NCBI RefSeq assembly: GCF_001017125.1
Contig: NZ_JXOJ01000001.1
Location: 266,133-330,132, forward strand
DNA length: 64,000 bases
Direction: 5' to 3'
Source of the DNA: Methanoculleus sediminis
GTDB lineage: Archaea > Halobacteriota > Methanomicrobia > Methanomicrobiales > Methanoculleaceae
Every line of letters begins with the position of its first letter. Position 1 is the stretch's first letter. The position numbers and the translations under genes were made by a program. The notes under the pieces are model-generated. The model did no database searches, was not told the DNA's origin, and saw only the letters and a program-made list of their open reading frames with translations. Positions 1-64,000 of the stretch are shown piece by piece.

Positions 1-346
1 CCGCGATGCTCTCGTTGAGAGCCTGGCCGCTCCCGACGGCGACGAAGAACCGGCCGGGAAACATCTCCGCAAGGGTCGCCGCCGCCTGTGCGACGATCGC
101 CGGGTGGTAGCGGTAGCCCGGCGCACATACCACCCCTGCCGGAAGAGCGGTCGCCTGGAGCGCCGCGCCGAGCCACGACCACGCAAACCCGCTCTCCCCC
201 TGGGCGGGGGTCCAGGGGTTGAAGTGGTCGGAGGAGAGTATGCCGCGAAACCCGGCGGCTTCGGCCTTTCGTGCGAGGCTAAGGAGCATGCCCGGTGGAA
301 ATTGTTCGTGGGATGCGTGGTAGCCGATCATCGTCTCCTGTTTCAT
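1..346 (-). CDS. F420-dependent LLM-class oxidoreductase, N-terminal part
   Basis: Reading the minus strand from the ATG at 346 gives an open frame that runs off the left edge (115 codons). It starts MKQETMIGYHASHEQFPPG and continues with a segment containing SSDHFNPW and GQALNES. These are typical of the TIM-barrel luciferase-like F420-dependent oxidoreductases, of the subgroup related to F420 glucose-6-phosphate dehydrogenase. A purine-rich GGAGATG lies about 8 bases before the ATG. The substrate cannot be told from the sequence, and the C-terminal two thirds are outside the window. Family call is firm; exact reaction is unknown. Confidence 0.85.
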   Translation of the reverse strand, partial: MKQETMIGYHASHEQFPPGMLLSLARKAEAAGFRGILSSDHFNPWTPAQGESGFAWSWLGAALQATALPAGVVCAPGYRYHPAIVAQAAATLAEMFPGRFFVAVGSGQALNESIA

Positions 347-416
347 GCTGTTGCATCTCCGCTCCGGACTGTGCACGGGACTATAAAAGTCTGGTGTCCG
401 CCCCCGCTCGCGTGGT

Positions 417-1799
417 TCAGGGGAGAAACTCGGTCGCGACGTAGTAGACTGCAAAGACCGCAAAGAAGATCCCCACGGCGAAGATCAGGATCACGACGGG
501 CAGGGATGGCCGGAACTGGGCCGGGAGCGTCCGCCGGTTCAGGTAGACCGTCATGAAGGCGACCACCGGGATCTGGATCGCCTCGACGATCCCTGCTATG
601 GCGAGGGCGGTCACCGGTTCGAGCCGGACGAGGACGAAGACGAGCGGCAGGATACCCATCAGTCCGATCAGGTAGACGGAGCGGTAGAACCGCATCGAGA
701 CCCACCGCCCGGCGGCCTTCATCTGGCGGGCGATGAAGATCGACCCCTGACCGAGCATCCTCGTCCAGCCGTCGAGGTTGGCGACGAGCGTGCTCCAGAA
801 GGCAAAGAACGAGGCGAGGATCATCAGCCAGGCTCCCGGCGGCCCCCAGACGCCCCCGAGGAGAACCGAGAGCACCGCGGTCACCTCGGGCCCCTCGGGG
901 AGGAGCCCTTCCGGCCTGAGAAGTTCGGCTCCCAGGACGAGGAGCGCGACGAGCAGGAGGAGGACGATGCCTGCGGCGATGGTCGTTGATAACGCCATGA
1001 GCCGGAGCCAGCCCCGCATGGAGTCCTTCTCGCTTCGGGAGAGGCGGGTAACGTCCGGCAGGTCTTCCTCCTCGATGACCTTCTCTTCCCCTTCTTGCCT
1101 GTGCACGGTGTAGTAGGCGGCGCCGTAGCCCCGGGCCGTGAGCCAGTAGGAATACCAGATGAGGCCCGCGGCCCCGGACATCACGAATCCGAGCCAGGGG
1201 AGGAGTTCGGCGAAGACGACGTCGGGCGGGAGGGCCGGCACGAGGCCGGCGGCGAGCGGCACGATGCCGGGGAAGACGTAGCCCGCGGTGATCACCAGGG
1301 CCACGATGATGGCGATGGCCATCACGATGGATGCCTGCTCCACACCCCGGTACCTGCCGAAGAAGACGAGAGCGAGCGAGACCAGCAGGACTATTGCCGC
1401 CCAGGCCGTGAAACTGCCGGGGAGAATCAGGATGATGGCGGAACTCGCGGAACCTGCCATCCCGGTGATGGTCGCGACCGCAACGAGGATCTGGGGGAGC
1501 ACGATGATCCAGACGCCCCAGTTCGCCGGCCCGGGGAGGTTTCTGATCCCCTGGAGGAGCGAGCCGCCCGTCACGACCGCGTAGCGCCCGATCTCGATCG
1601 AGAGCGCTGTCTTTAAGAGTATCGCAAGGATGAGCATCCAGAGCACGGAATAGCCGTAGAGCGAGGCGATCCGTGGGGTGAAGAGGAGTTCCCCGGTCGC
1701 GATGGCAGAGATCATCCAGATGATCGCGGGGCCCATCCACGTGAGGCTCTCCCTGCCGCGGGGGGCCGGAGGGACGATGATCCGGTCTTCGTCCGCCAT
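417..1799 (-). CDS. Nramp-family transporter homologue lacking the DPGN metal motif
   Basis: 460 residues with about eleven hydrophobic helices and a LeuT-like layout. The N-terminal stretch LTWMGPAIIWMISAIATGE aligns with the first helix of Nramp/MntH proteins (family pattern GPG...DPGN). The DPGN metal-binding turn is replaced by ATGE. A long acidic loop (EEGEEKVIEEEDLPD, about residues 235-250) separates helices. Nramp proteins move Mn2+, Fe2+ or Mg2+ with protons; with the metal motif changed the substrate is open. It is a single gene with its own TATA box, followed by the divergent tRNA-His region. Annotating it simply as a Mn/Fe importer would go beyond the evidence. Confidence 0.8.
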   Translation of the reverse strand: MADEDRIIVPPAPRGRESLTWMGPAIIWMISAIATGELLFTPRIASLYGYSVLWMLILAILLKTALSIEIGRYAVVTGGSLLQGIRNLPGPANWGVWIIVLPQILVAVATITGMAGSASSAIILILPGSFTAWAAIVLLVSLALVFFGRYRGVEQASIVMAIAIIVALVITAGYVFPGIVPLAAGLVPALPPDVVFAELLPWLGFVMSGAAGLIWYSYWLTARGYGAAYYTVHRQEGEEKVIEEEDLPDVTRLSRSEKDSMRGWLRLMALSTTIAAGIVLLLLVALLVLGAELLRPEGLLPEGPEVTAVLSVLLGGVWGPPGAWLMILASFFAFWSTLVANLDGWTRMLGQGSIFIARQMKAAGRWVSMRFYRSVYLIGLMGILPLVFVLVRLEPVTALAIAGIVEAIQIPVVAFMTVYLNRRTLPAQFRPSLPVVILIFAVGIFFAVFAVYYVATEFLP

Positions 1800-1850
1800 G
1801 GTTTGTCACGTCCGACTCATCCGGGATGAGGCGGGCCCATGAGCAGGCCG

Positions 1851-1861
1851 GGTATACATAA
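1851..1861 (-). promoter_or_regulatory. TATA box of the Nramp-like gene
   Basis: On the minus strand the sequence reads TTATGTATACC. A start site about 27 bases on would give a leader of roughly 30 bases before the ATG at 1799. No other gene lies close enough to use it. Confidence 0.4.
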
Positions 1862-2013
1862 GTCTTCCTGCCGGAGGCCGGAAACTCGCCGGGAAAGGCC
1901 GGTCCGGGGCCGCCCGGCACCGTTTTCTACGGGGGACACCGCAAACGCTCCTTTCTTGGCAGAATCGTGGCGAGCGAGCGATCTTACGAAGGAGATCGAA
2001 CAAAACAAAGGAA

Positions 2014-2086
2014 GGCCAGGGCCGAGATTCGAACCCGGGTCGAGGGATCCACAGTCCCTTAGGATAACCAACTACCCCACCCTGGC
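2014..2086 (-). tRNA. tRNA-His (anticodon GTG)
   Basis: The minus strand begins GCCAGGGTGGGGTAGTTGG and folds as a full cloverleaf. The acceptor stem GCCAGGG pairs with CCCTGGC, the anticodon loop reads CTGTGGA (GTG), and the T arm holds GGTTCGAATC. The base before the 3' CCA site is C, as needed to pair with the extra G at position -1 of tRNA-His. The genome has T at -1 (position 2087), so G-1 would have to be added after transcription. There is no intron and no encoded CCA. Confidence 0.95.
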
Positions 2087-2240
2087 AAGGTACTCATAAC
2101 AATTGGCAGTCGGATTTGATTAAGGTATCTCTTCACTGAACCCGCGTTATGTACTTCCGGGGGAGCCATGGGCGCATATCCCGCCGGGTTCGCCGGCGGT
2201 CACGCAATCCGCGACCTCCCCGAAGGGGAGGGAGCGTGAG

Positions 2241-2461
2241 AAAACGCGGAAGCGTTTTCGAGTCTCGACGTTCCGACCGGAACGGCGTTAGAGAAGGCCG
2301 CAGGTCTTCGAGTCTCGACGTTCCGACCGGAACGGCGTTAGAGAAGGCCGCAGGTTTTCGAGTCTCGACGTTCCGACCGGAACGGCGTTAGAGAAGGCCG
2401 CAGGTTTTCGAGTCGCGACGTTCCGAAGAGAAGAGAGTTCGAGAAAACGCGGAAGCGTTTT
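2241..2461 (+). repeat. Tandem twin-hairpin repeat array, 50-bp period
   Basis: The block agtctcgacgttccgaccgg recurs at 2261, 2311 and 2361, with a changed fourth copy at 2411, giving an exact 50-base period. Each unit holds the hairpin gttcc/gacc/ggaac, a linker ggcgttagag, and a second hairpin aaggcc/gca/ggtctt (ggtttt in later copies, keeping pairing through G-U). Both ends are closed by the same hairpin, aaaacgc/ggaa/gcgtttt, at 2241-2258 and 2444-2461. The period is not a multiple of three and there is no start site, so it is not coding. It belongs to the dispersed family also seen at 6078, 13098, 23464, 24030, 30540 and 54310. Confidence 0.85.
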
Positions 2462-2475
2462 CGACGCCGGGGTGA

Positions 2476-2484
2476 ATTATTAAT
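2476..2484 (+). promoter_or_regulatory. TATA-like box upstream of infB
   Basis: attattaat is the strongest TATA-like run in the gap before infB. A start about 27 bases on (near 2508) would give a 130-base leader containing the two hairpins described next. This is unusually long for an archaeal mRNA, so the box may serve a separate small RNA. Confidence 0.4.
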
Positions 2485-2504
2485 AGACACCGTGTTCTAT
2501 AACG

Positions 2505-2600
2505 TACCAGTGTTCCGGGCGCCGAGCGACGCCCCGGGGGTAGGGGAATCACCCTGACTCTGGCGTGATTCGGAAAAAAACGGTCAATATCTCGGGATTT
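2505..2600 (+). ncRNA. Possible structured leader or small RNA before infB
   Basis: Two stems are visible: gggcg (2517-2521) with cgccc (2530-2534), and gaatcac (2546-2552) with gtgattc (2565-2571). The second loop contains ctga and the stem contains gtgat, which loosely recalls a kink-turn or D/C box arrangement. A TATA-like box lies about 30 bases upstream, and A- and T-rich runs follow (2574-2580, 2599-2603). No known RNA family was recognised. It could equally be an untranslated leader of infB. Confidence 0.3.
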
Positions 2601-2641
2601 TTCGGGTTTATTCGTCCAGCATATACCGGAAGGTGATTATC

Positions 2642-4423
2642 ATGGCAAAGGAATCAACGATCAGAACCCCCATCGTCTGCGTGATGGGCCACGTAGATCA
2701 CGGCAAGACATCGCTCCTTGACCGGATCCGGGGCTCTTCCGTGGTATCTACCGAAGAAGGCGCGATTACACAGCATATCGGCGCCACGCTTGTTCCCATC
2801 GATGCAGTCACCCGCATGGGCGGAGCCTTGAGCAAGGTCAGCGTCAATGTTCCGGGCCTCCTCTTCATCGACACCCCCGGACACCACGCCTTCACCACCC
2901 TTCGTGCGCGCGGCGGGGCGCTTGCCGACATGGCGATCGTCGTTGTGGACATCAACGAGGGCTTCCGCCCCCAGACGATCGAGGCGCTCCAGATCCTGCG
3001 CAACTACAAGACGCCGTTCGTCATCGCGGCAAACAAGGTCGATCGCGTCCCCGGCTGGCGCGTCCAGGAGAACCAGCCGTTCTTGAAGACGTTTGCGCAG
3101 CAGAACGAACGTGTCCAGGGGATACTCGAGACGAAGGTGTATGAACTCGTCGGCAAACTCTCCGACCTCGGGTTCAACTCCGAACGGTTCGACCGGGTCT
3201 CGGACTTCGCGCGGAACATCTGCATCGTGCCGACGAGCGCCATCACCGGGGAAGGTCTTCCCGACATCCTCATGGTGCTGATCGGGCTTGCCCAGCGCTA
3301 CATGACCGAGAGCCTCAAGGTCAGCGCCGACGGCCCCGGTGCCGGAACCGTGCTCGAGGTGAAGGAGGAGCGGGGGCTCGGGATGACGCTTGATCTGATC
3401 CTCTACGATGGGAATCTCAAGGTCGGGGACGAGATCGTGGTCGCCGGAAACGACCAGATCATCGAGACGAAAGTGCGCTCCCTCCTAAAGCCCCGCCCGA
3501 TGAGTGAGATCCTGATCGAGGAGCGGTTCGAACGGGTCAAGTCCGTCACCGCCGCTGCGGGCATCAAGGTCGCCGCCCCGAAACTCGACGGGGTCATCGC
3601 GGGCTCCCCCCTCCGGGCCGTCCGGAGCGGCAACCGGGACGAGGTGATCGAGCAGGTCCGGCGTGAAGTCCAGGACATCGAGGTGAATCTCTCCGACATC
3701 GGCGTCATCATCCGGGCGGATACCATCGGCGCCCTCGAAGCGCTCTCGAAGGAACTCGAGGGTCACCAGATCCAGGTGATGCGGGCGACCGTGGGGCCGG
3801 TCACCCGCCACGACGTCATCGAGGCGGGAACGATCAAGGACCCCCTCTACAGCGCGATCATCGCCTTCAACACCCCCGTGCTACCGGACGCGGTCGATGC
3901 CCTCGCGGATACGGCGATGTCCCACGTCAGCATATTCGAGGGCGGGGTCATCTACCAGCTCATCGACGACTACGTCGAGTGGCGCGACGAGAAGAAGCAG
4001 GAGCTCGAACGGCAGAAGTTCGAGAAGCTGATCATGCCCGCGAAGATCCGGATCCTCCCGAACTGCGTCTTCCGGCAGAGTAACCCGGCGGTGGTCGGCG
4101 TCAGGGTCCTCGGGGGAAAACTCCAGAGCGGTGCCAGCCTCGCCCTTCCGAACGGCAAGAAGGTCGGCCGCATCAAGCAGATCCAGGCAAAGAACGAATC
4201 CGTCCAGGAGGCGGAAGCGGGCAAGGAAGTGGCGATCTCGATCGAAGGGCCGACGGTCGGCCGCCAGATCAACGTCGATGACGACCTCTACGTGGATATC
4301 CCGGAGCGGCACGTGAAGGTGATCGAGCGGGAGATGATCGATCAATTGAGCCCGAGCCTGCGCGAGACCCTGGAGGAGTTCACCACCCTCAAGCGCCGGG
4401 AAGACCCCTTCTGGGGGAAGTGA
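2642..4423 (+). CDS. infB: Translation initiation factor aIF5B
   Basis: 593 residues. A G domain lies at the N-terminus with GHVDHGKT (16-23), DTPGH (77-81) and NKVD (131-134), followed by the beta-barrel and C-terminal domains of eIF5B/IF2. This GTPase promotes subunit joining and initiator tRNA placement in the cytoplasm. The ATG at 2642 is chosen over the in-frame GTG at 2633 because GGAAGGTGAT sits directly before it. The GTG lies inside that Shine-Dalgarno sequence. Length is normal for the archaeal protein and no intein is present. rps6e follows on the same strand after about 100 bases with its own TATA box. Confidence 0.97.
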   Translation: MAKESTIRTPIVCVMGHVDHGKTSLLDRIRGSSVVSTEEGAITQHIGATLVPIDAVTRMGGALSKVSVNVPGLLFIDTPGHHAFTTLRARGGALADMAIVVVDINEGFRPQTIEALQILRNYKTPFVIAANKVDRVPGWRVQENQPFLKTFAQQNERVQGILETKVYELVGKLSDLGFNSERFDRVSDFARNICIVPTSAITGEGLPDILMVLIGLAQRYMTESLKVSADGPGAGTVLEVKEERGLGMTLDLILYDGNLKVGDEIVVAGNDQIIETKVRSLLKPRPMSEILIEERFERVKSVTAAAGIKVAAPKLDGVIAGSPLRAVRSGNRDEVIEQVRREVQDIEVNLSDIGVIIRADTIGALEALSKELEGHQIQVMRATVGPVTRHDVIEAGTIKDPLYSAIIAFNTPVLPDAVDALADTAMSHVSIFEGGVIYQLIDDYVEWRDEKKQELERQKFEKLIMPAKIRILPNCVFRQSNPAVVGVRVLGGKLQSGASLALPNGKKVGRIKQIQAKNESVQEAEAGKEVAISIEGPTVGRQINVDDDLYVDIPERHVKVIEREMIDQLSPSLRETLEEFTTLKRREDPFWGK

Positions 4424-4472
4424 CCCGTTCGGGGAACGTGCGGGTCTCTCCCTTTAACCCTGCAGAGGTAGT

Positions 4473-4482
4473 CTTTTAATAC
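4473..4482 (+). promoter_or_regulatory. TATA box of rps6e
   Basis: cttttaatac lies 44-53 bases before the ATG. A start site near 4505 would give a leader of about 20 bases that includes the Shine-Dalgarno gaaggag at 4511-4517. Confidence 0.5.
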
Positions 4483-4525
4483 CATATTCTCAAATTGTAT
4501 AGGTACTTTCGAAGGAGTCGTCAAC

Positions 4526-4924
4526 ATGGCAGATTTCAAAATCATCCTATCAGACCCGGAGACCGGGCGTTCATATAAGATCGATGCGACCGGCCCCGCT
4601 GCCGGAGGGTTCATCGGCAAGCGCATCGGCGACGAGATCGACGGAGACGTCCTCGGCTTTGCGGGCTACACGATCAAGATCACCGGTGCCACGGACAAGA
4701 CGGGCATTCCTGCACGTCGCGACCTTCCCGGCCCGTCAAGGAGAAGGCTTCTCCTCTCCAAGGGCGTCGGGTTCCACCCGGTCATGGACGGGGAACGCCG
4801 CAGGAAGTCGGTACGTGGCAACGAGATCAGCGCCGATATCGTTCAGATCAACGCCGCCGTGAAACAGAGCGGTGCAAAGCCCCTGGCAGAATACTTCAGC
4901 CAGCCCGAGGCGGCGGCTGAATAA
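4526..4924 (+). CDS. rps6e: Small ribosomal subunit protein eS6
   Basis: 132 residues, the usual archaeal length, without the phosphorylated C-terminal tail of eukaryotic S6. It begins MADFKIILSDPETGRSYK and carries the conserved core GERRRKSVRGNEISADIVQIN-type segment near residues 90-110. It is a structural 30S protein. A gaaggag Shine-Dalgarno sequence stands 8 bases before the ATG. Position after infB fits a translation gene neighbourhood seen in methanogens. Confidence 0.97.
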   Translation: MADFKIILSDPETGRSYKIDATGPAAGGFIGKRIGDEIDGDVLGFAGYTIKITGATDKTGIPARRDLPGPSRRRLLLSKGVGFHPVMDGERRRKSVRGNEISADIVQINAAVKQSGAKPLAEYFSQPEAAAE

Positions 4925-4989
4925 ATCAGCCCCCAACCTTTTCTTGAGATCCGTTGTTGGTGTTTCACCCCGTATTCCTATCCCCTGTT

Positions 4990-6009
4990 CTACCGGCCGC
5001 GCCAGGGTTCCCTGAGCGTGGCGGGGCAGCGGTCACGGAGGGGGCATGCCCCGCAGTCGCGGGGGTGGGTGGGACACCCGCACGCCGCGGCATACGCGGC
5101 GGTGAGCGCCGCAGCCCGGTCACCCCCGTATGCACCGGTGAGCCGTGCTGCCCGGGCTGCGATCTCGTCCGGCACCGCTTCGGGATAGTAGCCGCTCCAG
5201 GCGACGTCCTCGAGCCCGGCATCACGGCAGACCGAACAGAGATGCTCCATCTGCTCTCTCGACGGCCCCGGGTGGTAGTAGAGGACGTTGTTCGGCCGAA
5301 AACCGATGAGCCGGTAGGGCACGCCCGGATCGAGCGAGGCGATGAACGCCGCGATCCTGCCCACCTCCTTATCGGTCATGCCGGGGATCACCACCGTCCG
5401 AAAGACCCTGATCCGGTCTCTCCCCTCGCGGACGAGGTACTCCGCGTTCCTGAGCACCGGGCCCACCGGCGCTCCCGTGAGGGCGCGGTGAACCGGGTCC
5501 GACCACGCCTTGATCTCGAGGGTGATCGTCCGGCAGAGGCCGACAATCCGCTCCATCGCCGCCTCCGTCGAAAACCCGCCGGTCGATAGCCCGATCCCGA
5601 GATCGAGCCCCTGCCGCTTCACCTCGGCCGCCACCTCTTCCATGTAGGGGAGGTGAATGATCGGGTCGCCGCCCGTAAACCCGAGCGTCCGAATACGGGG
5701 CCCCCTGTAGGCGGCAATCCGCTCCCGTGCGTCGGCCACCAGCACCGCCGCGGGCACGTGGCCGACGTAGTGCCAGCCGGGGTCGGGGTACTGCGAGATC
5801 CGGTAGGCGTTGCAGTGGAGGCAGCGGTAACAGCACCCGAGCAGGGTGACGATGTAACTCGCGAGGGTGCCCGAACACATCGTCGCCGCCACCTCCGCCC
5901 GGCCGACGCGGCACACCCCACGCTCGCCCCGGAGCCGGTCGGCACCGCACCTCCACTCGCAGAGGCGGCAGGACTCGAGGTCTTCCATACTGGTTTCTGG
6001 CGCAGGCAT
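4990..6009 (-). CDS. PflX-like radical SAM protein with extra C-terminal cysteines
   Basis: 339 residues from the ATG at 6009; a second ATG at 5988 is equally possible and neither has a clear ribosome site. Counting from the later ATG, the N-terminus carries CRLCEWRC and GVC (C7, C10, C14, C26), typical of the PflX/COG1313 group. The radical SAM cluster motif CCYRCLHC follows (C52, C56, C59), and GFTGGDP provides the SAM-binding glycines. The last 40 residues hold a second cysteine group (CGCPTHPRDCGACPLRDRC) that could bind a further Fe-S cluster or zinc. The family is only loosely characterised, so the substrate is unknown. It is divergent from trmO. Confidence 0.85.
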   Translation of the reverse strand: MPAPETSMEDLESCRLCEWRCGADRLRGERGVCRVGRAEVAATMCSGTLASYIVTLLGCCYRCLHCNAYRISQYPDPGWHYVGHVPAAVLVADARERIAAYRGPRIRTLGFTGGDPIIHLPYMEEVAAEVKRQGLDLGIGLSTGGFSTEAAMERIVGLCRTITLEIKAWSDPVHRALTGAPVGPVLRNAEYLVREGRDRIRVFRTVVIPGMTDKEVGRIAAFIASLDPGVPYRLIGFRPNNVLYYHPGPSREQMEHLCSVCRDAGLEDVAWSGYYPEAVPDEIAARAARLTGAYGGDRAAALTAAYAAACGCPTHPRDCGACPLRDRCPATLREPWRGR

Positions 6010-6070
6010 GCACGATAGCCTTTGGGACACCGGTGCGATGGGGGCTATGTCACCTCCGGTACAACTATTC

Positions 6071-6120
6071 GCGAGGCGAAGCTCCGCAGGAACAGAGCTT
6101 GAGCACCGAAGGTGCGAGCG
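6071..6120 (+). repeat. Single copy of the twin-hairpin repeat
   Basis: The sequence has gctccgcaggaacagagc (first hairpin, long loop), the linker ttgag, and the hairpin gcacc/gaa/ggtgc followed by gag. It lies in the gap between the PflX-like gene and trmO. It is read through by the frame of trmO, which makes the long N-terminal extension of that frame unlikely to be real. Confidence 0.6.
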
Positions 6121-6131
6121 GGTGCCAACGT

Positions 6132-6689
6132 ATGAGCATGCATACGCCATCGCCCGAATCCGGCGGCATGATCCTGCGGCCCGTGGGGTTCGTCCGGAGC
6201 AGCGTTCAGGAACCCTTCCTCGTCTCAGACAGGGACGGCATCTCGATGCGGGAAGGGCCGGACGCGAGCAGGGATCACGTCAGGAGCGTGAAGGAGGCAG
6301 TCTCGGAGATCGTCATCGACGAGAACCGCATCGCGCTGCTCGACGGCATCGAGGAGTACTCCCACGTCACGGTGCTGTACTGGGGGCACAAGGTGCCGGA
6401 GGAGAGCCGGTCCGTCGACCGCGTGCACCCGATGGGCAGGACCGATATCCCGAAGACCGGGATCTTCTCGACCTGCAGCCCCGCGCGTCCCAACCCCGTG
6501 CTCGCGACCGTTGTTGCGCTACACGCACGGCGGGGGAACGTTCTCGAGGTTACCGGGCTCGACGCCGTCGACGGCAGCCCGGTCATCGACATCAAGCCCT
6601 ACGTCCTGGCCCAGTACCCGAAAGGCGGCGTGCGGATCCCCGCGTGGATGGAGGGGCTCATGAACGAAGTGGGCGAACGGCGGGCGTGA
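6132..6689 (+). CDS. trmO: tRNA (adenine-N6)-methyltransferase TrmO / UPF0066
   Basis: 185 residues from the ATG at 6132. The family core starts at a later ATG (6168) with MILRPVGFVRS, so that start is also plausible. The conserved catalytic block appears as GIFSTCSPARPNPVLATVV, and DGSPVIDIKPY matches the later family motif. TrmO methylates N6-threonylcarbamoyladenosine at tRNA position 37 using SAM, through an unusual beta-barrel fold. Single gene; the upstream open frame runs through a repeat and is not counted. Function is by family only. Confidence 0.85.
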   Translation: MSMHTPSPESGGMILRPVGFVRSSVQEPFLVSDRDGISMREGPDASRDHVRSVKEAVSEIVIDENRIALLDGIEEYSHVTVLYWGHKVPEESRSVDRVHPMGRTDIPKTGIFSTCSPARPNPVLATVVALHARRGNVLEVTGLDAVDGSPVIDIKPYVLAQYPKGGVRIPAWMEGLMNEVGERRA

Positions 6690-6703
6690 ATCCTGCACGG
6701 GGG

Positions 6704-6709
6704 AAAAAA
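6704..6709 (-). terminator. T-run terminator after the DUF2240-like gene
   Basis: The minus strand has six T residues 7-12 bases after the stop codon at 6716, the usual archaeal T-rich terminator. Confidence 0.5.
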
Positions 6710-6715
6710 GGTATT

Positions 6716-7183
6716 TTATCGCGACTTCGCGATCGATTTCTCCAGGGCGGGCAGTTTGTCGTCGAATGCCACCCCGTATTTCTTCGCGAGGATGACCACC
6801 GCCGCCTCCACCCGGAGATTGCCGTCGAAGTTGTCGGCAACGATCCGGTGGAGTTCGGCGACGACCTCCTGGGGCGGCTTCTCCGTCGCGGCGGCGATCC
6901 GCCCGATCAATTCCTCGTAGGGACTCTCCGCCGCTGCGAGGACGTCGGAGGTGGGCTTGAACCCGAGCGGTATCGAGACCTCGGCAAGATCGAAGAGCGG
7001 CCGGATGGCTCCTCCGTCCACCGCGATGAGCCCCTCCGCCTTCGCCCGCTCCAGGAGCTGGTTTGCCTGCTCCTTGTTCATCCACTTCCGGTCGATGGCG
7101 ATGTAGAAGACGAACTCGCTCCTCTGCAGCCGGTCTTTGCGCATGTGCTTGAACGGTGCGGCAACCGCAATCCTGACACTCAC
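6716..7183 (-). CDS. DUF2240-like small protein
   Basis: 155 residues from the GTG at 7183, whose first bases overlap the TGA of the upstream gene (GTGA), showing tight coupling. The N-terminus MSVRIAVAAPFKHMRKDRL and the later KWMNKEQANQLLERAKAEG look like a helical, winged-helix-like archaeal family that I recall as DUF2240. The C-terminal half has RIAAATEKPPQEVVAEL, another helix pair. No catalytic residues are visible. Its partner is the unknown gene just upstream, and function is unknown. Confidence 0.7.
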   Translation of the reverse strand: MSVRIAVAAPFKHMRKDRLQRSEFVFYIAIDRKWMNKEQANQLLERAKAEGLIAVDGGAIRPLFDLAEVSIPLGFKPTSDVLAAAESPYEELIGRIAAATEKPPQEVVAELHRIVADNFDGNLRVEAAVVILAKKYGVAFDDKLPALEKSIAKSR

Positions 7184-7602
7184 TCGCAGGCACCCTTGAG
7201 CATCTTTCGCAGGTCCATCGCGTCCAGATCCCCGAGCCGCCCCTCTTTCGCAACGTAACACTCCGTCACCGCACCCTTGTCGGCGATCCGGAGGAAGAAA
7301 ACGTTCTCCGAGACCGGGAGCCTCTTTTCAGGGGTGAGCAGCGTCCTCTGCAGGTCGATCCGGAAGTCCGCCACCTCGGTGACCTTTTCGGCGAGCGGCG
7401 CGAGGTCGTTGAGGTCGAGGAACTGCGTCCGTCCGTCCGCGACCTGGACGAGCATCCGCTCCTTGACGAGCCCGTCGGCGCCCCGTGCAGTGGTATGGGT
7501 GTCGTGCATCCGGGCTATGCAGGCAAGGACCTCACGAAACGGCCGGTTGAGTTCGAAGTCGAGGTCGATGGCTTGGGGGAAACGATGGTATATCCTGCGC
7601 AT
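7180..7602 (-). CDS. Conserved-looking protein of unknown function
   Basis: 140 residues from the ATG at 7602 (MRRIYHRFPQAIDLDFELN). The longer frame upstream crosses the promoter region of the divergent metallophosphatase gene. The sequence is soluble, with VKERMLVQVADGRTQFLDLND in the middle and a C-terminal helix KMLKGACE. I do not recognise the family. Its stop overlaps the start of the DUF2240-like gene, so the two are probably made together. Confidence 0.65.
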   Translation of the reverse strand: MRRIYHRFPQAIDLDFELNRPFREVLACIARMHDTHTTARGADGLVKERMLVQVADGRTQFLDLNDLAPLAEKVTEVADFRIDLQRTLLTPEKRLPVSENVFFLRIADKGAVTECYVAKEGRLGDLDAMDLRKMLKGACE

Positions 7603-7691
7603 CACTAGAACTGACGTCTGCGGAACGTAAAAAGAATGTGATCCCGCCGAAGGCGCAAAAGTTTTTTGCACATATCTTCCTCCCTGCACCC

Positions 7692-9131
7692 ATGACCGAC
7701 CACCTCACGCTCCTCCAGGTGAACGACTCGCACGGGTACCTGGAGCCGCACCAGGAACTCTTCTATGCCGGCGGGCCGCCGGAGTACCGGACGGCAGGCG
7801 GGTATGCCCGGATTGCCGCGCTCCTTGAGGATGCGCGTGATGAGCGGCCGGGCCGGGTGCTCGCGTTCGACTGCGGCGACACCATCCACGGGACCTACCC
7901 TGCCGTCCAATCGGAAGGCGAGGCGCTCGTCCCGGTCCTGAACGCCCTTGCCTTCGATGCCATGACCGCCCACTGGGAGTTCGCCTACGGCCCGGAGCAG
8001 TTCCGGAAGGTGGCCGGGAGGCTCGATTACCCGGTTCTCGCCGACAACTGCTACGACGACGCGACCGGCAACCCGGTCTTTCCCCCGTACACGGTCTGCG
8101 AGACCGACGACCTGCAGGTGGGCGTCATCGGCATCGCCGCCACCATCGTCGACAAGGTGATGCCGGACTCCTTCTCGGAGGGGATCCACTTCTCTCTCGG
8201 CAACGCCGAACTCCCGGGGCACATTGCCCATCTCCGCAACGAGGAGGGAGTGGACCTCGTCGTGGTGATATCGCACCTGGGATTCCCGCAGGAGGTGAAA
8301 CTCGCCCGCGAGACGGACGGGATCGACGTCCTCCTCTCGGGGCACACCCACAACCGCCTCTTCGAGCCGGCGGTCGTCAACGACACCGTTATCATCCAGT
8401 CGGGCTGTCACGCCTCCTTCCTCGGGCGGCTCGACCTTACGGTCGAGAACCGGCGGATAACGGGGTTCGATCACGAACTCATCGTCGTCGGCGAGGAGGT
8501 TCGGCCTCACCCGGAGGTCGAGGAGATGGTCGAGGGGGTCATGGAACCCCACCGCGAGTACCTCTCCCGGGTCGTCGGGGAGACCCGGACCGGCCTTAAC
8601 CGGAACACGGTTCTTGAGGCCACGATGGACAACCTTCTCCTGCAGGCGCTCATCGACGCCACGGGTGCAGAGATGGCGTTCTCGAACGGCTGGCGCTACG
8701 GCGCCCCGGTGCCGCCCGGCCCGGTCACAATGAATGATCTCTGGGACATCATCCCGGTCAACCCCCCGGTCTCGACGACCGAGATCACCGGCCGGGAACT
8801 CCGGGGGATGATGGAGGAGAACCTTGAGCGGACCTTTTCGCGCGATCCCTACCAGCAGATGGGCGGCTACGTGAAGCGGTGTATGGGGGTCAACCTCTAC
8901 TGCAAGATTGAAAACCCGCCCGGACTCCGGATCCAGGAGTTCTTTGCGGCCGGCAAAAGGCTCGAGTTGGACGCCGTCTATCACGCGGCGTTCGTCACCG
9001 GGCAGGGTGTGCCGCCGAAGTACGGGAAGAACCGGGAGAACCTCGAGATTCATGCAATCGAGGCGCTCGAACGTTACCTGGCAGAAGGGCCCGTCAGCGC
9101 CGATCTCCGCGGGAGCGTGACGGCGATATGA
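7692..9131 (+). CDS. 5'-nucleotidase/SoxB-like dinuclear metallophosphatase
   Basis: 479 residues from the ATG at 7692. The calcineurin-like domain shows LLQVNDSHG (D12, H14), FDCGDT (60-64), SHLG (194-197) and GHTHN (217-221). The usual GNHEFDYG motif is changed to AHWEFAYG (93-100), so the Asn and His of GNHE are His and Trp. I recall an HWE form from SoxB-type sulfohydrolases, to be checked. The C-terminal nucleotidase domain (about 290-479) includes AFSNGWRYG. There is no signal peptide, so it should act in the cytoplasm, unlike UshA or SoxB. The next gene, DsrE-like, overlaps by four bases. Confidence 0.8.
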   Translation: MTDHLTLLQVNDSHGYLEPHQELFYAGGPPEYRTAGGYARIAALLEDARDERPGRVLAFDCGDTIHGTYPAVQSEGEALVPVLNALAFDAMTAHWEFAYGPEQFRKVAGRLDYPVLADNCYDDATGNPVFPPYTVCETDDLQVGVIGIAATIVDKVMPDSFSEGIHFSLGNAELPGHIAHLRNEEGVDLVVVISHLGFPQEVKLARETDGIDVLLSGHTHNRLFEPAVVNDTVIIQSGCHASFLGRLDLTVENRRITGFDHELIVVGEEVRPHPEVEEMVEGVMEPHREYLSRVVGETRTGLNRNTVLEATMDNLLLQALIDATGAEMAFSNGWRYGAPVPPGPVTMNDLWDIIPVNPPVSTTEITGRELRGMMEENLERTFSRDPYQQMGGYVKRCMGVNLYCKIENPPGLRIQEFFAAGKRLELDAVYHAAFVTGQGVPPKYGKNRENLEIHAIEALERYLAEGPVSADLRGSVTAI

Positions 9132-9466
9132 CGCCCCCGCCGAAGGTCGCCGTCCACCTGGACGAGCGCGAAAAGGCGGCCCTTGTGCTGCGGAACACAA
9201 AGAACCTCGTCGAAGATCTTGCAGGTGTCGAGGTGGAGGTGGTCGCCCATGCCGACGGGGTGGAACCTCTACGTACCGGCGGCCCGCAGGCGGCGCTCAT
9301 GGCGCAACTTGCGGGCCGCGGAGTGCGGTTCGTCGTCTGCGAGAACACTCTCCGTTCCCGGAACCTGTCGGAGAAGGATTTTCCCGGTTACGTTGAAACC
9401 GTCCCGTCCGCGATCGTGGAGCTGGTCGTCAGGCAGGCGGAGGGCTGGCACTATCTTCGGCCGTAA
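9128..9466 (+). CDS. DsrE/F-like sulfur-relay family protein
   Basis: 112 residues, starting at an ATGA overlap with the metallophosphatase. The flavodoxin-like DsrE fold is suggested by MTPPPKVAVHLDEREKAALV at the N-terminus and by RFVVCENTL near residue 76. That cysteine is where DsrE relatives carry their persulfide. DsrE proteins pass sulfane sulfur between enzymes; many relatives are uncharacterised. The overlap with a SoxB-like enzyme makes a sulfur-related role attractive but unproven. Confidence 0.75.
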   Translation: MTPPPKVAVHLDEREKAALVLRNTKNLVEDLAGVEVEVVAHADGVEPLRTGGPQAALMAQLAGRGVRFVVCENTLRSRNLSEKDFPGYVETVPSAIVELVVRQAEGWHYLRP

Positions 9467-9470
9467 AAAA
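9465..9470 (-). terminator. T-run terminator after rps8e
   Basis: On the minus strand six T residues lie about 11 bases after the rps8e stop codon. The run overlaps the stop of the convergent DsrE-like gene. Confidence 0.45.
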
Positions 9471-9480
9471 GATGGGTGTC

Positions 9481-9858
9481 TTATGCGAGCAGAACGGCGT
9501 TGACGACGCCGTCCTGGCTCGGTCTGCTGACGATCCGCGCGCGCCCCATCTCGGTCTTGATGATGGCGCCCTTCGTCAGGAGGTTCCGCCGGACGTAGTT
9601 CGGGTTGGCGCTGTTCGCCTCGACCGTCTCGATCTTCGCCTTTTTGGTCTCGCCGGTTGCGGGGTTCGAGACCGTCGCGTATTCTACCCGGAGCGCCCGG
9701 ACCTTCTGGTTGCCGCCGAAGGTGCGGACAATTCTCCTGCGTTCTTCACCGATGTGCGTCTCTGCGGGAGCTCTTCCGATCTCCGTTCGCTTCTTGCCCT
9801 GGGAGGTGTGGTAGCGTCCGCCCGATGGCTTCCGTACTGATCTTCCTTGCCACTGCAT
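9481..9858 (-). CDS. rps8e: Small ribosomal subunit protein eS8
   Basis: 125 residues, normal for archaeal S8e. It begins MQWQGRSVRKPSGGRYHTS and has the conserved KKRTEIGRAPAETHIGEE and GGNQKVRALR segments. Structural 30S protein. GGTGGTCAC stands immediately before the ATG as a close Shine-Dalgarno site. It is transcribed alone, convergent with the DsrE-like gene and downstream of hypB on the same strand. Confidence 0.97.
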   Translation of the reverse strand: MQWQGRSVRKPSGGRYHTSQGKKRTEIGRAPAETHIGEERRRIVRTFGGNQKVRALRVEYATVSNPATGETKKAKIETVEANSANPNYVRRNLLTKGAIIKTEMGRARIVSRPSQDGVVNAVLLA

Positions 9859-9926
9859 GTGACCACCGAAATACTCTGCTGAGGACGCAATACCCTTCAG
9901 GGGGTAGCAATCTCCTCGTTAAAGTG

Positions 9927-9937
9927 CTATAACTATT
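9927..9937 (-). promoter_or_regulatory. TATA box of rps8e
   Basis: Minus-strand AGTTATAGCAC lies about 70-80 bases before the ATG, giving a leader of about 45 bases. It stands between the rps8e start and the end of hypB. Confidence 0.4.
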
Positions 9938-9964
9938 CGAGACCGGGATATTTAACTCTGCTGA

Positions 9965-10612
9965 TCACGCGAGGATCGCGTCCAGCAGCTCGTCCAGCCC
10001 TTCCCCGGTCTTCATGTTCGTCCGGAAGATCTTCATCTCCGGGTTGTAGCGGCGCATATCCGCCTCCATCCGATCGAGGTTGGCGCCGACGAACGGGGCG
10101 AGGTCGACCTTGTTGATGACGCCGATGTTGCTGCTCCGAAACATCATCGGGTGCTTGTTCACCACGTCGTCTCCTTCCGTCGAACTGACGACGACGATCC
10201 TCTTCTCGGCGCCCAGCCGGAAATCGGTCGGACAGACCATGTTGCCGACGTTCTCGATGAAGAGGATGTCGATCTCGTCGAGCGGCAGGTGTTCGATGGC
10301 GTGCTCGACGAGGTGGGCGTCGAGGTGGCACTCCTTCCCGGTGTTCGCGTTGTAGGCCGGGACGTTGAGGGCGACGATCCGCTTGAAATCGTCGTCGCCG
10401 TAGACGTCCCCGGCGATGGCACCGGCGCGGAGGCCCCGGTCGCGGATAAGCGGCACGAGCCGCTCGATCGTGGCGGTCTTCCCCGACCCGATGGCGCCGA
10501 GAAGGTCGAACGCCCGGATGCCGTGGTCCTTGAGGTGGGCCGCGTTGGCATCTGCCAGGCGGTTGTTGACATCGTAGATGTCCTTCTCCACATGGACGTC
10601 GATGTGATGCAT
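9965..10612 (-). CDS. hypB: Hydrogenase/urease nickel incorporation GTPase HypB
   Basis: 215 residues from ATG 10612 (MHHIDVHVEKDIY). Motifs are the P-loop GAIGSGKT (39-46), NTGKECHLDAH with the Cys-His pair used for metal at the dimer interface, ENVGNMVCP, and NKVDLAPF for guanine binding. HypB uses GTP hydrolysis to deliver nickel to [NiFe] hydrogenases, which methanogens need for H2 uptake. It lacks the N-terminal Cys motif and His-rich stretch of some bacterial forms. An in-frame ATG at 10630 is less likely because a TATA box 28 bases before 10612 predicts a leaderless start there. hypA is not adjacent. Confidence 0.95.
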   Translation of the reverse strand: MHHIDVHVEKDIYDVNNRLADANAAHLKDHGIRAFDLLGAIGSGKTATIERLVPLIRDRGLRAGAIAGDVYGDDDFKRIVALNVPAYNANTGKECHLDAHLVEHAIEHLPLDEIDILFIENVGNMVCPTDFRLGAEKRIVVVSSTEGDDVVNKHPMMFRSSNIGVINKVDLAPFVGANLDRMEADMRRYNPEMKIFRTNMKTGEGLDELLDAILA

Positions 10613-10635
10613 GGTATGTACTGTGATCATGATCT

Positions 10636-10644
10636 GTTTATAGG
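10636..10644. promoter_or_regulatory. One TATA-like box equidistant from two divergent starts
   Basis: gtttatagg (CCTATAAAC on the other strand) has its centre at 10640. This is 28 bases from the ATG of SRP19 (10668) and 28 bases from the ATG of hypB (10612). Neither start has a Shine-Dalgarno sequence. One box could therefore set both leaderless start sites, in opposite directions. Confidence 0.45.
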
Positions 10645-10667
10645 TTAACCACCTAGATCTTACAACT

Positions 10668-10940
10668 ATGAGCGCTGAACGCATCCTGTACCCCTGTTAT
10701 TTCGACACCACGCTCGAGCGGCGGGAAGGGCGTCGCGTTGCTAAAAGTTTCGGCGTGAAGTCCCCGGAACTCCCCGCGATCGAGGCCGTCCTGCGGAAGA
10801 TGAAGGTCCCGCACCGGGTGGAAGAGCACCACCATCCCGCCCGGTGGGCCGAGCGCGAAGGCCGGATCGTCGTGGAATGGGAGGGGAGCAAGGAAGACCT
10901 GATCCGGAAGGTTGCGAGCGGTCTTGCCGACCGGAAGTGA
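10668..10940 (+). CDS. srp19: Signal recognition particle 19 kDa subunit
   Basis: 90 residues, the usual archaeal length. It begins MSAERILYPCYFDTTLERRE and continues with the conserved GRRVAKSFGVKSPELPAIE helix. The protein binds SRP RNA (helices 6 and 8) and helps SRP54 assemble for membrane targeting. It is predicted leaderless, 28 bases after a TATA box shared with hypB. The PHP-domain gene follows after 5 bases and is likely co-transcribed. Confidence 0.96.
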   Translation: MSAERILYPCYFDTTLERREGRRVAKSFGVKSPELPAIEAVLRKMKVPHRVEEHHHPARWAEREGRIVVEWEGSKEDLIRKVASGLADRK

Positions 10941-10945
10941 CCGCG

Positions 10946-11590
10946 ATGTACGACCTGCACACCCATACCCTCCTCTCCGACGGCGAACTCCTCCCGACCG
11001 AGCTGGTTCGCCGGGCCGCCGTGCTCGGCTACGAGACGCTCGCGATCACCGACCACGCGGACGCCTCCAACCTCGCGCACCTGGTGGAGGCGGCAGAGAG
11101 CGTCCGGGAATCGGCGCGGTGCTACGGCGTGAACCTGCTTGTCGGGGTGGAGCTCACCCACGTCCCGCCGTCCCTGATCCCGGCGTTTGCACGCGATGCA
11201 AAGAGATTCGGTGCCGATATCGTCGTGGTCCACGGCGAGACGGTGGTGGAGCCGGTCGCCCCGGGAACCAACCGCGCCGCATGCGCGTGCGAGTACGTAG
11301 ACGTGCTCGGTCATCCCGGGCTCATAGCGATCGAGGATGCGCGCGCGGCCGCGCAGCACGGGGTGGCGCTCGAGATCACCTCGCGAGGGGGACATAATCG
11401 CACCAACGGTCACGTGGTGCGGGCGGCGCGGGAGGCCGGGTGCCGGCTCGTGGTCGATTCCGATACGCATGCTCCGTCCGATCTGATGTCAAAGGAGTCG
11501 CGGTGGGCGGTCGCGCTCGGCGCCGGGTTGACGGAGGCGGAATCCCGGGAGACTCTCTCTCTGGATATAAATCGGCTTCTTCAGAAGTGA
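10946..11590 (+). CDS. PHP-domain phosphoesterase, histidinol-phosphatase type
   Basis: 214 residues from MYDLHTHTLLSDGELLPTEL, with HTH plus SDGE as the metal-binding start of a PHP domain. Later ligands appear as ITDHAD, VGVELTH, VVVHGE, LGHPG and DSDTHAP. This is close to a full set for a trinuclear metal site. The group includes histidinol phosphatases and nucleases, and the physiological substrate is unknown. It sits 5 bases after SRP19. The longer open frame starting at 10844 only reads through the SRP19 gene. Confidence 0.85.
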   Translation: MYDLHTHTLLSDGELLPTELVRRAAVLGYETLAITDHADASNLAHLVEAAESVRESARCYGVNLLVGVELTHVPPSLIPAFARDAKRFGADIVVVHGETVVEPVAPGTNRAACACEYVDVLGHPGLIAIEDARAAAQHGVALEITSRGGHNRTNGHVVRAAREAGCRLVVDSDTHAPSDLMSKESRWAVALGAGLTEAESRETLSLDINRLLQK

Positions 11591-11610
11591 GATGTGGTAT
11601 TTATAATTTA

Positions 11611-11627
11611 GCAAAAACTTTTTATAA
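11611..11627 (+). promoter_or_regulatory. BRE and TATA box of the gar1-tfb operon
   Basis: gcaaaaac followed by TTTTTATAA is a close match to an archaeal BRE plus TATA box. The start site would be near 11650, with a leader of about 45 bases. A second AT-rich run (aatatatatatgtt, 11638-11651) could be an alternative box. Confidence 0.55.
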
Positions 11628-11692
11628 TCTAATGGTCAATATATATATGTTACTAAATACGCCCGGATATAGTATCCCCTAGAGGTTGCAGT

Positions 11693-11917
11693 TTGCGGTT
11701 AATCGGTCGTTCTGTAAGTGTTTGCGGCAATCGCTTGTTAATCTTGCGATGTGATGCTGCACAGTTGCCCCGTCTCTACGGTGAGGCTGTGGATCGCCGG
11801 TTAAAACCCGTAGGGAAGGTAGTTGACATATTTGGGAATATATCATCGCCTTATGCCGTAGTCCTCTGCAACAACGGCTGCTCCGTGCAGGTTGGCGAGA
11901 AGATCTTTGCGAGATAG
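11693..11917 (+). CDS. gar1: H/ACA RNP subunit Gar1
   Basis: 74 residues from a TTG start with agaggt 6 bases upstream; there is no usable ATG. The sequence MRLIGRSVSVCGNRLLILR, followed by KPVGKVVDIFGNISSPYAVV, fits the Gar1/Naf1 beta-barrel. Gar1 binds Cbf5 in H/ACA ribonucleoproteins that make pseudouridine in rRNA. It stands 11 bases before tfb, a pairing common in euryarchaea. Confidence 0.9.
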   Translation: MRLIGRSVSVCGNRLLILRCDAAQLPRLYGEAVDRRLKPVGKVVDIFGNISSPYAVVLCNNGCSVQVGEKIFAR

Positions 11918-11928
11918 GTGTATAATCG

Positions 11929-12942
11929 ATGGCTGAAGTAGAAAAATTAAAACAGCTGCAGTTGCAGCGCGAGGCCCTGAAGAAGAGAGGGGAGCAGAAG
12001 GTCAAGGAGACGGAGAAGAAGCGCACCGAAGAGAGCGTTCAGTCCGTCTGCCCCGAGTGCGGCAGCCGCCAGCTCGTCCACGACTACGAGCGCGCGGAAC
12101 TCGTATGCCAGAACTGCGGTCTCGTTCTCGACGAGGAGTTCATCGACCGCGGCCCCGAGTGGCGTGCATTCGATCACGATCAGCGCATGAAGCGCTCCCG
12201 TGTCGGCGCACCGATGACGTTCACGATCCACGACAAGGGTCTCTCGACGATGATCGACTGGCGGAACCGTGACTCCTACGGCCGCGCGATCTCGAGCAAG
12301 AACCGCGCCCAGCTCTACCGGCTCCGGAAGTGGCAGCGGCGTATCCGTGTCTCGAACGCGACCGAGCGGAACCTGGCGTTCGCGCTCTCGGAACTGGACC
12401 GGATGGCCTCCGCGCTCGGCCTGCCCCGGAACGTGCGCGAGACCGCCGCGGTCGTCTACCGCGACGCCGTGGACAAGAACCTGATCCGCGGCCGGAGTAT
12501 CGAGGGTGTCGCGGCGGCGGCGCTGTATGCGGCGTGCCGGCAGTGCAGCGTCCCCCGGACGCTGGACGAGATTGCCGAGGTCTCCCGTGTATCCCGTAAG
12601 GAGATCGGCCGCACCTACCGGTTCATCTCCCGCGAGCTCGGGTTAAAGCTCCTGCCGACGTCCCCGATCGACTACGTACCGCGCTTCTGCTCGGGCCTGA
12701 ACCTGAAGGGTGAGGTCCAGAGCCGGGCGGTCGAGATCCTCCGGCAGGCCGGCGAGCGTGAACTTACGAGCGGCAGAGGGCCGACGGGCGTTGCTGCGGC
12801 CGCCATTTACATCTCGTCGATCCTCGGCGGAGAGCGGCGCACCCAGCGCGAAGTCGCCGAGGTTGCGGGCGTGACAGAGGTCACGATCAGGAACAGATAT
12901 AAGGAACTGGCAGAAAAATTAGATATCGAGATCATACTCTGA
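11929..12942 (+). CDS. tfb: Transcription initiation factor TFB
   Basis: 337 residues. After a charged, coiled-coil-like stretch of about 35 residues there is a zinc ribbon (C41, C44, C60, C63: CPECG and CQNCG) and the B-finger region with [15 protein letters not shown]. Two cyclin repeats (about 140-235 and 240-337) follow, ending in a helix-turn-helix ([21 protein letters not shown]) that reads the BRE. It recruits RNA polymerase to TBP-bound promoters. Co-transcribed with gar1. The N-terminal helix before the ribbon is longer than in some TFBs. Confidence 0.97.
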
Positions 12943-12954
12943 TCTCATATCTTC

Positions 12955-13026
12955 GGGCTCGTAGATCAGGGGTAGATCGCTACGTTCGCAACGTAGAGGC
13001 CGCGGGTTCAAATCCCGCCGGGTCCA
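12955..13026 (+). tRNA. tRNA-Ala (anticodon CGC)
   Basis: A 72-base cloverleaf begins GGGCTCGTAGATCAGGGG. The anticodon stem CTACG/CGTAG encloses loop TTCGCAA with anticodon CGC, and the T arm has GGTTCAAATCC. The acceptor stem contains the G3-U70 pair, the identity mark of tRNA-Ala, and the discriminator is A. No intron and no encoded CCA. Confidence 0.95.
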
Positions 13027-13065
13027 TCCGTTCTTTATTATTATTTTCGCGAGATGCATCTGTCC

Positions 13066-13250
13066 ATAGGCGACCGTCAGGTCGCCGGAGGTTTCGAAAG
13101 GGGCGTAGCCCCTTCGTTTGAGAGACGACGTAGCCCCTTCGCGGCTTCGCGCTCTTCGCGTGAGACCTTGTCGCTGCCCCCTACACTTCACCTCACGCGA
13201 AGCCGCGAAGAACGCGAAGTTTTGTTGGGGGTAACTCTCTTTCGCGGCGC
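13066..13250. repeat. Repeat patch: cgcgaag family plus one hairpin module
   Basis: The gap 13027-13290 holds no gene. At 13098-13114 there is a perfect hairpin aaggggc/gta/gcccctt. At 13138-13163 the sequence ttcgcggcttcgcgctcttc leads to cgtga. At 13193-13219 the complement appears as tcacgcgaagccgcgaag plus aacgcgaag. The two arms can fold back on one another around a 29-base centre. Equivalent paired arms occur at 23870-23995, 30475-30599, 54228-54309 and 55952-56027. Confidence 0.75.
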
Positions 13251-13290
13251 TCCTCGCCTATCCCCGGGTGGAGTTCCTCTCCGGCTCCTC

Positions 13291-15045
13291 TTACCGATCC
13301 GGCAGCACCATCTCAAACCACGTTGTTCCCCGTAGCGAGACGTTTGCGGACGCTTTGTTCGAATACGGGTTCACGTAGGTTTCGAGTGCCGTCCTGTTCC
13401 TGGATTCGTTCTCCTGAACGATCCGCAGGTCCCATTGGGAGTAACGGTCGTCCCCGACCGCCGCGTCGCTGACGAACCAGTTCTCTATCGGGAAGCAGCA
13501 CGATTCGACGTCGTTCCTATAGTAGAGGGTCAGTTCGCCGCTGACGTCGGCGTCGCCCGCATTGAACTCCCAGCGCCGGTCGATGCCGGGATTTTCCGGC
13601 GTTCCGCTCACCGCAGCAGCGATCGTGCCCGGCTCCCTCACCTCCGAGACCTCGAGGGCTGCAATCGTCCATCCGCCGGGGTCGGTGAAGTAAACGGTGC
13701 TCTCCTCCGGCTCCGCCGGTACCTCGACGGAGGCGGTATAGGGCTCCCCGGAGCCGGGCGTGTTCGCTCTTTCGATGAACCGGTAGCGGAGCCGGACGAA
13801 ATCCAGCACCGCTTCGGTGTGGTACGCCAGGTAGCCGAGATCGCCGTGGTGGTTCTGCGGGTGTAGCGCGAATGCCTCCTCCCCCGGCGTGATGTTCAGC
13901 CTGTTTCCGATCGTCTCCGTGTGAAGAGCGAGCTGCCCGGCATAATAGTCTTCGATGAAGACCTCGTCCATCAGGAACGCCATGCGCCGATCGAGGCGTT
14001 CACGGAGTGCGGGAGTCTCGAGGAACTTCCTCACCAGGTCGTTGTCCCAGCCGCTCGCTATCGCCGACTCATATCCGAAATAGTCGTTGACCGTAGCGCT
14101 TCTCCGGGTATGCGAACCGAACGTCAGATCCTTGTCCCAGGGTATGACCTTCCACTCCGCATCCGGATCTCCGGTGTCCAGGTAGAGCCAGTAGTCGTCG
14201 CCGAAAGAGTCGACATCGCCGATGAGGTAATGGATTGCCAGCCAGTCGATGAAATTGTCCTCATCGAACCGTTCGACAAAGCCTTCTTCGAACTCCGGGC
14301 CGGCAGGAGTCCGGTAGACCCAGGTGACAAGGTCACGGACCGCTCCCCAGTCCGGTTCACCCCGGCTGTCCATGGTCTGTGCGAGAAATGCTTCCGGATC
14401 GTCCTGCTCCCCGATGGGATACCCGAAGACCGAGAGGCGGTCGACTCCCGACAGGCCGAAGTTGCTCCTGAAATCGTCGGCAACCAGTGTCCCTGCAGGG
14501 TTCAGGCCGTTGCTTGCGAGCAGATCCCCGTCGACCCGCTCCACGTGAACGTACAGGCCTTCGTAGATGTCGTTGATGTACAGGTCGAAGTACCTCGTCC
14601 TCGGCGCCGGCTGCCCGAGGACGTGGAAGAGCTCCATTGAGACCTTCTCCCGCATCATCGTGGGATCGGCGTAGGTGGCTTTCAGGTTCATATCGCTGCT
14701 GCCGAACAGGAACCCCTGAGATTCGTTAAACCGGATGTTGAACGACTTTTTCGGCAACTCTCGCGAAGAAGTGCCCCGGAACCGCACCCCCTCCAGTTCG
14801 ATATCCTCGCCGTCGGGCGAAAGCCGGACATAACCGTCCACCCGCTCGTCGGATGCGTCTCCGCGGGTATACAACTCGACGAGATCCTTCCAGCCCACGT
14901 AGAGGTACAGATCCTGCACACCGGAGTCCGGACTGCTCGCGTTCTCCTGTCCCGCTGCCGTGGGTATGGCGAAGGCTATCAGAGACAGCACAATGAGCAT
15001 GCCGGACACAGCCCGGCCCGCAGAATCCATTGCCATGGCCCGCAT
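13291..15045 (-). CDS. Secreted CotH-kinase-family protein
   Basis: 584 residues starting with a signal peptide (hydrophobic SGMLIVLSLIAFAIP, likely cleaved after TAAGQ), so it acts outside the cell. The CotH fold shows GVRFRGTSSRELPKKSFNIR (about 87-106), YEGLYVHVERVD (about 165), and VIPWDKDLTFG (about 305) with the acidic metal ligands. CotH proteins include an atypical protein kinase of spore coats; many relatives are untested. The C-terminal 150 residues look like a beta-sandwich. It stands alone, facing away from the repeat patch. Three in-frame ATGs lie in the first six codons, so the exact start is uncertain. Confidence 0.85.
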   Translation of the reverse strand: MRAMAMDSAGRAVSGMLIVLSLIAFAIPTAAGQENASSPDSGVQDLYLYVGWKDLVELYTRGDASDERVDGYVRLSPDGEDIELEGVRFRGTSSRELPKKSFNIRFNESQGFLFGSSDMNLKATYADPTMMREKVSMELFHVLGQPAPRTRYFDLYINDIYEGLYVHVERVDGDLLASNGLNPAGTLVADDFRSNFGLSGVDRLSVFGYPIGEQDDPEAFLAQTMDSRGEPDWGAVRDLVTWVYRTPAGPEFEEGFVERFDEDNFIDWLAIHYLIGDVDSFGDDYWLYLDTGDPDAEWKVIPWDKDLTFGSHTRRSATVNDYFGYESAIASGWDNDLVRKFLETPALRERLDRRMAFLMDEVFIEDYYAGQLALHTETIGNRLNITPGEEAFALHPQNHHGDLGYLAYHTEAVLDFVRLRYRFIERANTPGSGEPYTASVEVPAEPEESTVYFTDPGGWTIAALEVSEVREPGTIAAAVSGTPENPGIDRRWEFNAGDADVSGELTLYYRNDVESCCFPIENWFVSDAAVGDDRYSQWDLRIVQENESRNRTALETYVNPYSNKASANVSLRGTTWFEMVLPDR

Positions 15046-15204
15046 TCATACCGTGAGACGGCATTAAGGTTGCCTCCCGGATACACGCTCATCCGCGCCG
15101 GAAGTCATGGCCGATGGAGCTTTAACGCCGTTTCTCAAAGCCACTGATTACGAGGCTACGTCTACGTAAAAATTTGCAGAACAGGGGAGTTCCCCTGTTC
15201 TTGG

Positions 15205-16377
15205 TCACCGCCGCCGGAGGCGGCCTGCAACGCCCGCGGCAGCAACGGCGAGGAGCCCGACGAGCGCACCCGCCCCGCCGGCCTGAGCCGGATCGGTCGT
15301 GGCGCCCTCCGTCCCTTCCGCTATCGCCGTTACTGGCCCTTCGGCCGTCCGGAAGATGAAGGCCCGCTCACCCGCACCCGCGGCAAGGTAGTCGCCGTTG
15401 TCCGAGAGAGCAACCGCACTAACGGCTGCATCGGCATCGAACGACCAGCGCACGTCACCGTTGCTGTTCCAGAGATACACGGTTCCGCCTGTGTTCCCTG
15501 CCGCGACGGCCTCGCCGCGCCGGGAGACGTCCACGGCGGGGACATTGCTTCCCGTCCGGTTCTTCCAGAGGAGGGCGTCGTTCGGCCGGTAGCACTCCAC
15601 ATCGCCGCCCTCCTTGCCGACGACCACTAACCGCCCGTCACCCGAGAGAGCGAGCGCGAGGATCGGCGCACCGGTGGGAAGGGCCCAGGGGAGGCCCCCT
15701 GCCCGGCCGTAAACCTGGAGGGCGCGATCCCGGCCCCCGGTGGCGACGACCGATCCGTCACGGGAGGCGTCGACCGCGGTGACGGCACTGCGGGCAAGCC
15801 CCTCCCAGATCAGTTTCCCCTCCCTGTTCATGAAGAGAATGGCACCGTTGCTGCTCCCGGTGACGATGAATTTGCCGTCGTTGGTGAAAGCGACGGACGT
15901 AACGTACGGCCGGGTGTCGCCGGAGCGGGCGCCCGGCTGCATGGCGCGGTTCCACTCCTCCTTCCCCAGATTGGTGAAGAGGACGATACGATCGGCCGCC
16001 ACCGCGAGCGACCGGCCGTCACCCGCGAAAGCAAGGTCGCGAACGGATCCCGCGACGCTCTTCGTCCAGTAGCGGCCGCCGTTCCCGTCGAAGAGGAGCA
16101 CGTCGCCCCCCTCGGTTCCGGCGGCAACGTAGTCCCCGGCGACGGCAACTGCGGCCACCGAACTTCCGGCGCTCACGTTCCAGGAGACGGTGCCGTCCCG
16201 TTGCAGGCAGACGATGCCCCCGTTGCTCGTCCCCGCGACCATATACTTCCCATCGGCGGTGATCGCAACGTCGTTGACGATGCCCCCCGTCGATACGCCG
16301 TGATAGGAAGCCTCCGCCCCGGCAGCCGCGGGAACCAGGGCGACGATCAGGGCGATAATCAATGCTGTTCTTTTCAT
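15205..16377 (-). CDS. Secreted beta-propeller protein with a C-terminal membrane anchor
   Basis: 390 residues from ATG 16377, with a signal peptide ending near AAAGA. It has seven or eight repeated blades of the WD40/PQQ type (units such as AITADGKYMVAGTSNGGI and ALSDNGDYLAAGAGERA). A short acidic and Thr-rich stalk follows, then a C-terminal hydrophobic helix ending in GRLRRR. The tail resembles an archaeosortase-type sorting signal, but a clear PGF is missing (AGGAGALVG instead). It is likely displayed on the surface; ligand unknown. The longer frame upstream overlaps the divergent gene region and is not used. Confidence 0.85.
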   Translation of the reverse strand: MKRTALIIALIVALVPAAAGAEASYHGVSTGGIVNDVAITADGKYMVAGTSNGGIVCLQRDGTVSWNVSAGSSVAAVAVAGDYVAAGTEGGDVLLFDGNGGRYWTKSVAGSVRDLAFAGDGRSLAVAADRIVLFTNLGKEEWNRAMQPGARSGDTRPYVTSVAFTNDGKFIVTGSSNGAILFMNREGKLIWEGLARSAVTAVDASRDGSVVATGGRDRALQVYGRAGGLPWALPTGAPILALALSGDGRLVVVGKEGGDVECYRPNDALLWKNRTGSNVPAVDVSRRGEAVAAGNTGGTVYLWNSNGDVRWSFDADAAVSAVALSDNGDYLAAGAGERAFIFRTAEGPVTAIAEGTEGATTDPAQAGGAGALVGLLAVAAAGVAGRLRRR

Positions 16378-16512
16378 GGAGAACCCCTGTTCGGGAAAGA
16401 ATTCCCGTAATACGTCTACTTTCTCGGGTGGGTTCTTAAACCATTCCTGCAGCGGGCCCTGCCGCAGAAACTTGAAGCCGTCAGGAGCACAATCAACCTC
16501 CAGGTGAATCGG

Positions 16513-16983
16513 ATGGGTAACAGGGCAAAAGAGGCGGTCTCCCGCTTCATGCAGGGTTACAACTGTGCACAGGCGGTCAGTTCGGTCTTCGCGGACGATG
16601 CCGGGGTTCCCGAAGAGGTCATTCTCCGGGCGGCCACAGGGTTCGGCGGCGGGGTGGGGCATACGGGAGGAGCCTGCGGGACCGTATCGGGCGCGGTCCT
16701 TGCGATCGGGCTCTTATTCGGGAGCACCGGTCCCGGCGAAAAAGAGGCGAAGGATCTGACCTACGACCTCACCCGTGAGTTCGTCGCGCGTTTTGTCCGG
16801 AAGAACGGCACCGTCTCCTGCACCGAACTCCTCGGGTGCGACATATCGACCGGCGAAGGGCTTGCCCGGGCACGCGAGCAGAACCTCACCCGGACGCTCT
16901 GTCCCCGTTATGTCGAGGATGCGGTCGAGATCCTCGAAGAGGTTCTTACATCCGTCACTTCCGGGCAATCCACCATGCGGTGA
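16513..16983 (+). CDS. C_GCAxxG_C_C family redox-type protein
   Basis: 156 residues from ATG 16513, preceded by AGGTGA; the GTG at 16504 overlaps that site. The family pattern is visible: YNCAQAV near the N-terminus, GGACGTVSGA in the middle, then CTELLGCD and a late CPRY. The five spaced cysteines suggest metal or Fe-S binding, but the family has no firm function. The 3' end overlaps the convergent acyltransferase gene by 29 bases. Confidence 0.85.
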   Translation: MGNRAKEAVSRFMQGYNCAQAVSSVFADDAGVPEEVILRAATGFGGGVGHTGGACGTVSGAVLAIGLLFGSTGPGEKEAKDLTYDLTREFVARFVRKNGTVSCTELLGCDISTGEGLARAREQNLTRTLCPRYVEDAVEILEEVLTSVTSGQSTMR

Positions 16984-18061
16984 GGGACTCCGGCAGGGAC
17001 GGCAGCCGGAGTTTCCGCCGCAGGTCGTCGGCACCGAGGCTCTTTGCCGCGAGAGCCCGCTTCTCGACGAGATTCCAGGAGAGGTACGCGAGAGCAAACG
17101 TCGCCAGGAACGAGATTCCGCAGAGCGTCGGGAGATGGAGCGTGTTTGCCGTGGCCTGGATCAGCACCTGCTGAATCGGATAGTGATAGATGTAGATGCC
17201 GTAGGAGAAGTCCCCCGATCTCCCGAAGGTGCTCAAGAATGGAATCGGGAGGTGCGCGGCGTAGATGGTGAGGTAGGGGATGGCGATCACCCCGGCGACG
17301 GTCAGGTAGGGGGTCATGGCCGAGAATCCAAGCAGAAGGAGCAGCGCACCGGCGACGACCGGGCGGTAGGCGATCCGCTCCCGGTGAAGGTAGAGGTAAG
17401 CCCCGATGAGGAAGTAGAGGGTGAACCGGATCTTCGCCATCCGGGGGTCGTCGAACCAGGAGGCCCACAGGATGATGTTTACGCCGGCGAGGGCGGGGAT
17501 GGCGCCCCACCGGTGCAGGAGCCCGGCTATCCCGAGGGCCGCGACGATCCCGTACATGGCGACCTCAAGAGGGATCGTCCAGAGCGAGCCGTTGACGTAG
17601 GTCCACGGGTTGTCCTGGAAGAGGCCTATCGCCGATCCGTCTTCGAAGAACGGGGCGGTGGTGAGGCCTGCCGGGGAGAAGAGGGCGGCGAAGTACTCGC
17701 CCGGGGGAAGGGACGTCATCAGCGGGCCGATGACGAAGAGCGTGACGAGGATCGCGAGGACGAGGCCCGGAACGACCCGGAGGAACCGTTTCCAGGCGAA
17801 CCGGAGCGGCGATGCAGTCGATTCCCAGCTCGCCGCGATCAGGTAGCCGCTGGTGACGAGGAGGGCGGCAAGCCCTGCCTGGGCCATGAGTACGACCGGG
17901 TCGTACAGCCCTATCCCGACGTAGCCGAGCCTGAGTGCGTAGGCGTGCGCGACGACGATCATCGCCGCCGCCGCGAACCGCAGGAAGTCGAAGTTGTTCG
18001 AGAACCGGCCCCCCGGAATGCTCCCGCCTTCAGTGACCGCCCCCGGGTGCTCTGTTTTCAT
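16955..18061 (-). CDS. Membrane acyltransferase 3 family protein
   Basis: 368 residues from ATG 18061 with about ten membrane helices. The N-terminal FDFLRFAAAAMIVVAHAYAL matches the first helix of OafA/YrhL-type acyltransferases, with the conserved His in VVAH. Further family features are LLVTSGYLIAAS and FSYGIYIYHYPIQQ. Such enzymes O-acylate sugars or lipids of the envelope. It is divergent from the YhfC gene. A perfect 14-base palindrome lies between its TATA box and start. Confidence 0.88.
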   Translation of the reverse strand: MKTEHPGAVTEGGSIPGGRFSNNFDFLRFAAAAMIVVAHAYALRLGYVGIGLYDPVVLMAQAGLAALLVTSGYLIAASWESTASPLRFAWKRFLRVVPGLVLAILVTLFVIGPLMTSLPPGEYFAALFSPAGLTTAPFFEDGSAIGLFQDNPWTYVNGSLWTIPLEVAMYGIVAALGIAGLLHRWGAIPALAGVNIILWASWFDDPRMAKIRFTLYFLIGAYLYLHRERIAYRPVVAGALLLLLGFSAMTPYLTVAGVIAIPYLTIYAAHLPIPFLSTFGRSGDFSYGIYIYHYPIQQVLIQATANTLHLPTLCGISFLATFALAYLSWNLVEKRALAAKSLGADDLRRKLRLPSLPESLTAWWIARK

Positions 18062-18080
18062 AGCTATCGGGATCCTTTCC

Positions 18081-18094
18081 TCACTGTACAGTGA
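18081..18094. promoter_or_regulatory. Perfect 14-base palindrome, possible operator
   Basis: TCACTGTACAGTGA is its own reverse complement. It covers the predicted start of transcription of the acyltransferase gene, whose TATA-like box is the run at 18101-18110. A dimeric repressor bound here would block that start. Confidence 0.45.
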
Positions 18095-18100
18095 CAACTG

Positions 18101-18110
18101 TTAAATAATT
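18101..18110. promoter_or_regulatory. AT-rich TATA-like box shared by two divergent genes
   Basis: ttaaataatt lies 20-29 bases before the ATG at 18130, suggesting a leaderless yhfC mRNA. In the other direction it lies about 45 bases before the acyltransferase ATG. Confidence 0.4.
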
Positions 18111-18129
18111 AGTCAAAATATTCTCCCCA

Positions 18130-18915
18130 ATGGACCCGCTGGTTGTCGTCACGTTCGCCGTCGTCGCCCTGCTCGAGATCGCCGTTCCGCTCGCACTCGG
18201 CTACTGGATCGTCAGGAGGTTCGGCGTCCCGTGGCGGGTCTTCGCCCTCGGCGCTCTCTTCTTCATCATCGTGCAGATTGTCCACGCGCCGCTCGTCCTC
18301 GTGACGCAGAACCCGCTCTACTTTGCCGTCCTGCCGATGGGCACGACCGCGGCCGTCGCGGTCCTCGCCGTCTACCTCGGCCTCATGGCCGGGCTCTTCG
18401 AGGAGATCGGCCGCTACCTCGTCTACCGCTGCCTCTTCCGGCGGCAGGAGATCCCCCTCACCCGGGAGAACGGCCTCCTCTTCGGGACCGGATGGGGCGG
18501 CGTCGAGAGCATCTTCGTCGCGCTCCTCGTGCTCTCGAGCATGGTCTCCTACATCCTTCTCACCGGCGACGGGGGAGCGATTCCCCTGCCTGACGATCCC
18601 GCCGTCCAGGCGCAGGTCGACGCTCTCCGGGCCCTCACCCCGCTCGACATCCTGCCCGGTCTCGCCGAGCGGATGATGACGATCACCCTGCACATCGCCT
18701 GGTCGCTCCTCGTGCTCGCCGCCGTCGTCTACGGTAAAAAAGCGCTCCTCGCCCTTGCCGTCCTCTGGCACGCCGCCGTGGACGCCGCCGCCGTCTACCT
18801 CGTCCCGATGCACGGGATTTTCGTGACCGAGGCGGTGGTCTTCGTCTTTGCGGTGCTCGCCCTCGCGTATATTCTGTGGGAGTGGCGGCGGATGGGGGCA
18901 AGGGCGGCGATCTAA
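18130..18915 (+). CDS. YhfC-family intramembrane glutamic-type protease homologue
   Basis: 261 residues with seven or eight membrane helices. The motif GLFEEIGRYLVYR (about residues 95-107) has the EE..R arrangement of the CAAX/YhfC superfamily, and LWHAAVDAAAVY carries the later His. Family members are predicted membrane proteases, related to Rce1/PrsW. No Shine-Dalgarno sequence is seen, which fits a leaderless start. Its 3' end overlaps the convergent thiL by 4 bases. Confidence 0.85.
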   Translation: MDPLVVVTFAVVALLEIAVPLALGYWIVRRFGVPWRVFALGALFFIIVQIVHAPLVLVTQNPLYFAVLPMGTTAAVAVLAVYLGLMAGLFEEIGRYLVYRCLFRRQEIPLTRENGLLFGTGWGGVESIFVALLVLSSMVSYILLTGDGGAIPLPDDPAVQAQVDALRALTPLDILPGLAERMMTITLHIAWSLLVLAAVVYGKKALLALAVLWHAAVDAAAVYLVPMHGIFVTEAVVFVFAVLALAYILWEWRRMGARAAI

Positions 18916-19778
18916 CCCTTCCACTCGTGCAGGTAGCCCCGGCGTTCGAGCGGCTTTCCGTCCGCGAGGACCCCCCGGTCGGGGATGACCTCGCCGATGA
19001 CGTGGGTCATGACCCCGGCCACCGGGAGAATGCCCGGCGGGGCGGTAAAGAGAAGTTCGAAGTCCCCCCCGCCGTAGAGCGCGAGCTCGCGACCTTCGCT
19101 TTCCGGGACGCCGGCCGGGAGCGGGAGCCGGGCGGTATCGACGGAAAAGCCGCAGTCGTTCACCGCCAGGAGGTCGTGGAGGGAGAGCGCAAGGCCGTCG
19201 GAGATATCCATCATCGCCGAGACCCCGGCACGGCCGAGCGCCCGTCCCTCCCGAACCCGGGGCTGCGGTTCGAGGAGTTCCTTCCTGTGCCGGTCGTAGC
19301 CGGCGAGAGCAGCCTGGGCTTCGCCGAGCGGCCCGGTGACCGCAATGACGTCTCCCGGCCGCGCCCCCCGCCTCCGGACGAGGTGCGCCGCCTCGACGGT
19401 CCCGAGCCCCGTGCTCACGATCGTCAGTTCCCGGTGGGCGTCGAGATCGCCGCCCACGAGTTCGGCGCCGAACGCCGCGCAGCAGTCCCGGGCGCCCTCC
19501 ATGATCCCGGAAAGGCGTTCCGGCCTATCGAGGCCGACCGCGAGGAGCACCTGCCCCGGCGCCGCGCCCATGCTCGCGATATCCGAGAGCGTGACCGCCG
19601 TTGCCATCCAGCCCACCTGCCAGTCGGTCATCCCGACCGGGAAATCGGTCGTCTCGTGGAGCATATCGGTGGTCGCGACCATGAGGCGGTCGCCGCAGGG
19701 AATGACGGCGCAGTCGTCCTCGAGCCGTTCGGGAGCGATGATCGTCCCGATCAGCCGGTGCAGGCCCCGTTCATCCAC
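18912..19778 (-). CDS. thiL: Thiamine-monophosphate kinase
   Basis: 288 residues from the GTG at 19778, which overlaps the last 8 bases of the upstream DUF460 gene. Motifs of the PurM-like ATP fold are DDCAVIP, ATTDMLHE, GGDLD, and SAMMDISDGLALSL, all metal and nucleotide ligands. ThiL phosphorylates thiamine phosphate to the coenzyme thiamine diphosphate. It is the last gene of rio2-DUF460-thiL. Its longer open frame only reads back into DUF460. Confidence 0.95.
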   Translation of the reverse strand: MDERGLHRLIGTIIAPERLEDDCAVIPCGDRLMVATTDMLHETTDFPVGMTDWQVGWMATAVTLSDIASMGAAPGQVLLAVGLDRPERLSGIMEGARDCCAAFGAELVGGDLDAHRELTIVSTGLGTVEAAHLVRRRGARPGDVIAVTGPLGEAQAALAGYDRHRKELLEPQPRVREGRALGRAGVSAMMDISDGLALSLHDLLAVNDCGFSVDTARLPLPAGVPESEGRELALYGGGDFELLFTAPPGILPVAGVMTHVIGEVIPDRGVLADGKPLERRGYLHEWKG

Positions 19779-21723
19779 CGCGGCGCACCTCCTTCTCCCG
19801 CTCGCTCCGGTACTCCTTGAAGAGGTACTCGACCCGTTCGGCTTCCTGCTCGCGCCGGAACTCCTTCTGCTCCTCCTTCCAGTCCGCGACGGCATCCTCG
19901 AGAGCTCCGGTCAGTGCCGCTCCGGTCCTGCCGCGGATCTCCGGCCTGACGGTCTCCGCGGGGAGGAGGGGCAGATCGGCCTCCCGGGCGGCCCGGATCA
20001 GGTGCGGGTCGGGCGGTTCCCCGCCGACGACCAGCGCCCGCACCCCCGTTCCCGCGAGGTCCTTCACCACGCCGCGGCCCCAGCCGTGAGTCCGGGGGAG
20101 GTAGAGAACGTCTCCTCCGGCGATGCCGATCTCCTCCTGGAGAGCCCGCACCGCTTCGCGGGTGAGGGAGTCGAGCACCTTGAGCGGGGTGTAGTCCTCC
20201 GAGACTTCGAGTTTCGCGACCTTCCGCATCCTCTCCAGGCGTTTCTTCAGCCGCCGCGACCGCCGCCGCTCGCCCCGGAGCTGCTCGCGCAGGCTCTCGA
20301 TCGTCGCGTCCTTCGCCGCCAGTTCCGCGTCCCTGCGGATCTTCCGCTCGGTCGCGGAGCGTGCCCGGCTCACGTTCTGCCGCAGCCGCTCCACCTCCCG
20401 GCCGCGCTCCCGGAGTTCCTCCTGCAGTTCCTGCACGTAACTGCGGAGCCTTTTCACCATCCCGTCGAGCGCCATCACCCGCTCGTCCTCGACCGGGCGT
20501 TCCGGCTCGGCCTCCGCCGCCGGTTCCGCCTCCTTCTTTGCCGCCGGGACTCCCTGCAGGTCCGCAAGAACGGTGTCGAGCGGCTGGCCGCGGAGCACCC
20601 GCGCCCGCACCTCGTCGAGATCGAATCCCGGCCCCACCCTCTTTGCGATGTTCCTGAACTTGTTCTGGAGGCTCCGGTAGGCGTCCAGCGCCGCCGAGAG
20701 GGCGTCGCGCTCGTGGTCGTTCGTGTAGGAGAACGGGGCGGTCAGGTCGTACTTCGCCTCCACCGAGAGCGACTGCTTCGGGGTGTAGGGGATGGCGTTA
20801 AACGCACGCCGGATCTTCTCGACCGAGTAGGGCATCTGCTGGACGTCGGAGGCGACGATGAGCGGTTTTCCGGCGCGGTAAAGTTCCTCGACGATATCGG
20901 ACATCGTCATCTGCCGGGAACTCGTGAGGAGCACCAGGTTCCCGTCGAGGTCGACGGCGGCGATGCCGGTGGTCGTCCCCGGGTCGAGCCCGACGATCAG
21001 GTAGCGGGGGCGGCCGGAGAGCGGTTCGAACCGTATCCGATCGAGCTGCCGTCCCGCCACCCTGACCTGGACGTCGGCGCCCCGGGAGGAGTGGACCGGA
21101 ACCATCTCCCGGGGGGCCTTGACCCGGAAGGCGACCCTCGAGTAGCCGCCGAAGGCCTTCGTCTCCTTCTTCTCGTAGTCGAGACCGGCGCCCCGGAGCC
21201 GCCCCTCGATCTCGCGGGCTTTCTGCAGCACGCCTCCGTGAATCTTCCGGGCATAGCGGTTCTGGCTCCACCCGCCCCGGCCGGGCGAGCGGTGCCTGCT
21301 CACCACGATGTCGGTGGTGTTCTCGAACGCGATCACCTCGACGCCCGCCCCGAGCGCGGCCACCCGGGCGGTGGTCCGGGCCTCGGCGTAGGGATCGAAT
21401 TTGTTGAAACTGATGTTGTAGCGGGCGGCGACCTTCCCGAGGCTCTCCGTCCGTTCGCCGCCGGTCACCTGGACGAGTTTCGTTGCGGGCGGGAGCGACT
21501 GGAGGAATGCGTAGAGTTCGCGCTGGTCGGCGGCGATCTCCTGGAGACTGTCCACCGCGAGGATATCGGGCTGTTCGGCGGCAAGGAGGCGCTGGAGCCG
21601 GAACCCCGTCACCTCTTCGACGCTCTGGACATCGCCGTCCTCCACCCGGGCGAGGGCGTAGACCGGCCGGCGGGTACGGGAACGAACCGAGCCTTTGATG
21701 ATGTCGATCCCGAAGACCTTCAC
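19771..21723 (-). CDS. DUF460 / COG2433 archaeal RNase H-like protein
   Basis: 650 residues. The N-terminal 220 residues (MKVFGIDIIKGSVRS) form one domain. The centre, from about residue 240 (YLIVGLDPGTTTGIAAVDLDG), is a YqgF/RuvC-like RNase H fold with catalytic Asp candidates D and D (IVASD). A long coiled coil (about 410-540, rich in Arg and Glu) and a C-terminal domain follow. The family is almost confined to archaea and predicted to act on RNA or DNA. It starts within 4 bases of the rio2 stop (ATGA) and overlaps thiL, so all three are coupled. Confidence 0.9.
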   Translation of the reverse strand: MKVFGIDIIKGSVRSRTRRPVYALARVEDGDVQSVEEVTGFRLQRLLAAEQPDILAVDSLQEIAADQRELYAFLQSLPPATKLVQVTGGERTESLGKVAARYNISFNKFDPYAEARTTARVAALGAGVEVIAFENTTDIVVSRHRSPGRGGWSQNRYARKIHGGVLQKAREIEGRLRGAGLDYEKKETKAFGGYSRVAFRVKAPREMVPVHSSRGADVQVRVAGRQLDRIRFEPLSGRPRYLIVGLDPGTTTGIAAVDLDGNLVLLTSSRQMTMSDIVEELYRAGKPLIVASDVQQMPYSVEKIRRAFNAIPYTPKQSLSVEAKYDLTAPFSYTNDHERDALSAALDAYRSLQNKFRNIAKRVGPGFDLDEVRARVLRGQPLDTVLADLQGVPAAKKEAEPAAEAEPERPVEDERVMALDGMVKRLRSYVQELQEELRERGREVERLRQNVSRARSATERKIRRDAELAAKDATIESLREQLRGERRRSRRLKKRLERMRKVAKLEVSEDYTPLKVLDSLTREAVRALQEEIGIAGGDVLYLPRTHGWGRGVVKDLAGTGVRALVVGGEPPDPHLIRAAREADLPLLPAETVRPEIRGRTGAALTGALEDAVADWKEEQKEFRREQEAERVEYLFKEYRSEREKEVRRGG

Positions 21724-22577
21724 CCGACCACCCTTGCCAGTGCTTCGTCGAAGGCGTATTCAAGGCCGTATTTCCGTTTGAAGTACTGGAGGATGTTTTC
21801 AATGTCGCGGTTGAGGATCTCGCCGGCGTTCGGGTGGGCGCTCTCCACCCACTGCGGCCAGTCGATCAGCCAGCACTGCCCCTCGTCGACCATGACGTTG
21901 AACTCGCTCAAATCGCCGTGGACGATCCCGAGGCGGTAGGCTTCGCGGACGTTGTCGAGGATCTCGTCGAGGATCGGCCGGGGCTCTTCGAGGGTCGCCC
22001 GCGAGAGGTTGACGCCGGGGACGAACGACATCGCCACGACGTGCCGGTTCTGGTCGATCGGGAGCGGGACCGAGACGGCGGGATGGAGGGTTTTCAGGGC
22101 GTCGTACTCCATCTTCGCCGAGTTGCTCGAAGCGAAGATCCAGGGGCAGTGCCCGGATTCCGGCATGTAGCCGCGCTTTACGCGGGCGGACTGGAACGAC
22201 CGCTGCCCGACACGGTGGAACTTCAGCACGACGACCCCGAGGCCCATCGCCTCGTAGACCTCCGACTCCTTCCCGACGCCGATCAGCGTCCCGAGCGCCT
22301 GGACGGTGCCCCGGCGGGTGAGGGAGTGGAGAGCCAGACTGTCGTAGCCGTTGAAGACGAGTGCGTAGCCCTCGTAGGGGGTCTTCTCGTACCTGACCAT
22401 ATCCATGGCCATCAGCCTGCCCAGGCGGTAGGAGAGCTCGGACTCCGAGAACCTGGTGGCCGACTTGAGCACCTCGAGCGGCACCCAGCGGTACCGGCGC
22501 ATGAGGCGTTCGAGGGCGAGCAGGATCCGGAGTTCGTAGGCGTGCAGGGATCGCACGTATTCTGCAGGAACAGGCAT
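21720..22577 (-). CDS. rio2: RIO2-type atypical serine kinase
   Basis: 285 residues. The N-terminal winged helix (1-85) is followed by the RIO kinase core: GVGKESEVYEA (P-loop), VVLKFH (Lys), HGDLSEFNVMVDE (catalytic loop) and LIDWPQ (metal Asp). Rio2 acts as an ATPase in maturation of the small ribosomal subunit. It is the first gene of rio2-DUF460-thiL and divergent from the tRNA thiolase gene. Length and motifs are normal. Confidence 0.95.
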   Translation of the reverse strand: MPVPAEYVRSLHAYELRILLALERLMRRYRWVPLEVLKSATRFSESELSYRLGRLMAMDMVRYEKTPYEGYALVFNGYDSLALHSLTRRGTVQALGTLIGVGKESEVYEAMGLGVVVLKFHRVGQRSFQSARVKRGYMPESGHCPWIFASSNSAKMEYDALKTLHPAVSVPLPIDQNRHVVAMSFVPGVNLSRATLEEPRPILDEILDNVREAYRLGIVHGDLSEFNVMVDEGQCWLIDWPQWVESAHPNAGEILNRDIENILQYFKRKYGLEYAFDEALARVVG

Positions 22578-22626
22578 CTTCTACACAATTTATGTGATGC
22601 CGTGATAAAAGGATGATCGAGAAAGC

Positions 22627-23814
22627 ATGAAGTGCAGCAAGTGCCGCCGCGACGCGATTCTTTTCCAGCGATACTCGGGGCTGCACCTCTGCGAGCAGCA
22701 CTTCAACCGCGATTTCGAGGCGAAGGCGAAGCGGGCGATCCGGGAGCACCGCTGGATCGAGTCGGGCGACACGGTGGCGGTGGCGCTCTCGGGGGGCAAG
22801 GATTCGAGCGCCGTCCTCTTCTTCCTCCACCGGCTCCTCGGCGAGCGGAGGGACGTTCGGCTGATGGCGATCACCGTGGACGAGGGGATCGGGGGTTACC
22901 GCGACCCGGCCAGAGCCGGAGCCATCGCCGAGAGCATGGGCGTCCCCTGGGTGACGGCGTCGTTCGCCGGGGAATACGGGGTCACGCTCGATGAGATCGT
23001 GGGCCGGAAAGGAACGGGGCTCTCCTGCTCCTACTGCGGGGTCCTGCGCCGGGCCCTGATGAACCGGATTGCCCGCGAACACGGCGTCACGAAGTTCGCC
23101 TACGGGTTCAATCTGGACGACGAGGCGCAGTCGGTTCTGATGAACGCTCTCCGGGGGGATGCGGAGCGGCTCACCCGCCCCATGCGGGAGACGGAGGGGA
23201 TGGTTCCCCGGATCAAGCCGTTCATGTACATCCCGGAGCGGGAGGTGGCGCTGTATGCCTTTCTCCACGTCGAGGGGTTCGACCTCGCGGGCTGCCCCTA
23301 CGCGGGCGACGCTCTCCGTGGCGACGTCCGCGGCATCCTCGACGACTATACCTACCGCCACCCGGCGACGAAGTACTCGCTCGTGAACCTCGGCGAGGCC
23401 CTCCGGAGGACGGAGAAGCCCGGGGCGGAGAAGATGGGGTTCGGGGTTTGCGAGAGGTGTGGAGAGCGACTGCCGGAACGGCAGGAGCTTGAGCACCGGG
23501 AGGTGCGGGATGCGACTGCCGGAACGGCGGGAGCACGAGCACCGGAAGGTGCGAAGCCGTGCGGGGAGCGACTGCCGGAACGGCAGGAGCTTGAGCACCG
23601 GGAGGTGCGGGATGCGACTGCCGGAACGGCGGGAGCACGAGCACCGAAGAACGACGTTCCTTCAGGATGCGACGGTTCGTCAGAATCGGAGCTGGAGAAA
23701 CCCGGAAGGGTTTCGGGAACGGAGTTTGAGCACCGGAGGTGCGAAGGTGCGAAGCCGTGCGGGAGGATCTGCCGGACGTGTCAGATCCTCGATGAGATGC
23801 GGCGGGGAACCTGA
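22627..23814 (+). CDS. NcsA/TtuA-type tRNA 2-thiolation enzyme split by repeat DNA
   Basis: 395 residues. An N-terminal zinc site (C3, C6, C22, H25), the PP-loop SGGKDS (55-60), and the central Cys pair around CSYCG and CPYAG match TtuA/NcsA enzymes that thiolate tRNA uridine. The usual C-terminal zinc ribbon is CxxC plus CxxC: here CERCG lies at 275-279 and ICRTCQILDE at 381-390. About 100 residues from in-frame repeats stand between them (two 102-base copies giving GERLPERQELEHREVR twice, then more). In relatives these halves are close together. The frame is kept, so a full protein can be made, with a long disordered loop in the ribbon. Confidence 0.88.
   Translation: MKCSKCRRDAILFQRYSGLHLCEQHFNRDFEAKAKRAIREHRWIESGDTVAVALSGGKDSSAVLFFLHRLLGERRDVRLMAITVDEGIGGYRDPARAGAIAESMGVPWVTASFAGEYGVTLDEIVGRKGTGLSCSYCGVLRRALMNRIAREHGVTKFAYGFNLDDEAQSVLMNALRGDAERLTRPMRETEGMVPRIKPFMYIPEREVALYAFLHVEGFDLAGCPYAGDALRGDVRGILDDYTYRHPATKYSLVNLGEALRRTEKPGAEKMGFGVCERCGERLPERQELEHREVRDATAGTAGARAPEGAKPCGERLPERQELEHREVRDATAGTAGARAPKNDVPSGCDGSSESELEKPGRVSGTEFEHRRCEGAKPCGRICRTCQILDEMRRGT
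23464..23760 (+). repeat. Twin-hairpin repeat array inside the tRNA thiolase gene
   Basis: The unit starting gcgactgccggaacggcag occurs at 23466 and again at 23568 (102-base period, 34 codons). A half-unit variant lies between them at 23512. Hairpins are ctgccg/gaa/cggcag, gcacc/ggga/ggtgc and gcacc/ggaa/ggtgc. Further along are ggttc/gtca/gaatc (about 23678), aaaccc/ggaa/gggttt (about 23698) and gcacc/gga/ggtgc (about 23730). The stems differ but stay paired. The total insertion keeps the reading frame. Confidence 0.8.
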
Positions 23815-23829
23815 AAGGTATATGTCTCA

Positions 23830-24175
23830 CGCGAAGTTAGGTAGGAGGATGCTGCAACTCTCCTTCGCGGCTTCGCGTGAGGCCGTATCGTCGCTTATAT
23901 ATGTTAGCTCACGCGAAGCCGCGAAGAACGCGAAGAACCGTTTGGTTGTGAGTTACTCCCTTCGCGGCTTCGCGGCTTCGCGTCTTTCGCGTGAGACCTC
24001 GCCACCCTCCATAGACTATCTCACGCGAAGTGCAAGCGTAGTGAGCTCAAGCACCGAAGATGCGAGCCGCGAAGGATGACTATCCCTTCAGGAAAGGTGT
24101 TCGAGCACCGGAGGTGCGAAGAACGCGAAGTTCAGCAGATGAGTGTTGGCAGCCTTCTTCGCGTGAGACAACGCT
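23830..24175. repeat. Large cgcgaag repeat patch with hairpin modules
   Basis: The 420 bases between the tRNA thiolase and phosphoglucose isomerase genes hold no supported gene. Arms of the cgcgaag family lie at 23868-23882, 23909-23935 (acgcgaagccgcgaagaacg), 23961-23995 and 24022-24030, and gcgtgag occurs near 24160. Hairpin modules appear at about 24030-24065 (gcacc/gaa/gatgc, one mismatch) and 24105-24125 (gcacc/gga/ggtgc). Open frames here (for instance 23459-24079) are made only of repeat sequence and are not counted. Confidence 0.75.
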
Positions 24176-24238
24176 GCACGATGCTGGGCTGGCGCTTGAG
24201 GAGGGTCAGGCCCGCCCAGGAACGCCGCCCAGCAAGTC

Positions 24239-24961
24239 TTACCGCATCGCAAGACATCCGCCGGTCACTTCGGCGAAGATCTCCATGAACTGCTCCGGGT
24301 GGTTCAAGAACGCGACCGACCGGGGCCGCCCGATCAGGTCGTAGAGCCCGACCTCTTTCTCGATCCCGAGTTCCGGAACCTCCACCGGGTTGCAGTAACG
24401 CACCGGCGGGGCGTCGGAGTAGCGCGGGTTCTTCACCAGCGCCCCGCCCTCCATCTCGTAGTAGGCGGCTCCCGTCAGCTCCGCGTAGGGATCGTAGTCG
24501 CTTGAGAACTCCGACGAGACGAGGTTCGCCATCACGAGATCCTCCCTGCCGGGGTTGATCGTCACGTGGCCGTATCCCGGCGGGATCAGGATCTTGTCGC
24601 CGACGGACGCCTCGATCATCACCACGTCGTCGGCGTTGTGGGTCTGGAGGAGGTAGTGCCCCGTCCCCTCGAGCACCTCGTAGATCTCCGGGTAGAGTTC
24701 TCCTGCCGGGTTCTCTGTGTGGTAGTGGCCCTTCGTCTTGACGTACTCTCCGCAGAGCGTCCGGGCGGGAATGACGGTGATATCGTAGCGGATGCGGTGC
24801 TCCCGGAGCCACTCCCGGTCGCTCTCGCTCTTCGCGAGATCCCGGTACATAAAATAGAGGGGCTGATCGGAGGTGCAGCCGGGATCTGCGAGAACCTCGC
24901 GCATCTCCTCGATTGTCCTTACCTGCGGCTCCGGTTTGGGTCCGTCCCAGTACCCGTTCAT
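24239..24961 (-). CDS. pgiA: Cupin-type archaeal phosphoglucose isomerase
   Basis: 240 residues. The cupin metal site is KGHYHTE (H79, H81, E83), and the later His is in PPGYGHVTINPG; YEVLEGTGHYLL is a family signature. The enzyme interconverts glucose 6-phosphate and fructose 6-phosphate, using a bound metal, in gluconeogenesis and glycogen metabolism. It is somewhat longer than the 190-residue forms and has a C-terminal extension of about 50 residues. It starts in a 4-base ATGA overlap with the upstream surface-protein gene, so both share one mRNA. Confidence 0.92.
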   Translation of the reverse strand: MNGYWDGPKPEPQVRTIEEMREVLADPGCTSDQPLYFMYRDLAKSESDREWLREHRIRYDITVIPARTLCGEYVKTKGHYHTENPAGELYPEIYEVLEGTGHYLLQTHNADDVVMIEASVGDKILIPPGYGHVTINPGREDLVMANLVSSEFSSDYDPYAELTGAAYYEMEGGALVKNPRYSDAPPVRYCNPVEVPELGIEKEVGLYDLIGRPRSVAFLNHPEQFMEIFAEVTGGCLAMR

Positions 24962-26244
24962 CTCTGTTTCTTACGGTACACGAATATATAATACCCTGCG
25001 CCGATGATGACGGCCAGAACGGCGACGAGGAAGACCGGATTGGTGAAGATAGTGCCCTGCCTCCGCTCGAGCGCGACCCGCACCTTCATGGTGTCGGATA
25101 TCTTGCTGTTGTCCAGGTCGTCGCGGTAGCGGATCTCGGAGTCGATTCCGTACTCTTTCTCGGTCCCTTCGCCGTCGACGTTCACCTCGAACCGTGCCGT
25201 CGCGGTCTCGCCGGGGGCAAGGTCGCCGAGGAATGCGGTGTCGTCGCTGCTGGTGAAGGGGTCGACGGCGCTGATCCGGGCCTGTGCGTTGTAGACCGTT
25301 GCCGCCCCCGAGTTCCTGTACACGACCTCAAGGATGCTCTTCTGCCCCAGGTAGAGCGTTGATACCGGCGAGACGACCTCGAAGGCGATCTTGCCGCCGA
25401 CGGGGAGGCCGATCGTCGCCGACCGGGAGGTCACCGTCTTGCCTTCGTAGTCCTCATAGGTGACCGCGACGTCCAGCGGGTACGACTGCGGCTCGGCGGT
25501 ATCGGCAACCGAGACCTTGAACTTCACGTCCACCGTCTCTCCCGGCTCGAACGTTCCGACGTAGGCGTTCCCGTCGGTAGGGATGAGCGGGCTCGCGCCG
25601 CTTCTCGTGACCATCGCGACTGCCTTGTTCGCCGTGTCGTGCCCGACGTTCTTCAGGGTCATGTAGACGTAACCTTCCGTGCCGACGTTCAGCGACTCGG
25701 AGCGCACGTCAAGAACCTCGACCTGGAGGTCGGGCGTGACCCGCACCTCGAGGGGCAGGGTCCTGGTCCTCTTCTGGTAGTTGTAGCGGAGGACGTCGCT
25801 CCCGTACTCTTCCGCATCCGCGAGGTAGGTGTAGGTCACCTCGAGCGGCAGCATGTAGGTGCCCGGCTCCGCGGAATCCGCGATCTTCACATCGAACGTG
25901 GCGGTAGCGGAGGCGCCGCCCGCAATGTCACTTAAGAACTGCGGGTCCGTCTTGACGGTGAACGGCGTATCGCTGCTCTTGAGCCCCACGGTGACCAGTT
26001 TTGCGGTGTTCGGCTGATCGTCGGGAGTGAGGAGCGTCGAGCCGACGATCTTGTGGGTATTCAGGCCGCTGTTTGATATGATAACCGCAATCTGGGTCTC
26101 GGCACCCGGTGCGAACTGATTGGTGCCGGAAATTGTTGCCGATAGATCGGGACTTCCATAGAGGTACTTGACGCCCTGCGCCGACCCCGGTACAACCAGG
26201 AGTGCCAGCAGGAGCATCAGTACAGGTAGGTGTTGCCAACGCAT
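24958..26244 (-). CDS. COG1361-type cell-surface protein, single membrane anchor
   Basis: 428 residues with a signal peptide (about 1-22), three or four immunoglobulin-like beta domains (repeated phrases such as FAPGAETQIAVIISNSG, FEPGETVDVKFKVSVAD, LAPGETATARFEVNVDG) and a C-terminal helix (about 402-422) followed by YRKKQR. Such CARDB/NEW3-like proteins lie at the cell envelope; the ligand is unknown. GGTGAAGAG precedes the ATG. Upstream lies an inverted repeat and the divergent TrmB-type regulator, a likely controller. Confidence 0.85.
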   Translation of the reverse strand: MRWQHLPVLMLLLALLVVPGSAQGVKYLYGSPDLSATISGTNQFAPGAETQIAVIISNSGLNTHKIVGSTLLTPDDQPNTAKLVTVGLKSSDTPFTVKTDPQFLSDIAGGASATATFDVKIADSAEPGTYMLPLEVTYTYLADAEEYGSDVLRYNYQKRTRTLPLEVRVTPDLQVEVLDVRSESLNVGTEGYVYMTLKNVGHDTANKAVAMVTRSGASPLIPTDGNAYVGTFEPGETVDVKFKVSVADTAEPQSYPLDVAVTYEDYEGKTVTSRSATIGLPVGGKIAFEVVSPVSTLYLGQKSILEVVYRNSGAATVYNAQARISAVDPFTSSDDTAFLGDLAPGETATARFEVNVDGEGTEKEYGIDSEIRYRDDLDNSKISDTMKVRVALERRQGTIFTNPVFLVAVLAVIIGAGYYIFVYRKKQR

Positions 26245-26253
26245 CTCTTCACC

Positions 26254-26274
26254 TTGTTGTTATAGTAGCAACAA
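26254..26274. promoter_or_regulatory. Inverted repeat TTGTTG-N9-CAACAA, likely regulator site
   Basis: The 6-base arms are perfect and lie in the 66-base gap between the COG1361 gene and the divergent TrmB-type gene. A palindromic AT run, gtatatatatac (26291-26302), follows and could be the TATA box for the leftward gene. The TrmB-type protein is the obvious candidate to bind here. Confidence 0.45.
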
Positions 26275-26310
26275 CATTTATTGCTAAACAGTATATATAT
26301 ACATGATGGA

Positions 26311-27102
26311 ATGAAGGCTCCCCGGGACGTTCCGAACGCTCTCCTCGAATCTCTTAAATCACTGGGACTTACGAAGTACGAAGCCCTCGTATATATCGGG
26401 CTCCTCAGAACAGCGGGCGCGACCGCAACGGAAGTTCACGAGATCTCCGGCGTGCCGCGCGCATCCGTCTACCCGGTTCTTGACCGGCTCGTCCAGAAGG
26501 AACTGGTCAGCGTCTCGCACACGACGCCCAAACGCTTCGACGCCGTTGCCCCCGACCAGGGCGTCGAGAACCTGATGCGCCGGATCGAGAGCGACGCCGA
26601 AAGCGCCCGGGGGGCCCTCGACGCCTTTTACCGGGAGAAGGAACGGGAAGGCCGGGGCGACCGGGAACTGGTCTGGACGATCTACGGTGAAGAGAACATC
26701 AGAACCCGCCTCGCAGAAATGTTTAAAAGTGCGGAACGGAGCGTTGAGTTGCTCGCGACCGGGGACCTTCTCCAGCGGAGCGTCCTCCCGCTGCTCGATC
26801 CCGTCCCCGACTCCGTGCCGGTCGAGATCGTCACCGAGCGCTGGGCAGGCGAGCAGCCTTCCCGGTTTTGTCTCCATATCCTTCCCCTCGCCGCGCTCTG
26901 CGAAACCCCCTTCCTTGCGGAGAAACTGTTGCCGTACGAGAGATCGGGCGTCTTCCTGGTGGACGATACCCGGGCGCTGCTCTGGATGGAAGGAGCCGAC
27001 GGTCAGCCCTCCGCTCTCTATTCGGAATCCGCGGGGCTCGCGCTCTTCGTGCGGCGGCATATCACCACCGTCATGGAATGGGCGAAGGCTGCGGGTCAGT
27101 AA
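26311..27102 (+). CDS. TrmB-family sugar-type transcription regulator
   Basis: 263 residues from ATG 26311 (MKAPRDVPNALLESLKSLG). The N-terminal winged helix has LTKYEALVYIGLLRTAGA, then TEVHEISGVPRASVYPVLDRL, which is the TrmB pattern. The C-terminal half (about 120-263) is the effector part with YGEENIRTRLAEMFKSAE. TrmB proteins sense sugars. The target may be the divergent surface protein plus phosphoglucose isomerase pair, which would fit a sugar signal. The 3' end overlaps the convergent NrpR-domain gene by 7 bases. Confidence 0.9.
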   Translation: MKAPRDVPNALLESLKSLGLTKYEALVYIGLLRTAGATATEVHEISGVPRASVYPVLDRLVQKELVSVSHTTPKRFDAVAPDQGVENLMRRIESDAESARGALDAFYREKEREGRGDRELVWTIYGEENIRTRLAEMFKSAERSVELLATGDLLQRSVLPLLDPVPDSVPVEIVTERWAGEQPSRFCLHILPLAALCETPFLAEKLLPYERSGVFLVDDTRALLWMEGADGQPSALYSESAGLALFVRRHITTVMEWAKAAGQ

Positions 27103-27842
27103 TCGTCCAGATAGTCCATCTCCCGGATATCGATCAGTCCTTTGAGCGCCCGGGTCACCACCGGCCTTCCCGCCTCCCGGACGGCCGCCATTGCGTTCGT
27201 GCCTCCGACCATTGCCACGCCTATGTACTGCGGGCTCACCGGGACACCCAGCAGGGGAACGTTCGGGGCGCCGACATCGAGGATGCCGGAGAACCCTATG
27301 GCCGAAAGTTCGTCGAGCACTGTCCCCAGGAGTTGTTCGGCCTCCATGTGGCACTCTCTGATGTTTGCGAGGATGTTGCCCTTTCCCCGGCGCATGACGT
27401 CGAGGATCGACGTGGCCTCCTGGGAGATGAGAACCTCGAGAGGATCGAGCGTGGTGTCGCGGTAGAGGATCATGCTCGTGAACCGCTGCGCAACCCTCCC
27501 GTCGACCTCGACGATCCCGCCCCCGATCGGGCTCGCCGGGATGCCGCGCTGGAGGAGAAGAGCGTCGAGCGTGATGCTGCACATCGTGCAGATGCCGTGC
27601 CGGCCGTCCGGCACGGTGTAGCCGCCGACCTGCCCCCCGGGCCCGGTGACCAGGAGCCGGTCGCTGATGGTGATGCCCCGTTTGTGCGCCTCTTTCATGA
27701 CGGAGAGCGCGAACTCGAGGTCGCGGCTCTCGATGAGCGAGAGGTTGTAGATGATCTTTCCCGTGTCATCCTCCGGGCGGTAGGTCACCTTGAGCGCGTA
27801 CTCCTCGATGCGATGGTTGGTGAACTTCAGGGGGGCGTGCAT
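27096..27842 (-). CDS. Stand-alone NrpR regulatory (DUF128) domain
   Basis: 248 residues from ATG 27842. The sequence fits the DUF128 effector domain of NrpR, the nitrogen repressor of methanogens, which binds 2-oxoglutarate (SDRLLVTGPGG, GICTMCSITLDALLLQRGI, GAPNVPLLGVPVSPQYIGV). The winged-helix DNA-binding part that precedes this domain in one-chain NrpR is absent. Such split forms need a partner, as known for NrpRII of Methanosarcina. No partner is in this window, so a link to nitrogen control is inference. Confidence 0.85.
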   Translation of the reverse strand: MHAPLKFTNHRIEEYALKVTYRPEDDTGKIIYNLSLIESRDLEFALSVMKEAHKRGITISDRLLVTGPGGQVGGYTVPDGRHGICTMCSITLDALLLQRGIPASPIGGGIVEVDGRVAQRFTSMILYRDTTLDPLEVLISQEATSILDVMRRGKGNILANIRECHMEAEQLLGTVLDELSAIGFSGILDVGAPNVPLLGVPVSPQYIGVAMVGGTNAMAAVREAGRPVVTRALKGLIDIREMDYLDDY

Positions 27843-28063
27843 TATCAGATCTCTTGCCCTGCAGGTGAAAAAGTGTTGCCTTCCTGATTCGGCGGATTCG
27901 TCCGGCAGGGGCCCGGGGAGGCACCGGGCGTCCATTGCCTCCGCATCCCGCCGGCGGTATGCTTATCCCGTTCATCCCGTTGAACGCCCTCTCTCACTGC
28001 TATCCCTGCGCCCGGCCCCGGAAGGGAAAACTTGTTCTATCTCCCTGTGGTATTGTTAGATGA

Positions 28064-29029
28064 ATGGAGAGTGGGACTCGGGAAAAAGCCCGGAACGTGC
28101 TGAAGCGGATCCTTGCCGCGGCCTCCTACGACGTTGAGGAGGTCGGCGACCCGCTGGATCTCTCCGCGATCGGGAGCGAGGATGCCCTGGTGGTGCTCTG
28201 CTCGGACGATCCGGAGACGATTGAGAACTTCGATTCGATGACCTATCGCCTGCGCACCGGCGAAGAGGACTGGGTCTGCAGGAAACTGCTCTTCACCCTC
28301 GATTCGGCGGTGCAGACGGAGGACTGCATCCTGTGGGGGCCGGACGAATTCGTTCGCTACGCGGGCAGGGCCGCGCTTGCGGAGGTGCTCGGGCAGAGCC
28401 TGATCCTGGATCTTCCCCCGCCTGCGGGGGCAGTCCGGCGGGGACGGATCGAGGCCGCTCCCGCGGCGGTGGAGGAGGAGCCGCAGGAGGGGCCGGAGTT
28501 GCCTCACCTCCCGGTGCAGGTGCCCGAGAAGCGTGCCTGCGGCATCGCCGGGGTGCACGGGACGGCGAAGTGCCGGTTCATCCCCTACTGGAACTACCGC
28601 TACGTGAGCACCGGCGAGCGCGAGGTGAAAGACCGGCTGGTCTCCTTCGATGCCGAGGGTGCCGGGGCGATCAACGCCATCAACGGCCTGAAGATGGAGA
28701 TCAACCCCGATGAGATCGAGCGGGGCCCGGTTCCGTTCGGTTCCGAGATCGTCTCCGCCCGGCTCGTGCGCGAGGACGTGGAGGAGCAGCTCGTGCGGGA
28801 GGTCATGGACCGGCTCACCCAGCGGGTGCGGTTCCGCTACGAGAAGGGCGACGCCATCTTCTACGAGGAGAAGACCCTCAAACCCGACCGGAACAACATC
28901 ACCGTCGATCTCGAGACCGTCTACGTGCCGGTCTGGCAGGTGAGGGGGGGGAGCAAGATCGTCGAGGTCAACGGGTTCACCGGCGAAGTTCTCTCGATGC
29001 CGATGGACGAAGGCGTCGAACTGCTGTAG
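28064..29029 (+). CDS. Two-domain protein of unknown function
   Basis: 321 residues, soluble. The N-terminal 115 residues (NVLKRILAAASYDVEEVGDP, VVLCSDDPETIENF, WGPDEFVRYAGRAALAEVL) recall a restriction-endonuclease-like fold, but no full catalytic set is visible. A Pro/Glu-rich linker (about 120-155) follows. The C-terminal domain has CRFIPYWNYRYVSTGER and ends VNGFTGEVLSMPMDEG, reminiscent of PepSY-like ends. I do not recognise the family. It lies 9 bases before the flavoprotein gene and is likely in one operon with it. Confidence 0.75.
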   Translation: MESGTREKARNVLKRILAAASYDVEEVGDPLDLSAIGSEDALVVLCSDDPETIENFDSMTYRLRTGEEDWVCRKLLFTLDSAVQTEDCILWGPDEFVRYAGRAALAEVLGQSLILDLPPPAGAVRRGRIEAAPAAVEEEPQEGPELPHLPVQVPEKRACGIAGVHGTAKCRFIPYWNYRYVSTGEREVKDRLVSFDAEGAGAINAINGLKMEINPDEIERGPVPFGSEIVSARLVREDVEEQLVREVMDRLTQRVRFRYEKGDAIFYEEKTLKPDRNNITVDLETVYVPVWQVRGGSKIVEVNGFTGEVLSMPMDEGVELL

Positions 29030-29038
29030 GTAAAGATC

Positions 29039-30364
29039 ATGATCGTCGTCATCGGCGGCGGGCCCGCGGGAAGGCTCGGGGCGATGCACCTCGCACAGGC
29101 CGGGGAGGAGGTCTGGCTCGTCGAGCAGCGTAGCATCGGCGGGCAGTGCCTTCACGAGCGGTGCATGACGATCTGCGCCTTGAACGACGTTGCACGGCTC
29201 ATCGAATCCGCCAGAACCCAGCAGGGCCTCGGTATCCTCGACTCGGTTCCGGCCGTCTCTTACCCGGCGATCCGGAAGCGTATCTGTGAAGTCCAGGAGA
29301 AACTCTCCTCGGTTCTCGATGCGGAGACCCGCCGGGCGGGGGTCGAAGTGATCTACGGAGCCGAAGGGCGGCTGGAAGGGAGCCGGGTCTTCATCGGCGA
29401 CGAGGAGGTCCGGGCCGATGCGGTCATCGCGGCCACCGGGTCGCGGCCGGCAATCCCCGATATCCCCGGCACCGATCTTGCCGGCGTCTACACCTACCGC
29501 ACGCTCCCTGCTATGCCCGATCTCCCCCGCCGGATGGCTGTCATCGGCGGCGGGGTGGTGGCGGCGGAGTTTGCCCATATATTCCACGCCTTCGGGGTCG
29601 AAGTCGTGATAATCGCCCGGCACGGGCTGCTCCGCGATCTCGATCCGAAGATGCGCTCCGCCGCGCTCCGCGACCTTGCCGGGATCGGCGTCCGCGAAGA
29701 GACCCCGGTTGCAGGCATCGAAGGTGGGGGGCGGGTCCGTTCGGTTCTTCTCGCCGGCGGCGAGGAGCTTGAGGCCGATGCCGTCCTGCTCGCAACCGGG
29801 CTCGTCCCCAACTCGGGGATGCTCCAGGGACTCGATAAGCACCCGGACGGTGCCGTCGTCGTCGACGCGAGGATGCGCACGAGTGTTCCGGGCGTCTACG
29901 CCGCCGGCGACGTCATCGGCCCGCCCTACCTGACTCCCGCGGCCCGGAGGGAGGGCGTGGTGGCGGCGGAGAACATCCTCGGCCGCGAGACCGTCATGGA
30001 CTACGAGGGCATTCCGCAGGCGATGAGCCTCCGCTACGACTACGCCTTCGCCGCGACCGGCGACGGCGACGGAGGCGTCACCCTCTCGGCCCCCGCGCCC
30101 GCGGGCCCCGGATCGTTCTGGGACGTTGCGGGAGGCTGGGCGGGGCTTGCCCAGGTCCGGGTCGATCCCGCGACCGGCCGGCTGATCGGGGCGTCTGCCG
30201 CCGTTCCGGGGGCGTCGATCCTCCTCTCTTACATCGGCTACCTGATGAAGCGGGGCATCACCGTCGACGACTTCGACGAGATCGTCGAGGTCCATCCCTC
30301 GACCGACGGCGTCTACGGGCTCGCCCGCTACGCTGCGGGGATGCTCAAGAAGAAGAACGAGTGA
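29039..30364 (+). CDS. Dihydrolipoamide-dehydrogenase-like flavoprotein
   Basis: 441 residues. It has the FAD-binding [17 protein letters not shown], redox disulfide GGQCLHERC (C4C spacing), a NAD(P)-type second Rossmann site RMAVIGGGVVAAEFAH, and AAGDVIGPPYLTPAA. The C-terminal dimer domain has HPSTDG where class I enzymes have HPTLSE, so His is kept but the paired Glu is missing. No pyruvate dehydrogenase genes lie nearby. The partner is probably the unknown gene just upstream. True substrate unknown. Confidence 0.88.
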   Translation: MIVVIGGGPAGRLGAMHLAQAGEEVWLVEQRSIGGQCLHERCMTICALNDVARLIESARTQQGLGILDSVPAVSYPAIRKRICEVQEKLSSVLDAETRRAGVEVIYGAEGRLEGSRVFIGDEEVRADAVIAATGSRPAIPDIPGTDLAGVYTYRTLPAMPDLPRRMAVIGGGVVAAEFAHIFHAFGVEVVIIARHGLLRDLDPKMRSAALRDLAGIGVREETPVAGIEGGGRVRSVLLAGGEELEADAVLLATGLVPNSGMLQGLDKHPDGAVVVDARMRTSVPGVYAAGDVIGPPYLTPAARREGVVAAENILGRETVMDYEGIPQAMSLRYDYAFAATGDGDGGVTLSAPAPAGPGSFWDVAGGWAGLAQVRVDPATGRLIGASAAVPGASILLSYIGYLMKRGITVDDFDEIVEVHPSTDGVYGLARYAAGMLKKKNE

Positions 30365-30474
30365 GCCGGTAGTAGGTAAGTAATAGTAGAGCCTCATGCG
30401 ACGAATGCGAAGAGGCGTTGCTATACCCATACACGGAACTTCGCGGGTAGTAATAGGGGCGACAGCACTATGGC

Positions 30475-30655
30475 CTCACGCGAAGAACGCGAAGCCGCGA
30501 AGGGAAGTTGCTCGCAAATAAACCGATCTTCGCGTTCTTCGCACCTGTGGTGCTCAAGCTCCGGGCGTTCCGCCCATCGCTCTTCGCGGCTTCGCGTGAG
30601 TTACTTGCCGGGGATAACAATACAGCCCCACACGAAGCCGCGAAGGAAGTGGCTT
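30475..30655. repeat. Repeat patch: cgcgaag arms around a reverse twin-hairpin module
   Basis: The 295-base gap after the flavoprotein gene holds no gene. cgcgaag arms lie at 30475-30501 (tcacgcgaagaacgcgaag), 30527-30542, 30581-30599 and 30632-30648. On the minus strand a complete module is present: gggcg/gaa/cgccc (30563-30575), the linker ggagcttgag, and gcacc/aca/ggtgc (30541-30553). This is the only copy whose first stem is gggcg/cgccc. Confidence 0.75.
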
Positions 30656-30659
30656 GATG

Positions 30660-32282
30660 CTAGAGCTGCCGGAACATCTGCCCGAACTTCGGGATGAAAT
30701 CTTTTTTGCGGGACATGACGCCTTCCAGCCGGACCGGCTGGTCCCGGAGATCCAGTTTGGAGATGCAGGCTTCGTCCCCGGCGGCAAAGAGATCGCTTGC
30801 GTTACCAAAGACGTTCGTAAAGAGGGCGAAGAAGCAGTCGACCCCCATCGTTGTCCTCAGGTGATCCAGTTCGGCGCGGATCTCGTCGGCGCGGGTCTCT
30901 GCGAACTCAAACGACGACGTCATCACCTGCGAGACCATGATGCTCCGCCCGAAGAGGTTGTACCGCTTCATGTCGCGGGTGAGGAGTTCGTCCTTGGGGA
31001 GGGCGTCGAGATCCATGCCCTTCCGGATCAGTTCCGGCCCGTACTCGGCCGGATCGACCCCGGCGATCCCCGCGAGGTGGTCGGCCGCCCGGATATCCGC
31101 CGGGGTTGTCGTCGAGAGTTTCATCACCATCGTATCCGAGAGGATCCCCGAGAGAAGGAGCCCGGCGGTCGACGGCGTGGGCTCGATGCAGGCCTCGATG
31201 AACTTGTTCGCCACGATCGTCGAGGTCGATCCCACGGGGTCGTTGAGGAACCGCACCGGTTTTAGGGTCGAGATCGCGCCGAGGCGGTGGTGGTCGATGA
31301 TCTCGAGGATATCCGCCTGCTCGATCCCGTCCACGGCCTGGGAGTACTCGTTGTGGTCGAGGAGGATCACCGACTTCTGGACGTCCTGCATCAGCGTCGT
31401 CCGGGAGACGAGCCCGATATGACGCCCCTCTTCCCCGACGACGCAGGCCGTCCTGAACTTGGAGTTCGAGACGATGCTCTTCGCATACTCGAGCGAATCC
31501 TCCATCCGCACCGTGGGGATGTCGGTCTCCATGATCATGCTCGCGGGGAGAGAGAGGCTGATCATCTTGCCGACGCTGAAGGCGTCGAGCGTCGTCGCGA
31601 GCACCGAGGCGCCCCTCGTCCGCGCGGCGTCGATCACCCGCTCGCCCACCGGCGCTCCTTCGGCGATGATGAGCGCGGCGACCCCTGCCGATATCAGCGC
31701 GAGCTGGGCGGGTTCGTTGTCCCCCACGATCGCGATGTCGTCGGGCGTCATCCGCGAGAGGGTGACGTGCAGGGCGTCGATGACGGTATAGACCCGGCCT
31801 TCCCCGAGCGTCTCGCGCGACAGGACGACTATCCGGGCGTCCAGGATGCGGGCGAGGGTCTCGAGCGGCATCGGGATGAGGGAGAGCTGCTCCCGGGGAT
31901 TCTTCCGCACATAGGCTCGCGCGAGGCCGTACTCGCTGACGAGGCCGACCAGGGTCTCGTCACCGTCCGTGATCGGCATGTTCCGCATATCGTAGGTGTC
32001 CATCAGGGCGGCGACGTCGACCGTCGGGACGTCCTGGCGGACGCGCCGGGTGTCGAGCGGTATGTCCGATACGGTGGGTTCGACGCTCGCTACGTAGACC
32101 GGTGCCTCGGCGCCGAACGTCTCGAGTGCAAACCTCGCCTCCGGGCTCACCTCCCCGCACCGGGCGGGGATATACTTTCCCGGCTCGGCGCGGTTGCGGA
32201 GCTCGGCGTAGCCGATGACGCTGCAGATGCTGTCGGTATCGGGCTGCTTGTGGCCGATGATGATGATTTTGTTCTGTCCCAT
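30660..32282 (-). CDS. ppaC: Family II inorganic pyrophosphatase with CBS and DRTGG domains
   Basis: 540 residues from ATG 32282 (MGQNKIIIIGHKQPDTDSIC; H11, D15, D17 bind Mn). DHNEYSQ and IIDHHRLG supply further metal ligands of the DHH phosphoesterase domain. Between the two halves lie a CBS motif (about 70-125), a DRTGG-like domain (about 130-235) and a second CBS (about 245-305). In relatives the CBS part senses AMP, ADP or diadenosine tetraphosphate. The enzyme splits pyrophosphate in the cytoplasm. Single gene. Confidence 0.92.
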   Translation of the reverse strand: MGQNKIIIIGHKQPDTDSICSVIGYAELRNRAEPGKYIPARCGEVSPEARFALETFGAEAPVYVASVEPTVSDIPLDTRRVRQDVPTVDVAALMDTYDMRNMPITDGDETLVGLVSEYGLARAYVRKNPREQLSLIPMPLETLARILDARIVVLSRETLGEGRVYTVIDALHVTLSRMTPDDIAIVGDNEPAQLALISAGVAALIIAEGAPVGERVIDAARTRGASVLATTLDAFSVGKMISLSLPASMIMETDIPTVRMEDSLEYAKSIVSNSKFRTACVVGEEGRHIGLVSRTTLMQDVQKSVILLDHNEYSQAVDGIEQADILEIIDHHRLGAISTLKPVRFLNDPVGSTSTIVANKFIEACIEPTPSTAGLLLSGILSDTMVMKLSTTTPADIRAADHLAGIAGVDPAEYGPELIRKGMDLDALPKDELLTRDMKRYNLFGRSIMVSQVMTSSFEFAETRADEIRAELDHLRTTMGVDCFFALFTNVFGNASDLFAAGDEACISKLDLRDQPVRLEGVMSRKKDFIPKFGQMFRQL

Positions 32283-32283
32283 G

Positions 32284-32412
32284 CTTCCCTCGGAACCCCG
32301 GCGGGGCAACGGTTGTCTCCAGAGGTATCACCCTCTGCCGTCAAAGGTTTTATGCCGCCCTCCCGGTGGTGCAGGGATAACGTTGAAGTAGAGGCTCCCT
32401 CCATTCTCTCGT
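32284..32412. other. Intergenic region between two divergent genes
   Basis: About 130 bases between the pyrophosphatase and COG1361 genes. No clear TATA box, palindrome or repeat was found in it. Promoters must lie here but cannot be pointed out. Confidence 0.4.
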
Positions 32413-33543
32413 GTGGAATCTGGTTCCATCCCCATCCTGTTCATCCTGGCATGCCTTCTCGTCTCCCCGGCCGCGGGAGCGCAGGGCAACGTGACGGTGA
32501 CGTCCGTTACGGTCGAGCCGGAGATCCTGATGCCGGGCGACGCGGGCTTCGTGACGGTCACCGTGCTGAACACCGGCCCGTTCACCCTCCCGCTCGGCGC
32601 CGCCCGCCTCTACGAGGACGGTGTCGTCCCGGCGGATGAGCCCTACCCCTCGGTCGGGGCTCTCGGGGCAGGCCTCAACCGCACGTTCACCTTCGCCGTC
32701 CGTGCGGACGCTCCCGACGGAACCTACTATCCCCGGTTCTCCCTCGACCTCAGGGAGAACGGAACCCTCACCCATCCGGTTCCGGTCCGGGTGGACGGCA
32801 CCCCGCTTGAGGCGTCGGTGGCCGGGAGACCGGACGCCTTCGCCGCCGGGAGGGAGGCCGGCGTTGCCATTCAAGTCGGCAACCCGCGGCCGAACGTCGC
32901 CTCCGGTGTCCAGGTGATCCCCGAGGGAGCTAACTTCTCCGTCACGCCGGGTAGCGCGTTCATCGGCACCCTGGAGCCCGACGCGTCCGGAACCGTCGCC
33001 TTCAACCTGACCCCCGCCACGGAGACGAACGTCACGTTCCGGGTGGTCTGGCGCAACGGGATCAACACCCACACCGCCGACCTGGTGCTGCCGATCGCGT
33101 TCGGCGAGGACAGGCGGCAGGCCGATCTCATCGTCACCAACGTTGAAGTCGCCGCGGAGGGAGAAAACTACCGGGCGACGGGCGACGTCATGAACGCGGG
33201 GCTCGAACCAGCCCGTTCGGTCATCATCTCCCCGGGCGCCCCCGCGACGCCCACCGACCCGTTCCGGGTCTATGTGGTCGGGACGCTCGATCCCGACGAC
33301 ATCTCCTCCTTCGAGGTGACGTTCCGGGCCGGTGCCGGCGTGGAGGAGATCCCGCTCGTCATCGACTACCGGGACGACGACGGCAATCCCTACTCCGTCG
33401 AGCGACCGATCTCGCTCGAGAACCGCACGGGAGAGGAGGCTGCCGATGCCGGACTGCCCGCTCCGGCAGCTGCCGCCGTGGCGCTGGTCGTCGTCGCCGC
33501 CGGCCTCGCGGCCCTCTGGTATGTCCGGAGGCGGCGGCGGTGA
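32413..33543 (+). CDS. Secreted COG1361-like subunit of a MacB-type exporter
   Basis: 376 residues from a GTG start with no clear ribosome site; the signal peptide is PILFILACLLVSPAAGA. The middle has repeated beta domains (EILMPGDAGFVTVTVLNTG; NATVEVAAEG-like segments) and a C-terminal helix followed by YVRRRRR. Its last base pair overlaps the ABC ATPase start (GTGA), so it is part of the exporter operon. Its beta domains take the place that MacA or an adaptor would have. The cargo is unknown. Confidence 0.85.
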   Translation: MESGSIPILFILACLLVSPAAGAQGNVTVTSVTVEPEILMPGDAGFVTVTVLNTGPFTLPLGAARLYEDGVVPADEPYPSVGALGAGLNRTFTFAVRADAPDGTYYPRFSLDLRENGTLTHPVPVRVDGTPLEASVAGRPDAFAAGREAGVAIQVGNPRPNVASGVQVIPEGANFSVTPGSAFIGTLEPDASGTVAFNLTPATETNVTFRVVWRNGINTHTADLVLPIAFGEDRRQADLIVTNVEVAAEGENYRATGDVMNAGLEPARSVIISPGAPATPTDPFRVYVVGTLDPDDISSFEVTFRAGAGVEEIPLVIDYRDDDGNPYSVERPISLENRTGEEAADAGLPAPAAAAVALVVVAAGLAALWYVRRRRR

Positions 33544-34214
33544 ACGGCGAGCCCATCCTCCGGTTCGAGGACGTCAGCAAGATCTATCCTCTGCCGGCAG
33601 GCGACGTCGTGGCGCTCGACCGCGTCTCCCTCACCGTCGATCCGGGCGAATTCATCGCCGTGATGGGCCCCTCGGGCTCCGGGAAGTCGACGCTCTTAAA
33701 CCTGATGGGCTGTCTCGACGTTCCTACAGCCGGGAAGATCTACCTCTCCGGGCGTGAGATCTCGAGGATGAGCGACGACGACCTCACCCGGCTCCGGCGC
33801 GACCGCATCGGGTTCGTCTTCCAGCAGTTCAACCTGATTCCCCTCCTCTCGGCGGTCGAGAACGTCGAGTTCCCCATCATCCTCACCACCGACCGGGAGG
33901 AGAGCCGGCGCCGGGCGATCGAGGTCATGCGGGCGATGCACCTCGACGACGCCCTCTTTACCCACAGGCCGGGCGAACTTTCGGGCGGCGAGCAGCAGCG
34001 GGTCGCGATCGCCCGGGCGCTCGTCAACGATCCCGACCTCCTTCTCTGCGACGAACCGACCGGGAACCTGGACACGAAGACCGGGACCGCGATCATGGAG
34101 ATCCTCGCGGAAGAGAACAGGGAAAGCAAGACGGTCATCATGGTGACCCATGATCCCAACGTCGCCGCGTACGCCCGCCGCACGATCCGGATCGTCGACG
34201 GGAGGCTGGCATAG
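33540..34214 (+). CDS. MacB/LolD-type ABC transporter ATPase
   Basis: 224 residues from the GTG at 33540. Walker A GPSGSGKST, Q-loop FVFQQFNL, signature LSGGEQQR, Walker B LLLCDEPTGNLD and the His of VTHD are all intact. The TGNLD extension is typical of the MacB/LolD/FtsE group. It powers the two permeases that follow with 1-base and 12-base spacing. Cytoplasmic face of the membrane. Confidence 0.95.
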   Translation: MNGEPILRFEDVSKIYPLPAGDVVALDRVSLTVDPGEFIAVMGPSGSGKSTLLNLMGCLDVPTAGKIYLSGREISRMSDDDLTRLRRDRIGFVFQQFNLIPLLSAVENVEFPIILTTDREESRRRAIEVMRAMHLDDALFTHRPGELSGGEQQRVAIARALVNDPDLLLCDEPTGNLDTKTGTAIMEILAEENRESKTVIMVTHDPNVAAYARRTIRIVDGRLA

Positions 34215-35413
34215 TGTTCTTCTCGTTCGCGGTCCGGAACCTCCGGAGGCACTGGATACGCTCGGCGCTCTCCATCATCGGGATCGTCATCGGCGTCGTC
34301 GCCATCGCCTCCCTCGGCGTCATGGGCAACAGCATCAATCTCCTCGTCGCGAACGTCATCACCGACGTCGGCGATACCGTCGTGATCACGCCGCACACCG
34401 CGATCGGCGGGACGTTTGCCGGGGACCCACGGACGGCGGTGGATGCCAGCATCCCTGCCCGCGAGGTCGAGGAGATCCGGCGGGCGGCAAACCCGCACCG
34501 GACGATTCCGGTGCTCCAGGGAGCCGACGAGGTTGAGTTCGGCCGCGGCAAGAGCGGGTATACCCAGATCATCGGGGTCGCATCGGACGATATCCCCATC
34601 CTGCTCGAGATCGCGGACGGGCAGTATCCCCGGCAGAACCAGCCGGGCGCGCTCGTCGGGACATACCTCGCCGCGGAGTACGGCGTAGCCCCGGGCTCCA
34701 GGCTCACGATAGGGAACGAGAGCATCCGGGTTGCCGGCGTGCTTGCGGAGCGCGGGTTTGCCGCCGACATCAACCCGGACTACGCGATCGTCGTCACCGA
34801 CGGCTGGTACGAGAGCCACTTCGGGGCTAAAGACGCCTACCCGATGGTCGTCGTCCGGGTCGGCGACGCGGAAGAGATCGATGCCGTGAAAGAGGCGATA
34901 GATAGCCGGATCAACCGCCGCGAGGAGATCGTGGACATATTCGACTCGCGCGAGATGCTCCGGCAGTACGAGGAGATCTACCAGCAGATCACGGTGTTTC
35001 TCGTCGGGATCGGGGGGATATCACTCATCGTCGCCGCCGTCAACATCTTAAACGTCATGTACATCTCGGTGACCGAGCGCATCCGCGAGATCGGCGTCAT
35101 GAGGAGCATCGGGGCGTTACGCCGGGAGGTTCTCCTGATGTTCCTCTACGAAGCGGTGATCCTCGGGTTCATCGGAAGCATCGTCGGCGGCGTCCTGAGC
35201 ACCGCCTTTGGGTACCTGATCAGCCTCGCCGCGGTCGAGGTCTTCACGGCCGGGACGACCTTCGGCGAGAACATCACGGTCTTCGACCTGAGCGCGGTCG
35301 GATATATCGTCTTCGGGATGGCGTTCGGTACAGGGACGAGCATCGCCGCCGGATTTTATCCGGCGTGGAAAGCTTCGCAGCTGGCTCCGGTCGATGCGAT
35401 GCGGCAGAAATAG
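34214..35413 (+). CDS. MacB/FtsX-type ABC permease (first copy)
   Basis: 399 residues with four membrane helices: one near the N-terminus (SALSIIGIVIGVVAIASLG), then a large extracytoplasmic MacB core domain (about 45-255), then three helices within 270-385. The start GTG shares a base with the stop of the ATPase gene. The end AGFYPAWKASQLAPVDAMRQK is a family signature. It pairs with the ATPase and the second permease. Confidence 0.95.
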   Translation: MFFSFAVRNLRRHWIRSALSIIGIVIGVVAIASLGVMGNSINLLVANVITDVGDTVVITPHTAIGGTFAGDPRTAVDASIPAREVEEIRRAANPHRTIPVLQGADEVEFGRGKSGYTQIIGVASDDIPILLEIADGQYPRQNQPGALVGTYLAAEYGVAPGSRLTIGNESIRVAGVLAERGFAADINPDYAIVVTDGWYESHFGAKDAYPMVVVRVGDAEEIDAVKEAIDSRINRREEIVDIFDSREMLRQYEEIYQQITVFLVGIGGISLIVAAVNILNVMYISVTERIREIGVMRSIGALRREVLLMFLYEAVILGFIGSIVGGVLSTAFGYLISLAAVEVFTAGTTFGENITVFDLSAVGYIVFGMAFGTGTSIAAGFYPAWKASQLAPVDAMRQK

Positions 35414-35425
35414 GTGTGACGGGGC

Positions 35426-36619
35426 ATGATCTTCTTCGATCTCGCGATCAGGAACCTCAAACGGCACAAGGTCCGCTCGATTCTCGCAATGGTCGGCATC
35501 ATCATCGGTGTAATAGCCATCGCCTCCCTGGGCATCATGGGAAGCAGCCTCTCGGTGCTCTTCAGCGGGATGATCTCCGACGTGAGCGACACCTTGCTCG
35601 TCACCCCGCACCTCGCGGTATCGAGCGGCGACCCGTTCGACCCCAGAAACACCCTTGCCGCACGCATCTCCGAGAAAAACCTGGGGCTGATAGAGAAGGC
35701 CGCGGGGCAGCACCGGGTCATCCCCATGATTCTCGCATCGGACCGGCTGCATGTGCGGGATACGAGCGGCTACGTGACGATATATGCCATGCCGGCGGCC
35801 GACATCCCGTTCCTGCTGGACGAAGAAGCCGGGATCTTCCCGCAGGGGAGGTCGTCGGGGGTGATGGTGGGTTCGCTCCTCGCCGACGAACTCGACCTCC
35901 ACCCGGGGAGCCGCATCGAGGTCGGGGGCGAGAGCGTCCGTGTCGTGGGAATCGCGGCGGAGCGGGGGATGGCGATCGATATCAACCCCGACTACGCCCT
36001 CATCGTCACGGAGGACTGGTACACGGAGCGGCACGGGAACCAGGACTACAGCCGTGTCGTCGTCAAGGTCAGCGATCTCTCGGAGATCGAAGGGGTGAAG
36101 GCCGCCATCGACCAGCAGATCAACCGCAGGAAGGAGGTCGTGGACGTCCTCGACTCGCGCGAGATCCTGGAGATCTTCTACGAGACCACCGACGCCATCA
36201 ACATCTTCCTCCTCGGCATAGGTGCGGTTTCCCTCCTCGTCGCAAGCGTGAGCATCTTAAACGTCATGATCATCTCGGTCACGGAGCGGACGGGGGAGAT
36301 CGGGCTGATGCGGAGCATCGGGGCGCGAAAGCGGGAGGTTCTCCGGATGTTCCTTTATGAGAGCCTGCTCCTAGGGATCGCAGGGAGCATCGCCGGCGGC
36401 ATCGTGAGCATAGCGGTCGCCCACTACGTCACCGCCACGGTAGCGGAGTACCTCACCGACTTCGCCATGTCGGCGGGAGCGGGCGTCCCTGTTACCGTGG
36501 TGATCGGCTACGTTGCCTTTGCGATGGCGTTCGGGACGGCAACCAGCATCGTTGCCGGGTTTTACCCGGCGTGGAAAGCGGCGCAGTTGAACCCCATCGA
36601 GGCGCTCCGCTACGAGTGA
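35426..36619 (+). CDS. MacB/FtsX-type ABC permease (second copy)
   Basis: 397 residues, same layout as the previous gene and clearly its paralogue (shared VGIIIGVIAIASLGIMGSS, PAWKAAQLNPIEALRYE). The two probably form a heterodimer, which is uncommon for MacB (usually one gene makes a homodimer). ATG start 12 bases after the first permease. Last gene of the operon COG1361-ATPase-permease-permease. Confidence 0.95.
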   Translation: MIFFDLAIRNLKRHKVRSILAMVGIIIGVIAIASLGIMGSSLSVLFSGMISDVSDTLLVTPHLAVSSGDPFDPRNTLAARISEKNLGLIEKAAGQHRVIPMILASDRLHVRDTSGYVTIYAMPAADIPFLLDEEAGIFPQGRSSGVMVGSLLADELDLHPGSRIEVGGESVRVVGIAAERGMAIDINPDYALIVTEDWYTERHGNQDYSRVVVKVSDLSEIEGVKAAIDQQINRRKEVVDVLDSREILEIFYETTDAINIFLLGIGAVSLLVASVSILNVMIISVTERTGEIGLMRSIGARKREVLRMFLYESLLLGIAGSIAGGIVSIAVAHYVTATVAEYLTDFAMSAGAGVPVTVVIGYVAFAMAFGTATSIVAGFYPAWKAAQLNPIEALRYE

Positions 36620-36660
36620 CGGGCTCCCCTGGTGGTGGGGGGCCGGTCACCGGTGCAGGA

Positions 36661-36667
36661 TTTTTAT
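36661..36667 (+). promoter_or_regulatory. TATA box of the DUF3303 gene
   Basis: tttttata lies about 35-40 bases before the ATG at 36701. The start site near 36690 makes the upstream ATG at 36680 unlikely. Confidence 0.45.
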
Positions 36668-36700
36668 ACCAGAGGTGATATGGGGGAGCCGGTGACGACG

Positions 36701-36955
36701 ATGTTATTTGTCCTGTGGTATCAGTTCGAACCGGAGCACGCGCATCAGGTTCTGGAACTCTGGAAGCACTTCAAGTTCCCCTCGGACGTGAACGTCCTCC
36801 AGCGCTACCTCCTCATCGGGAGGCACATGTCGGTTGCCGTCTTCGAGGCGCCGGACGAGCGCTCCATCTTAAAGATCACCGCGCCGTTCAGCTCGTACGG
36901 GGTTGCCCACGTCGTGCCGGCAATGCCGCTCGAAGAAGCGATCAAGGCGGTCTGA
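36701..36955 (+). CDS. DUF3303-like small protein
   Basis: 84 residues from ATG 36701 (MLFVLWYQFEPEHAHQVLE), preceded by GGTGA at a good distance. The sequence is a small alpha-beta ferredoxin-like barrel (HMSVAVFEAPDERSILKI). It matches a family I recall as DUF3303, with no known function. Short operon of one gene with its own TATA box. Confidence 0.75.
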   Translation: MLFVLWYQFEPEHAHQVLELWKHFKFPSDVNVLQRYLLIGRHMSVAVFEAPDERSILKITAPFSSYGVAHVVPAMPLEEAIKAV

Positions 36956-37072
36956 TCCGGGGCGCTGCACGGCGCCTGACACCCTCCTCTTTTCCCGTCC
37001 CGATCGAGCCGCCCTCTCCCGGAGTCCGCCGCGAGGCCGGGCGCGGCGAAGCCTCCTCGCGGGGGTGGGACC

Positions 37073-38383
37073 ATGCGTAATTTCATAGCCCTGGAGACCG
37101 GAAACTCTATGAGCACTTATAGGATGATAGACTTCCCTGTCAGGAAGTGCTCTGACCCCAATCCGGTCCCCAATACGATAACAATACCCGGCTGTGTGAA
37201 ACGGATGTTGCAAATGATTACGTGGCTCGACAAAAACTTCAGCTCGCTCCAGCCGACGCGGGCGATCATCATGAGAGCGCTGCGCCACCTGCGCCCGGCA
37301 GATCGAAAGAAACTCTTCTCCGAGGACATTCCCGAGATGCGAACCGCGGAAGGGCGATGGTTCGAGGCGATCGTCTACGAGATGATCCTCGACCTCTCGC
37401 TGCAGACCGATCTTGTCCTCTCCGTCGTGGCCCGGGGTGCCGACGGGCCCGCAAAAGTCCGGCGTGCGCAACTCGGTCAGAACGGGCTCTTCTACTCGAA
37501 CATCGGGGACATCAAGGTCAGGGGAAACGGGCAGGACCTTGCCGAGGTCGATCTCGTGCTCGTCGACCACACCGGAGCGTTGACGTTTGGAGAGATCATC
37601 ACCTCTCCTGCCGACTTAAAAGAGTTCGAGGCGGAGATCCGCTACAAGAAGCAGCTCTTCGGCTATCTCTACGGGCAGCCGACCGTGCCGTTCCTTCTCA
37701 TCTCCTCGGTAGATATCTCCCGGACGGCCGTCGTCCGCCGCCTCCTCAAGGAACCGGACAACGTCCTCCTCACCACCCCGACCTGCGAGGATTTGAAAGG
37801 CCTTATACGGCAGCGGGACCTGAAAAGGAGCCCTACCCGCCGGATCAAGCATGAGAAACTGGTATCCATCAAGGACATCCCACCCCGCCGACCGTTCGAC
37901 TACAAGAAACTGCACGACGAGCGGCTGCAGAGCATCATCTCCACCGTCACCTCGAAGAAAGGCGTCGGGGAACTCGGCACTCCGGACGAGATCCCGCCGA
38001 TCGTGAAGAAAGTCCTCTTCGGGGGACTCTATCCCTCCGCCGTCCGGATGCTCGATGCCCGATATCCCATCCGCATCAAGGGGAGAACCTACGACCCGGA
38101 TACGATTCAGAAACAGTTCTCGAAGGTCATACTCGCCGTAAACATCCCGGAGTACCGGCCAATCATCTATCTGCGGACCCGCAGCAAGAAGGAGTACCTC
38201 AAGATGGTGCCGAACAAGACGGGCGGGTTCAAGTTCGAGAGCCGGCGGACGCCCCACATGGCAGGCTTCTTCCTCTGGCTCGAGTCAGTCCAGCCGTCGC
38301 TCGGGGCCGAACTGACGCGGGAACTCCTCGACGCGTTCCCCGCGGTCCATGTCCCGGAAGCGGTCACGGAAGGGAGACCGTAA
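37073..38383 (+). CDS. Unknown protein with a degenerate nuclease-like motif
   Basis: 436 residues. The ATG at 37073 is used; ATGs at 37109 or 37121 are possible. The centre contains EVDLVLVDHTGALTFGEIIT, which resembles the core strands of PD-(D/E)xK nucleases (D...E-x-K). The expected Lys is missing, because GEIITS stands where ExK would be. C-terminal segments (YPIRIKGRTYDPDTIQKQF) look soluble and basic. I do not know the family. No neighbour in a clear operon; marC follows after about 60 bases. Confidence 0.7.
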   Translation: MRNFIALETGNSMSTYRMIDFPVRKCSDPNPVPNTITIPGCVKRMLQMITWLDKNFSSLQPTRAIIMRALRHLRPADRKKLFSEDIPEMRTAEGRWFEAIVYEMILDLSLQTDLVLSVVARGADGPAKVRRAQLGQNGLFYSNIGDIKVRGNGQDLAEVDLVLVDHTGALTFGEIITSPADLKEFEAEIRYKKQLFGYLYGQPTVPFLLISSVDISRTAVVRRLLKEPDNVLLTTPTCEDLKGLIRQRDLKRSPTRRIKHEKLVSIKDIPPRRPFDYKKLHDERLQSIISTVTSKKGVGELGTPDEIPPIVKKVLFGGLYPSAVRMLDARYPIRIKGRTYDPDTIQKQFSKVILAVNIPEYRPIIYLRTRSKKEYLKMVPNKTGGFKFESRRTPHMAGFFLWLESVQPSLGAELTRELLDAFPAVHVPEAVTEGRP

Positions 38384-38441
38384 GGTAGGTATGCGCGCCG
38401 GTCGTATGTGGCCTCATGGACTCGGACAGCGGTGATCCGGA

Positions 38442-39101
38442 ATGAGCCTGGTGACGGAGATCGCCGGGTTTGTGGGGTTGGCCCTGGTCGCGGTCGCGTC
38501 GATCACCGCGGTGATGAACCCGGCCTCCACGACCGCGGTCTTTACGGCGCTCACCGAGGGGATGACCCCGGGTGAACGCCGGAAGGTCATCCGTACGACG
38601 GTTAGAATATCTTTCATCGTGCTCGCCTTCTTTGCATTGACCGGGCAACTGGTCTTCTCGATCTTCAATATAACCGTTCCTGCGTTCCAGATAGCGGGAG
38701 GCATCCTGCTCGTCACCGTGGCTACCGGGATGCTCGGTTCGCGCGGCGAATCCTACCGGGCCGGCGACCTGGAGAATATCGCCATCGTTCCGCTGGCCTT
38801 TCCGCTCTCCTGCGGGCCGGGGACGATCACAACGGTGATTCTGCTCACGTCCGCCGGTGCGTCGAGCCTGATCGCCGTCTTCCTCGGGATCGCCGCAGCT
38901 CTCGGCGTCTCGTACGTCGGAATGCTCTACGGTCCCCGTATATTCGCCTTCATCGGGGAAGGAGGCCTCAGGGTCGTCCCGAAACTGATGGCGGTCATCG
39001 TTCTTGCGATAGCTATCCAGTTCATCATCAGCGGGATCGCGGAGGCGATGCCCCAACTGCTGTCGAATGTCGACTTCGGCGGGGATGCGGGTACGGAATG
39101 A
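38442..39101 (+). CDS. MarC-family membrane protein
   Basis: 219 residues with six membrane helices, starting MSLVTEIAGFVGLALVAVAS. The family pattern is visible in VMNPASTTAVFTAL and in IVPLAFPLSCGPGTITTVI. MarC proteins have no proven transport activity despite the old name. It ends in a 4-base ATGA overlap with the PAP2 gene. Confidence 0.92.
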   Translation: MSLVTEIAGFVGLALVAVASITAVMNPASTTAVFTALTEGMTPGERRKVIRTTVRISFIVLAFFALTGQLVFSIFNITVPAFQIAGGILLVTVATGMLGSRGESYRAGDLENIAIVPLAFPLSCGPGTITTVILLTSAGASSLIAVFLGIAAALGVSYVGMLYGPRIFAFIGEGGLRVVPKLMAVIVLAIAIQFIISGIAEAMPQLLSNVDFGGDAGTE

Positions 39102-40063
39102 CGGATGTTCAGATCGCTCTCATCCAGGCTCTTCAGACTCATGCGGCGTGGCTCGAAGCGCCGATGCTGTTCTTCACGCTCCTCGGGGAGCCGGAGTTCT
39201 ACCTGCTCGTCATCGCGTTCCTCTACTGGTGCTGGGACGCGCGCCTCGGGCTCCGTCTGGCCCTCCTGATGGGGATCACGGGCGGGCTCAACGAGGCCCT
39301 CAAAGTCGCGTTCCACCTCCCCCGGCCCTACTGGGTCAGCCCGGAGGTCAGGGCGCTCGGTAGCCACCCGTCGTTCGGGCTGCCGTCGGCGCACGCCCAG
39401 GGGTCGGCGTCGTTCTGGGGACTGATTGCCGCCGACGCCCGGCGCGGGTGGGTCTGGGTCTTCGCGGTCGGAATGGTCTTTCTCATCGGCGGATCGAGGG
39501 TGTTCCTCGGGGTTCACTTCCCGATCGATGTCCTCGCGGGATGGGGGATCGGCGTCGCCGTCCTCCTTGCGTTCCTTGCTCTCGAGGAACCGGTGGCCCG
39601 CCGGATCGTCGCCCTCCCGCTATCCGGGCGGGTGCTTGCCGCATTTATAGGGTCGCTTGCCCTGGCCATAGCCTCGTTTGCCGCTCTCGCGGCCCTCGGG
39701 GACTGGGAGGTTCCCGCCTCCTGGGCGGCGGGGGCGCTCGAGCGGTCCGGGGAGCCGATCAACCCGCTCCTTCTCCTGGACGCGGTCACGGCGTCGGGGC
39801 TCTTCTTCGGGTTCGCGGCCGGTGCGGCGGCAGACCGCCATCCGGGGAGCATGTGCGCGAGAGGTAAGGGTTCGGTCCGCCTGTCCCGCTACGTTATCGG
39901 AATCCTGATGAGCGGGGCGATCTGGTATGGGTTCGGGCTTTTTGTCCCGCAGGACGCCGTTCCCGCTGCATACCTCTTCCAGTACCTCCGGGCCGCCGTC
40001 GCCGGTGCCTGGGTCTCGTTCGGCGCCCCGGCGTTCTTCGCCCGGTACGGCCCGGGCACGTAA
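39098..40063 (+). CDS. PAP2-type membrane phosphatase
   Basis: 321 residues, multiple helices. The three acid phosphatase motifs are present: KVAFHLPRP, GLPSAHAQGS and SRVFLGVHFPIDV (with the catalytic His). These enzymes remove phosphate from lipid-linked diphosphates or similar. The C-terminal half has five more helices. It is coupled to marC by overlap, so the two may act on a common membrane process. Confidence 0.9.
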   Translation: MTDVQIALIQALQTHAAWLEAPMLFFTLLGEPEFYLLVIAFLYWCWDARLGLRLALLMGITGGLNEALKVAFHLPRPYWVSPEVRALGSHPSFGLPSAHAQGSASFWGLIAADARRGWVWVFAVGMVFLIGGSRVFLGVHFPIDVLAGWGIGVAVLLAFLALEEPVARRIVALPLSGRVLAAFIGSLALAIASFAALAALGDWEVPASWAAGALERSGEPINPLLLLDAVTASGLFFGFAAGAAADRHPGSMCARGKGSVRLSRYVIGILMSGAIWYGFGLFVPQDAVPAAYLFQYLRAAVAGAWVSFGAPAFFARYGPGT

Positions 40064-40064
40064 C

Positions 40065-40085
40065 GCAGGGGTATATATCCCCTGC
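40065..40085 (+). promoter_or_regulatory. TATA box inside a perfect 7-base inverted repeat
   Basis: gcagggg-tatatat-cccctgc places a TATA box exactly in the loop of a perfect hairpin, 26 bases before the ATG at 40101. It could be an operator in which a bound dimer covers the TATA box. It could also act as the end signal for the PAP2 gene, whose stop is at 40061-40063. Confidence 0.5.
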
Positions 40086-40100
40086 AGACGAGGATTCAAT

Positions 40101-40712
40101 ATGAATTCGGCGGACGGTGGCCTCACGGTGCTCGAAGGGATCATCCTCTGCATCGTGGCGATCCTGCTTGCCGTGCTTGCGGTCCACGCCCTGAACGCTC
40201 CCCCCGGCCCTCCAGGGGGTCTCGTCTACACAGCCCTCGAGGAGACCGGGGAATGCCTGATGGTCTCCGGCGAGGTCTACGGCTACGCGCTTGGCGAACG
40301 GTCCGTCGACGGCGTCGCCCTCGTCTGCGATCGGCCCGACCCGTCACGGATGGGATCGGTCTCCTGCAGCATCCGTCTCTTCGTCGGCGATATGGGGAGC
40401 GTCGATATCGGCCGCGCCGTGGTCGAGGTCTCCACCCCCGAAGGAACCGAACGCCTCGATAGAACTGCCGGAGCGCCGGTATCGCCCGGGAACTGGACGA
40501 TCGTCCGGATGGGGCACACGATCCCGTTTTTGCAGGCGGACGACGACACGCTCCTCGAACCCGGGGAGCAGTTCGACCTGGTCATCTATCCCTCCCGGCC
40601 GTTTGCGCCCGGCGAGAGGTTCCTGATCCGCATCGCCCCGCCCGGCGGCGTTCCGCTCACGATGGAGCGGACCGTGCCGCCCCGGATCACGCCGGTGATG
40701 GATCTCGGCTGA
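40101..40712 (+). CDS. Archaellin-like secreted protein
   Basis: 203 residues. The N-terminus MNSADGGLTVLEGIILC has a class III signal peptide: cleavage after GG with Glu at +5, then a hydrophobic helix, as in archaellins. The beta domain also fits archaellin: VSGEVYGYALGERS, LLEPGEQFDLVIY, RFLIRIAPPGGVPLTMERT and an ending VMDLG. No other archaellum genes are near, so this is an orphan. It could be a minor filament component or a pilin-like adhesin. Its TATA box lies in a hairpin 26 bases upstream. Confidence 0.85.
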   Translation: MNSADGGLTVLEGIILCIVAILLAVLAVHALNAPPGPPGGLVYTALEETGECLMVSGEVYGYALGERSVDGVALVCDRPDPSRMGSVSCSIRLFVGDMGSVDIGRAVVEVSTPEGTERLDRTAGAPVSPGNWTIVRMGHTIPFLQADDDTLLEPGEQFDLVIYPSRPFAPGERFLIRIAPPGGVPLTMERTVPPRITPVMDLG

Positions 40713-40730
40713 AAACACCCTTCAGCAGAC

Positions 40731-40738
40731 TTTTATAG
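40731..40738 (+). promoter_or_regulatory. TATA box, leaderless nfeD-SPFH operon
   Basis: ttttatag is centred about 25 bases before the ATG at 40760, and no Shine-Dalgarno sequence is present. This predicts a leaderless mRNA. Confidence 0.55.
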
Positions 40739-40759
40739 CCGAAAGCCGACTCACTCTCT

Positions 40760-41218
40760 ATGCTTGCAGAGGGGATCGCTCTCGGCTGGATTCTGATCGT
40801 GCTCGGGGCGGTGCTGCTCCTGGTGGAGGTCTACCAGCCCGGTTTCTTCATCGCCGTCCCCGCGACGGTGATGGTCATTCTCGGGGTTCTCCTCCTCCTC
40901 GGTGTCGACATCCTCACGTCGCCCTGGGGCCTCGTCGTCGGGGTCCTCGCGGCAATCGTGGCGGCCTCGGTCACCGTATGGCTCTACGGCCGCCTCACGC
41001 CCGGCCATGAACCGCCGACGACCCTCTCCCGGGACTCGCTCGTCGGCCTGGAGGGAACGGTGATCATTCCGGTCAATCCGGAGACGATCACGGGGAAGGT
41101 GCGGCTCGGGAGCATGGAGTGGAGCGCCCGTTCCGAATCTGGAGAGATCCCGGTCGGGAGAAAAGTTATCGTCGTTCGCTCCGAAGGGGTGCACGTCGTC
41201 GTGAAGGAGGTACGTTAA
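40760..41218 (+). CDS. NfeD-type membrane protein
   Basis: 152 residues. Two or three hydrophobic helices (WILIVLGAVLLLVEVYQPG, then PATVMVILGVLLLLG) are followed by a C-terminal OB-fold (about 90-150) with SLVGLEGTVIIPVNP and GRKVIVVRSEG. NfeD proteins partner with SPFH/stomatin proteins, and the next gene is one, starting 1 base later. The pair probably organises membrane microdomains or controls a membrane protease. Confidence 0.92.
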   Translation: MLAEGIALGWILIVLGAVLLLVEVYQPGFFIAVPATVMVILGVLLLLGVDILTSPWGLVVGVLAAIVAASVTVWLYGRLTPGHEPPTTLSRDSLVGLEGTVIIPVNPETITGKVRLGSMEWSARSESGEIPVGRKVIVVRSEGVHVVVKEVR

Positions 41219-41219
41219 G

Positions 41220-42311
41220 ATGCTTTTTACCGGAGAATTTCCGTGGACCGGACTTATCACGGTCTTTCTCATCATCGTCATCATCATCATCTTCGCCCGT
41301 GGCGTGGTGATCGTCCAGCCGTACGAACAGGGGCTCCAGATTCGCCTGGGACGCTACATCGGGAGGATGAACCCCGGCTTTCGGTGGGTCGTCCCGCTGA
41401 TCACGGTGGTCAAGAAACTCGACCTCCGCACAGAGGTGATGGACGTCCCGCGTCAGGAGGTGATCACGAAGGATAACTCCCCGACGAACGTCGATGCGAT
41501 CGTCTATGTCCGGGTGATCGATCCCGAGAAGGCCTACTTCGAGGTGATGAACTACCGATCGGCGACGGTGGCGCTGGCGCAGACGAGTCTCCGTGGGATC
41601 ATCGGCGACATGGAGCTCGACGAGGTCCTCTACAACCGGGACGTCATCAACGCCCGCCTCCGCGACATCCTGGACCGGGAGACCGATGCCTGGGGCGTCA
41701 AGGTCGAGCGGGTCGAGATCAAGGAGGTCGACCCGGTGGGCGCGGTCAAGCAGGCGATGACCGAGCAGACCGCCGCCGAGCGTGAGCGGCGTGCGGCGAT
41801 CCTCCGTGCGGACGGCGAGAAGCGTGCGGCGATCCTTCGTGCCGAAGGGAGCCGGCAGAGCATCATCCTGGAGGCCGAGGGCGAGCGGCAGAGCAAGATC
41901 CTGCGGGCCGAGGGTGAACGGCTATCGAGGATCCTGCAGGCGCAGGGCGAGGCGCAGGGGCTGCGCATCCTCTCGGTCGGCGCCCGGCCGCTTGATAAGC
42001 GGGCGATCACGGTCCTCTCGCTCGATGCCCTGAAACAGATGGCCGAGGGCCAGGCGACGAAGATCATATTCCCGTTCGAGCTCTCGAGCGTCGTCAGGCA
42101 GGCAGCGGAGTACCTCGGCGCCACTGCAGAAGCAGCGGAGGTTCCCGAAGGAACGGAACTGCCGCCGGAGGATATCCTCGGGGAGATCCCGGGCCGGGAC
42201 GTGGTCCGGACCGCAGAGGAGGCGGTAAAGAGCATCGAGACCGATATCGACGTGGAGATGCAGAAGAAGTCGCGGGACCTGATCGGGAAGGGAGAGGACG
42301 AGGGGCTGTAA
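41220..42311 (+). CDS. SPFH/stomatin-type membrane protein
   Basis: 363 residues. One N-terminal helix (LITVFLIIVIIIIFARGVV) and the SPFH domain with QPYEQGLQIRLGRY, VMDVPRQEVITKDN, and VDAIVYVRVIDP. A long charged coiled coil (about 195-250) has repeats like AAILRAEGERQS. Ends in an acidic tail with QKKSRDLIGKGE. Such proteins form rings on the membrane. Coupled to nfeD. Confidence 0.95.
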   Translation: MLFTGEFPWTGLITVFLIIVIIIIFARGVVIVQPYEQGLQIRLGRYIGRMNPGFRWVVPLITVVKKLDLRTEVMDVPRQEVITKDNSPTNVDAIVYVRVIDPEKAYFEVMNYRSATVALAQTSLRGIIGDMELDEVLYNRDVINARLRDILDRETDAWGVKVERVEIKEVDPVGAVKQAMTEQTAAERERRAAILRADGEKRAAILRAEGSRQSIILEAEGERQSKILRAEGERLSRILQAQGEAQGLRILSVGARPLDKRAITVLSLDALKQMAEGQATKIIFPFELSSVVRQAAEYLGATAEAAEVPEGTELPPEDILGEIPGRDVVRTAEEAVKSIETDIDVEMQKKSRDLIGKGEDEGL

Positions 42312-42326
42312 GCCCGCTCCTCCCTG

Positions 42327-42331
42327 TTTTT
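42327..42331 (+). terminator. Short T-run after the SPFH gene
   Basis: Five T residues lie about 16 bases after the stop codon at 42311. A weak but plausible archaeal end signal. Confidence 0.3.
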
Positions 42332-42502
42332 GGACACGACTGCATCCCGGTACCATCCGCGTCGGTCGGGCACGCGCCCGGCATGAGCGGTCTTTAATGC
42401 CCACGGGAAAATGTTTCCTGAAAGGCTATTTTTGGCTCGAATCCGCCGTGTTTCTGCGGTTCAAAGCGAAATGGTTATTCTTCGTCTCATAAAGTAAATC
42501 CT

Positions 42503-43765
42503 ATGAGAAAAGTTTCAGCAGCATTCGTACTTCTTCTCCTTGCAGCGGCAGTCCTTGCCTGCGGGTGTATGGGGTCGGAGACGTCCCCTGCAGGGCCTGA
42601 GGCCGTTCAGGATATCGTCGTCGGCGCCCTCCTGCCGCTTTCCGGCGATTACGCCGGGGGCGGGGAGGCGAGCCGGGTCGCCCTCGAGGTGGCCGCCGGG
42701 GACATCAACGATTACTTTGTCTCGATCGGGTCGGACTACCGTGTCGGAATAATCATCGAGGACACGAAGGCCGACCCCGCTGTCGCCCTGGAGAAACTCC
42801 GGACGCTTGAAGGGCAGGGGACGAAGATTGTCATCGGGCCCGGAACCAGCGCCGAACTGGAGGCGATCCGGACGTATGCCGACGAGCACGGGATCCTGAT
42901 CGTCAGCACCATGAGCACGGCGCCGTCGCTTGCGATTGCGGGTGACAACGTCTACCGGTTCGTGCCGCCGGACACCTACCAGGCCGACGTCATGGCATAC
43001 TACCTGAAAGAGCAGGGAGTGAAGGCGGTTCTACCGGTCTGGCGCGGCGACGTCTGGGGCGACGAACTGGAGAAACTGACGACGGCGGCGTTTGTGAGAG
43101 GCGGCGGCAAGGTCCTCGACGGCGCCCGGTACACGCCGGGTCAGGAGGACTATAGCGCGATGGCGGCGGACCTCGATGCCCGGGTGGCTCAGGCGATCGC
43201 GGTGCACGGGAAAGAGAAGGTCGCCGTCTACCTGGTCAGCCTCGACGAGGCGGACAGGATCATGGAGGCGGCTCTCGCGACAGAGAACCTGCCGAAGGTC
43301 CGGTGGTACGGGTGTGACGGGAACGTCCTCCTCGATGAACTGGTGACGGGCGAGCCCGCCCGCTTCGCGGAGCGGACGAGGTTTACCTCCCCGGCGCTCT
43401 GGAACCAGGAGAGTGTCGCGTCGAACACGGCCACCATCCAGAAGATGCGCGAGCTCCTCGGGCGGCATCCCGACGGTTACAGCCTCGCGACCTACGATGC
43501 GCTCTGGATCGTCACCATGGCCCGGATAGAGACCGACACCGCGGACGCCGCCATGCTGAAGGCCGCACTTGAGAGATCCGCAGGGAGGTCCGGCGGGCCC
43601 CTGTTCGGGCCGGCGCACCTGAACGGTGCCGGCGACCTGTCGAATGCGCACTACACCTTCTGGACGGTGGGTGCCGACGGCGACGCCTGCCGGTGGGTGC
43701 CGCTCGTCCAGTACGGCGTCCGGTCGGCAGGCACCACTCCGGAACTCGAGTGGGTCGGCGTCTGA
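42503..43765 (+). CDS. Lipoprotein binding protein, branched-chain amino acid type
   Basis: 420 residues. A signal peptide ends in the lipobox LACGC, so it is membrane-anchored outside the cell. The fold is the periplasmic binding type I with VGALLPLSGDYAGGGEASR, IIEDTKADPAVALEKL, VIGPGTSAELEAI and LATYDALWIV. Family members bind leucine or similar ligands for ABC import, but no permease or ATPase is adjacent. It may work with a distant transporter or as a receptor. A strong T-run follows. Confidence 0.9.
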   Translation: MRKVSAAFVLLLLAAAVLACGCMGSETSPAGPEAVQDIVVGALLPLSGDYAGGGEASRVALEVAAGDINDYFVSIGSDYRVGIIIEDTKADPAVALEKLRTLEGQGTKIVIGPGTSAELEAIRTYADEHGILIVSTMSTAPSLAIAGDNVYRFVPPDTYQADVMAYYLKEQGVKAVLPVWRGDVWGDELEKLTTAAFVRGGGKVLDGARYTPGQEDYSAMAADLDARVAQAIAVHGKEKVAVYLVSLDEADRIMEAALATENLPKVRWYGCDGNVLLDELVTGEPARFAERTRFTSPALWNQESVASNTATIQKMRELLGRHPDGYSLATYDALWIVTMARIETDTADAAMLKAALERSAGRSGGPLFGPAHLNGAGDLSNAHYTFWTVGADGDACRWVPLVQYGVRSAGTTPELEWVGV

Positions 43766-43784
43766 ACGCCAATCCCATCCCTGA

Positions 43785-43792
43785 TTTTTTTT
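43785..43792 (+). terminator. T-run terminator after the binding-protein gene
   Basis: Eight consecutive T residues, 20 bases after the stop codon, form a clear archaeal terminator. Confidence 0.6.
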
Positions 43793-43814
43793 CTTTGATG
43801 CAACGATCCTGTCT

Positions 43815-44055
43815 TCAGTTTCTGCCGAATACGATGCTGACGAGCGATGCGGCAACGTAAAAGAGCGCAATGTTCATGAGAAGATTGAACGCCTATTGGC
43901 GGCGATGGGTCCGCAGCACCGGCGGTATGGGCCGCTATGGCATCGGTAGCGTGGGTGACGATGGCCTGCAGGCTATCGGTTGTCTCGACGGTCTGAAGAA
44001 CCTCATCGGCATCAAAGTATGTTGAGGGCCGCGGTGCGCCGGGGTTTGGGATCAT
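43815..44055 (-). pseudogene. Possible frameshifted small membrane-protein gene
   Basis: From ATG 44055 a frame reads MIPNPGAPRPSTYFDADEV and then a helical stretch TTDSLQAIVTHATDAIAAHT. After ADPSPP it no longer looks like protein and runs antisense into the neighbour. In another frame, just after that point, a hydrophobic peptide follows (AFNLLMNIALFYVAASLVSIV), ending at a stop at 43815. A frameshift near 43890 would join a soluble part and a membrane helix. A TATA-like run (44087-44095) lies upstream. Not certain: it may just be spacer. The remaining bases of this gap (43766-44140) hold the two terminators. Confidence 0.3.
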
Positions 44056-44131
44056 ACCGTCCGCCTGGTGGCGATCTTCGTTCCTGGTATACTTAATGTC
44101 CCCCTGCGCTGCTCTGGGCGGGTAGGGGAAC

Positions 44132-44137
44132 AAAAAA
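44132..44137 (-). terminator. T-run terminator after the site-2 protease gene
   Basis: On the minus strand six T residues follow the stop codon at 44141 within a few bases. Confidence 0.5.
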
Positions 44138-44140
44138 GGG

Positions 44141-45472
44141 TTATCCCATCGCCAGCACGAACCGCAGCGCCGCAACGATCATCGGCATCGTGATGAGGAG
44201 GATCAGCATCACCGTCACAAAGCCGCTGATCGAGGCGACGACCTTTTGTGCGTACCGGGACCAGCCCCGGCGCTCGAAGAACCGTTCCACACCCTCCTTC
44301 ATCATGTAGCCGCCGTCGAGCGGGACGATCGGTATGGCGTTGAACATCCCGACCAGCAGGTTGAACCACCCTGTCCAGAAGAGGAGGTGAACCGTGCCCC
44401 AGAAGAGGGGGAACGGCTCCTCCCAGGCTATCTGCTCGGGGGTATCGACGAGCAGGATGGCGAGTTGCTGGGTGTTGCCCTGGATAAAGGCGTCGATCGG
44501 GGCTATCGTCAGGTAGAGGGGCGCAAGAAGCCCGAGATCTGCGATATTTCCGATATGCTCCTCCACAGCGGGAGCGTTGTAGTAGTAGACCCCCATGAAC
44601 CCGGTGTCCCGGTCGCCACCGAGCTCTTTCGGCCATTCATCCAGGGTAAGGGTGTAGGTGCTCTCGACCCCGTCTTTCGCGGCCGTCAGTGTGACCGCCT
44701 CTCCCGGCCGCGTCCCGTCCATGATCGCCGCAATCTCTTCCTGGCTTGCCACGGGAACACCGTTCACGCCCGTGATGATCGAGTAGCCGGGAAGCCCCGC
44801 GTCGGCCGCGGGATAGTCCTGGTAGACTCCCTGGACGAGCGGGACGGCAAGGGGCGTCGCCATCCCGAAGAGAAGGAACATCGCTGCAAAGCACGCGAGG
44901 CCGAAGACCATGTTGTTCGTGATCCCGGCGCCGAACATCCGGATCTTCGGCATCCCCTTCGCCGCTTCCACGTCCTCCTCGTCGGGCTCGACGAACGCCC
45001 CTATCGGGATGACGGCGATGAGGAGACCCATGCTCTTGACCCGCATATCCTCGACCCGGGCGAGGATGGCGTGACCGAACTCGTGGATGACGATCGTGAG
45101 GAGGAGGCCGAGGAAGACGGCTGCGGTGATCGGGATCGCCTGGTTGACGCCGGGTATCGCAAGGAGATTTCTCGGATCGTAGATCCCGGTCGGCTCCGGG
45201 GTATGCACCAGATACTGGGGGACCGCGACGAGCAGGGCGAGGGTCATGAAGGCCGAGACCACGACTACCAGCAGGACCCCGAGCGTCGCGTAAGCCCGGA
45301 GCACCGTCCCGAACTTCCGGAACCAGTCGAAGAAACCGACCCGTTCGGTCTTTATGGCGAGGATCGGGCCGAAGAACATGACGTGATCCTTAAACAGCCC
45401 TCGTTCACGGATGTAGTAGGCAATCAGAAGGTATGCCGCGACGAGGAGAAGGAGTATCTGGAGCCAGTTCAT
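44141..45472 (-). CDS. Site-2-type intramembrane metalloprotease with PDZ domain
   Basis: 443 residues from the ATG at 45472 (a GTG three bases earlier is also in frame). The zinc site is TIVIHEFGHAILA (about residue 130), with the third ligand in IPIVPLDGGYM near the C-terminus. A PDZ-like domain (about 225-280) reads GYSIITGVNGVPVASQEEI. Six or more helices. Family M50 proteases cut membrane regulators. No anti-sigma-type partner is seen next to it. It stands alone, convergent with the region 43785. Confidence 0.93.
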   Translation of the reverse strand: MNWLQILLLLVAAYLLIAYYIRERGLFKDHVMFFGPILAIKTERVGFFDWFRKFGTVLRAYATLGVLLVVVVSAFMTLALLVAVPQYLVHTPEPTGIYDPRNLLAIPGVNQAIPITAAVFLGLLLTIVIHEFGHAILARVEDMRVKSMGLLIAVIPIGAFVEPDEEDVEAAKGMPKIRMFGAGITNNMVFGLACFAAMFLLFGMATPLAVPLVQGVYQDYPAADAGLPGYSIITGVNGVPVASQEEIAAIMDGTRPGEAVTLTAAKDGVESTYTLTLDEWPKELGGDRDTGFMGVYYYNAPAVEEHIGNIADLGLLAPLYLTIAPIDAFIQGNTQQLAILLVDTPEQIAWEEPFPLFWGTVHLLFWTGWFNLLVGMFNAIPIVPLDGGYMMKEGVERFFERRGWSRYAQKVVASISGFVTVMLILLITMPMIVAALRFVLAMG

Positions 45473-45511
45473 CACTCACGGTTAGGGTGCGGGAGGCATA
45501 AAACTTCCCGG

Positions 45512-46141
45512 TTACGCGAAATCCTGCATCGTCGTCTGACAGAGGTTCGTGACCGTCTTCCAGCTCCGGCGGGCACAGGCCGGCGGGCTCCCGTGAGAGC
45601 GGATGTAGCCCCGGAGGAACTCGATGGTCGCCGGGTCGGAGGGGTAGCCGCTCCCGATCGCTCCGTACTGCCGCTCGAGCTCCCGGATCGCCCGGTCACG
45701 GGTGACTTTCGCGACGACGCTCGCCGCGCCGACGATCTTGTGCCGGGCGTCGGCGTGATGTTCGGCGACGATCTCGCAGGGGAAGTCGAGGAGCCCCGCA
45801 ATCGTCCGCCCGTAGCGTTCCGCGTTCACGTCGCAGGCGTCCACGTAGGCGCACTCCGGCTGGAGGCCCATGAGCGCCTCGGCGTGAAGTTCGGCCACGC
45901 AGGTGTTCATGCTCATCCTGCTCCGGGCATCGTCGATCCCGGCGGCATCGATGGTGACGATCGCTATCGAAAAATCGCGGAAGAGAATATCGTAGAGCGC
46001 CTCGCGCTGTTTCGGCCGGAGCACCTTCGAGTCCCGGATGGGAAGGGCCGCGAGATCCTCGATCTCGCGACACCCGACGGCGGCGACTACCATCGGGCCG
46101 AGAACCGAACCCTTCCCCGCTTCGTCCACCCCGCAGATCAC
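45512..46141 (-). CDS. rnhB: Ribonuclease HII
   Basis: 209 residues from the GTG at 46141 (ICGVDEAGKG follows, the usual family N-terminus). A TTG at 46171 would add 10 residues and cannot be excluded. Active-site acidic residues are in GVDEAGKG (D, E), AYVDACD and VAKVTRDRAI. The enzyme removes RNA from RNA-DNA hybrids during replication and repair. It is divergent from the TrkA-type gene. Confidence 0.93.
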   Translation of the reverse strand: MICGVDEAGKGSVLGPMVVAAVGCREIEDLAALPIRDSKVLRPKQREALYDILFRDFSIAIVTIDAAGIDDARSRMSMNTCVAELHAEALMGLQPECAYVDACDVNAERYGRTIAGLLDFPCEIVAEHHADARHKIVGAASVVAKVTRDRAIRELERQYGAIGSGYPSDPATIEFLRGYIRSHGSPPACARRSWKTVTNLCQTTMQDFA

Positions 46142-46194
46142 ACAGGGTGGTTTATTCGCAAGGTATTTCAATGCTGACGGTTGAATCCAGATGG

Positions 46195-46860
46195 ATGTAC
46201 ACGATCATCGTCGGCCTTGGCGGAATCGGCCGGAACCTGACTGCGATCGCCGTGAACGCCGGCGACTCCGTGGTGGTGATCGACCAGGACGAGGAGCGCG
46301 CGAGCGATATCCTGGAGCACTACGACGTTCTCGCCATCACCGGGAACGCGACCGACAAATCGGTGCTCGAGGATGCGGGGATCGACCGGGCCGACGCTCT
46401 GGTCGCCACGACGAGCGACGACGCCGTGAACCTGATGACCTGCTGGCTCGCGAAACGTTACGACGTCGGAAACGTCGTCTCGATCGTCAACCAGAAAGAG
46501 CACTCCGATCTCTTCAACGAGGTCGGCGTCCGGATCAGCGAGAACCCCGACGAGCTGGTGGCGACCCGGCTCTATTACTGGGCGAAGAGCCCGAACCTCC
46601 AGCAGGTCGCCTCGATCCCCGGCGGCACCATCTTCGAGATCGTCGCCGACGAGGGCGCGCCCATCGTCGATCACGAGATCCGCGAACTCGAAGTCCGGGA
46701 CTTCGTCTTCATCGCCATCCGGCGTGCCGGGGGCGACCTCATCATCCCGAGCGGCACCGTCCGTATTCGGCCGGGCGACGTCATCACGGTGTTCACGAAA
46801 AAAGAGGCGGAGACGGAGACCTTAAAGACCCTCAACAAGCAGTTGATACGTTCAGGATAG
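46195..46860 (+). CDS. TrkA-type potassium channel/transporter regulator
   Basis: 221 residues from ATG 46195 (an ATG at 46171 is also in frame). The N-terminal RCK domain reads [14 protein letters not shown] with VVVIDQDEE at strand 2, so it binds NAD(H). The C-terminal TrkA-C domain begins near [15 protein letters not shown] and ends [11 protein letters not shown]. It controls K+ uptake together with a membrane subunit, none of which is adjacent. The last 9 bases overlap the convergent reductase gene. Confidence 0.9.
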
Positions 46861-48048
46861 CGTATCCCTGAGTGCTTTGAGTTCGAGGAGCATTTTTGGG
46901 TTCCGCGTGATCAGTTCCTTGATGAGAGCCAGGACCGAGAACTCTTTGAGGCTGCTCTGGGCGATCGATTCCGCGAGGGTGTTGAGTTTTGCGTCGTCGA
47001 GGGTAACGAAGTACTCCTTGACCTTGTAGTTCCGCTCGAGAATCGTGCCCATCTTCGATGCCCGCCATCCTGCATCGTAGGGCATCAGGGCCTCCTTCGA
47101 GCAGTTGCCCGCCGCTATGCACTCGGAGGCCACCTGTGCCGCGAGCCTGCCCGTGAGCATGGCGTTGCCGATCCCGCCGCCGGTGATGGGATCGACGACC
47201 CTTGCCGCGTCCCCGGCAACCATCAGCCCGTCGGCGACCGTGCAGGCGAGCGGCCGGCAGACCGGGACGCCGCCTGCGATCGCCTCGATCGTCTTACCGT
47301 TCGGGAAGTTCTTTGCGACAAACCGGTCCAGGTAGTCCTTTGCCCGGGACCCGTCCCGGCTCTTGCGGCCGGAGATGCCGATCCCGACGTTTGCCGTCCG
47401 GTCGCCCTTCGGGAAGACCCAGAGGTAACCTTCGGGCGCGATCTCGTTGCCCAGGTAGAAATCCGTCGAGCCTGCGTCGATGTCGATGTCGGTCATCAGG
47501 TATTGGGCGCAGCTCATCATCTCACGGAGGGGAACGACGGTGTCGAGTCCGGCCCGGCGGGCAAACTGCGCTTCCGTGCCGTCGGCGGCGATGACCACCT
47601 CGGCCCGGATATCCGCCGGCGTGCCGACCGAGAGCACCTTCGCGCCCCGGACCGCTCCGTTCTCCATGATCGGTGCGGTCGCCCGGGTCTTGACGATCAC
47701 GTCCGCCCCGGCCTCGGCCGCCTGCCAGACGAGCTCACGGTCGAAGATCTTCCGGTCGAGGACGTAGCCGACCTCGTTTCCTGCCTTATCCTGTTCGAGA
47801 CTGATGGCTGTGCCGTTCGGTGAGATGATCCGGGCACGCTCGATATCGGCGGCTATCCAGCGTGGATCGGGCTTGATGAACTCTTTTAGGAGTTCTTTGC
47901 CGATCCCCTCCGCACACCGGACGGGCGTGCCGATGGCGGGGCGCTTCTCGATGAGGCAGACCGAATTTCCGGCATCTGCTGCCGTCTTCGCCGCAAGAGC
48001 GCCGGCGGGTCCGCCCCCGATGACGAGAATATCGTAGTTATTCTTCAT
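46852..48048 (-). CDS. Digeranylgeranylglycerophospholipid reductase (GGR)
   Basis: 398 residues from ATG 48048. FAD-binding [19 protein letters not shown] at the N-terminus, the family [36 protein letters not shown], and [19 protein letters not shown] near residue 290. It saturates the isoprenoid chains of archaeal ether lipids. The 2x[4Fe-4S] ferredoxin immediately upstream overlaps its start by 11 bases, so the reductant is probably encoded with it. Confidence 0.95.
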
Positions 48049-48223
48049 GGACGACCTCCAGTGCTCCGAGCGGGCATGCCCGTGCGCAGATACCGCAGGC
48101 GATGCACTCCCGCTCAAGGCTGAGGTACGCGTCGATCAGCTCGAGCGCATCTTCGGGACAGACTGCGACGCAGGTGCCGCAGTATCCACACTTGTCTCGG
48201 TTTATCCTGAGCATTGTACTCAT
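48038..48223 (-). CDS. Ferredoxin with two [4Fe-4S] clusters
   Basis: 61 residues with [12 protein letters not shown] and [12 protein letters not shown], the paired four-cysteine motifs of a 2x[4Fe-4S] ferredoxin. A TATA-like box at 48245-48253 is 27 bases before the ATG at 48223, so the mRNA is predicted to be leaderless. It overlaps the GGR gene that follows and likely donates electrons to it. Confidence 0.93.
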
Positions 48224-48244
48224 AATGTCTTCTGTCGCGCAAAA

Positions 48245-48253
48245 ACCTTTATG
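48245..48253 (-). promoter_or_regulatory. TATA box of the ferredoxin-GGR operon
   Basis: Minus-strand CATAAAGG lies about 27 bases before the ATG at 48223, with no Shine-Dalgarno sequence between. This fits a leaderless start. Confidence 0.45.
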
Positions 48254-48356
48254 CTCCTCGCGCGAGTTGCAGCACCAGAATCTCCGCCCGAGCGCCCGTA
48301 GGTGCGCCGTCGTCCCGCGCCGCCCGGAGCCGGAAGACGAGACGGCTCACTGCGCT

Positions 48357-48364
48357 ATTTAATA
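48357..48364 (+). promoter_or_regulatory. TATA box of the cobalamin operon
   Basis: atttaata predicts a start near 48387, a few bases before the GTG (48393) or ATG (48402) of cbiT. No cobalamin riboswitch features are seen in the short upstream region. Confidence 0.45.
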
Positions 48365-48392
48365 GAAGTTAGCACAAATTTATCTGGGTAAC

Positions 48393-48932
48393 GTGAATGC
48401 CATGGGATTGAAGGGTGGGCCGACACAGGACGAGGTCATGGCCGTCTCGCTCGCAAAACTCGGCATCCGTCCGGGCGACCGGGTGGCCGATATCGGGTGC
48501 GGGACGGGGAAGATCGCCGTCGCTCTATCGGAGACGGCGGAGCGGGTCTATGCGATCGACCGCCGATCGGAGGCGATCGCGTATGCCCGGGCCGAGGCGG
48601 CCCGCGCCGGCAGAGGCAACATCGAGTTCTTCGAGGGCGACGCGGCGGAGGTCCTCCCGGGGCTGGGCCGGCTCGACGCCGCCTTCGTCGGCGGGTCCCG
48701 CCGCCTGCCGGAGATTCTCGAGTTCCTCGCCGATCAGGTGCGGGGGAAGATCGTTGTGAACGCGGTGATGGTCGGGACGCTTCACGAGGCGATAGAAAGC
48801 ATGCAGCGCCTCGGGATCTTTCAGGAGGCCGTCCACCTCCAGGTCTCGCGGTCGGCCGGGATCGCCGGCGGGACGATGTTCAAACCGATCAATCCCGTCT
48901 ACATCGTCGTCGGGGGTGCCGGATGCTCGTAG
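48393..48932 (+). CDS. cbiT: Cobalt-precorrin-7 C15 methyltransferase (decarboxylating)
   Basis: 179 residues from GTG 48393; the ATG at 48402 (MGLKGGPTQDEVMAVSLAK) may be the real start. The Rossmann SAM site is VADIGCGTGKIAVAL, then VYAIDRRSEAI and FEGDAAEVLP. CbiT methylates C15 and removes the acetate side chain carbon dioxide in anaerobic B12 synthesis. First gene of the cbi operon; it ends inside the start of cbiL. Confidence 0.95.
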   Translation: MNAMGLKGGPTQDEVMAVSLAKLGIRPGDRVADIGCGTGKIAVALSETAERVYAIDRRSEAIAYARAEAARAGRGNIEFFEGDAAEVLPGLGRLDAAFVGGSRRLPEILEFLADQVRGKIVVNAVMVGTLHEAIESMQRLGIFQEAVHLQVSRSAGIAGGTMFKPINPVYIVVGGAGCS

Positions 48933-49540
48933 GCGTGGGGCTCGGGCCCGGCGACCCGGAACTCCTGACGCTGCGGGCGGTCAGGCTTCTAGGCGAGGCT
49001 GCGGCGGTCTTTGTCCCCGGAAACCTTGCCTATGACCTGGTGAAGCCCTACCGGCCCGATGCCGTCGTCCTCAACTTCCCGATGACGAGCGACGAGGATT
49101 ACATCCGAAGGTGCATGGAAGAGAACGCCGACCGGATTGCGCCGCACGCAGAGGACGGTCTTACGGTATTCGGGATCATCGGCGACCCGAACTTCTACTC
49201 GACGTTTTCACGGCTCTGCGAGATGATTTCTAAGCGCCATCCGGAGATCACGTTCGCGACCGAGCCCGGGATCAGTTCCATCACCGCGTTCGCCTCGGTC
49301 GCGAACGTCCCGGTGGCCGGCGGGTTTCTTGTCTCGGACGGGAACGGGCCGGAGTCGCGGATCTTCATGAAAGTCAGGAAGCCGGCGGCGCTCGCGGCCT
49401 CCCTCTCGGAGGAAGGCTACTCGGAGTTCGTCCTCGTCGAGCGGATGTTCATGCTGGAGCAGCGGGTCTACCGGGGGGACGACCTCCCCGAGAAGAGCGA
49501 CTACTTCTCGATCCTCTTTGCGAGGCGGCCGCATGCATAA
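48923..49540 (+). CDS. cbiL: Cobalt-factor II C20 methyltransferase
   Basis: 205 residues. The tetrapyrrole-methylase start is VGVGLGPGDPELLTLRAVRLL, with GDPNFYSTFSRL and the family EPGISSITAFAS. It adds the C20 methyl group using SAM. Overlaps the end of cbiT by 10 bases and is followed at once by cbiF, supporting coupled translation. Confidence 0.95.
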   Translation: MLVGVGLGPGDPELLTLRAVRLLGEAAAVFVPGNLAYDLVKPYRPDAVVLNFPMTSDEDYIRRCMEENADRIAPHAEDGLTVFGIIGDPNFYSTFSRLCEMISKRHPEITFATEPGISSITAFASVANVPVAGGFLVSDGNGPESRIFMKVRKPAALAASLSEEGYSEFVLVERMFMLEQRVYRGDDLPEKSDYFSILFARRPHA

Positions 49541-50249
49541 GTTCTTCATCGTGGGTGCGGGGCCGGGGGCGCCCGATCTCATCACCGTCCGGGGGATGGA
49601 TCTCCTCCGGCGGGCGGACGTTCTCATCTACGCGGGTTCGCTCGTGAACCCGGAACTCGTGGAGAGATCGGGCGCAGGGCTGAAACTCGACAGCTGGGGG
49701 ATGACCCTTGACGAGATCGTCGACGCCATCGAAGAGCACGTCCGGGCGGGCAAACTCGTCGTCCGGCTCCACTCCGGCGATCCGGCGCTCTACGGCGCGA
49801 TCGTGGAGCAGATGGCGGAACTCGAGCGGCGCGGGATCGAGGCCGAGATCGTTCCGGGAGTATCGTCGCTCTTTGCGGCAGCTGCGGCCTTAAAGACCCA
49901 ATTCACCCTCCGCGACGTCTCCGAGAGCCTGGTCGTCACCCGCCCGGCGGGGGCGACGCTTGAATCGGACCTGATCCCCGAGTTCTCCCGGCTCGGGCAG
50001 ACGATGGTGGTCTTCCTCGGGACCGAGCGGATGGAAGAGGTTCTCGCCCGGGTGGAGTGCCCGCCCGATACCCCGGCGGCGGTCGTCTACCACGCTTCCT
50101 GGCCCGACCAGAAGATCGTCCGGGGAACGGTGGCGGACATCGCGGCAAAGGCCCGGGCGGCCGGGATCGAGCGGACGGCGCTGATCGTCATCGGGCGAGT
50201 GGTGGACCCGGCTACGTCCGGGTTCGGGAGGTCGGTCCTCTACTCATGA
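49533..50249 (+). CDS. cbiF: Cobalt-precorrin-4 C11 methyltransferase
   Basis: 238 residues from ATG 49533, overlapping cbiL by 8 bases. Motifs are FIVGAGPGAPDLITVRG, YAGSLVNPEL, LHSGDPALYGAI and EIVPGVSSL, a full set for CbiF/CobM. It adds the C11 methyl group. Confidence 0.96.
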   Translation: MHKFFIVGAGPGAPDLITVRGMDLLRRADVLIYAGSLVNPELVERSGAGLKLDSWGMTLDEIVDAIEEHVRAGKLVVRLHSGDPALYGAIVEQMAELERRGIEAEIVPGVSSLFAAAAALKTQFTLRDVSESLVVTRPAGATLESDLIPEFSRLGQTMVVFLGTERMEEVLARVECPPDTPAAVVYHASWPDQKIVRGTVADIAAKARAAGIERTALIVIGRVVDPATSGFGRSVLYS

Positions 50250-51118
50250 CCGGGACAGTCGTGATCGCGCTCGAGCGGTTCCTCCCCGACGCCCGCAGGA
50301 TCGCGGACGCTCTCGGTGCCGACGTCCTTCCCTACGGCCCGGACGCTTTCCGGAAGGTGTTTTCCGGCTATGGCCGGATCGTCGCCCTGATGTCGGCCGG
50401 GATCGCCGTCCGGCAGATCGCGCCGCTCCTCACCGACAAGTGGCGCGACCCGGCGGTGGTGGTGGTCGGGCCGGATCTCCGCTATGCCGTCCCGGTCGTC
50501 GGCGGGCACCACGGCGGAAACGACCTTGCCCGGGAACTCGCCGCTCTCGGGATTGAAGCGGTGATCACGACCGCGACCGAGACCCGCGGCCGGGAGTCGG
50601 TCGAGGGGATTGCCGCCCGCACCGGCTGCGATGTCGTGAACCGCGACTCCACCCGGGCGGTGAACGCCGCGATGCTGGACGCCGACGTGCCCCTCTACGC
50701 CGTCACCGGCCCCGGGATCGTCCTCGCGGCCCCGGGTGTCTCCCTCCTCGTCAGGAAGGGGGAGTACGTCGTCGGCGTCGGGTGCAGAAAGGGCGCTCCG
50801 GCGGCCGAGGTGGCGGCCGCCGTCCGGCAGGCGCTCGGAGTTGCGGGGATCGGCCCGGAAGAGGTGCTCGTCTACGCGACGACCATAAAGAAACGCAGCG
50901 AGGCGGGGCTCATTGATGCCGTCGCGGAACTCGGCGGCAACCTCGTATTTTTGGACGACGGCACGCTGAATGCGGAGGAGGCGCCGTCGCCCTCACGTGC
51001 CTCCCTTATTGGGCTTGCGGGGGTCGCGGAACCCGCGGCTCTCGCGATCGCGAAGCGCAAAGTTCTGGTTCTTGTCAAACAGACGTATGGTGGTGTCACT
51101 GTTGCAATCGCACGATAA
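50246..51118 (+). CDS. cbiG: Cobalt-precorrin-5A hydrolase
   Basis: 290 residues, starting in a 4-base ATGA overlap with cbiF. The N-terminal part has ALMSAGIAVRQIAPLLTDKW and VVGGHHGGNDLAREL, the family signatures; the C-terminal part has GCRKGAPAAEVAAAV. It opens the delta-lactone ring and releases acetaldehyde. Overlaps the start of cbiH by 32 bases. Confidence 0.95.
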   Translation: MTGTVVIALERFLPDARRIADALGADVLPYGPDAFRKVFSGYGRIVALMSAGIAVRQIAPLLTDKWRDPAVVVVGPDLRYAVPVVGGHHGGNDLARELAALGIEAVITTATETRGRESVEGIAARTGCDVVNRDSTRAVNAAMLDADVPLYAVTGPGIVLAAPGVSLLVRKGEYVVGVGCRKGAPAAEVAAAVRQALGVAGIGPEEVLVYATTIKKRSEAGLIDAVAELGGNLVFLDDGTLNAEEAPSPSRASLIGLAGVAEPAALAIAKRKVLVLVKQTYGGVTVAIAR

Positions 51119-51881
51119 CGGAGGAAGGCTATACATCGTCGGCACCGGGCCCGGTGACCTGCTGCAGATGACGCCCCGGGCCTTGAAGGCCCTCGGCGAG
51201 GCGGACTGCGTCGTCGGCAACGGGTTCTACCTCGACCTCGTCGAGCCGATGCTCGCCGGAAAAGAGGTCGTCCGGAGCAGCATGGGCAAGGAGATCGACC
51301 GGGCGGCGAAAGCGCTCGACCTCGCACGGGACCGCATCGTCGCGATGGTGAGCGGCGGCGACGCCGGGGTCTACGGGATGGCGAGCATCGTCCTCGAGGT
51401 GGCCGAACGGTCGGGCTCGACGGTCGCGGTCGAGGTCGTCCCCGGGATCACGGCAGCGGTCTCGGCGGCGGCACGGCTCGGTTCGCCGCTCTCGGGCGAC
51501 TACGTCACGATGAGCCTCTCGGATCTCCTGACCCCCTGGGAGGAGATCGAGCGGAGGCTCGACCTCGCGTTCCGGATGCGGGTGCCGGTCGTCCTCTACA
51601 ACCCCCGTTCGAGGGGGAGGCCGCACAACCTCGATGCGGCGATCGCCATCGCCCGCCGCCACCTCCCGGAGACGACGCCGGTCGGGGTGATCAAGAACGC
51701 CTACCGGAAGGGGGAGGAGCGCTTGATCACGACGCTTGGGGAGTTCAAAGACCACTTCGCCTTCGTGGACATGCATTCGATCGTTTTTATCGGCGGAGAA
51801 GAGACCAGGATCTGGAGGGATGAGCATGGTGCGAGAGGAATCGTCACGCCCCGGGGATACCACCGGAAGTACGTATACTGA
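51087..51881 (+). CDS. cbiH: Cobalt-factor III C17 methyltransferase
   Basis: 264 residues from ATG 51087. The core begins LYIVGTGPGDLLQMTPRA, with MVSGGDAGVYGMA, VVPGITAAVSAAARL and VVLYNPRSRGRP. It adds the C17 methyl group and drives ring contraction in B12 synthesis. Its end overlaps the start of cbiC. Confidence 0.95.
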   Translation: MVVSLLQSHDNGGRLYIVGTGPGDLLQMTPRALKALGEADCVVGNGFYLDLVEPMLAGKEVVRSSMGKEIDRAAKALDLARDRIVAMVSGGDAGVYGMASIVLEVAERSGSTVAVEVVPGITAAVSAAARLGSPLSGDYVTMSLSDLLTPWEEIERRLDLAFRMRVPVVLYNPRSRGRPHNLDAAIAIARRHLPETTPVGVIKNAYRKGEERLITTLGEFKDHFAFVDMHSIVFIGGEETRIWRDEHGARGIVTPRGYHRKYVY

Positions 51882-52509
51882 CCTCGCGGCGGTCACGCCG
51901 GAGGCCTACGCGATAGCGAGCGCGAGCCGGAACCTGGCCCGGGAGCGGGTGGGCAACGTCACCCTCGAAGACCGGATCCGGCAGCGGTGTTCGGTCGCGG
52001 TCGGCGACTTTGCGATGGCCGACCTGATGCGCTTTTCCGGCGACCCGGTCGAGGCCGGGGTTGCCGCGTTTGCCCGCCGGGCGCCGATAATCGTCGATAT
52101 CCGGATGGTGCAGGCGGGCATCCTGAAACGCGGGCACGCGAGCGAGGTCGTCTGCGCCCTCGACTACGGCGAGGATCTCGCCCGCGAGCGCGGGATCACC
52201 CGGACGTCGGCGGGGTTCCTCGCCCTGCGCGACCGGCTGGAGGGCGCGATCGTGGTGATCGGGAACGCCCCCTCGGCGCTTCTCGTCGTCTGCGAGATGA
52301 TCCGGGAAGGGGTCCGCCCGGCGCTGGTCGTCGGGACCCCGGTGGGGTTCGTGAACGCGGCGGAGTCGAAGGAGGAACTCCGCACCATCGACGTGCCGTC
52401 GGTCTCGAACGCCGGCACCCGGGGCGGGACGCCGGTCGCGGTGGCGGCGATAAACGAGATCATCACGATTCATGCCGAGCGTGAAGGTCATGCGGGACCC
52501 GGTTACTGA
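51826..52509 (+). CDS. cbiC: Cobalt-precorrin-8 methylmutase
   Basis: 227 residues from ATG 51826, with ggaggg six bases upstream. The conserved parts are VGDFAMADLMRF, IIVDIRMVQAGI and IVVIGNAPSALLVVCEMI. It moves the methyl group from C11 to C12, giving cobyrinate. It overlaps cbiH by 56 bases and cbiD by 38 bases, the longest overlaps of the operon. Confidence 0.95.
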   Translation: MVREESSRPGDTTGSTYTDLAAVTPEAYAIASASRNLARERVGNVTLEDRIRQRCSVAVGDFAMADLMRFSGDPVEAGVAAFARRAPIIVDIRMVQAGILKRGHASEVVCALDYGEDLARERGITRTSAGFLALRDRLEGAIVVIGNAPSALLVVCEMIREGVRPALVVGTPVGFVNAAESKEELRTIDVPSVSNAGTRGGTPVAVAAINEIITIHAEREGHAGPGY

Positions 52510-53503
52510 CTTCGAGTATCCCGATGCGTGGGTGGCGGCCTGCCGCTCCCCCGACCGTCTCGACGACGTCCGGCGGGGGCTCGCGGTTCTGACCGCGTCC
52601 GGATCGGTAATTCGCCGGGGGTTTACGACCGGGACGACGGCGGCCGCGGCCTGCAAGGCTGCGGTTCTTTCGCTCGCCTTTGACACCGTTCGGGAGGTGG
52701 ACGTCACTCTCCCCTGCGGCATCACGGTCCGGCTCCCGGTCGACGGCTACCGTGGGCAGGCGTCCTGCCGCAAGGACGCCGGCGACTACACTACCGACGT
52801 GACGGGAGGGCTTGAGTTCGTCGTGATGGCGGCTCCCTCCCTCTCGGGCGGGGTACAGTTCGTCCCCGGCGAGGGCATCGGGAGTTTCGCCCGCGACACC
52901 CCCCGCCACCGGCAGGGGACGCCCGCGATCAGCGCTCCGGCGCTCGACTGCATCCGGCGCTCCATCGACGAGGCGGTGGAGGAGGCGGATCTCTCCGGGA
53001 CGACGGTCATCCTCACGATCCCCCGGGGTGCGGAGGTGGCGCAGAAGACGCTGAATCCCCGGGTCGGGGTGCACGGGGGGATATCCGTCCTCGGGACGAC
53101 CGGGTTCGTGGAACCCTGGGACGACCACGTGACGGAGGGGGTGCTCGACCGCATCGCCCGCGCTCCCGGAGCGGTCGTGCTGACGACCGGCAGGCTCGGG
53201 CTGCGCTACTCCCGTCTCCTCTTCCCGGAGCACGAGGCGATCCTGGTCGGGAACAAACTCGAGGAGGCACTCCGGGCGGTCGACGGCGACGCGGTCATCT
53301 GCGGGCTGCCCGGCCTGATCCTGAAGTTCATGAACCGCGACGTCCTTGCCGGAACCGGATGCGCGACGGTGGAGGAACTCTCGGCGACCCCGCTCTGGGA
53401 GGAGACGGCCCACCGGGAGCTTGCAGCGTTCCGTGCCCGCTGTCCCCGCGTCCGGGTCGTGATCGTCGACCGCGACGGCCGGATCATCGGGGAGTCGCCA
53501 TGA
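52472..53503 (+). CDS. cbiD: Cobalt-precorrin-5B C1 methyltransferase
   Basis: 343 residues. The family starts VIRRGFTTGTTAAAACKAAV after an unusual N-terminal extension of about 45 residues (MPSVKVMRDPVTDFEYPDAW). AGDYTTDVTGGLEF and VGVHGGISVLGTTG (the GI.VLGTTG signature) are clear. It adds the C1 methyl group. The start overlaps cbiC. Confidence 0.95.
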   Translation: MPSVKVMRDPVTDFEYPDAWVAACRSPDRLDDVRRGLAVLTASGSVIRRGFTTGTTAAAACKAAVLSLAFDTVREVDVTLPCGITVRLPVDGYRGQASCRKDAGDYTTDVTGGLEFVVMAAPSLSGGVQFVPGEGIGSFARDTPRHRQGTPAISAPALDCIRRSIDEAVEEADLSGTTVILTIPRGAEVAQKTLNPRVGVHGGISVLGTTGFVEPWDDHVTEGVLDRIARAPGAVVLTTGRLGLRYSRLLFPEHEAILVGNKLEEALRAVDGDAVICGLPGLILKFMNRDVLAGTGCATVEELSATPLWEETAHRELAAFRARCPRVRVVIVDRDGRIIGESP

Positions 53504-54072
53504 AGATCGTCGGGGTGGGGTGCGGCCCCGGTATGCTGACCGCGGAGGCGGCAAGGGTCATCGCGGCTGCGTCGCTCGTCTACGGCTCCGCACGGGCGAT
53601 CGCGCTTGTCCGCGACGCCATCCCGCCGGGCTGCGAGGTCAACGAGATCGAGGATTACCGGGGTCTCCGCTCCCTCCCGGCCCACGCGGTCGTCCTCTCG
53701 ACCGGGGATCCGATGCTCGCGGGGCTCGGCTACCTCCCGGGCGACGTCGTCCCCGGGATCTCCTCGCTCCAGGTCGCGTTCGCCCGTCTGAAGGTTCCGC
53801 TGGCGCGAGCCGCGGTCGTCTCCGCCCACGGGAAGGATCATGCCCGGGCGATAGCCGAAGCGCGGGAGGAGGTCGTCCGGGGGAAGGTCGTCTTCCTCAT
53901 CGCCGACCCGGCCTTCGACGTCGGGGCGCTCGCGGCCGCCCTCCCGCCGGAGACCCGGCTTGCCGTCTGCGAGGACCTCGGCTACCCGGCGGAAAGGATC
54001 GCCGCCGGGACGGCGGCACAGCCCCCGGCGCCGCTGGGCGAACTCTATGTGGTGGTGGCGGGGGCGTTTTAG
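53500..54072 (+). CDS. cbiE: Cobalt-precorrin-7 C5 methyltransferase
   Basis: 190 residues, ATG in a 4-base overlap with cbiD. It reads MKIVGVGCGPGMLTAEAARV, then VVLSTGDPMLAGLG and VVPGISSLQVAFARL. Together with CbiT it does the reaction of bacterial CobL, here as two separate genes at opposite ends of the operon. Last gene before the repeat patch. Confidence 0.94.
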   Translation: MKIVGVGCGPGMLTAEAARVIAAASLVYGSARAIALVRDAIPPGCEVNEIEDYRGLRSLPAHAVVLSTGDPMLAGLGYLPGDVVPGISSLQVAFARLKVPLARAAVVSAHGKDHARAIAEAREEVVRGKVVFLIADPAFDVGALAAALPPETRLAVCEDLGYPAERIAAGTAAQPPAPLGELYVVVAGAF

Positions 54073-54217
54073 AGGGTGTCCGATCTGGATACGTCACCAG
54101 GGGATAGGAGATGCATCCCCTTCTGGTTTTGAAGTCTCAGTACTTCACGAATTTCGGCACCCGACACTAAGCGGGGCGGCCTCGTAAAATTCGGTACCGA
54201 GGAGTTGGTAACACCCG

Positions 54218-54430
54218 GACACCGGAGTTCGCGTTCTTCGCGCCTTCGCGTGAGGTGACGGTAGGCGTAGTGCCGAGATCTCACGCGAAGAGCGCGAAGC
54301 CGCGAAGTGCGACGGATGGGGCATCCGGAGCTTGAGAAGACCGAAGGTCTTCGAAGTGCGATGGTTCGTTAGAACCGGAGCATGAGCACCGCAGGTGCGA
54401 GCCGCGAAGAACGCGAAGAGATCTGTGGAA
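54218..54430. repeat. Repeat patch with two complete twin-hairpin modules
   Basis: The gap 54073-54474 holds no gene. cgcgaag arms lie at 54228-54255 and, inverted, at 54281-54309 (tcacgcgaagagcgcgaag). Two whole modules follow. Module one: ggat/ggggc/atcc-type (54314-54326), linker ggagcttgag, aagacc/gaa/ggtctt (54337-54351). Module two: ggttc/gtta/gaacc (54363-54376), linker ggagcatgag, gcacc/gca/ggtgc (54386-54398). Another cgcgaag arm ends the patch. Confidence 0.8.
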
Positions 54431-54474
54431 TACTGAACGTCACGCTATTCCGCAGGCGGTTGGAACCACATATT

Positions 54475-54789
54475 CTACGCTGTGGAAGCCGCGAGACCCG
54501 CCGCGGCGCTCTCCTTCTTCCGGAACTCGTAGCCCGACCGGAGGAGATCGAGGAAGATTGCCTGGTACGCACCTCGTCTGCAGAGTTCGAGATGGTAGCG
54601 GTGCACCGTCGATTTCGTCCCGTATCTCACCGGCACGTCGCTCCAGGCGCACCCGGTGGTGAGGACGTAGAGGACCCCGTTGAAGAGGTTCCGGGGGTCG
54701 CGCCGGGGCCTGCCGATATGGGGTTTTTGAGGCGGGAGGTGTCTACGGACGATCTCCCAGAAGTCGTCGTCGATCTCCCGAAACGTCAT
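54475..54789 (-). pseudogene. IS5-type transposase N-terminal remnant
   Basis: 104 residues with IDDDFWEIVRRHLPPQKP, RPRRDPRNLFNGVLYVLTTGC and the late SVHRYHLELC-like region, the DUF4096 N-terminal part of IS5-family transposases. It ends soon after LLRSGYEFRKKES with an Ala-rich tail. The catalytic second half (DDE) is missing on both strands nearby. No terminal inverted repeats were found. It is a decayed insertion sequence between repeats and the methyltransferase genes. Confidence 0.7.
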
Positions 54790-54846
54790 GAGCGCCGCAT
54801 ACCCCGGCGAGACCTTATAGTTTTGGGACGGTTCGGACTCCCGCGG

Positions 54847-55770
54847 TCACGCCGGGCGGTAGTTCATGACGATGATCTCGCGGACCTCTCCCCGTTTCGT
54901 CCCATCGCAGTTGATTGCTCTCCTTGCCGGAACCCGGTCGATACGATACCCGGCGTAGAGGTCGTCGAAGAACCCGTCTTCGGGGTCGGCGTTCCTGGGA
55001 TCGGAGTTGCTCAGCATGAGTTTCGCGCCCTTTGCGCCGCAGCGTGCATAAAACTCCGCCAGACGTCTCTGCTCCTCGTCGGAGAACCTGTTCTTCGAGT
55101 ACTGCGTGAACGACGACGTCCGGTTCAGCGGCCGGTAGGGCGGGTCGAAGTAGACGAAGGTGTCCTCTGCGATGTACGGCTCCGCCTGCGTGAAGTCGCC
55201 GAGATGGATGGTCGTGTTCCGGAACGCGAGCGAGTCGGCCCGGAGCACTTCTTCGTGCAGGATCTTCGGCTTTTTGTACCTGCCGAACGGGACGTTGAAC
55301 CCGCCCCGGGAGTTCACCCGGTAGAGGCCGTTGAAACATGTCCTGTTGAGGAAGATGAACCGTCCCGCCCGTTCAATCCACGCTTCGCCGTACCTGCAGA
55401 AATCGATCTCCTCTCTCTCGCGGTTGAACGTGTCCCGGACAGCATAGAAATAATTTTTCCGCCCGGAATCGTCTTTTGAAAGAAATTCTTCCTCAACGTC
55501 GCGCAGATATTCAATAAGGCCGGAGACGTCGTTTTTTACGACGCTGTAGGCGAGGACAAGTTCCTCGTTGATGTCGAAGAGGTGGCACTCCCTGAACCTG
55601 AAGGTGCTGTTGAAGTGAAAATAAACCGCCCCACCGCCCATGAACGGTTCGACGAAGACCGGAAGGGTTCCCCCGGCGAGTTCCCGCGGAACCCTCGCGG
55701 TGAACGCATCGAGCAGTTGCGCCTTTCCGCCTGCCCACTTGAGAAACGGTCGTGCGGTGGGTGTTGCCAT
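54847..55770 (-). CDS. Dam/DpnM-type adenine methyltransferase
   Basis: 307 residues from ATG 55770 (MATPTARPFLKWAGGKAQLL). PVFVEPFMGGGAVYFHF is motif I and FVYFDPPYRPL the catalytic DPPY, in the alpha-class order. RSIGRGFNVPFGRYKKP-like FNGLYRVNSRGGFNVPFG fits the GATC-specific D12 subfamily (Dam, DpnM). It methylates adenine in duplex DNA. No endonuclease gene is adjacent, so it may be orphan. A longer frame to 55845 is less likely. Confidence 0.9.
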   Translation of the reverse strand: MATPTARPFLKWAGGKAQLLDAFTARVPRELAGGTLPVFVEPFMGGGAVYFHFNSTFRFRECHLFDINEELVLAYSVVKNDVSGLIEYLRDVEEEFLSKDDSGRKNYFYAVRDTFNREREEIDFCRYGEAWIERAGRFIFLNRTCFNGLYRVNSRGGFNVPFGRYKKPKILHEEVLRADSLAFRNTTIHLGDFTQAEPYIAEDTFVYFDPPYRPLNRTSSFTQYSKNRFSDEEQRRLAEFYARCGAKGAKLMLSNSDPRNADPEDGFFDDLYAGYRIDRVPARRAINCDGTKRGEVREIIVMNYRPA

Positions 55771-55944
55771 CGGTCTCTTCCGTCGTGGTGAATGCTGCAG
55801 GAGAGGTTGGTCTTGAAGGGCATTAGCGTTGTCTGTATCCCGCATTGGTTTCAGGCACCGTTGCCGCCCGTCCGAGCGCCCTGCTTTTGGGCTTTGTCAA
55901 ACCACTCCCTCGGAGGGCGAATCACCTCCGGATTATCTATACGT

Positions 55945-56045
55945 CGGCGATTCACGCGAAGACGCGAAGGCGCGAAGTCTGGATGGGTACTGATGGACTC
56001 CTTCGCGTTCTTCGCGTCTTCGCGTGAGGCCACGTCACTGACTTC
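55945..56045. repeat. Paired cgcgaag arms between the two methyltransferases
   Basis: Arms lie at 55952-55977 (tcacgcgaagacgcgaag plus gcgcgaag) and inverted at 56002-56027 (ttcgcgttcttcgcgtc then ttcgcgtga). They flank 24 bases and can form a long hairpin. The 316-base gap 55771-56086 otherwise holds no gene, in particular no restriction endonuclease. Confidence 0.75.
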
Positions 56046-56086
56046 TATTGGTAATCGGGAGTTATCCAGAGATTGTGGCAAGCAGT

Positions 56087-57067
56087 TCAATCTGGCCGTT
56101 TTTTTAGCATCTTCTCGATTGCCCACCGGCCCCGGCCGAGTTCACTCCCCAGGATCTCGACCGCCCTCCTCTTCGTCTTGCCCGATTCGATGAGCGCGGC
56201 GAACCGGGAGACCAGGAACTCGCGGTCGCCGTCCGTCCAGGTTCTGCCCCGGTTCGTCGGCTCTCCGGTCTCCGGTTTCCGGAGCGTGGGGAGCAGGCAG
56301 CCCGGCCGGATATCCCGCAGTTGTGCGATCTTCAGGTCGAAGACCTGCTTCGAGACCTCGAACCCGGTTGCCCGGCGGTTGAGGCCGACGGCCACTTTTG
56401 CGGTCGTAAATCCGCCGAGGAACATATCGCAGACGAGATCGCCTTCGCTGCTGCTGTACTGGATCATCTTTACGAGCAGTTCCGTCGGCAGTTCGTTCTT
56501 GTTCTTCGCCTGCCCCGGTTTGTACTCGCGGTTGATGCACCAGACGTCCTCACGGTCGCGGTAGTTCAGCGACCCGTTGTCCGGCCCCCTCTCCCCGGTC
56601 CCGTAGCGCGACTCCAGGTTGAACGTCCGCTCGCCGCCCGGTTTTTCGTAGAAGAGGATGTGGTAGTGGGAGGAGACGTATTTTCGGGTGGTGTAGACGC
56701 CGAAGGTGTAGCGCCAGATGATATGGTTGACCTCGCGAAGGTGCGTCCCGCGCAGCGCGTGGAGGATGTGGTAGAGGTTCGTGTAGCCCGAGACGATGTA
56801 GATCGACCCGCCCGGCCTTAATATCCGTTCGGCTTCCCGGATCCACCTCTGGCTGAACTCCCCGTAAGCGGATGCGGGAACCTCGATGTAGCCGTCGACG
56901 ACGAACGCCTCGTCACGGTTGTAATGCTGGTGCAACCGGTCGCCGTTGATGCCGTAGGGGGGGTCGGTGACGATCAGGTCGACCGAGTCGTCGGGGATAT
57001 GCGCTCTTGCCCCCGCGATGCAGTCGCCGTTGTAGAAGGCGTTGCCGTTGATCTCCTCGGACCTCAT
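56087..57067 (-). CDS. DpnA-type (beta class) DNA adenine/cytosine methyltransferase
   Basis: 326 residues from ATG 57067 (GTG at 57097 also possible). DPPYG lies near residue 37 and the FxGxG-like DMFLGGFTTAKVAVG near 215, the beta-class order, as in DpnA (M.DpnII second enzyme). FYNGDCIAGARAHIP is the N-terminal signature. The C-terminal 60 residues (RTWTDGDREFLVSRF and later KTKRRAVEILGSEL) look like a Myb/SANT-like helix-turn-helix, not expected in DpnA. With the gene above it makes a DpnM/DpnA-like pair without a DpnB nuclease. Confidence 0.85.
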   Translation of the reverse strand: MRSEEINGNAFYNGDCIAGARAHIPDDSVDLIVTDPPYGINGDRLHQHYNRDEAFVVDGYIEVPASAYGEFSQRWIREAERILRPGGSIYIVSGYTNLYHILHALRGTHLREVNHIIWRYTFGVYTTRKYVSSHYHILFYEKPGGERTFNLESRYGTGERGPDNGSLNYRDREDVWCINREYKPGQAKNKNELPTELLVKMIQYSSSEGDLVCDMFLGGFTTAKVAVGLNRRATGFEVSKQVFDLKIAQLRDIRPGCLLPTLRKPETGEPTNRGRTWTDGDREFLVSRFAALIESGKTKRRAVEILGSELGRGRWAIEKMLKKRPD

Positions 57068-57240
57068 GGTTTTCCCTGCAGGCTGCAACGTATTCACGTT
57101 GGTCGTGCGAGCATAAGATACTCGTTATGGCCCTGCGCCTCTCCCGGTTCGTGCAGCCCGCTCCCGGGAGGTAGCATTAATACAATTGAGGCAAACGCAA
57201 ACCTGACTGCCAGCAGTACAACAGCCCGGGAGTTTGGATA

Positions 57241-59616
57241 GTGGCACATTCGGAGGACCCAGGGAGTGCATTGCGCACCGCAGAGCCGGAGCGGGCGGCT
57301 CATGAACGCACGGCAGCGCTTCTGGCCGAGAACGAGGCGCTCCGGCGCGAAAACGCCGCGCTGCAGTCCGTAAAGGACGCCCTCCAGGAGAGCGAGGGGC
57401 GTTACCGGCGCCTCTTCGAAGACGATCTCACCGGGGATGTTATCGCCGCCCTGGACGGCCGGATACTTGCCTGCAACGCGGCGTTCGCAAGGATATTCGG
57501 GTTTGCCTTGAGGGAAGAAGCTCTGGGTACCGATATCCGGGATCTCTTCGAGGATCCCGGGGATCTGGACCGGGTCATCGCGCGCCTCCGGAGGGAAGGG
57601 AAGGTCGAGAACGAGGGCCGGACACGGAAACGCCGGGACGGCACCCGTATCCATGTCGTGGAGAACGTGGTCGGGCGTTTCAGTGCGGATGGCGAACTGA
57701 TCGAGATCCAGGGCTACATCTACGACGATTCGGAGCGCAAACGGGCAGAGAAGACTCTCCAGGAGAACATGGAGTGGTATCGCCAGGCCCTCGATAACCC
57801 GATCATCGGGTATGCTCACTGCGAGATTGTCGTCGATGCAGCCGGAAAGCCCGTGGACTACATTTATCTGGAGGTTAACAGGGCGTTCGAGCAGTTTACC
57901 GGGCGTGCGCGGGAAGATGTCCTGAACCGGAAGGTAACCGAGATTCTCGCTCCCGAAGAGGCTGCCGGAATCATCGCACTCTACGGGAACGTGGCGTTGA
58001 CGGGTGGATCGACGACGTTTCAGTATCCAGTGCCGACTCTTTCAAAATGGTTCGAGGTCACCGCGTTTTCGTCTCAACGGGGACATGTCACAACCTTCTT
58101 CACCGACATCACCGAGCGTAAACGGGCGGAGAAGGCCCTCCGGGAGAGCGAGGAGCGTTACCGGCGGCTCTTCGAGGACGATCTCACCGGAGACTTCCTC
58201 ACCGCACTGGATGGTCGGATACTCGCCTGCAACCCGGCGTTTGCCAGGATATTCGGGTTTGCTTCCATTGAAGACGCACTGGATACCAATATCGGGGACC
58301 TCTACGAAGACGCCGGGGATCGTGACCGTCTCCTCGCGCGCCTCCGGAAGGAGGGGAAGGTCGAGAACGAGGGCAGGGTCCGGAAGCGCCGGGACGGCAC
58401 CCGTATCCATGTCGTGGAGAACATGGTCGGGCGTTTCAGTGCGGACGGCGAACTGATCGAGACCCAGGGTTACGTTTACGACGACTCGGAGCGTAAACGG
58501 GCAGAGGAGGCCCTCCGGGAGAGCGAGGAGCGGTTCCGGGCGGTTCTCGAGAACTCGCTCGACGCGGCCTACCGGCGCAACCTCCAGGCCGACCGCTACG
58601 ACTACATCAGCCCGGTCATCAGGGAGATCCTCGGCTTCGCCCCGGAGGAGATGGCTGCGATGGACATCGAAGGAGTCATGGACCGCATCCATCCCGACGA
58701 CCGCCCGCCGGTTGAAACGAAACTGAACGCTGCTGCCGCCTCGGGCAAGGGATTCCTCGTGTACCGGTTCCTGACGAAAGCCGGCGAGTATCGCTGGCTC
58801 GAAGACCACTTCACGGTGACGCTCGATCCGGGCGGTCGGCCGCTCTTCCGGAGCGGGATCATCCGCGACATCACGGAGCGCAGGCGGGCGGAGGAGGCGA
58901 TCAGGCACCACGCGACCGAGCTTGCCCGGATTCACCGTGACCTCGAGTCCGCCCACCGGGAGGCAAACCTCTACCTCGATATCCTGACCCACGACATCGG
59001 GAACACCGAGAACGTCGCGAATCTCTATGCCGAGCTGCTCGCCGACTTCGTGGAGGGGGAGGCGGCGGTATACGTGGCGAGCCTGAAGCGGAGCATAGCA
59101 AAGAGCATAGAGATCCTCGGCACCGTCTCGAAGATCCGGCAGATTCATACCGGACCGCCCGCGCTCCGGCCGACCGACCTCGATGCGGTCATCAGGGCGG
59201 AGATCGATCACTTCCCGGATATCCGCCTCTCTTACGAGGGTGTCCCCCGGCAGGCCCTTGCCGACGACCTCCTTCCCGAGGTCTTCACGAACCTGATCGG
59301 CAACGCCGTCAAGCACGGCGGCCCCGGCGTCACCGTAACCGTCCGGGTCGAGGCGGCGGAGGGAGGGTTCGTCCGGGTGACGGTCGCGGATACCGGCCGG
59401 GGCGTCCCGGGCGACCAGAAGGAGGAGATCTTTCACCGCTACGAGAAGAAGCAGCGGGGCGTGGGCGAGGGGCTCGGGCTCTATCTCGTGCAGATCCTCA
59501 TCGACCGCTACGGCGGCCGGATCTGGGTGGAAGACCGGGTGCCCGGGCATCCGGCAGCGGGGGCGGCGTTTGTCTTCCTGCTCAGGGAAGCAGGCGGCGT
59601 CCCGGCGCGGCCGTGA
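57241..59616 (+). CDS. Soluble multi-PAS sensor histidine kinase
   Basis: 791 residues, no membrane helix. An N-terminal coiled coil (about 15-50) precedes four PAS domains (about 52-170, 175-292, 300-418, 425-550). The kinase part has LDILTHDIGNTE with the phospho-accepting His (H584), FTNLIGNAVKHGG (N box), DTGRGVP and GEGLGLYLV (ATP lid). PAS1 and PAS3 are close duplicates, sharing RYRRLFEDDLTGD and KRRDGTRIHVVEN exactly. No response regulator follows. The start GTG has no Shine-Dalgarno site. It probably senses a cytoplasmic signal. Confidence 0.93.
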   Translation: MAHSEDPGSALRTAEPERAAHERTAALLAENEALRRENAALQSVKDALQESEGRYRRLFEDDLTGDVIAALDGRILACNAAFARIFGFALREEALGTDIRDLFEDPGDLDRVIARLRREGKVENEGRTRKRRDGTRIHVVENVVGRFSADGELIEIQGYIYDDSERKRAEKTLQENMEWYRQALDNPIIGYAHCEIVVDAAGKPVDYIYLEVNRAFEQFTGRAREDVLNRKVTEILAPEEAAGIIALYGNVALTGGSTTFQYPVPTLSKWFEVTAFSSQRGHVTTFFTDITERKRAEKALRESEERYRRLFEDDLTGDFLTALDGRILACNPAFARIFGFASIEDALDTNIGDLYEDAGDRDRLLARLRKEGKVENEGRVRKRRDGTRIHVVENMVGRFSADGELIETQGYVYDDSERKRAEEALRESEERFRAVLENSLDAAYRRNLQADRYDYISPVIREILGFAPEEMAAMDIEGVMDRIHPDDRPPVETKLNAAAASGKGFLVYRFLTKAGEYRWLEDHFTVTLDPGGRPLFRSGIIRDITERRRAEEAIRHHATELARIHRDLESAHREANLYLDILTHDIGNTENVANLYAELLADFVEGEAAVYVASLKRSIAKSIEILGTVSKIRQIHTGPPALRPTDLDAVIRAEIDHFPDIRLSYEGVPRQALADDLLPEVFTNLIGNAVKHGGPGVTVTVRVEAAEGGFVRVTVADTGRGVPGDQKEEIFHRYEKKQRGVGEGLGLYLVQILIDRYGGRIWVEDRVPGHPAAGAAFVFLLREAGGVPARP

Positions 59617-59619
59617 GAC

Positions 59620-59806
59620 GGGGGAGGGGGAAGCCCGCCCCGCTCCCGCGGGTACACCAGTCTCCCGTCGTATTGTTCGCTCCCGCGCAGGATGCCCGGT
59701 AGATCACGCCGTTCGTGTCGTCGCCCACGAGCGGCGAACCGTCACCGCCGATTGCAAGACCGCAGAGCCGGGGAGCCATGAGCGGGCCTCCACCCTTCCC
59801 CTTCAC
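59620..59806 (-). pseudogene. Fragment of a sorbosone/glucose dehydrogenase-type propeller
   Basis: A short frame (ATG 59806, or 59779) contains RLCGLAIGGDGSPLVGDDTNGVIYRA. This recalls the last blade of PQQ-type sorbosone dehydrogenases (DGS-L-VSDD--G-IYR). Nothing like the rest of such an enzyme is present on either side. It overlaps the start of the lipoprotein gene's 3' end by 4 bases and is probably a leftover of a lost gene. Confidence 0.45.
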
Positions 59807-60630
59807 TCAACCGCCCGGATCACCGCCACTCTCCACTCAACCCCGTGGAGCCCGGCCGTCGTCCAGGCAACCTCCTTCTTCACCGCCTGCCCGCCGTCGG
59901 CGGCAAACTCGTATGCCGCGGTGCCGTAACGCTCGCCGGTGACCCTGCGGGCCACGTCGAGCAGGTCCGGGTAGTCGGCGTAGAGCGGGTCTTCAAACGT
60001 CATCTTCCCGATCTGGGTTGGGTCGGTATCGTAGAGCACCCGTCCGTCCGTCTGGATGACCATCACCTGGTACGGGGTGCCGTTCGCCGCCGGGCCGGCG
60101 ACGCCTGCGATCAGGGTCTCCGGCCGGAAGACGATGGAGGCGAACCCGGTGAACCGGCTCTCGTTCGTAAAGATCGGCGCGATGATGACCGTCGCCGGGA
60201 TGTCTTCCGCGACCGTGATCATCTCGCTCATCATCGGCCGCTTTGTCGCGAGGATGTGCCGGACATGGGCCTGACCACCGATCTCCGCGCCCTCGATGCC
60301 GCGGTACGCCGCCGGTTCGGCGGCGAGGATCGTGCCGTTCGCGTCGCTGACCGTACAGTCGACGATCGACGGATCGGTGGCGGAGAGGTTCGCGAGGATC
60401 GCGTGGACGTCGTCGCCGGAGAGATCGGTCTCCCCGAGGTCGTATGCGGCGTACGCCAGGCGATCGTCCAGGTTTTCGAGCGCCGCAGTGATATCGGACT
60501 GCAGGCGGACGAGGAGTGCCGCGGCGTCTCCGTCGACCGTTGCGGCGTTCGCCGCCGGCTGATCCGCCACGCAACCGGCGGCCAGGATCGCCAGGGCGGC
60601 GATGATGCATGCATATACGTGAGAACTCAT
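59803..60630 (-). CDS. Cache-domain lipoprotein
   Basis: 275 residues. The lipobox is LAAGC, so it is lipid-anchored outside the membrane. The middle has the double Cache features: a long helix TAALENLDDRLAYAAYDL, then IVDCTVSDANGTILAAEP, TVIIAPIFTNESRFTGFAS and DGRVLYDTDPTQIG. These extracellular sensor domains usually sit on receptors; here there is no signalling part. It may capture a ligand for another protein. Divergent from nothing; the next leftward gene is the fragment at 59620. Confidence 0.88.
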   Translation of the reverse strand: MSSHVYACIIAALAILAAGCVADQPAANAATVDGDAAALLVRLQSDITAALENLDDRLAYAAYDLGETDLSGDDVHAILANLSATDPSIVDCTVSDANGTILAAEPAAYRGIEGAEIGGQAHVRHILATKRPMMSEMITVAEDIPATVIIAPIFTNESRFTGFASIVFRPETLIAGVAGPAANGTPYQVMVIQTDGRVLYDTDPTQIGKMTFEDPLYADYPDLLDVARRVTGERYGTAAYEFAADGGQAVKKEVAWTTAGLHGVEWRVAVIRAVE

Positions 60631-60685
60631 CAGGATTTCCTGAAAAAGGAAAGGGTTTCGGAAAGCATAAGTTCTGCTGTTTCCG

Positions 60686-61402
60686 TCACCTGGGCGAGCG
60701 TTCCCGGAGGCGTTTCTCGCGCAGTTTCAGGCCGGTGAAGACGGCGAGAACTGCGACGACGATCGCGGCCAGGATGCCGATTCCGAGCGCTTGGTTCTGC
60801 CGGTAGATGTCCAGGAGCACGTCGGAGCCGAGAGAGATGATGAGGCTGGAGGCGAGCGATCCGGCGCAGACGCAGGCAAAGACCCGGGCCTGATCCAGCC
60901 CCAGCAGCCGGCCGAGAATCGACCCGTTCATCGCACCGGTCCCCTGGAGCGGGAAAAAGACGAAGAGAACGAGCCCGATCGTTGAGAATCGCCGGATCCA
61001 CGGCCGGGTATCGGTGTAGTTCCGGCCCGCCGCCATCCCGCTCTCGAGCAACCGGCCGATGAGCGGGATCTTCAGCGCCAGGTCGAAGTTCCAGACGACA
61101 AAGAGGGAGACGGCCACGTCGAGGAGAACGATCGCGAGGGTGATGAGCCACCAGGGGTAACCCATCACGATCGCGATGGGAATGATCGACTCCTTCCCGG
61201 CCGGGGGGACGAAGTAGGCGGCGAGCAGTCCCGAGATGACGAGGAACTGCTGGTAGGGCTCGATCAGGTAGAGCGCTGCAAAAATAGCCAGGGCGATGGC
61301 GATCGGGAGGATGAATTTTATGGGGCCGGCAAGGTAGGGGTTTGCGAGGAGCGCCTTCCAGCCCTCCGGCCCGGGTATATTGGTGGTATCGTCTGCGCTC
61401 AT
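60686..61402 (-). CDS. COG2426 small multidrug export-type membrane protein
   Basis: 238 residues with five or six helices. VPPAGKESIIPIAIVMGYPW and the end SLIISLGSDVLLDIY match the family once called small multidrug exporters, whose activity is unproven. Charged C-terminal tail KLREKRLRERSPR. Two genes in this direction follow the lipoprotein gene with a small gap, perhaps one operon. Confidence 0.88.
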   Translation of the reverse strand: MSADDTTNIPGPEGWKALLANPYLAGPIKFILPIAIALAIFAALYLIEPYQQFLVISGLLAAYFVPPAGKESIIPIAIVMGYPWWLITLAIVLLDVAVSLFVVWNFDLALKIPLIGRLLESGMAAGRNYTDTRPWIRRFSTIGLVLFVFFPLQGTGAMNGSILGRLLGLDQARVFACVCAGSLASSLIISLGSDVLLDIYRQNQALGIGILAAIVVAVLAVFTGLKLREKRLRERSPR

Positions 61403-61513
61403 AGGTCGATCTCCGGCAGGGAGATACTCAATTCAGATTGGGGTTTTTTAGTTAATACGTTATCTGCAGGGGTTCCAGCAGGTTCAAGTTCATGAAGCGC
61501 AAGGATAGGTAGC

Positions 61514-61780
61514 ATGACCCCTGTCCCCGTCACCCGGCCGCCCCGTGTCCTCCCCGTTGTCGATGCCGGCACCCGGGAGAGCGCCTTGTGCACGATCGCG
61601 AACGTCGCGACCGCGCTCGAGACCCTGCGCGAGGTGAGAAAGCACGTTCGCGGCGACCACAAGCGGCGCCTCGACGACGTAGCGGTGGTCCTCCGCGTCG
61701 TCGCGCTCGATGCCCAGGCGACCTACGCGATCACCGACGAGGAGGCACGGTCGTTCATCCGGGACTGCCGTTCGAGGTGA
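61514..61780 (+). CDS. Small helical protein of unknown function
   Basis: 88 residues from ATG 61514, with GGATAGGT upstream. It is largely alpha-helical (ALCTIANVATALETLREVRKH, then RRLDDVAVVLRVVALDAQATY) and soluble. I do not recognise it. It overlaps the convergent DUF885 gene by 26 bases. Coding is supported by composition only. Confidence 0.5.
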   Translation: MTPVPVTRPPRVLPVVDAGTRESALCTIANVATALETLREVRKHVRGDHKRRLDDVAVVLRVVALDAQATYAITDEEARSFIRDCRSR

Positions 61781-63020
61781 GGTCGCCGGGCAGCACCGGT
61801 TCGGTGAGGGCGTGGACGAAGCGTTCCCACCTGTCCGCACCGTTCCCGACGTAGTCCCGGACGACCCGGTAACCCTCGTTCAGGGCCACCGGGTACGCCC
61901 GGAACTCCTCGATGAACCGAAGACGCGCCTGTGCCGCCTCCGGGTCGAGGAGCAGGACGTTCTGGAGGAGCCCGCCCGCCTCCTCCCGCGACAGCGCACC
62001 GCCGAGGTACCCGCGGGCCACCCGGGCGTTTCCCGTGATGTTCAGGGCCGCGGACGCGGTAACGACGGCATCGAAGAGCTCGGCACCCGCCGGCTCGAAC
62101 CCGGCCAGGGGGAAGAGAACCTCCTCGAAGAACCGCGCCCGCTCGGGAGCGGGGAAGATCATCTCCTCCCCGAGCACGGCGGCCCCTTCGGCGACCGTCG
62201 CGAGCGGCGAGGCGAGGGTGACGACCGCGTGCTCGATCCAGCCCCGGGCACGGACAAGCGCCGCCTCCCGGATCGCCCGCATCGTGTGGCGGCCGGGGTA
62301 GCCCTCGTGGCAGGCGTAAGCGAGTGTCCGGTCGACGGTGACCGGCAGATCGGCGTTCACCCGGATGAGGCTCGTCCCGTCCCCGAGGTAGCGGATATAG
62401 GCTTCCCACGGCTCCCCGGCGGCGTAGCCGATCTCGAGCCGCTCCCCTGCCGGGAGCAGCAGACGTTCAGCCGTCCTGCGGCGGCTTTCGGCAAATGCTG
62501 CCGCAAAGACCGGTTCCAGCCCCCCTGGCGGGATGACGAACGAGTTCATGTACGTCCGGTAACGAGCGGAAAGATCGCCGTTTCCGGGGAGACTGGCATC
62601 GAGCACTGCATGGAGGCCACCGTACCAGTCGGGGTCGTCACCCGTCGCTGCGATTCCGTAGAGCGCCTCAACCTCGGCATCGAAGGTGGTGCTCTCCCCC
62701 GCGAGAATTGCCGCACGGGCTTCGAGCGCCCGGATCATCTCCCGGAGATGGCTGCGACGCATGCGCCCGGCACCGTCCAGACGGTCGGGGTCGATCCTGT
62801 CCAGGGTGGCAAGGAGGTCTGCGGCGTACCCGGCGATGCGGTCCGGCGGGACCGTAACCATGAGCGCCTCGTCCCGCACCGCCGCCGGGCCGAAATAAGC
62901 ATCCACGAACGCCGGATCGTGTGCCCCGAGCCAGAGCGCGCATTTGACGTAAAATCGCGCCACGGCGTCCATATCCCTGGCCTCGGCGGCGTTCTTCCCG
63001 GTGTAAGTTGAAGGCTCCAT
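61755..63020 (-). CDS. DUF885-type metallopeptidase-like protein
   Basis: 421 residues, mostly helical, soluble. The central motif CHEGYPGRHTMRAIREAAL (about residues 236-254) matches the zinc motif HExxPGH of DUF885 proteins (HEGYPGRH). ARGWIEHAVV and LGEEMIFPAPERA continue the family. These look like M32/M3-type peptidases but activity is unproven. No signal peptide; single gene. The 3' end overlaps the small gene at 61514. Confidence 0.85.
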   Translation of the reverse strand: MEPSTYTGKNAAEARDMDAVARFYVKCALWLGAHDPAFVDAYFGPAAVRDEALMVTVPPDRIAGYAADLLATLDRIDPDRLDGAGRMRRSHLREMIRALEARAAILAGESTTFDAEVEALYGIAATGDDPDWYGGLHAVLDASLPGNGDLSARYRTYMNSFVIPPGGLEPVFAAAFAESRRRTAERLLLPAGERLEIGYAAGEPWEAYIRYLGDGTSLIRVNADLPVTVDRTLAYACHEGYPGRHTMRAIREAALVRARGWIEHAVVTLASPLATVAEGAAVLGEEMIFPAPERARFFEEVLFPLAGFEPAGAELFDAVVTASAALNITGNARVARGYLGGALSREEAGGLLQNVLLLDPEAAQARLRFIEEFRAYPVALNEGYRVVRDYVGNGADRWERFVHALTEPVLPGDLTSNGSPG

Positions 63021-63122
63021 CCATCACCTCCTGCTAGATTATGCGCCCCACGGCTACTTAACCGCCGTGATCCGCATCCGCCGACAGAGGGTTTAACCGG
63101 TTCCGCGCCAACCTCTGGAGTG

Positions 63123-63671
63123 ATGCACGAGTCGCTCCGGCAGGTCGTCCACCTCATCTTCGGTCTCGGGATCGCGGGTTTCGTCCTCCTCTTCGACCGC
63201 GATCTCGTCCTCTCCGTCCTCGTGCTCGCTCTCTTCGCGGGGTTCATCCTCTCCGACGCCATCTCCCGGGGCTACACCATTCCGGTCGTCTCGCCGATCA
63301 TCGCGGGCCTCGAGCGGCGCGACGCCGCCCCCGGGAAAGGAGCGCTCTTCTTCGCTCTCGGAGCCCTCTTCTGTATTGCTTTCTTTGCAAAAGAGGTCGC
63401 CTTCATGGGGCTCGTCGTGCTCTCGCTCCTCGACAGCGTCACCACCCTTGCCGGCGTCCGGTTCGGCAGAACCCGGATTTATAATCACAAATCGCTCGAA
63501 GGCACGCTCGCCGGGTTCGCGGCGACGGCGATCGTGCTCTCTCTCCTCGTCCCGCCCACAATAACTCTCGCGACCGCGGCGGCTGCGGCCGTCGCCGAAC
63601 TGGCGAGCCCTGTTGACGACAATCTCGTCGTTCCGGTCGTTGCCTGCATCGCCCTCACGCTGCTGCTCTGA
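63123..63671 (+). CDS. SEC59/VTE5-type CTP-dependent lipid kinase-like protein
   Basis: 182 residues from ATG 63123 (GTG at 63120 also in frame), with ggag upstream. Five or six helices. The polar loop GRTRIYNHKSLEGTLAGF and the later ELASPVDDNLVVPVV match dolichol/phytol kinase proteins. In archaea this would phosphorylate an isoprenoid or glycerol lipid for glycosylation or lipid turnover. Substrate unknown. Confidence 0.85.
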   Translation: MHESLRQVVHLIFGLGIAGFVLLFDRDLVLSVLVLALFAGFILSDAISRGYTIPVVSPIIAGLERRDAAPGKGALFFALGALFCIAFFAKEVAFMGLVVLSLLDSVTTLAGVRFGRTRIYNHKSLEGTLAGFAATAIVLSLLVPPTITLATAAAAAVAELASPVDDNLVVPVVACIALTLLL

Positions 63672-63697
63672 AAGCGTTGAACCGCCCGGTTCAATCA

Positions 63698-63706
63698 TTG
63701 TATATA
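63698..63706 (+). promoter_or_regulatory. TATA box of the last gene
   Basis: ttgtatata lies about 40-50 bases before the ATG at 63747. The predicted start near 63730 leaves room for the Shine-Dalgarno gaggtga at 63734-63740. Confidence 0.5.
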
Positions 63707-63746
63707 CGTCTGTTCCCGATCTCTCTTCCACCAGAGGTGAGGATCG

Positions 63747-64000
63747 ATGAAACGCATCGTTTCAGCAGCCATGATCGTCTTCCTCCTTCTTCCTGGGTTC
63801 GCGGCCGCCGCTTCCGGCGCCCACGACGACCCGGGGGGAGCACAGGCCGGGTATGGCGCGGTAAACGCGACGCCCGCGGGGGAGCAGCAGGTGAGGATCG
63901 AGGAGAACAGAACCGTCCGTGCGGAAGAAGGCAGTGAAACCGCCGGGGAGAGAGTGCAGCAGCGGGCTGCGGAGCATACGCCCCTCCACCCGGGAGATGG
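63747..64000 (+). CDS. Secreted protein, N-terminal part cut by the window
   Basis: The frame from ATG 63747 stays open to the end of the window (84 codons). It begins with a signal peptide (MKRIVSAAMIVFLLLPGFAA) followed by a Gly-, Gln- and Glu-rich region (GYGAVNATPAGEQQVRI) without cysteines. A gaggtga site stands 7 bases before the ATG. The rest lies outside, and no family can be named. Confidence 0.8.
   Translation, partial: MKRIVSAAMIVFLLLPGFAAAASGAHDDPGGAQAGYGAVNATPAGEQQVRIEENRTVRAEEGSETAGERVQQRAAEHTPLHPGD

Follow-up and report, generated by a model that had tools for sequence, protein, structure and literature searches.

Evidence that an intergenic hairpin repeat of Methanoculleus has entered, in frame, the zinc ribbon of a tRNA 2-thiolase

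How a tRNA thiolase comes to carry a long array of DNA repeats between the two cysteine pairs of its C-terminal zinc ribbon, and what this does to the enzyme, are the questions raised by a gene within 64,000 nucleotides of the Methanoculleus sediminis genome (assembly GCF_001017125.1, contig NZ_JXOJ01000001.1; this whole stretch is hereafter the window). In what follows, G numbers designate genomes, G000 being that of the window, and L numbers designate loci or gene copies. The encoded protein matches the NcsA profile NF047749 at 197 bits, passes the cut-off of TIGR00269 (69.2 against 62.75) and contains a TtuA_LIM_N domain; as the curated NCBIfam cut-offs of both NcsA (197 against 500 bits) and TtuA (126 against 450 bits) were missed, we call it NcsA/TtuA-type and do not choose between the two names. 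Its best solved relative is the NcsA of M. maripaludis (MmNcsA, 6scy; profile match 1.8e-58), and with this enzyme (PMC10067955) as well as with TtuA of Pyrococcus and Thermus it shares the fold, the PP-loop, three cluster cysteines and the N- and C-terminal zinc sites. However, known NcsA/TtuA structures have a compact C-terminal ribbon without any insert. All metal-binding and catalytic residues are intact in the window gene, namely the N-terminal zinc ligands C3, C6, C22 and H25, the PP-loop SGGKDSS (of the SGGxDS type), the cluster cysteines C134, C137 and C223 and the C-terminal zinc ligands C275, C278, C382 and C385, and the zinc, PP-loop and cluster positions are invariant or nearly so across the alignment of thiolase homologs. 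Four thiolase copies elsewhere in the genus have altered PP-loops: SGGRGS in G016 (L088), SGDGDS in G022 (L086), SGSKDS in G017 (L017) and SGSKGS in G031 (L029).

The reading frame of the window gene is open over its whole length and its codon use is coding-like as far as the insert, a stretch of 288 nt (96 codons, no stops) whose boundaries are ambiguous by a few nucleotides and which splits the ribbon into CERCGE (CERC being residues 275-278) and PCGRICRTC (CRTC being residues 382-385). An earlier sequence-only reading of this DNA had described the split of CERCG from ICRTC by a repeat array in frame, and this description holds; the roughly 100 intervening residues that it counted become exactly 96, residues 377-380 (PCGR) belonging to the ancestral ribbon. 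As for the two 102-base copies that it saw in the array, the 102-nt spacing is confirmed and the second copy matches the first over 88 nt, beyond which (after 23646) it runs on into other hairpin modules. The insert region folds far better than shuffled sequences (z = -8.3). A search of the insert region in Rfam gave no match, and a Pfam search of the insert returned nothing above cut-off. The coordinates of all these features are collected in Table 1.

Table 1. Thiolase gene, parts of its split ribbon and intergenic repeat copies in the window
Feature	Position	Strand	Basis or remark
NcsA/TtuA-family tRNA 2-thiolation gene, 395 codons	22627..23814	+	NF047749, TIGR00269, TtuA_LIM_N and 6scy match
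Ribbon first half, CERCGE (codons 275-280), containing the target-like motif GGTGTGGAGAG	23449..23466	+	sequence; empty-allele comparison
In-frame repeat insert, 288 nt, codons 281-376	23467..23754	+	empty/filled boundaries; dispersed copies; predicted disordered
First two-unit block, 90 nt, corresponding to the complete G010 insert	23467..23556	+	empty/filled comparison
CCGTGCGGGGAG, ribbon flank (PCG + GAG) repeated inside the array, putative junction mark of two fused alleles	23557..23568	+	sequence
Second block, 186 nt: G033/G020 135-nt insert type with extra hairpin modules	23569..23754	+	allele comparison
102-nt direct repeat, copy 1	23457..23558	+	self-comparison
102-nt direct repeat, copy 2 (88 nt match, 98%)	23559..23646	+	self-comparison
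Ribbon second half, PCGRICRTC (codons 377-385)	23755..23781	+	sequence, alignment
Intergenic copy of hairpin module, downstream of the thiolase	24087..24121	+	89% identical to 23712-23746
Intergenic unit copy	30537..30595	-	80% identical over 59 nt
Intergenic unit copy	54357..54409	+	repeat comparison, pattern match

The inserted DNA is made of a unit of 45-46 nt that reads TGCGAC, a small hairpin, GAGNNN, a GAGCACC/GGTGC hairpin and a final GA; the arms and loop lengths of the first hairpin differ between copies, and the GAGCACC...GGTGC hairpin is near-constant. Folded one copy at a time, the unit reaches a mean MFE of -8.0 vs -4.7 for shuffles. That such modules are copies of a repeat, as had been supposed, is borne out by 74 blast matches of the insert in its own genome and by a stringent pattern for the unit core (GGAGYNNGAGCACCGNNRGGTGCGA, one mismatch allowed), which has 93 matches in G000 vs none for the reversed pattern taken as control. 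In the window, a hairpin-core pattern is matched 7 times (0-1 times in shuffles). Most Methanoculleus genomes have matches to the GGAGYNNGAGCACCGNNRGGTGCGA pattern, as does one sister genus; among the other genomes of the order, of which 199 were searched in all, it matches just once.

Nearly all copies of the unit are intergenic. Indeed, in 400 kb sampled evenly from G020, the complete isolate genome of the cultivated type strain M. marisnigri JR1 (PMC3035220), none of 27 copies lies in a called gene, though about 78% of this sample is coding, and all 27 are thus intergenic; among the 30 best matches in the genome of the window, the thiolase is the sole convincing coding copy. These checks cover targeted and sampled stretches, with gene calls outside the named families taken from a codon-usage model trained on the window. 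Other candidates for in-gene copies were rejected: downstream of the window copy at 6101 there is a likelier start codon, and codon scores place L043, L054, L055, L096 and L130 either upstream of the true coding region or at its edge. The unit also forms head-to-tail arrays, such as L102 (G020:C1:1428000-1432500) and L098 (G033:C11:1-3000), which are intergenic and hold many near-identical 46-nt units. Arrays of this type are a possible source of the satellite reports for M. marisnigri. A 45-nt satellite family of this species, Fam_48_45_4, is listed in a table of tandem-repeat families (PMC6749651), and to equate it with the hairpin unit is a guess, the likeness being confined to the genus and species of G020 and the repeat length.

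Further repeats were seen in passing. Directly 3' of the thiolase (23815-24170) lies a second dispersed inverted-repeat element with CTCACGCGAAG and CTTCGCGTGAG modules, found again in the window at 13137-13248, 30472-30650, 54228-54419 and 55952-56031 and sometimes joined to hairpin-unit copies; at positions 2254-2426, a 50-bp unit with a palindrome of its own (GTTCCGACCGGAAC) is repeated 3.5 times in tandem. In G005, the C-terminal tail of the thiolase (RDATARRTGP, L012) is encoded by what appears to be part of the hairpin unit, which may sit at the 3' end of the thiolase in that genome too.

Comparison across the genus, where one genome per species is available and several genomes are metagenome bins, gave 32 Methanoculleus genomes with a readable ribbon. 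The ribbon is compact (typically CERCGEPCGKICRTC) in 23 of them and filled in the other nine, at an identical point in every case (CGE|PCG) and with lengths of 45, 90, 93 (four times), 135 (twice) and 288 nt, all nine being multiples of three. Two types of insert can be told apart, type A in G000 (288 nt), G033 and G020 (135 nt each), G010 (90 nt) and G016 (45 nt), and type B in G029, G027, G025 and G031 (93 nt each). The number of units thus differs between species, and the filled allele of M. marisnigri JR1 encodes the peptide RLPERQELEHREVRDATAGTAGAR... at this point. No filled thiolase was found in a genome with fewer than 20 pattern matches (0/10, against 9/22 of the genomes with 20 or more; p = 0.03). 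The sequence-only reading, which supposed that relatives have one compact ribbon and that the repeat had invaded the gene with the frame kept, is supported by these empty alleles and by the dispersal of the insert DNA; instead of a long, conserved insertion of unrelated DNA in all relatives or a known domain, most relatives are empty and the segment matches no domain. Beyond its view were the recurrence of the insert at the same point in nine genomes, its apparent spread by recombination and the fact that other genes have been hit likewise. That the array is a plain local tandem duplication or an assembly artefact, with no mobile repeat involved, has become extremely improbable: one part of it is a tandem duplication, but units are present genome-wide and genus-wide, the empty sites are exact and a filled allele stands in the complete JR1 genome, so that this explanation is largely refuted.

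The alleles also carry traces of their history. Over codons 1-270, the filled gene of G020 has 99.3% identity to the empty gene of G006; from about codon 265 onwards, the two abruptly part. Between G033 and G020 (L002-L003), the insert has 1 change in 135 positions vs 48 in 780 for the core (p = 0.006), and between G027 and G025 (L007-L011) 2 in 93 vs 71 in 780 (p = 0.017). On the gene tree, many branches of which are weak, neither insert type is monophyletic and each requires 3 changes. Since the inserts have diverged less than their genes, the insert types are not monophyletic and G020 differs so abruptly from G006, the inserts probably move by recombination, the C-terminal segment travelling with its insert from one species to another. 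Within the window array, CCGTGCGGGGAG joins the ribbon's right flank to its left flank, and the array as a whole suggests the fusion of a 90-nt allele with a longer filled allele through this repeated flank; an unequal crossover between two filled alleles would account for the 102-nt period.

The thiolase is not the only gene concerned, and in three more families, an ACT-metallo-lactamase, an HTH_10 regulator and a membrane protein, the unit lies in frame at a fixed point with empty alleles in relatives. In the protein combining ACT and metallo-beta-lactamase domains, DDRRC is followed by an insert of 180 nt in G012 and of 186 nt in G032, and 28 relatives are empty. The HTH_10 regulator carries a 45-nt antisense insert in G008 (L180); its copy in G027 (L177), with an insert of 141 nt, is counted only as a broken copy because an in-frame stop lies upstream of the insert. 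In G029 (L190), the same gene reads CGGAGTCGCACCTGTCTTG, which equals a filled allele minus the stretch between two ACCT repeats and is probably the scar of an insert lost by deletion. The membrane protein, which has no Pfam match, received exactly 45 nt in G004 and G031 (L196, L199), 90 nt in a paralog of G004 (L220), 138 nt in G029 (L193) and 46 nt, breaking the frame, in G003 and G012 (L212, L214). It belongs to a multi-copy, clustered gene family found in several species (L193-L222). As the 46-nt inserts break the frame, the unit does not by itself guarantee it; the surviving alleles are frame-keeping, the exceptions being paralogous or broken copies.

Because the insert RNA folds strongly and the insertion point is exact and conserved, one might also suppose that the insert is an archaeal intron of the bulge-helix-bulge kind, spliced out of the RNA, or that ribosomes skip it, either of which would leave a compact protein. 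We consider this very unlikely: neither mechanism requires that nine of nine thiolase inserts be multiples of three, the insert DNA is also repeated between genes, and the frame-breaking membrane-protein inserts are followed by sequence that is out of frame. From the frame and the coding context, the insert is instead presumed to be translated as part of the thiolase.

What the added peptide does to the enzyme can be approached through models and alleles. In an AlphaFold model built with 35 homologs, pLDDT is below 50 over residues 285-377 and the helix at 383-393 is kept, the insert being hence predicted to be disordered. As both terminal zinc domains of MmNcsA occupy flexible positions (PMC10067955), a loop at the ribbon tip is plausibly tolerated. 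A less benign possibility, which we regard as unlikely, is that the 288-nt insert abolishes the zinc ribbon and that the gene, no longer functional, is turning into a pseudogene. In favour of this stands G016, where the 45-nt insert holds an in-frame TGA, the PP-loop is altered and the host gene has decayed; moreover, active sites are altered in four copies of the genus (G016, G017, G022, G031), of which G017, G022 and G031 each have a second thiolase paralog, about 40% identical, suggesting that redundancy relaxes the constraint on these copies. By contrast, the window gene retains SGGKDSS, its three cluster cysteines and all zinc ligands together with coding-like codons up to the insert, and no close second thiolase paralog was found in G000 at E <= 1e-30; G033, G020, G029 and G025 likewise have one filled, intact copy each. 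If tRNA thiolation matters in G000, the filled enzyme must therefore perform it. To call the gene essential, as the first reading came close to doing, is an overstatement, since deletion of ncsA in Haloferax volcanii is viable and the gene is needed there only for growth at 50 C (PMC4048286).

The same reading left it between an insert tolerated and an insert selected, and the two halves of this alternative fare differently. Tolerance is supported by the intact metal-binding and catalytic residues in a genome with no other close family member. Selection is not borne out, dN/dS giving no sign of it in the one type B pair compared, L007 and L029, where the insert has about 0.55 vs 0.21 in the core, values that come from very few changes. 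Adoption of the peptide as an RNA- or protein-binding arm kept by selection would fit its recurrence at one point in nine of 32 genomes and the position of an Arg-rich peptide beside a zinc domain that, it was suggested, moves so as to clamp the anticodon loop of the tRNA (PMC10067955). It is nonetheless improbable, given that types A and B place different peptides at the same site, that most species have none, and that, besides the dN/dS values, disorder is predicted. Most likely the added peptide would be a loop, disordered and tolerated, that links the two pairs of cysteines.

We are thus confident that a Methanoculleus-specific, non-autonomous hairpin repeat has been inserted in frame in the loop at the tip of this tRNA 2-thiolase's C-terminal zinc ribbon, and the insertion sites hint at a route. 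In two of the genes, the thiolase and the ACT gene, the unit has entered 0-5 nt downstream of GGTG[CT]G, a sequence that also forms its own 3' end, and GGTG[CT]GGNGAG occurs once per ORF, at the insertion site, in all 14 empty thiolase ORFs examined. Coding positions that close to GGTG[CT]G amount to 0.4%, and the chance for two of four sites is about 1e-4 with a motif picked after the sites had been seen; the good fit to this target is limited to these two of the four gene families. GCGAG or GAG, also the unit's own end, flanks several inserts, among them those of the membrane protein and one intergenic insert. Insertion would hence tend to fall just downstream of a mimic of the unit's 3' end (GGTGCG...GAG), which the Arg-Cys-Gly codons of the thiolase (CGG TGC GGN GAG) would supply. 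Each inserted unit would offer a new target, and landing beside its own end would explain the head-to-tail intergenic arrays. Being about 45 nt long, the unit would often keep the frame, with frame-breaking alleles lost or persisting only in redundant or decaying copies, while filled alleles would pass from one species to another by homologous recombination and lengthen through unequal crossing over. More speculatively, one may think of an archaeal hairpin element of three-fold length (45 nt) whose own end GGTGCG is its landing site, which builds intergenic arrays and repeatedly enters the Arg-Cys codons of metal-binding or surface loops, and whose mover is not of the REP/IS200 type; we put this forward as a possibility, and a minority one.

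In certain Methanoculleus species, hairpin repeats that usually lie between genes have entered, in frame, a thiolase loop as well as three or more further proteins, a rare archaeal case of coding insertion. Most known cases of translated palindromic repeats come from Rickettsia, Wolbachia and a number of REP-rich bacteria, and in the literature searched, mostly non-subscription papers, we found neither a description of archaeal coding insertions of such repeats nor an archaeal case with matched empty and filled alleles. A single genus, in which one cultivated type strain has been completely sequenced, hence offers natural before-and-after pairs for the passage of a mobile hairpin into a conserved enzyme. 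Two questions can now be put to the test: are such loops of any use to the host or neutral, and how does a 45-nt hairpin move when no transposase is obvious?

Regarding known systems, the unit recalls the intragenic REPs (GTAG/CGTC repeats), which are mainly intergenic palindromes with some copies in ORFs and with grouped copies, and for which different REPs at about the same site of orthologous Xanthomonas recB genes are one reported case (PMC3733652); its location, grouping and same-site insertions in orthologs are all alike. However, its ends are TGCGAC/GGTGCGA as opposed to GTAG or CGTC, and the Y1/HUH (RAYT-type) transposase PF01797 is absent from G000 and most repeat-rich genomes, occurring in 7 of 35 genomes, mostly repeat-poor; given the missing end tag and the lack of PF01797 in G000, a REP/RAYT origin is not supported and was rejected, and no mobilising enzyme for the unit was found. 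Nor does it have the terminal inverted repeats of MITEs, TGCGAC and GGTGCGA not being inverted repeats of each other; the GAG or GCGAG beside several inserts may be a target-site duplication or simply the unit's own end. The closest likeness, one of behaviour, is to the Rickettsia palindromic elements (RPEs), palindromic repeats that interrupt conserved genes of unrelated function in frame and seem to be translated with them (Ogata et al., 2000, as cited in PMC10969869), and to the Wolbachia palindromic elements. These are likewise short palindromes accommodated in frame as extra loops, with tRNA-modification genes among their hosts, such as the tRNA pseudouridine synthase B of R. conorii (PMC3733652), just as the present repeat is found in frame in the thiolase, the ACT-metallo-lactamase, the HTH_10 regulator and the membrane protein. 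Unlike the RPEs (about 150 bp), the Methanoculleus unit lacks the CGTC end tag of RPE-4 and RPE-6 (PMC3733652) and is an archaeal two-hairpin element of 45-46 nt that forms tandem arrays, stays mostly between genes and only rarely enters them.
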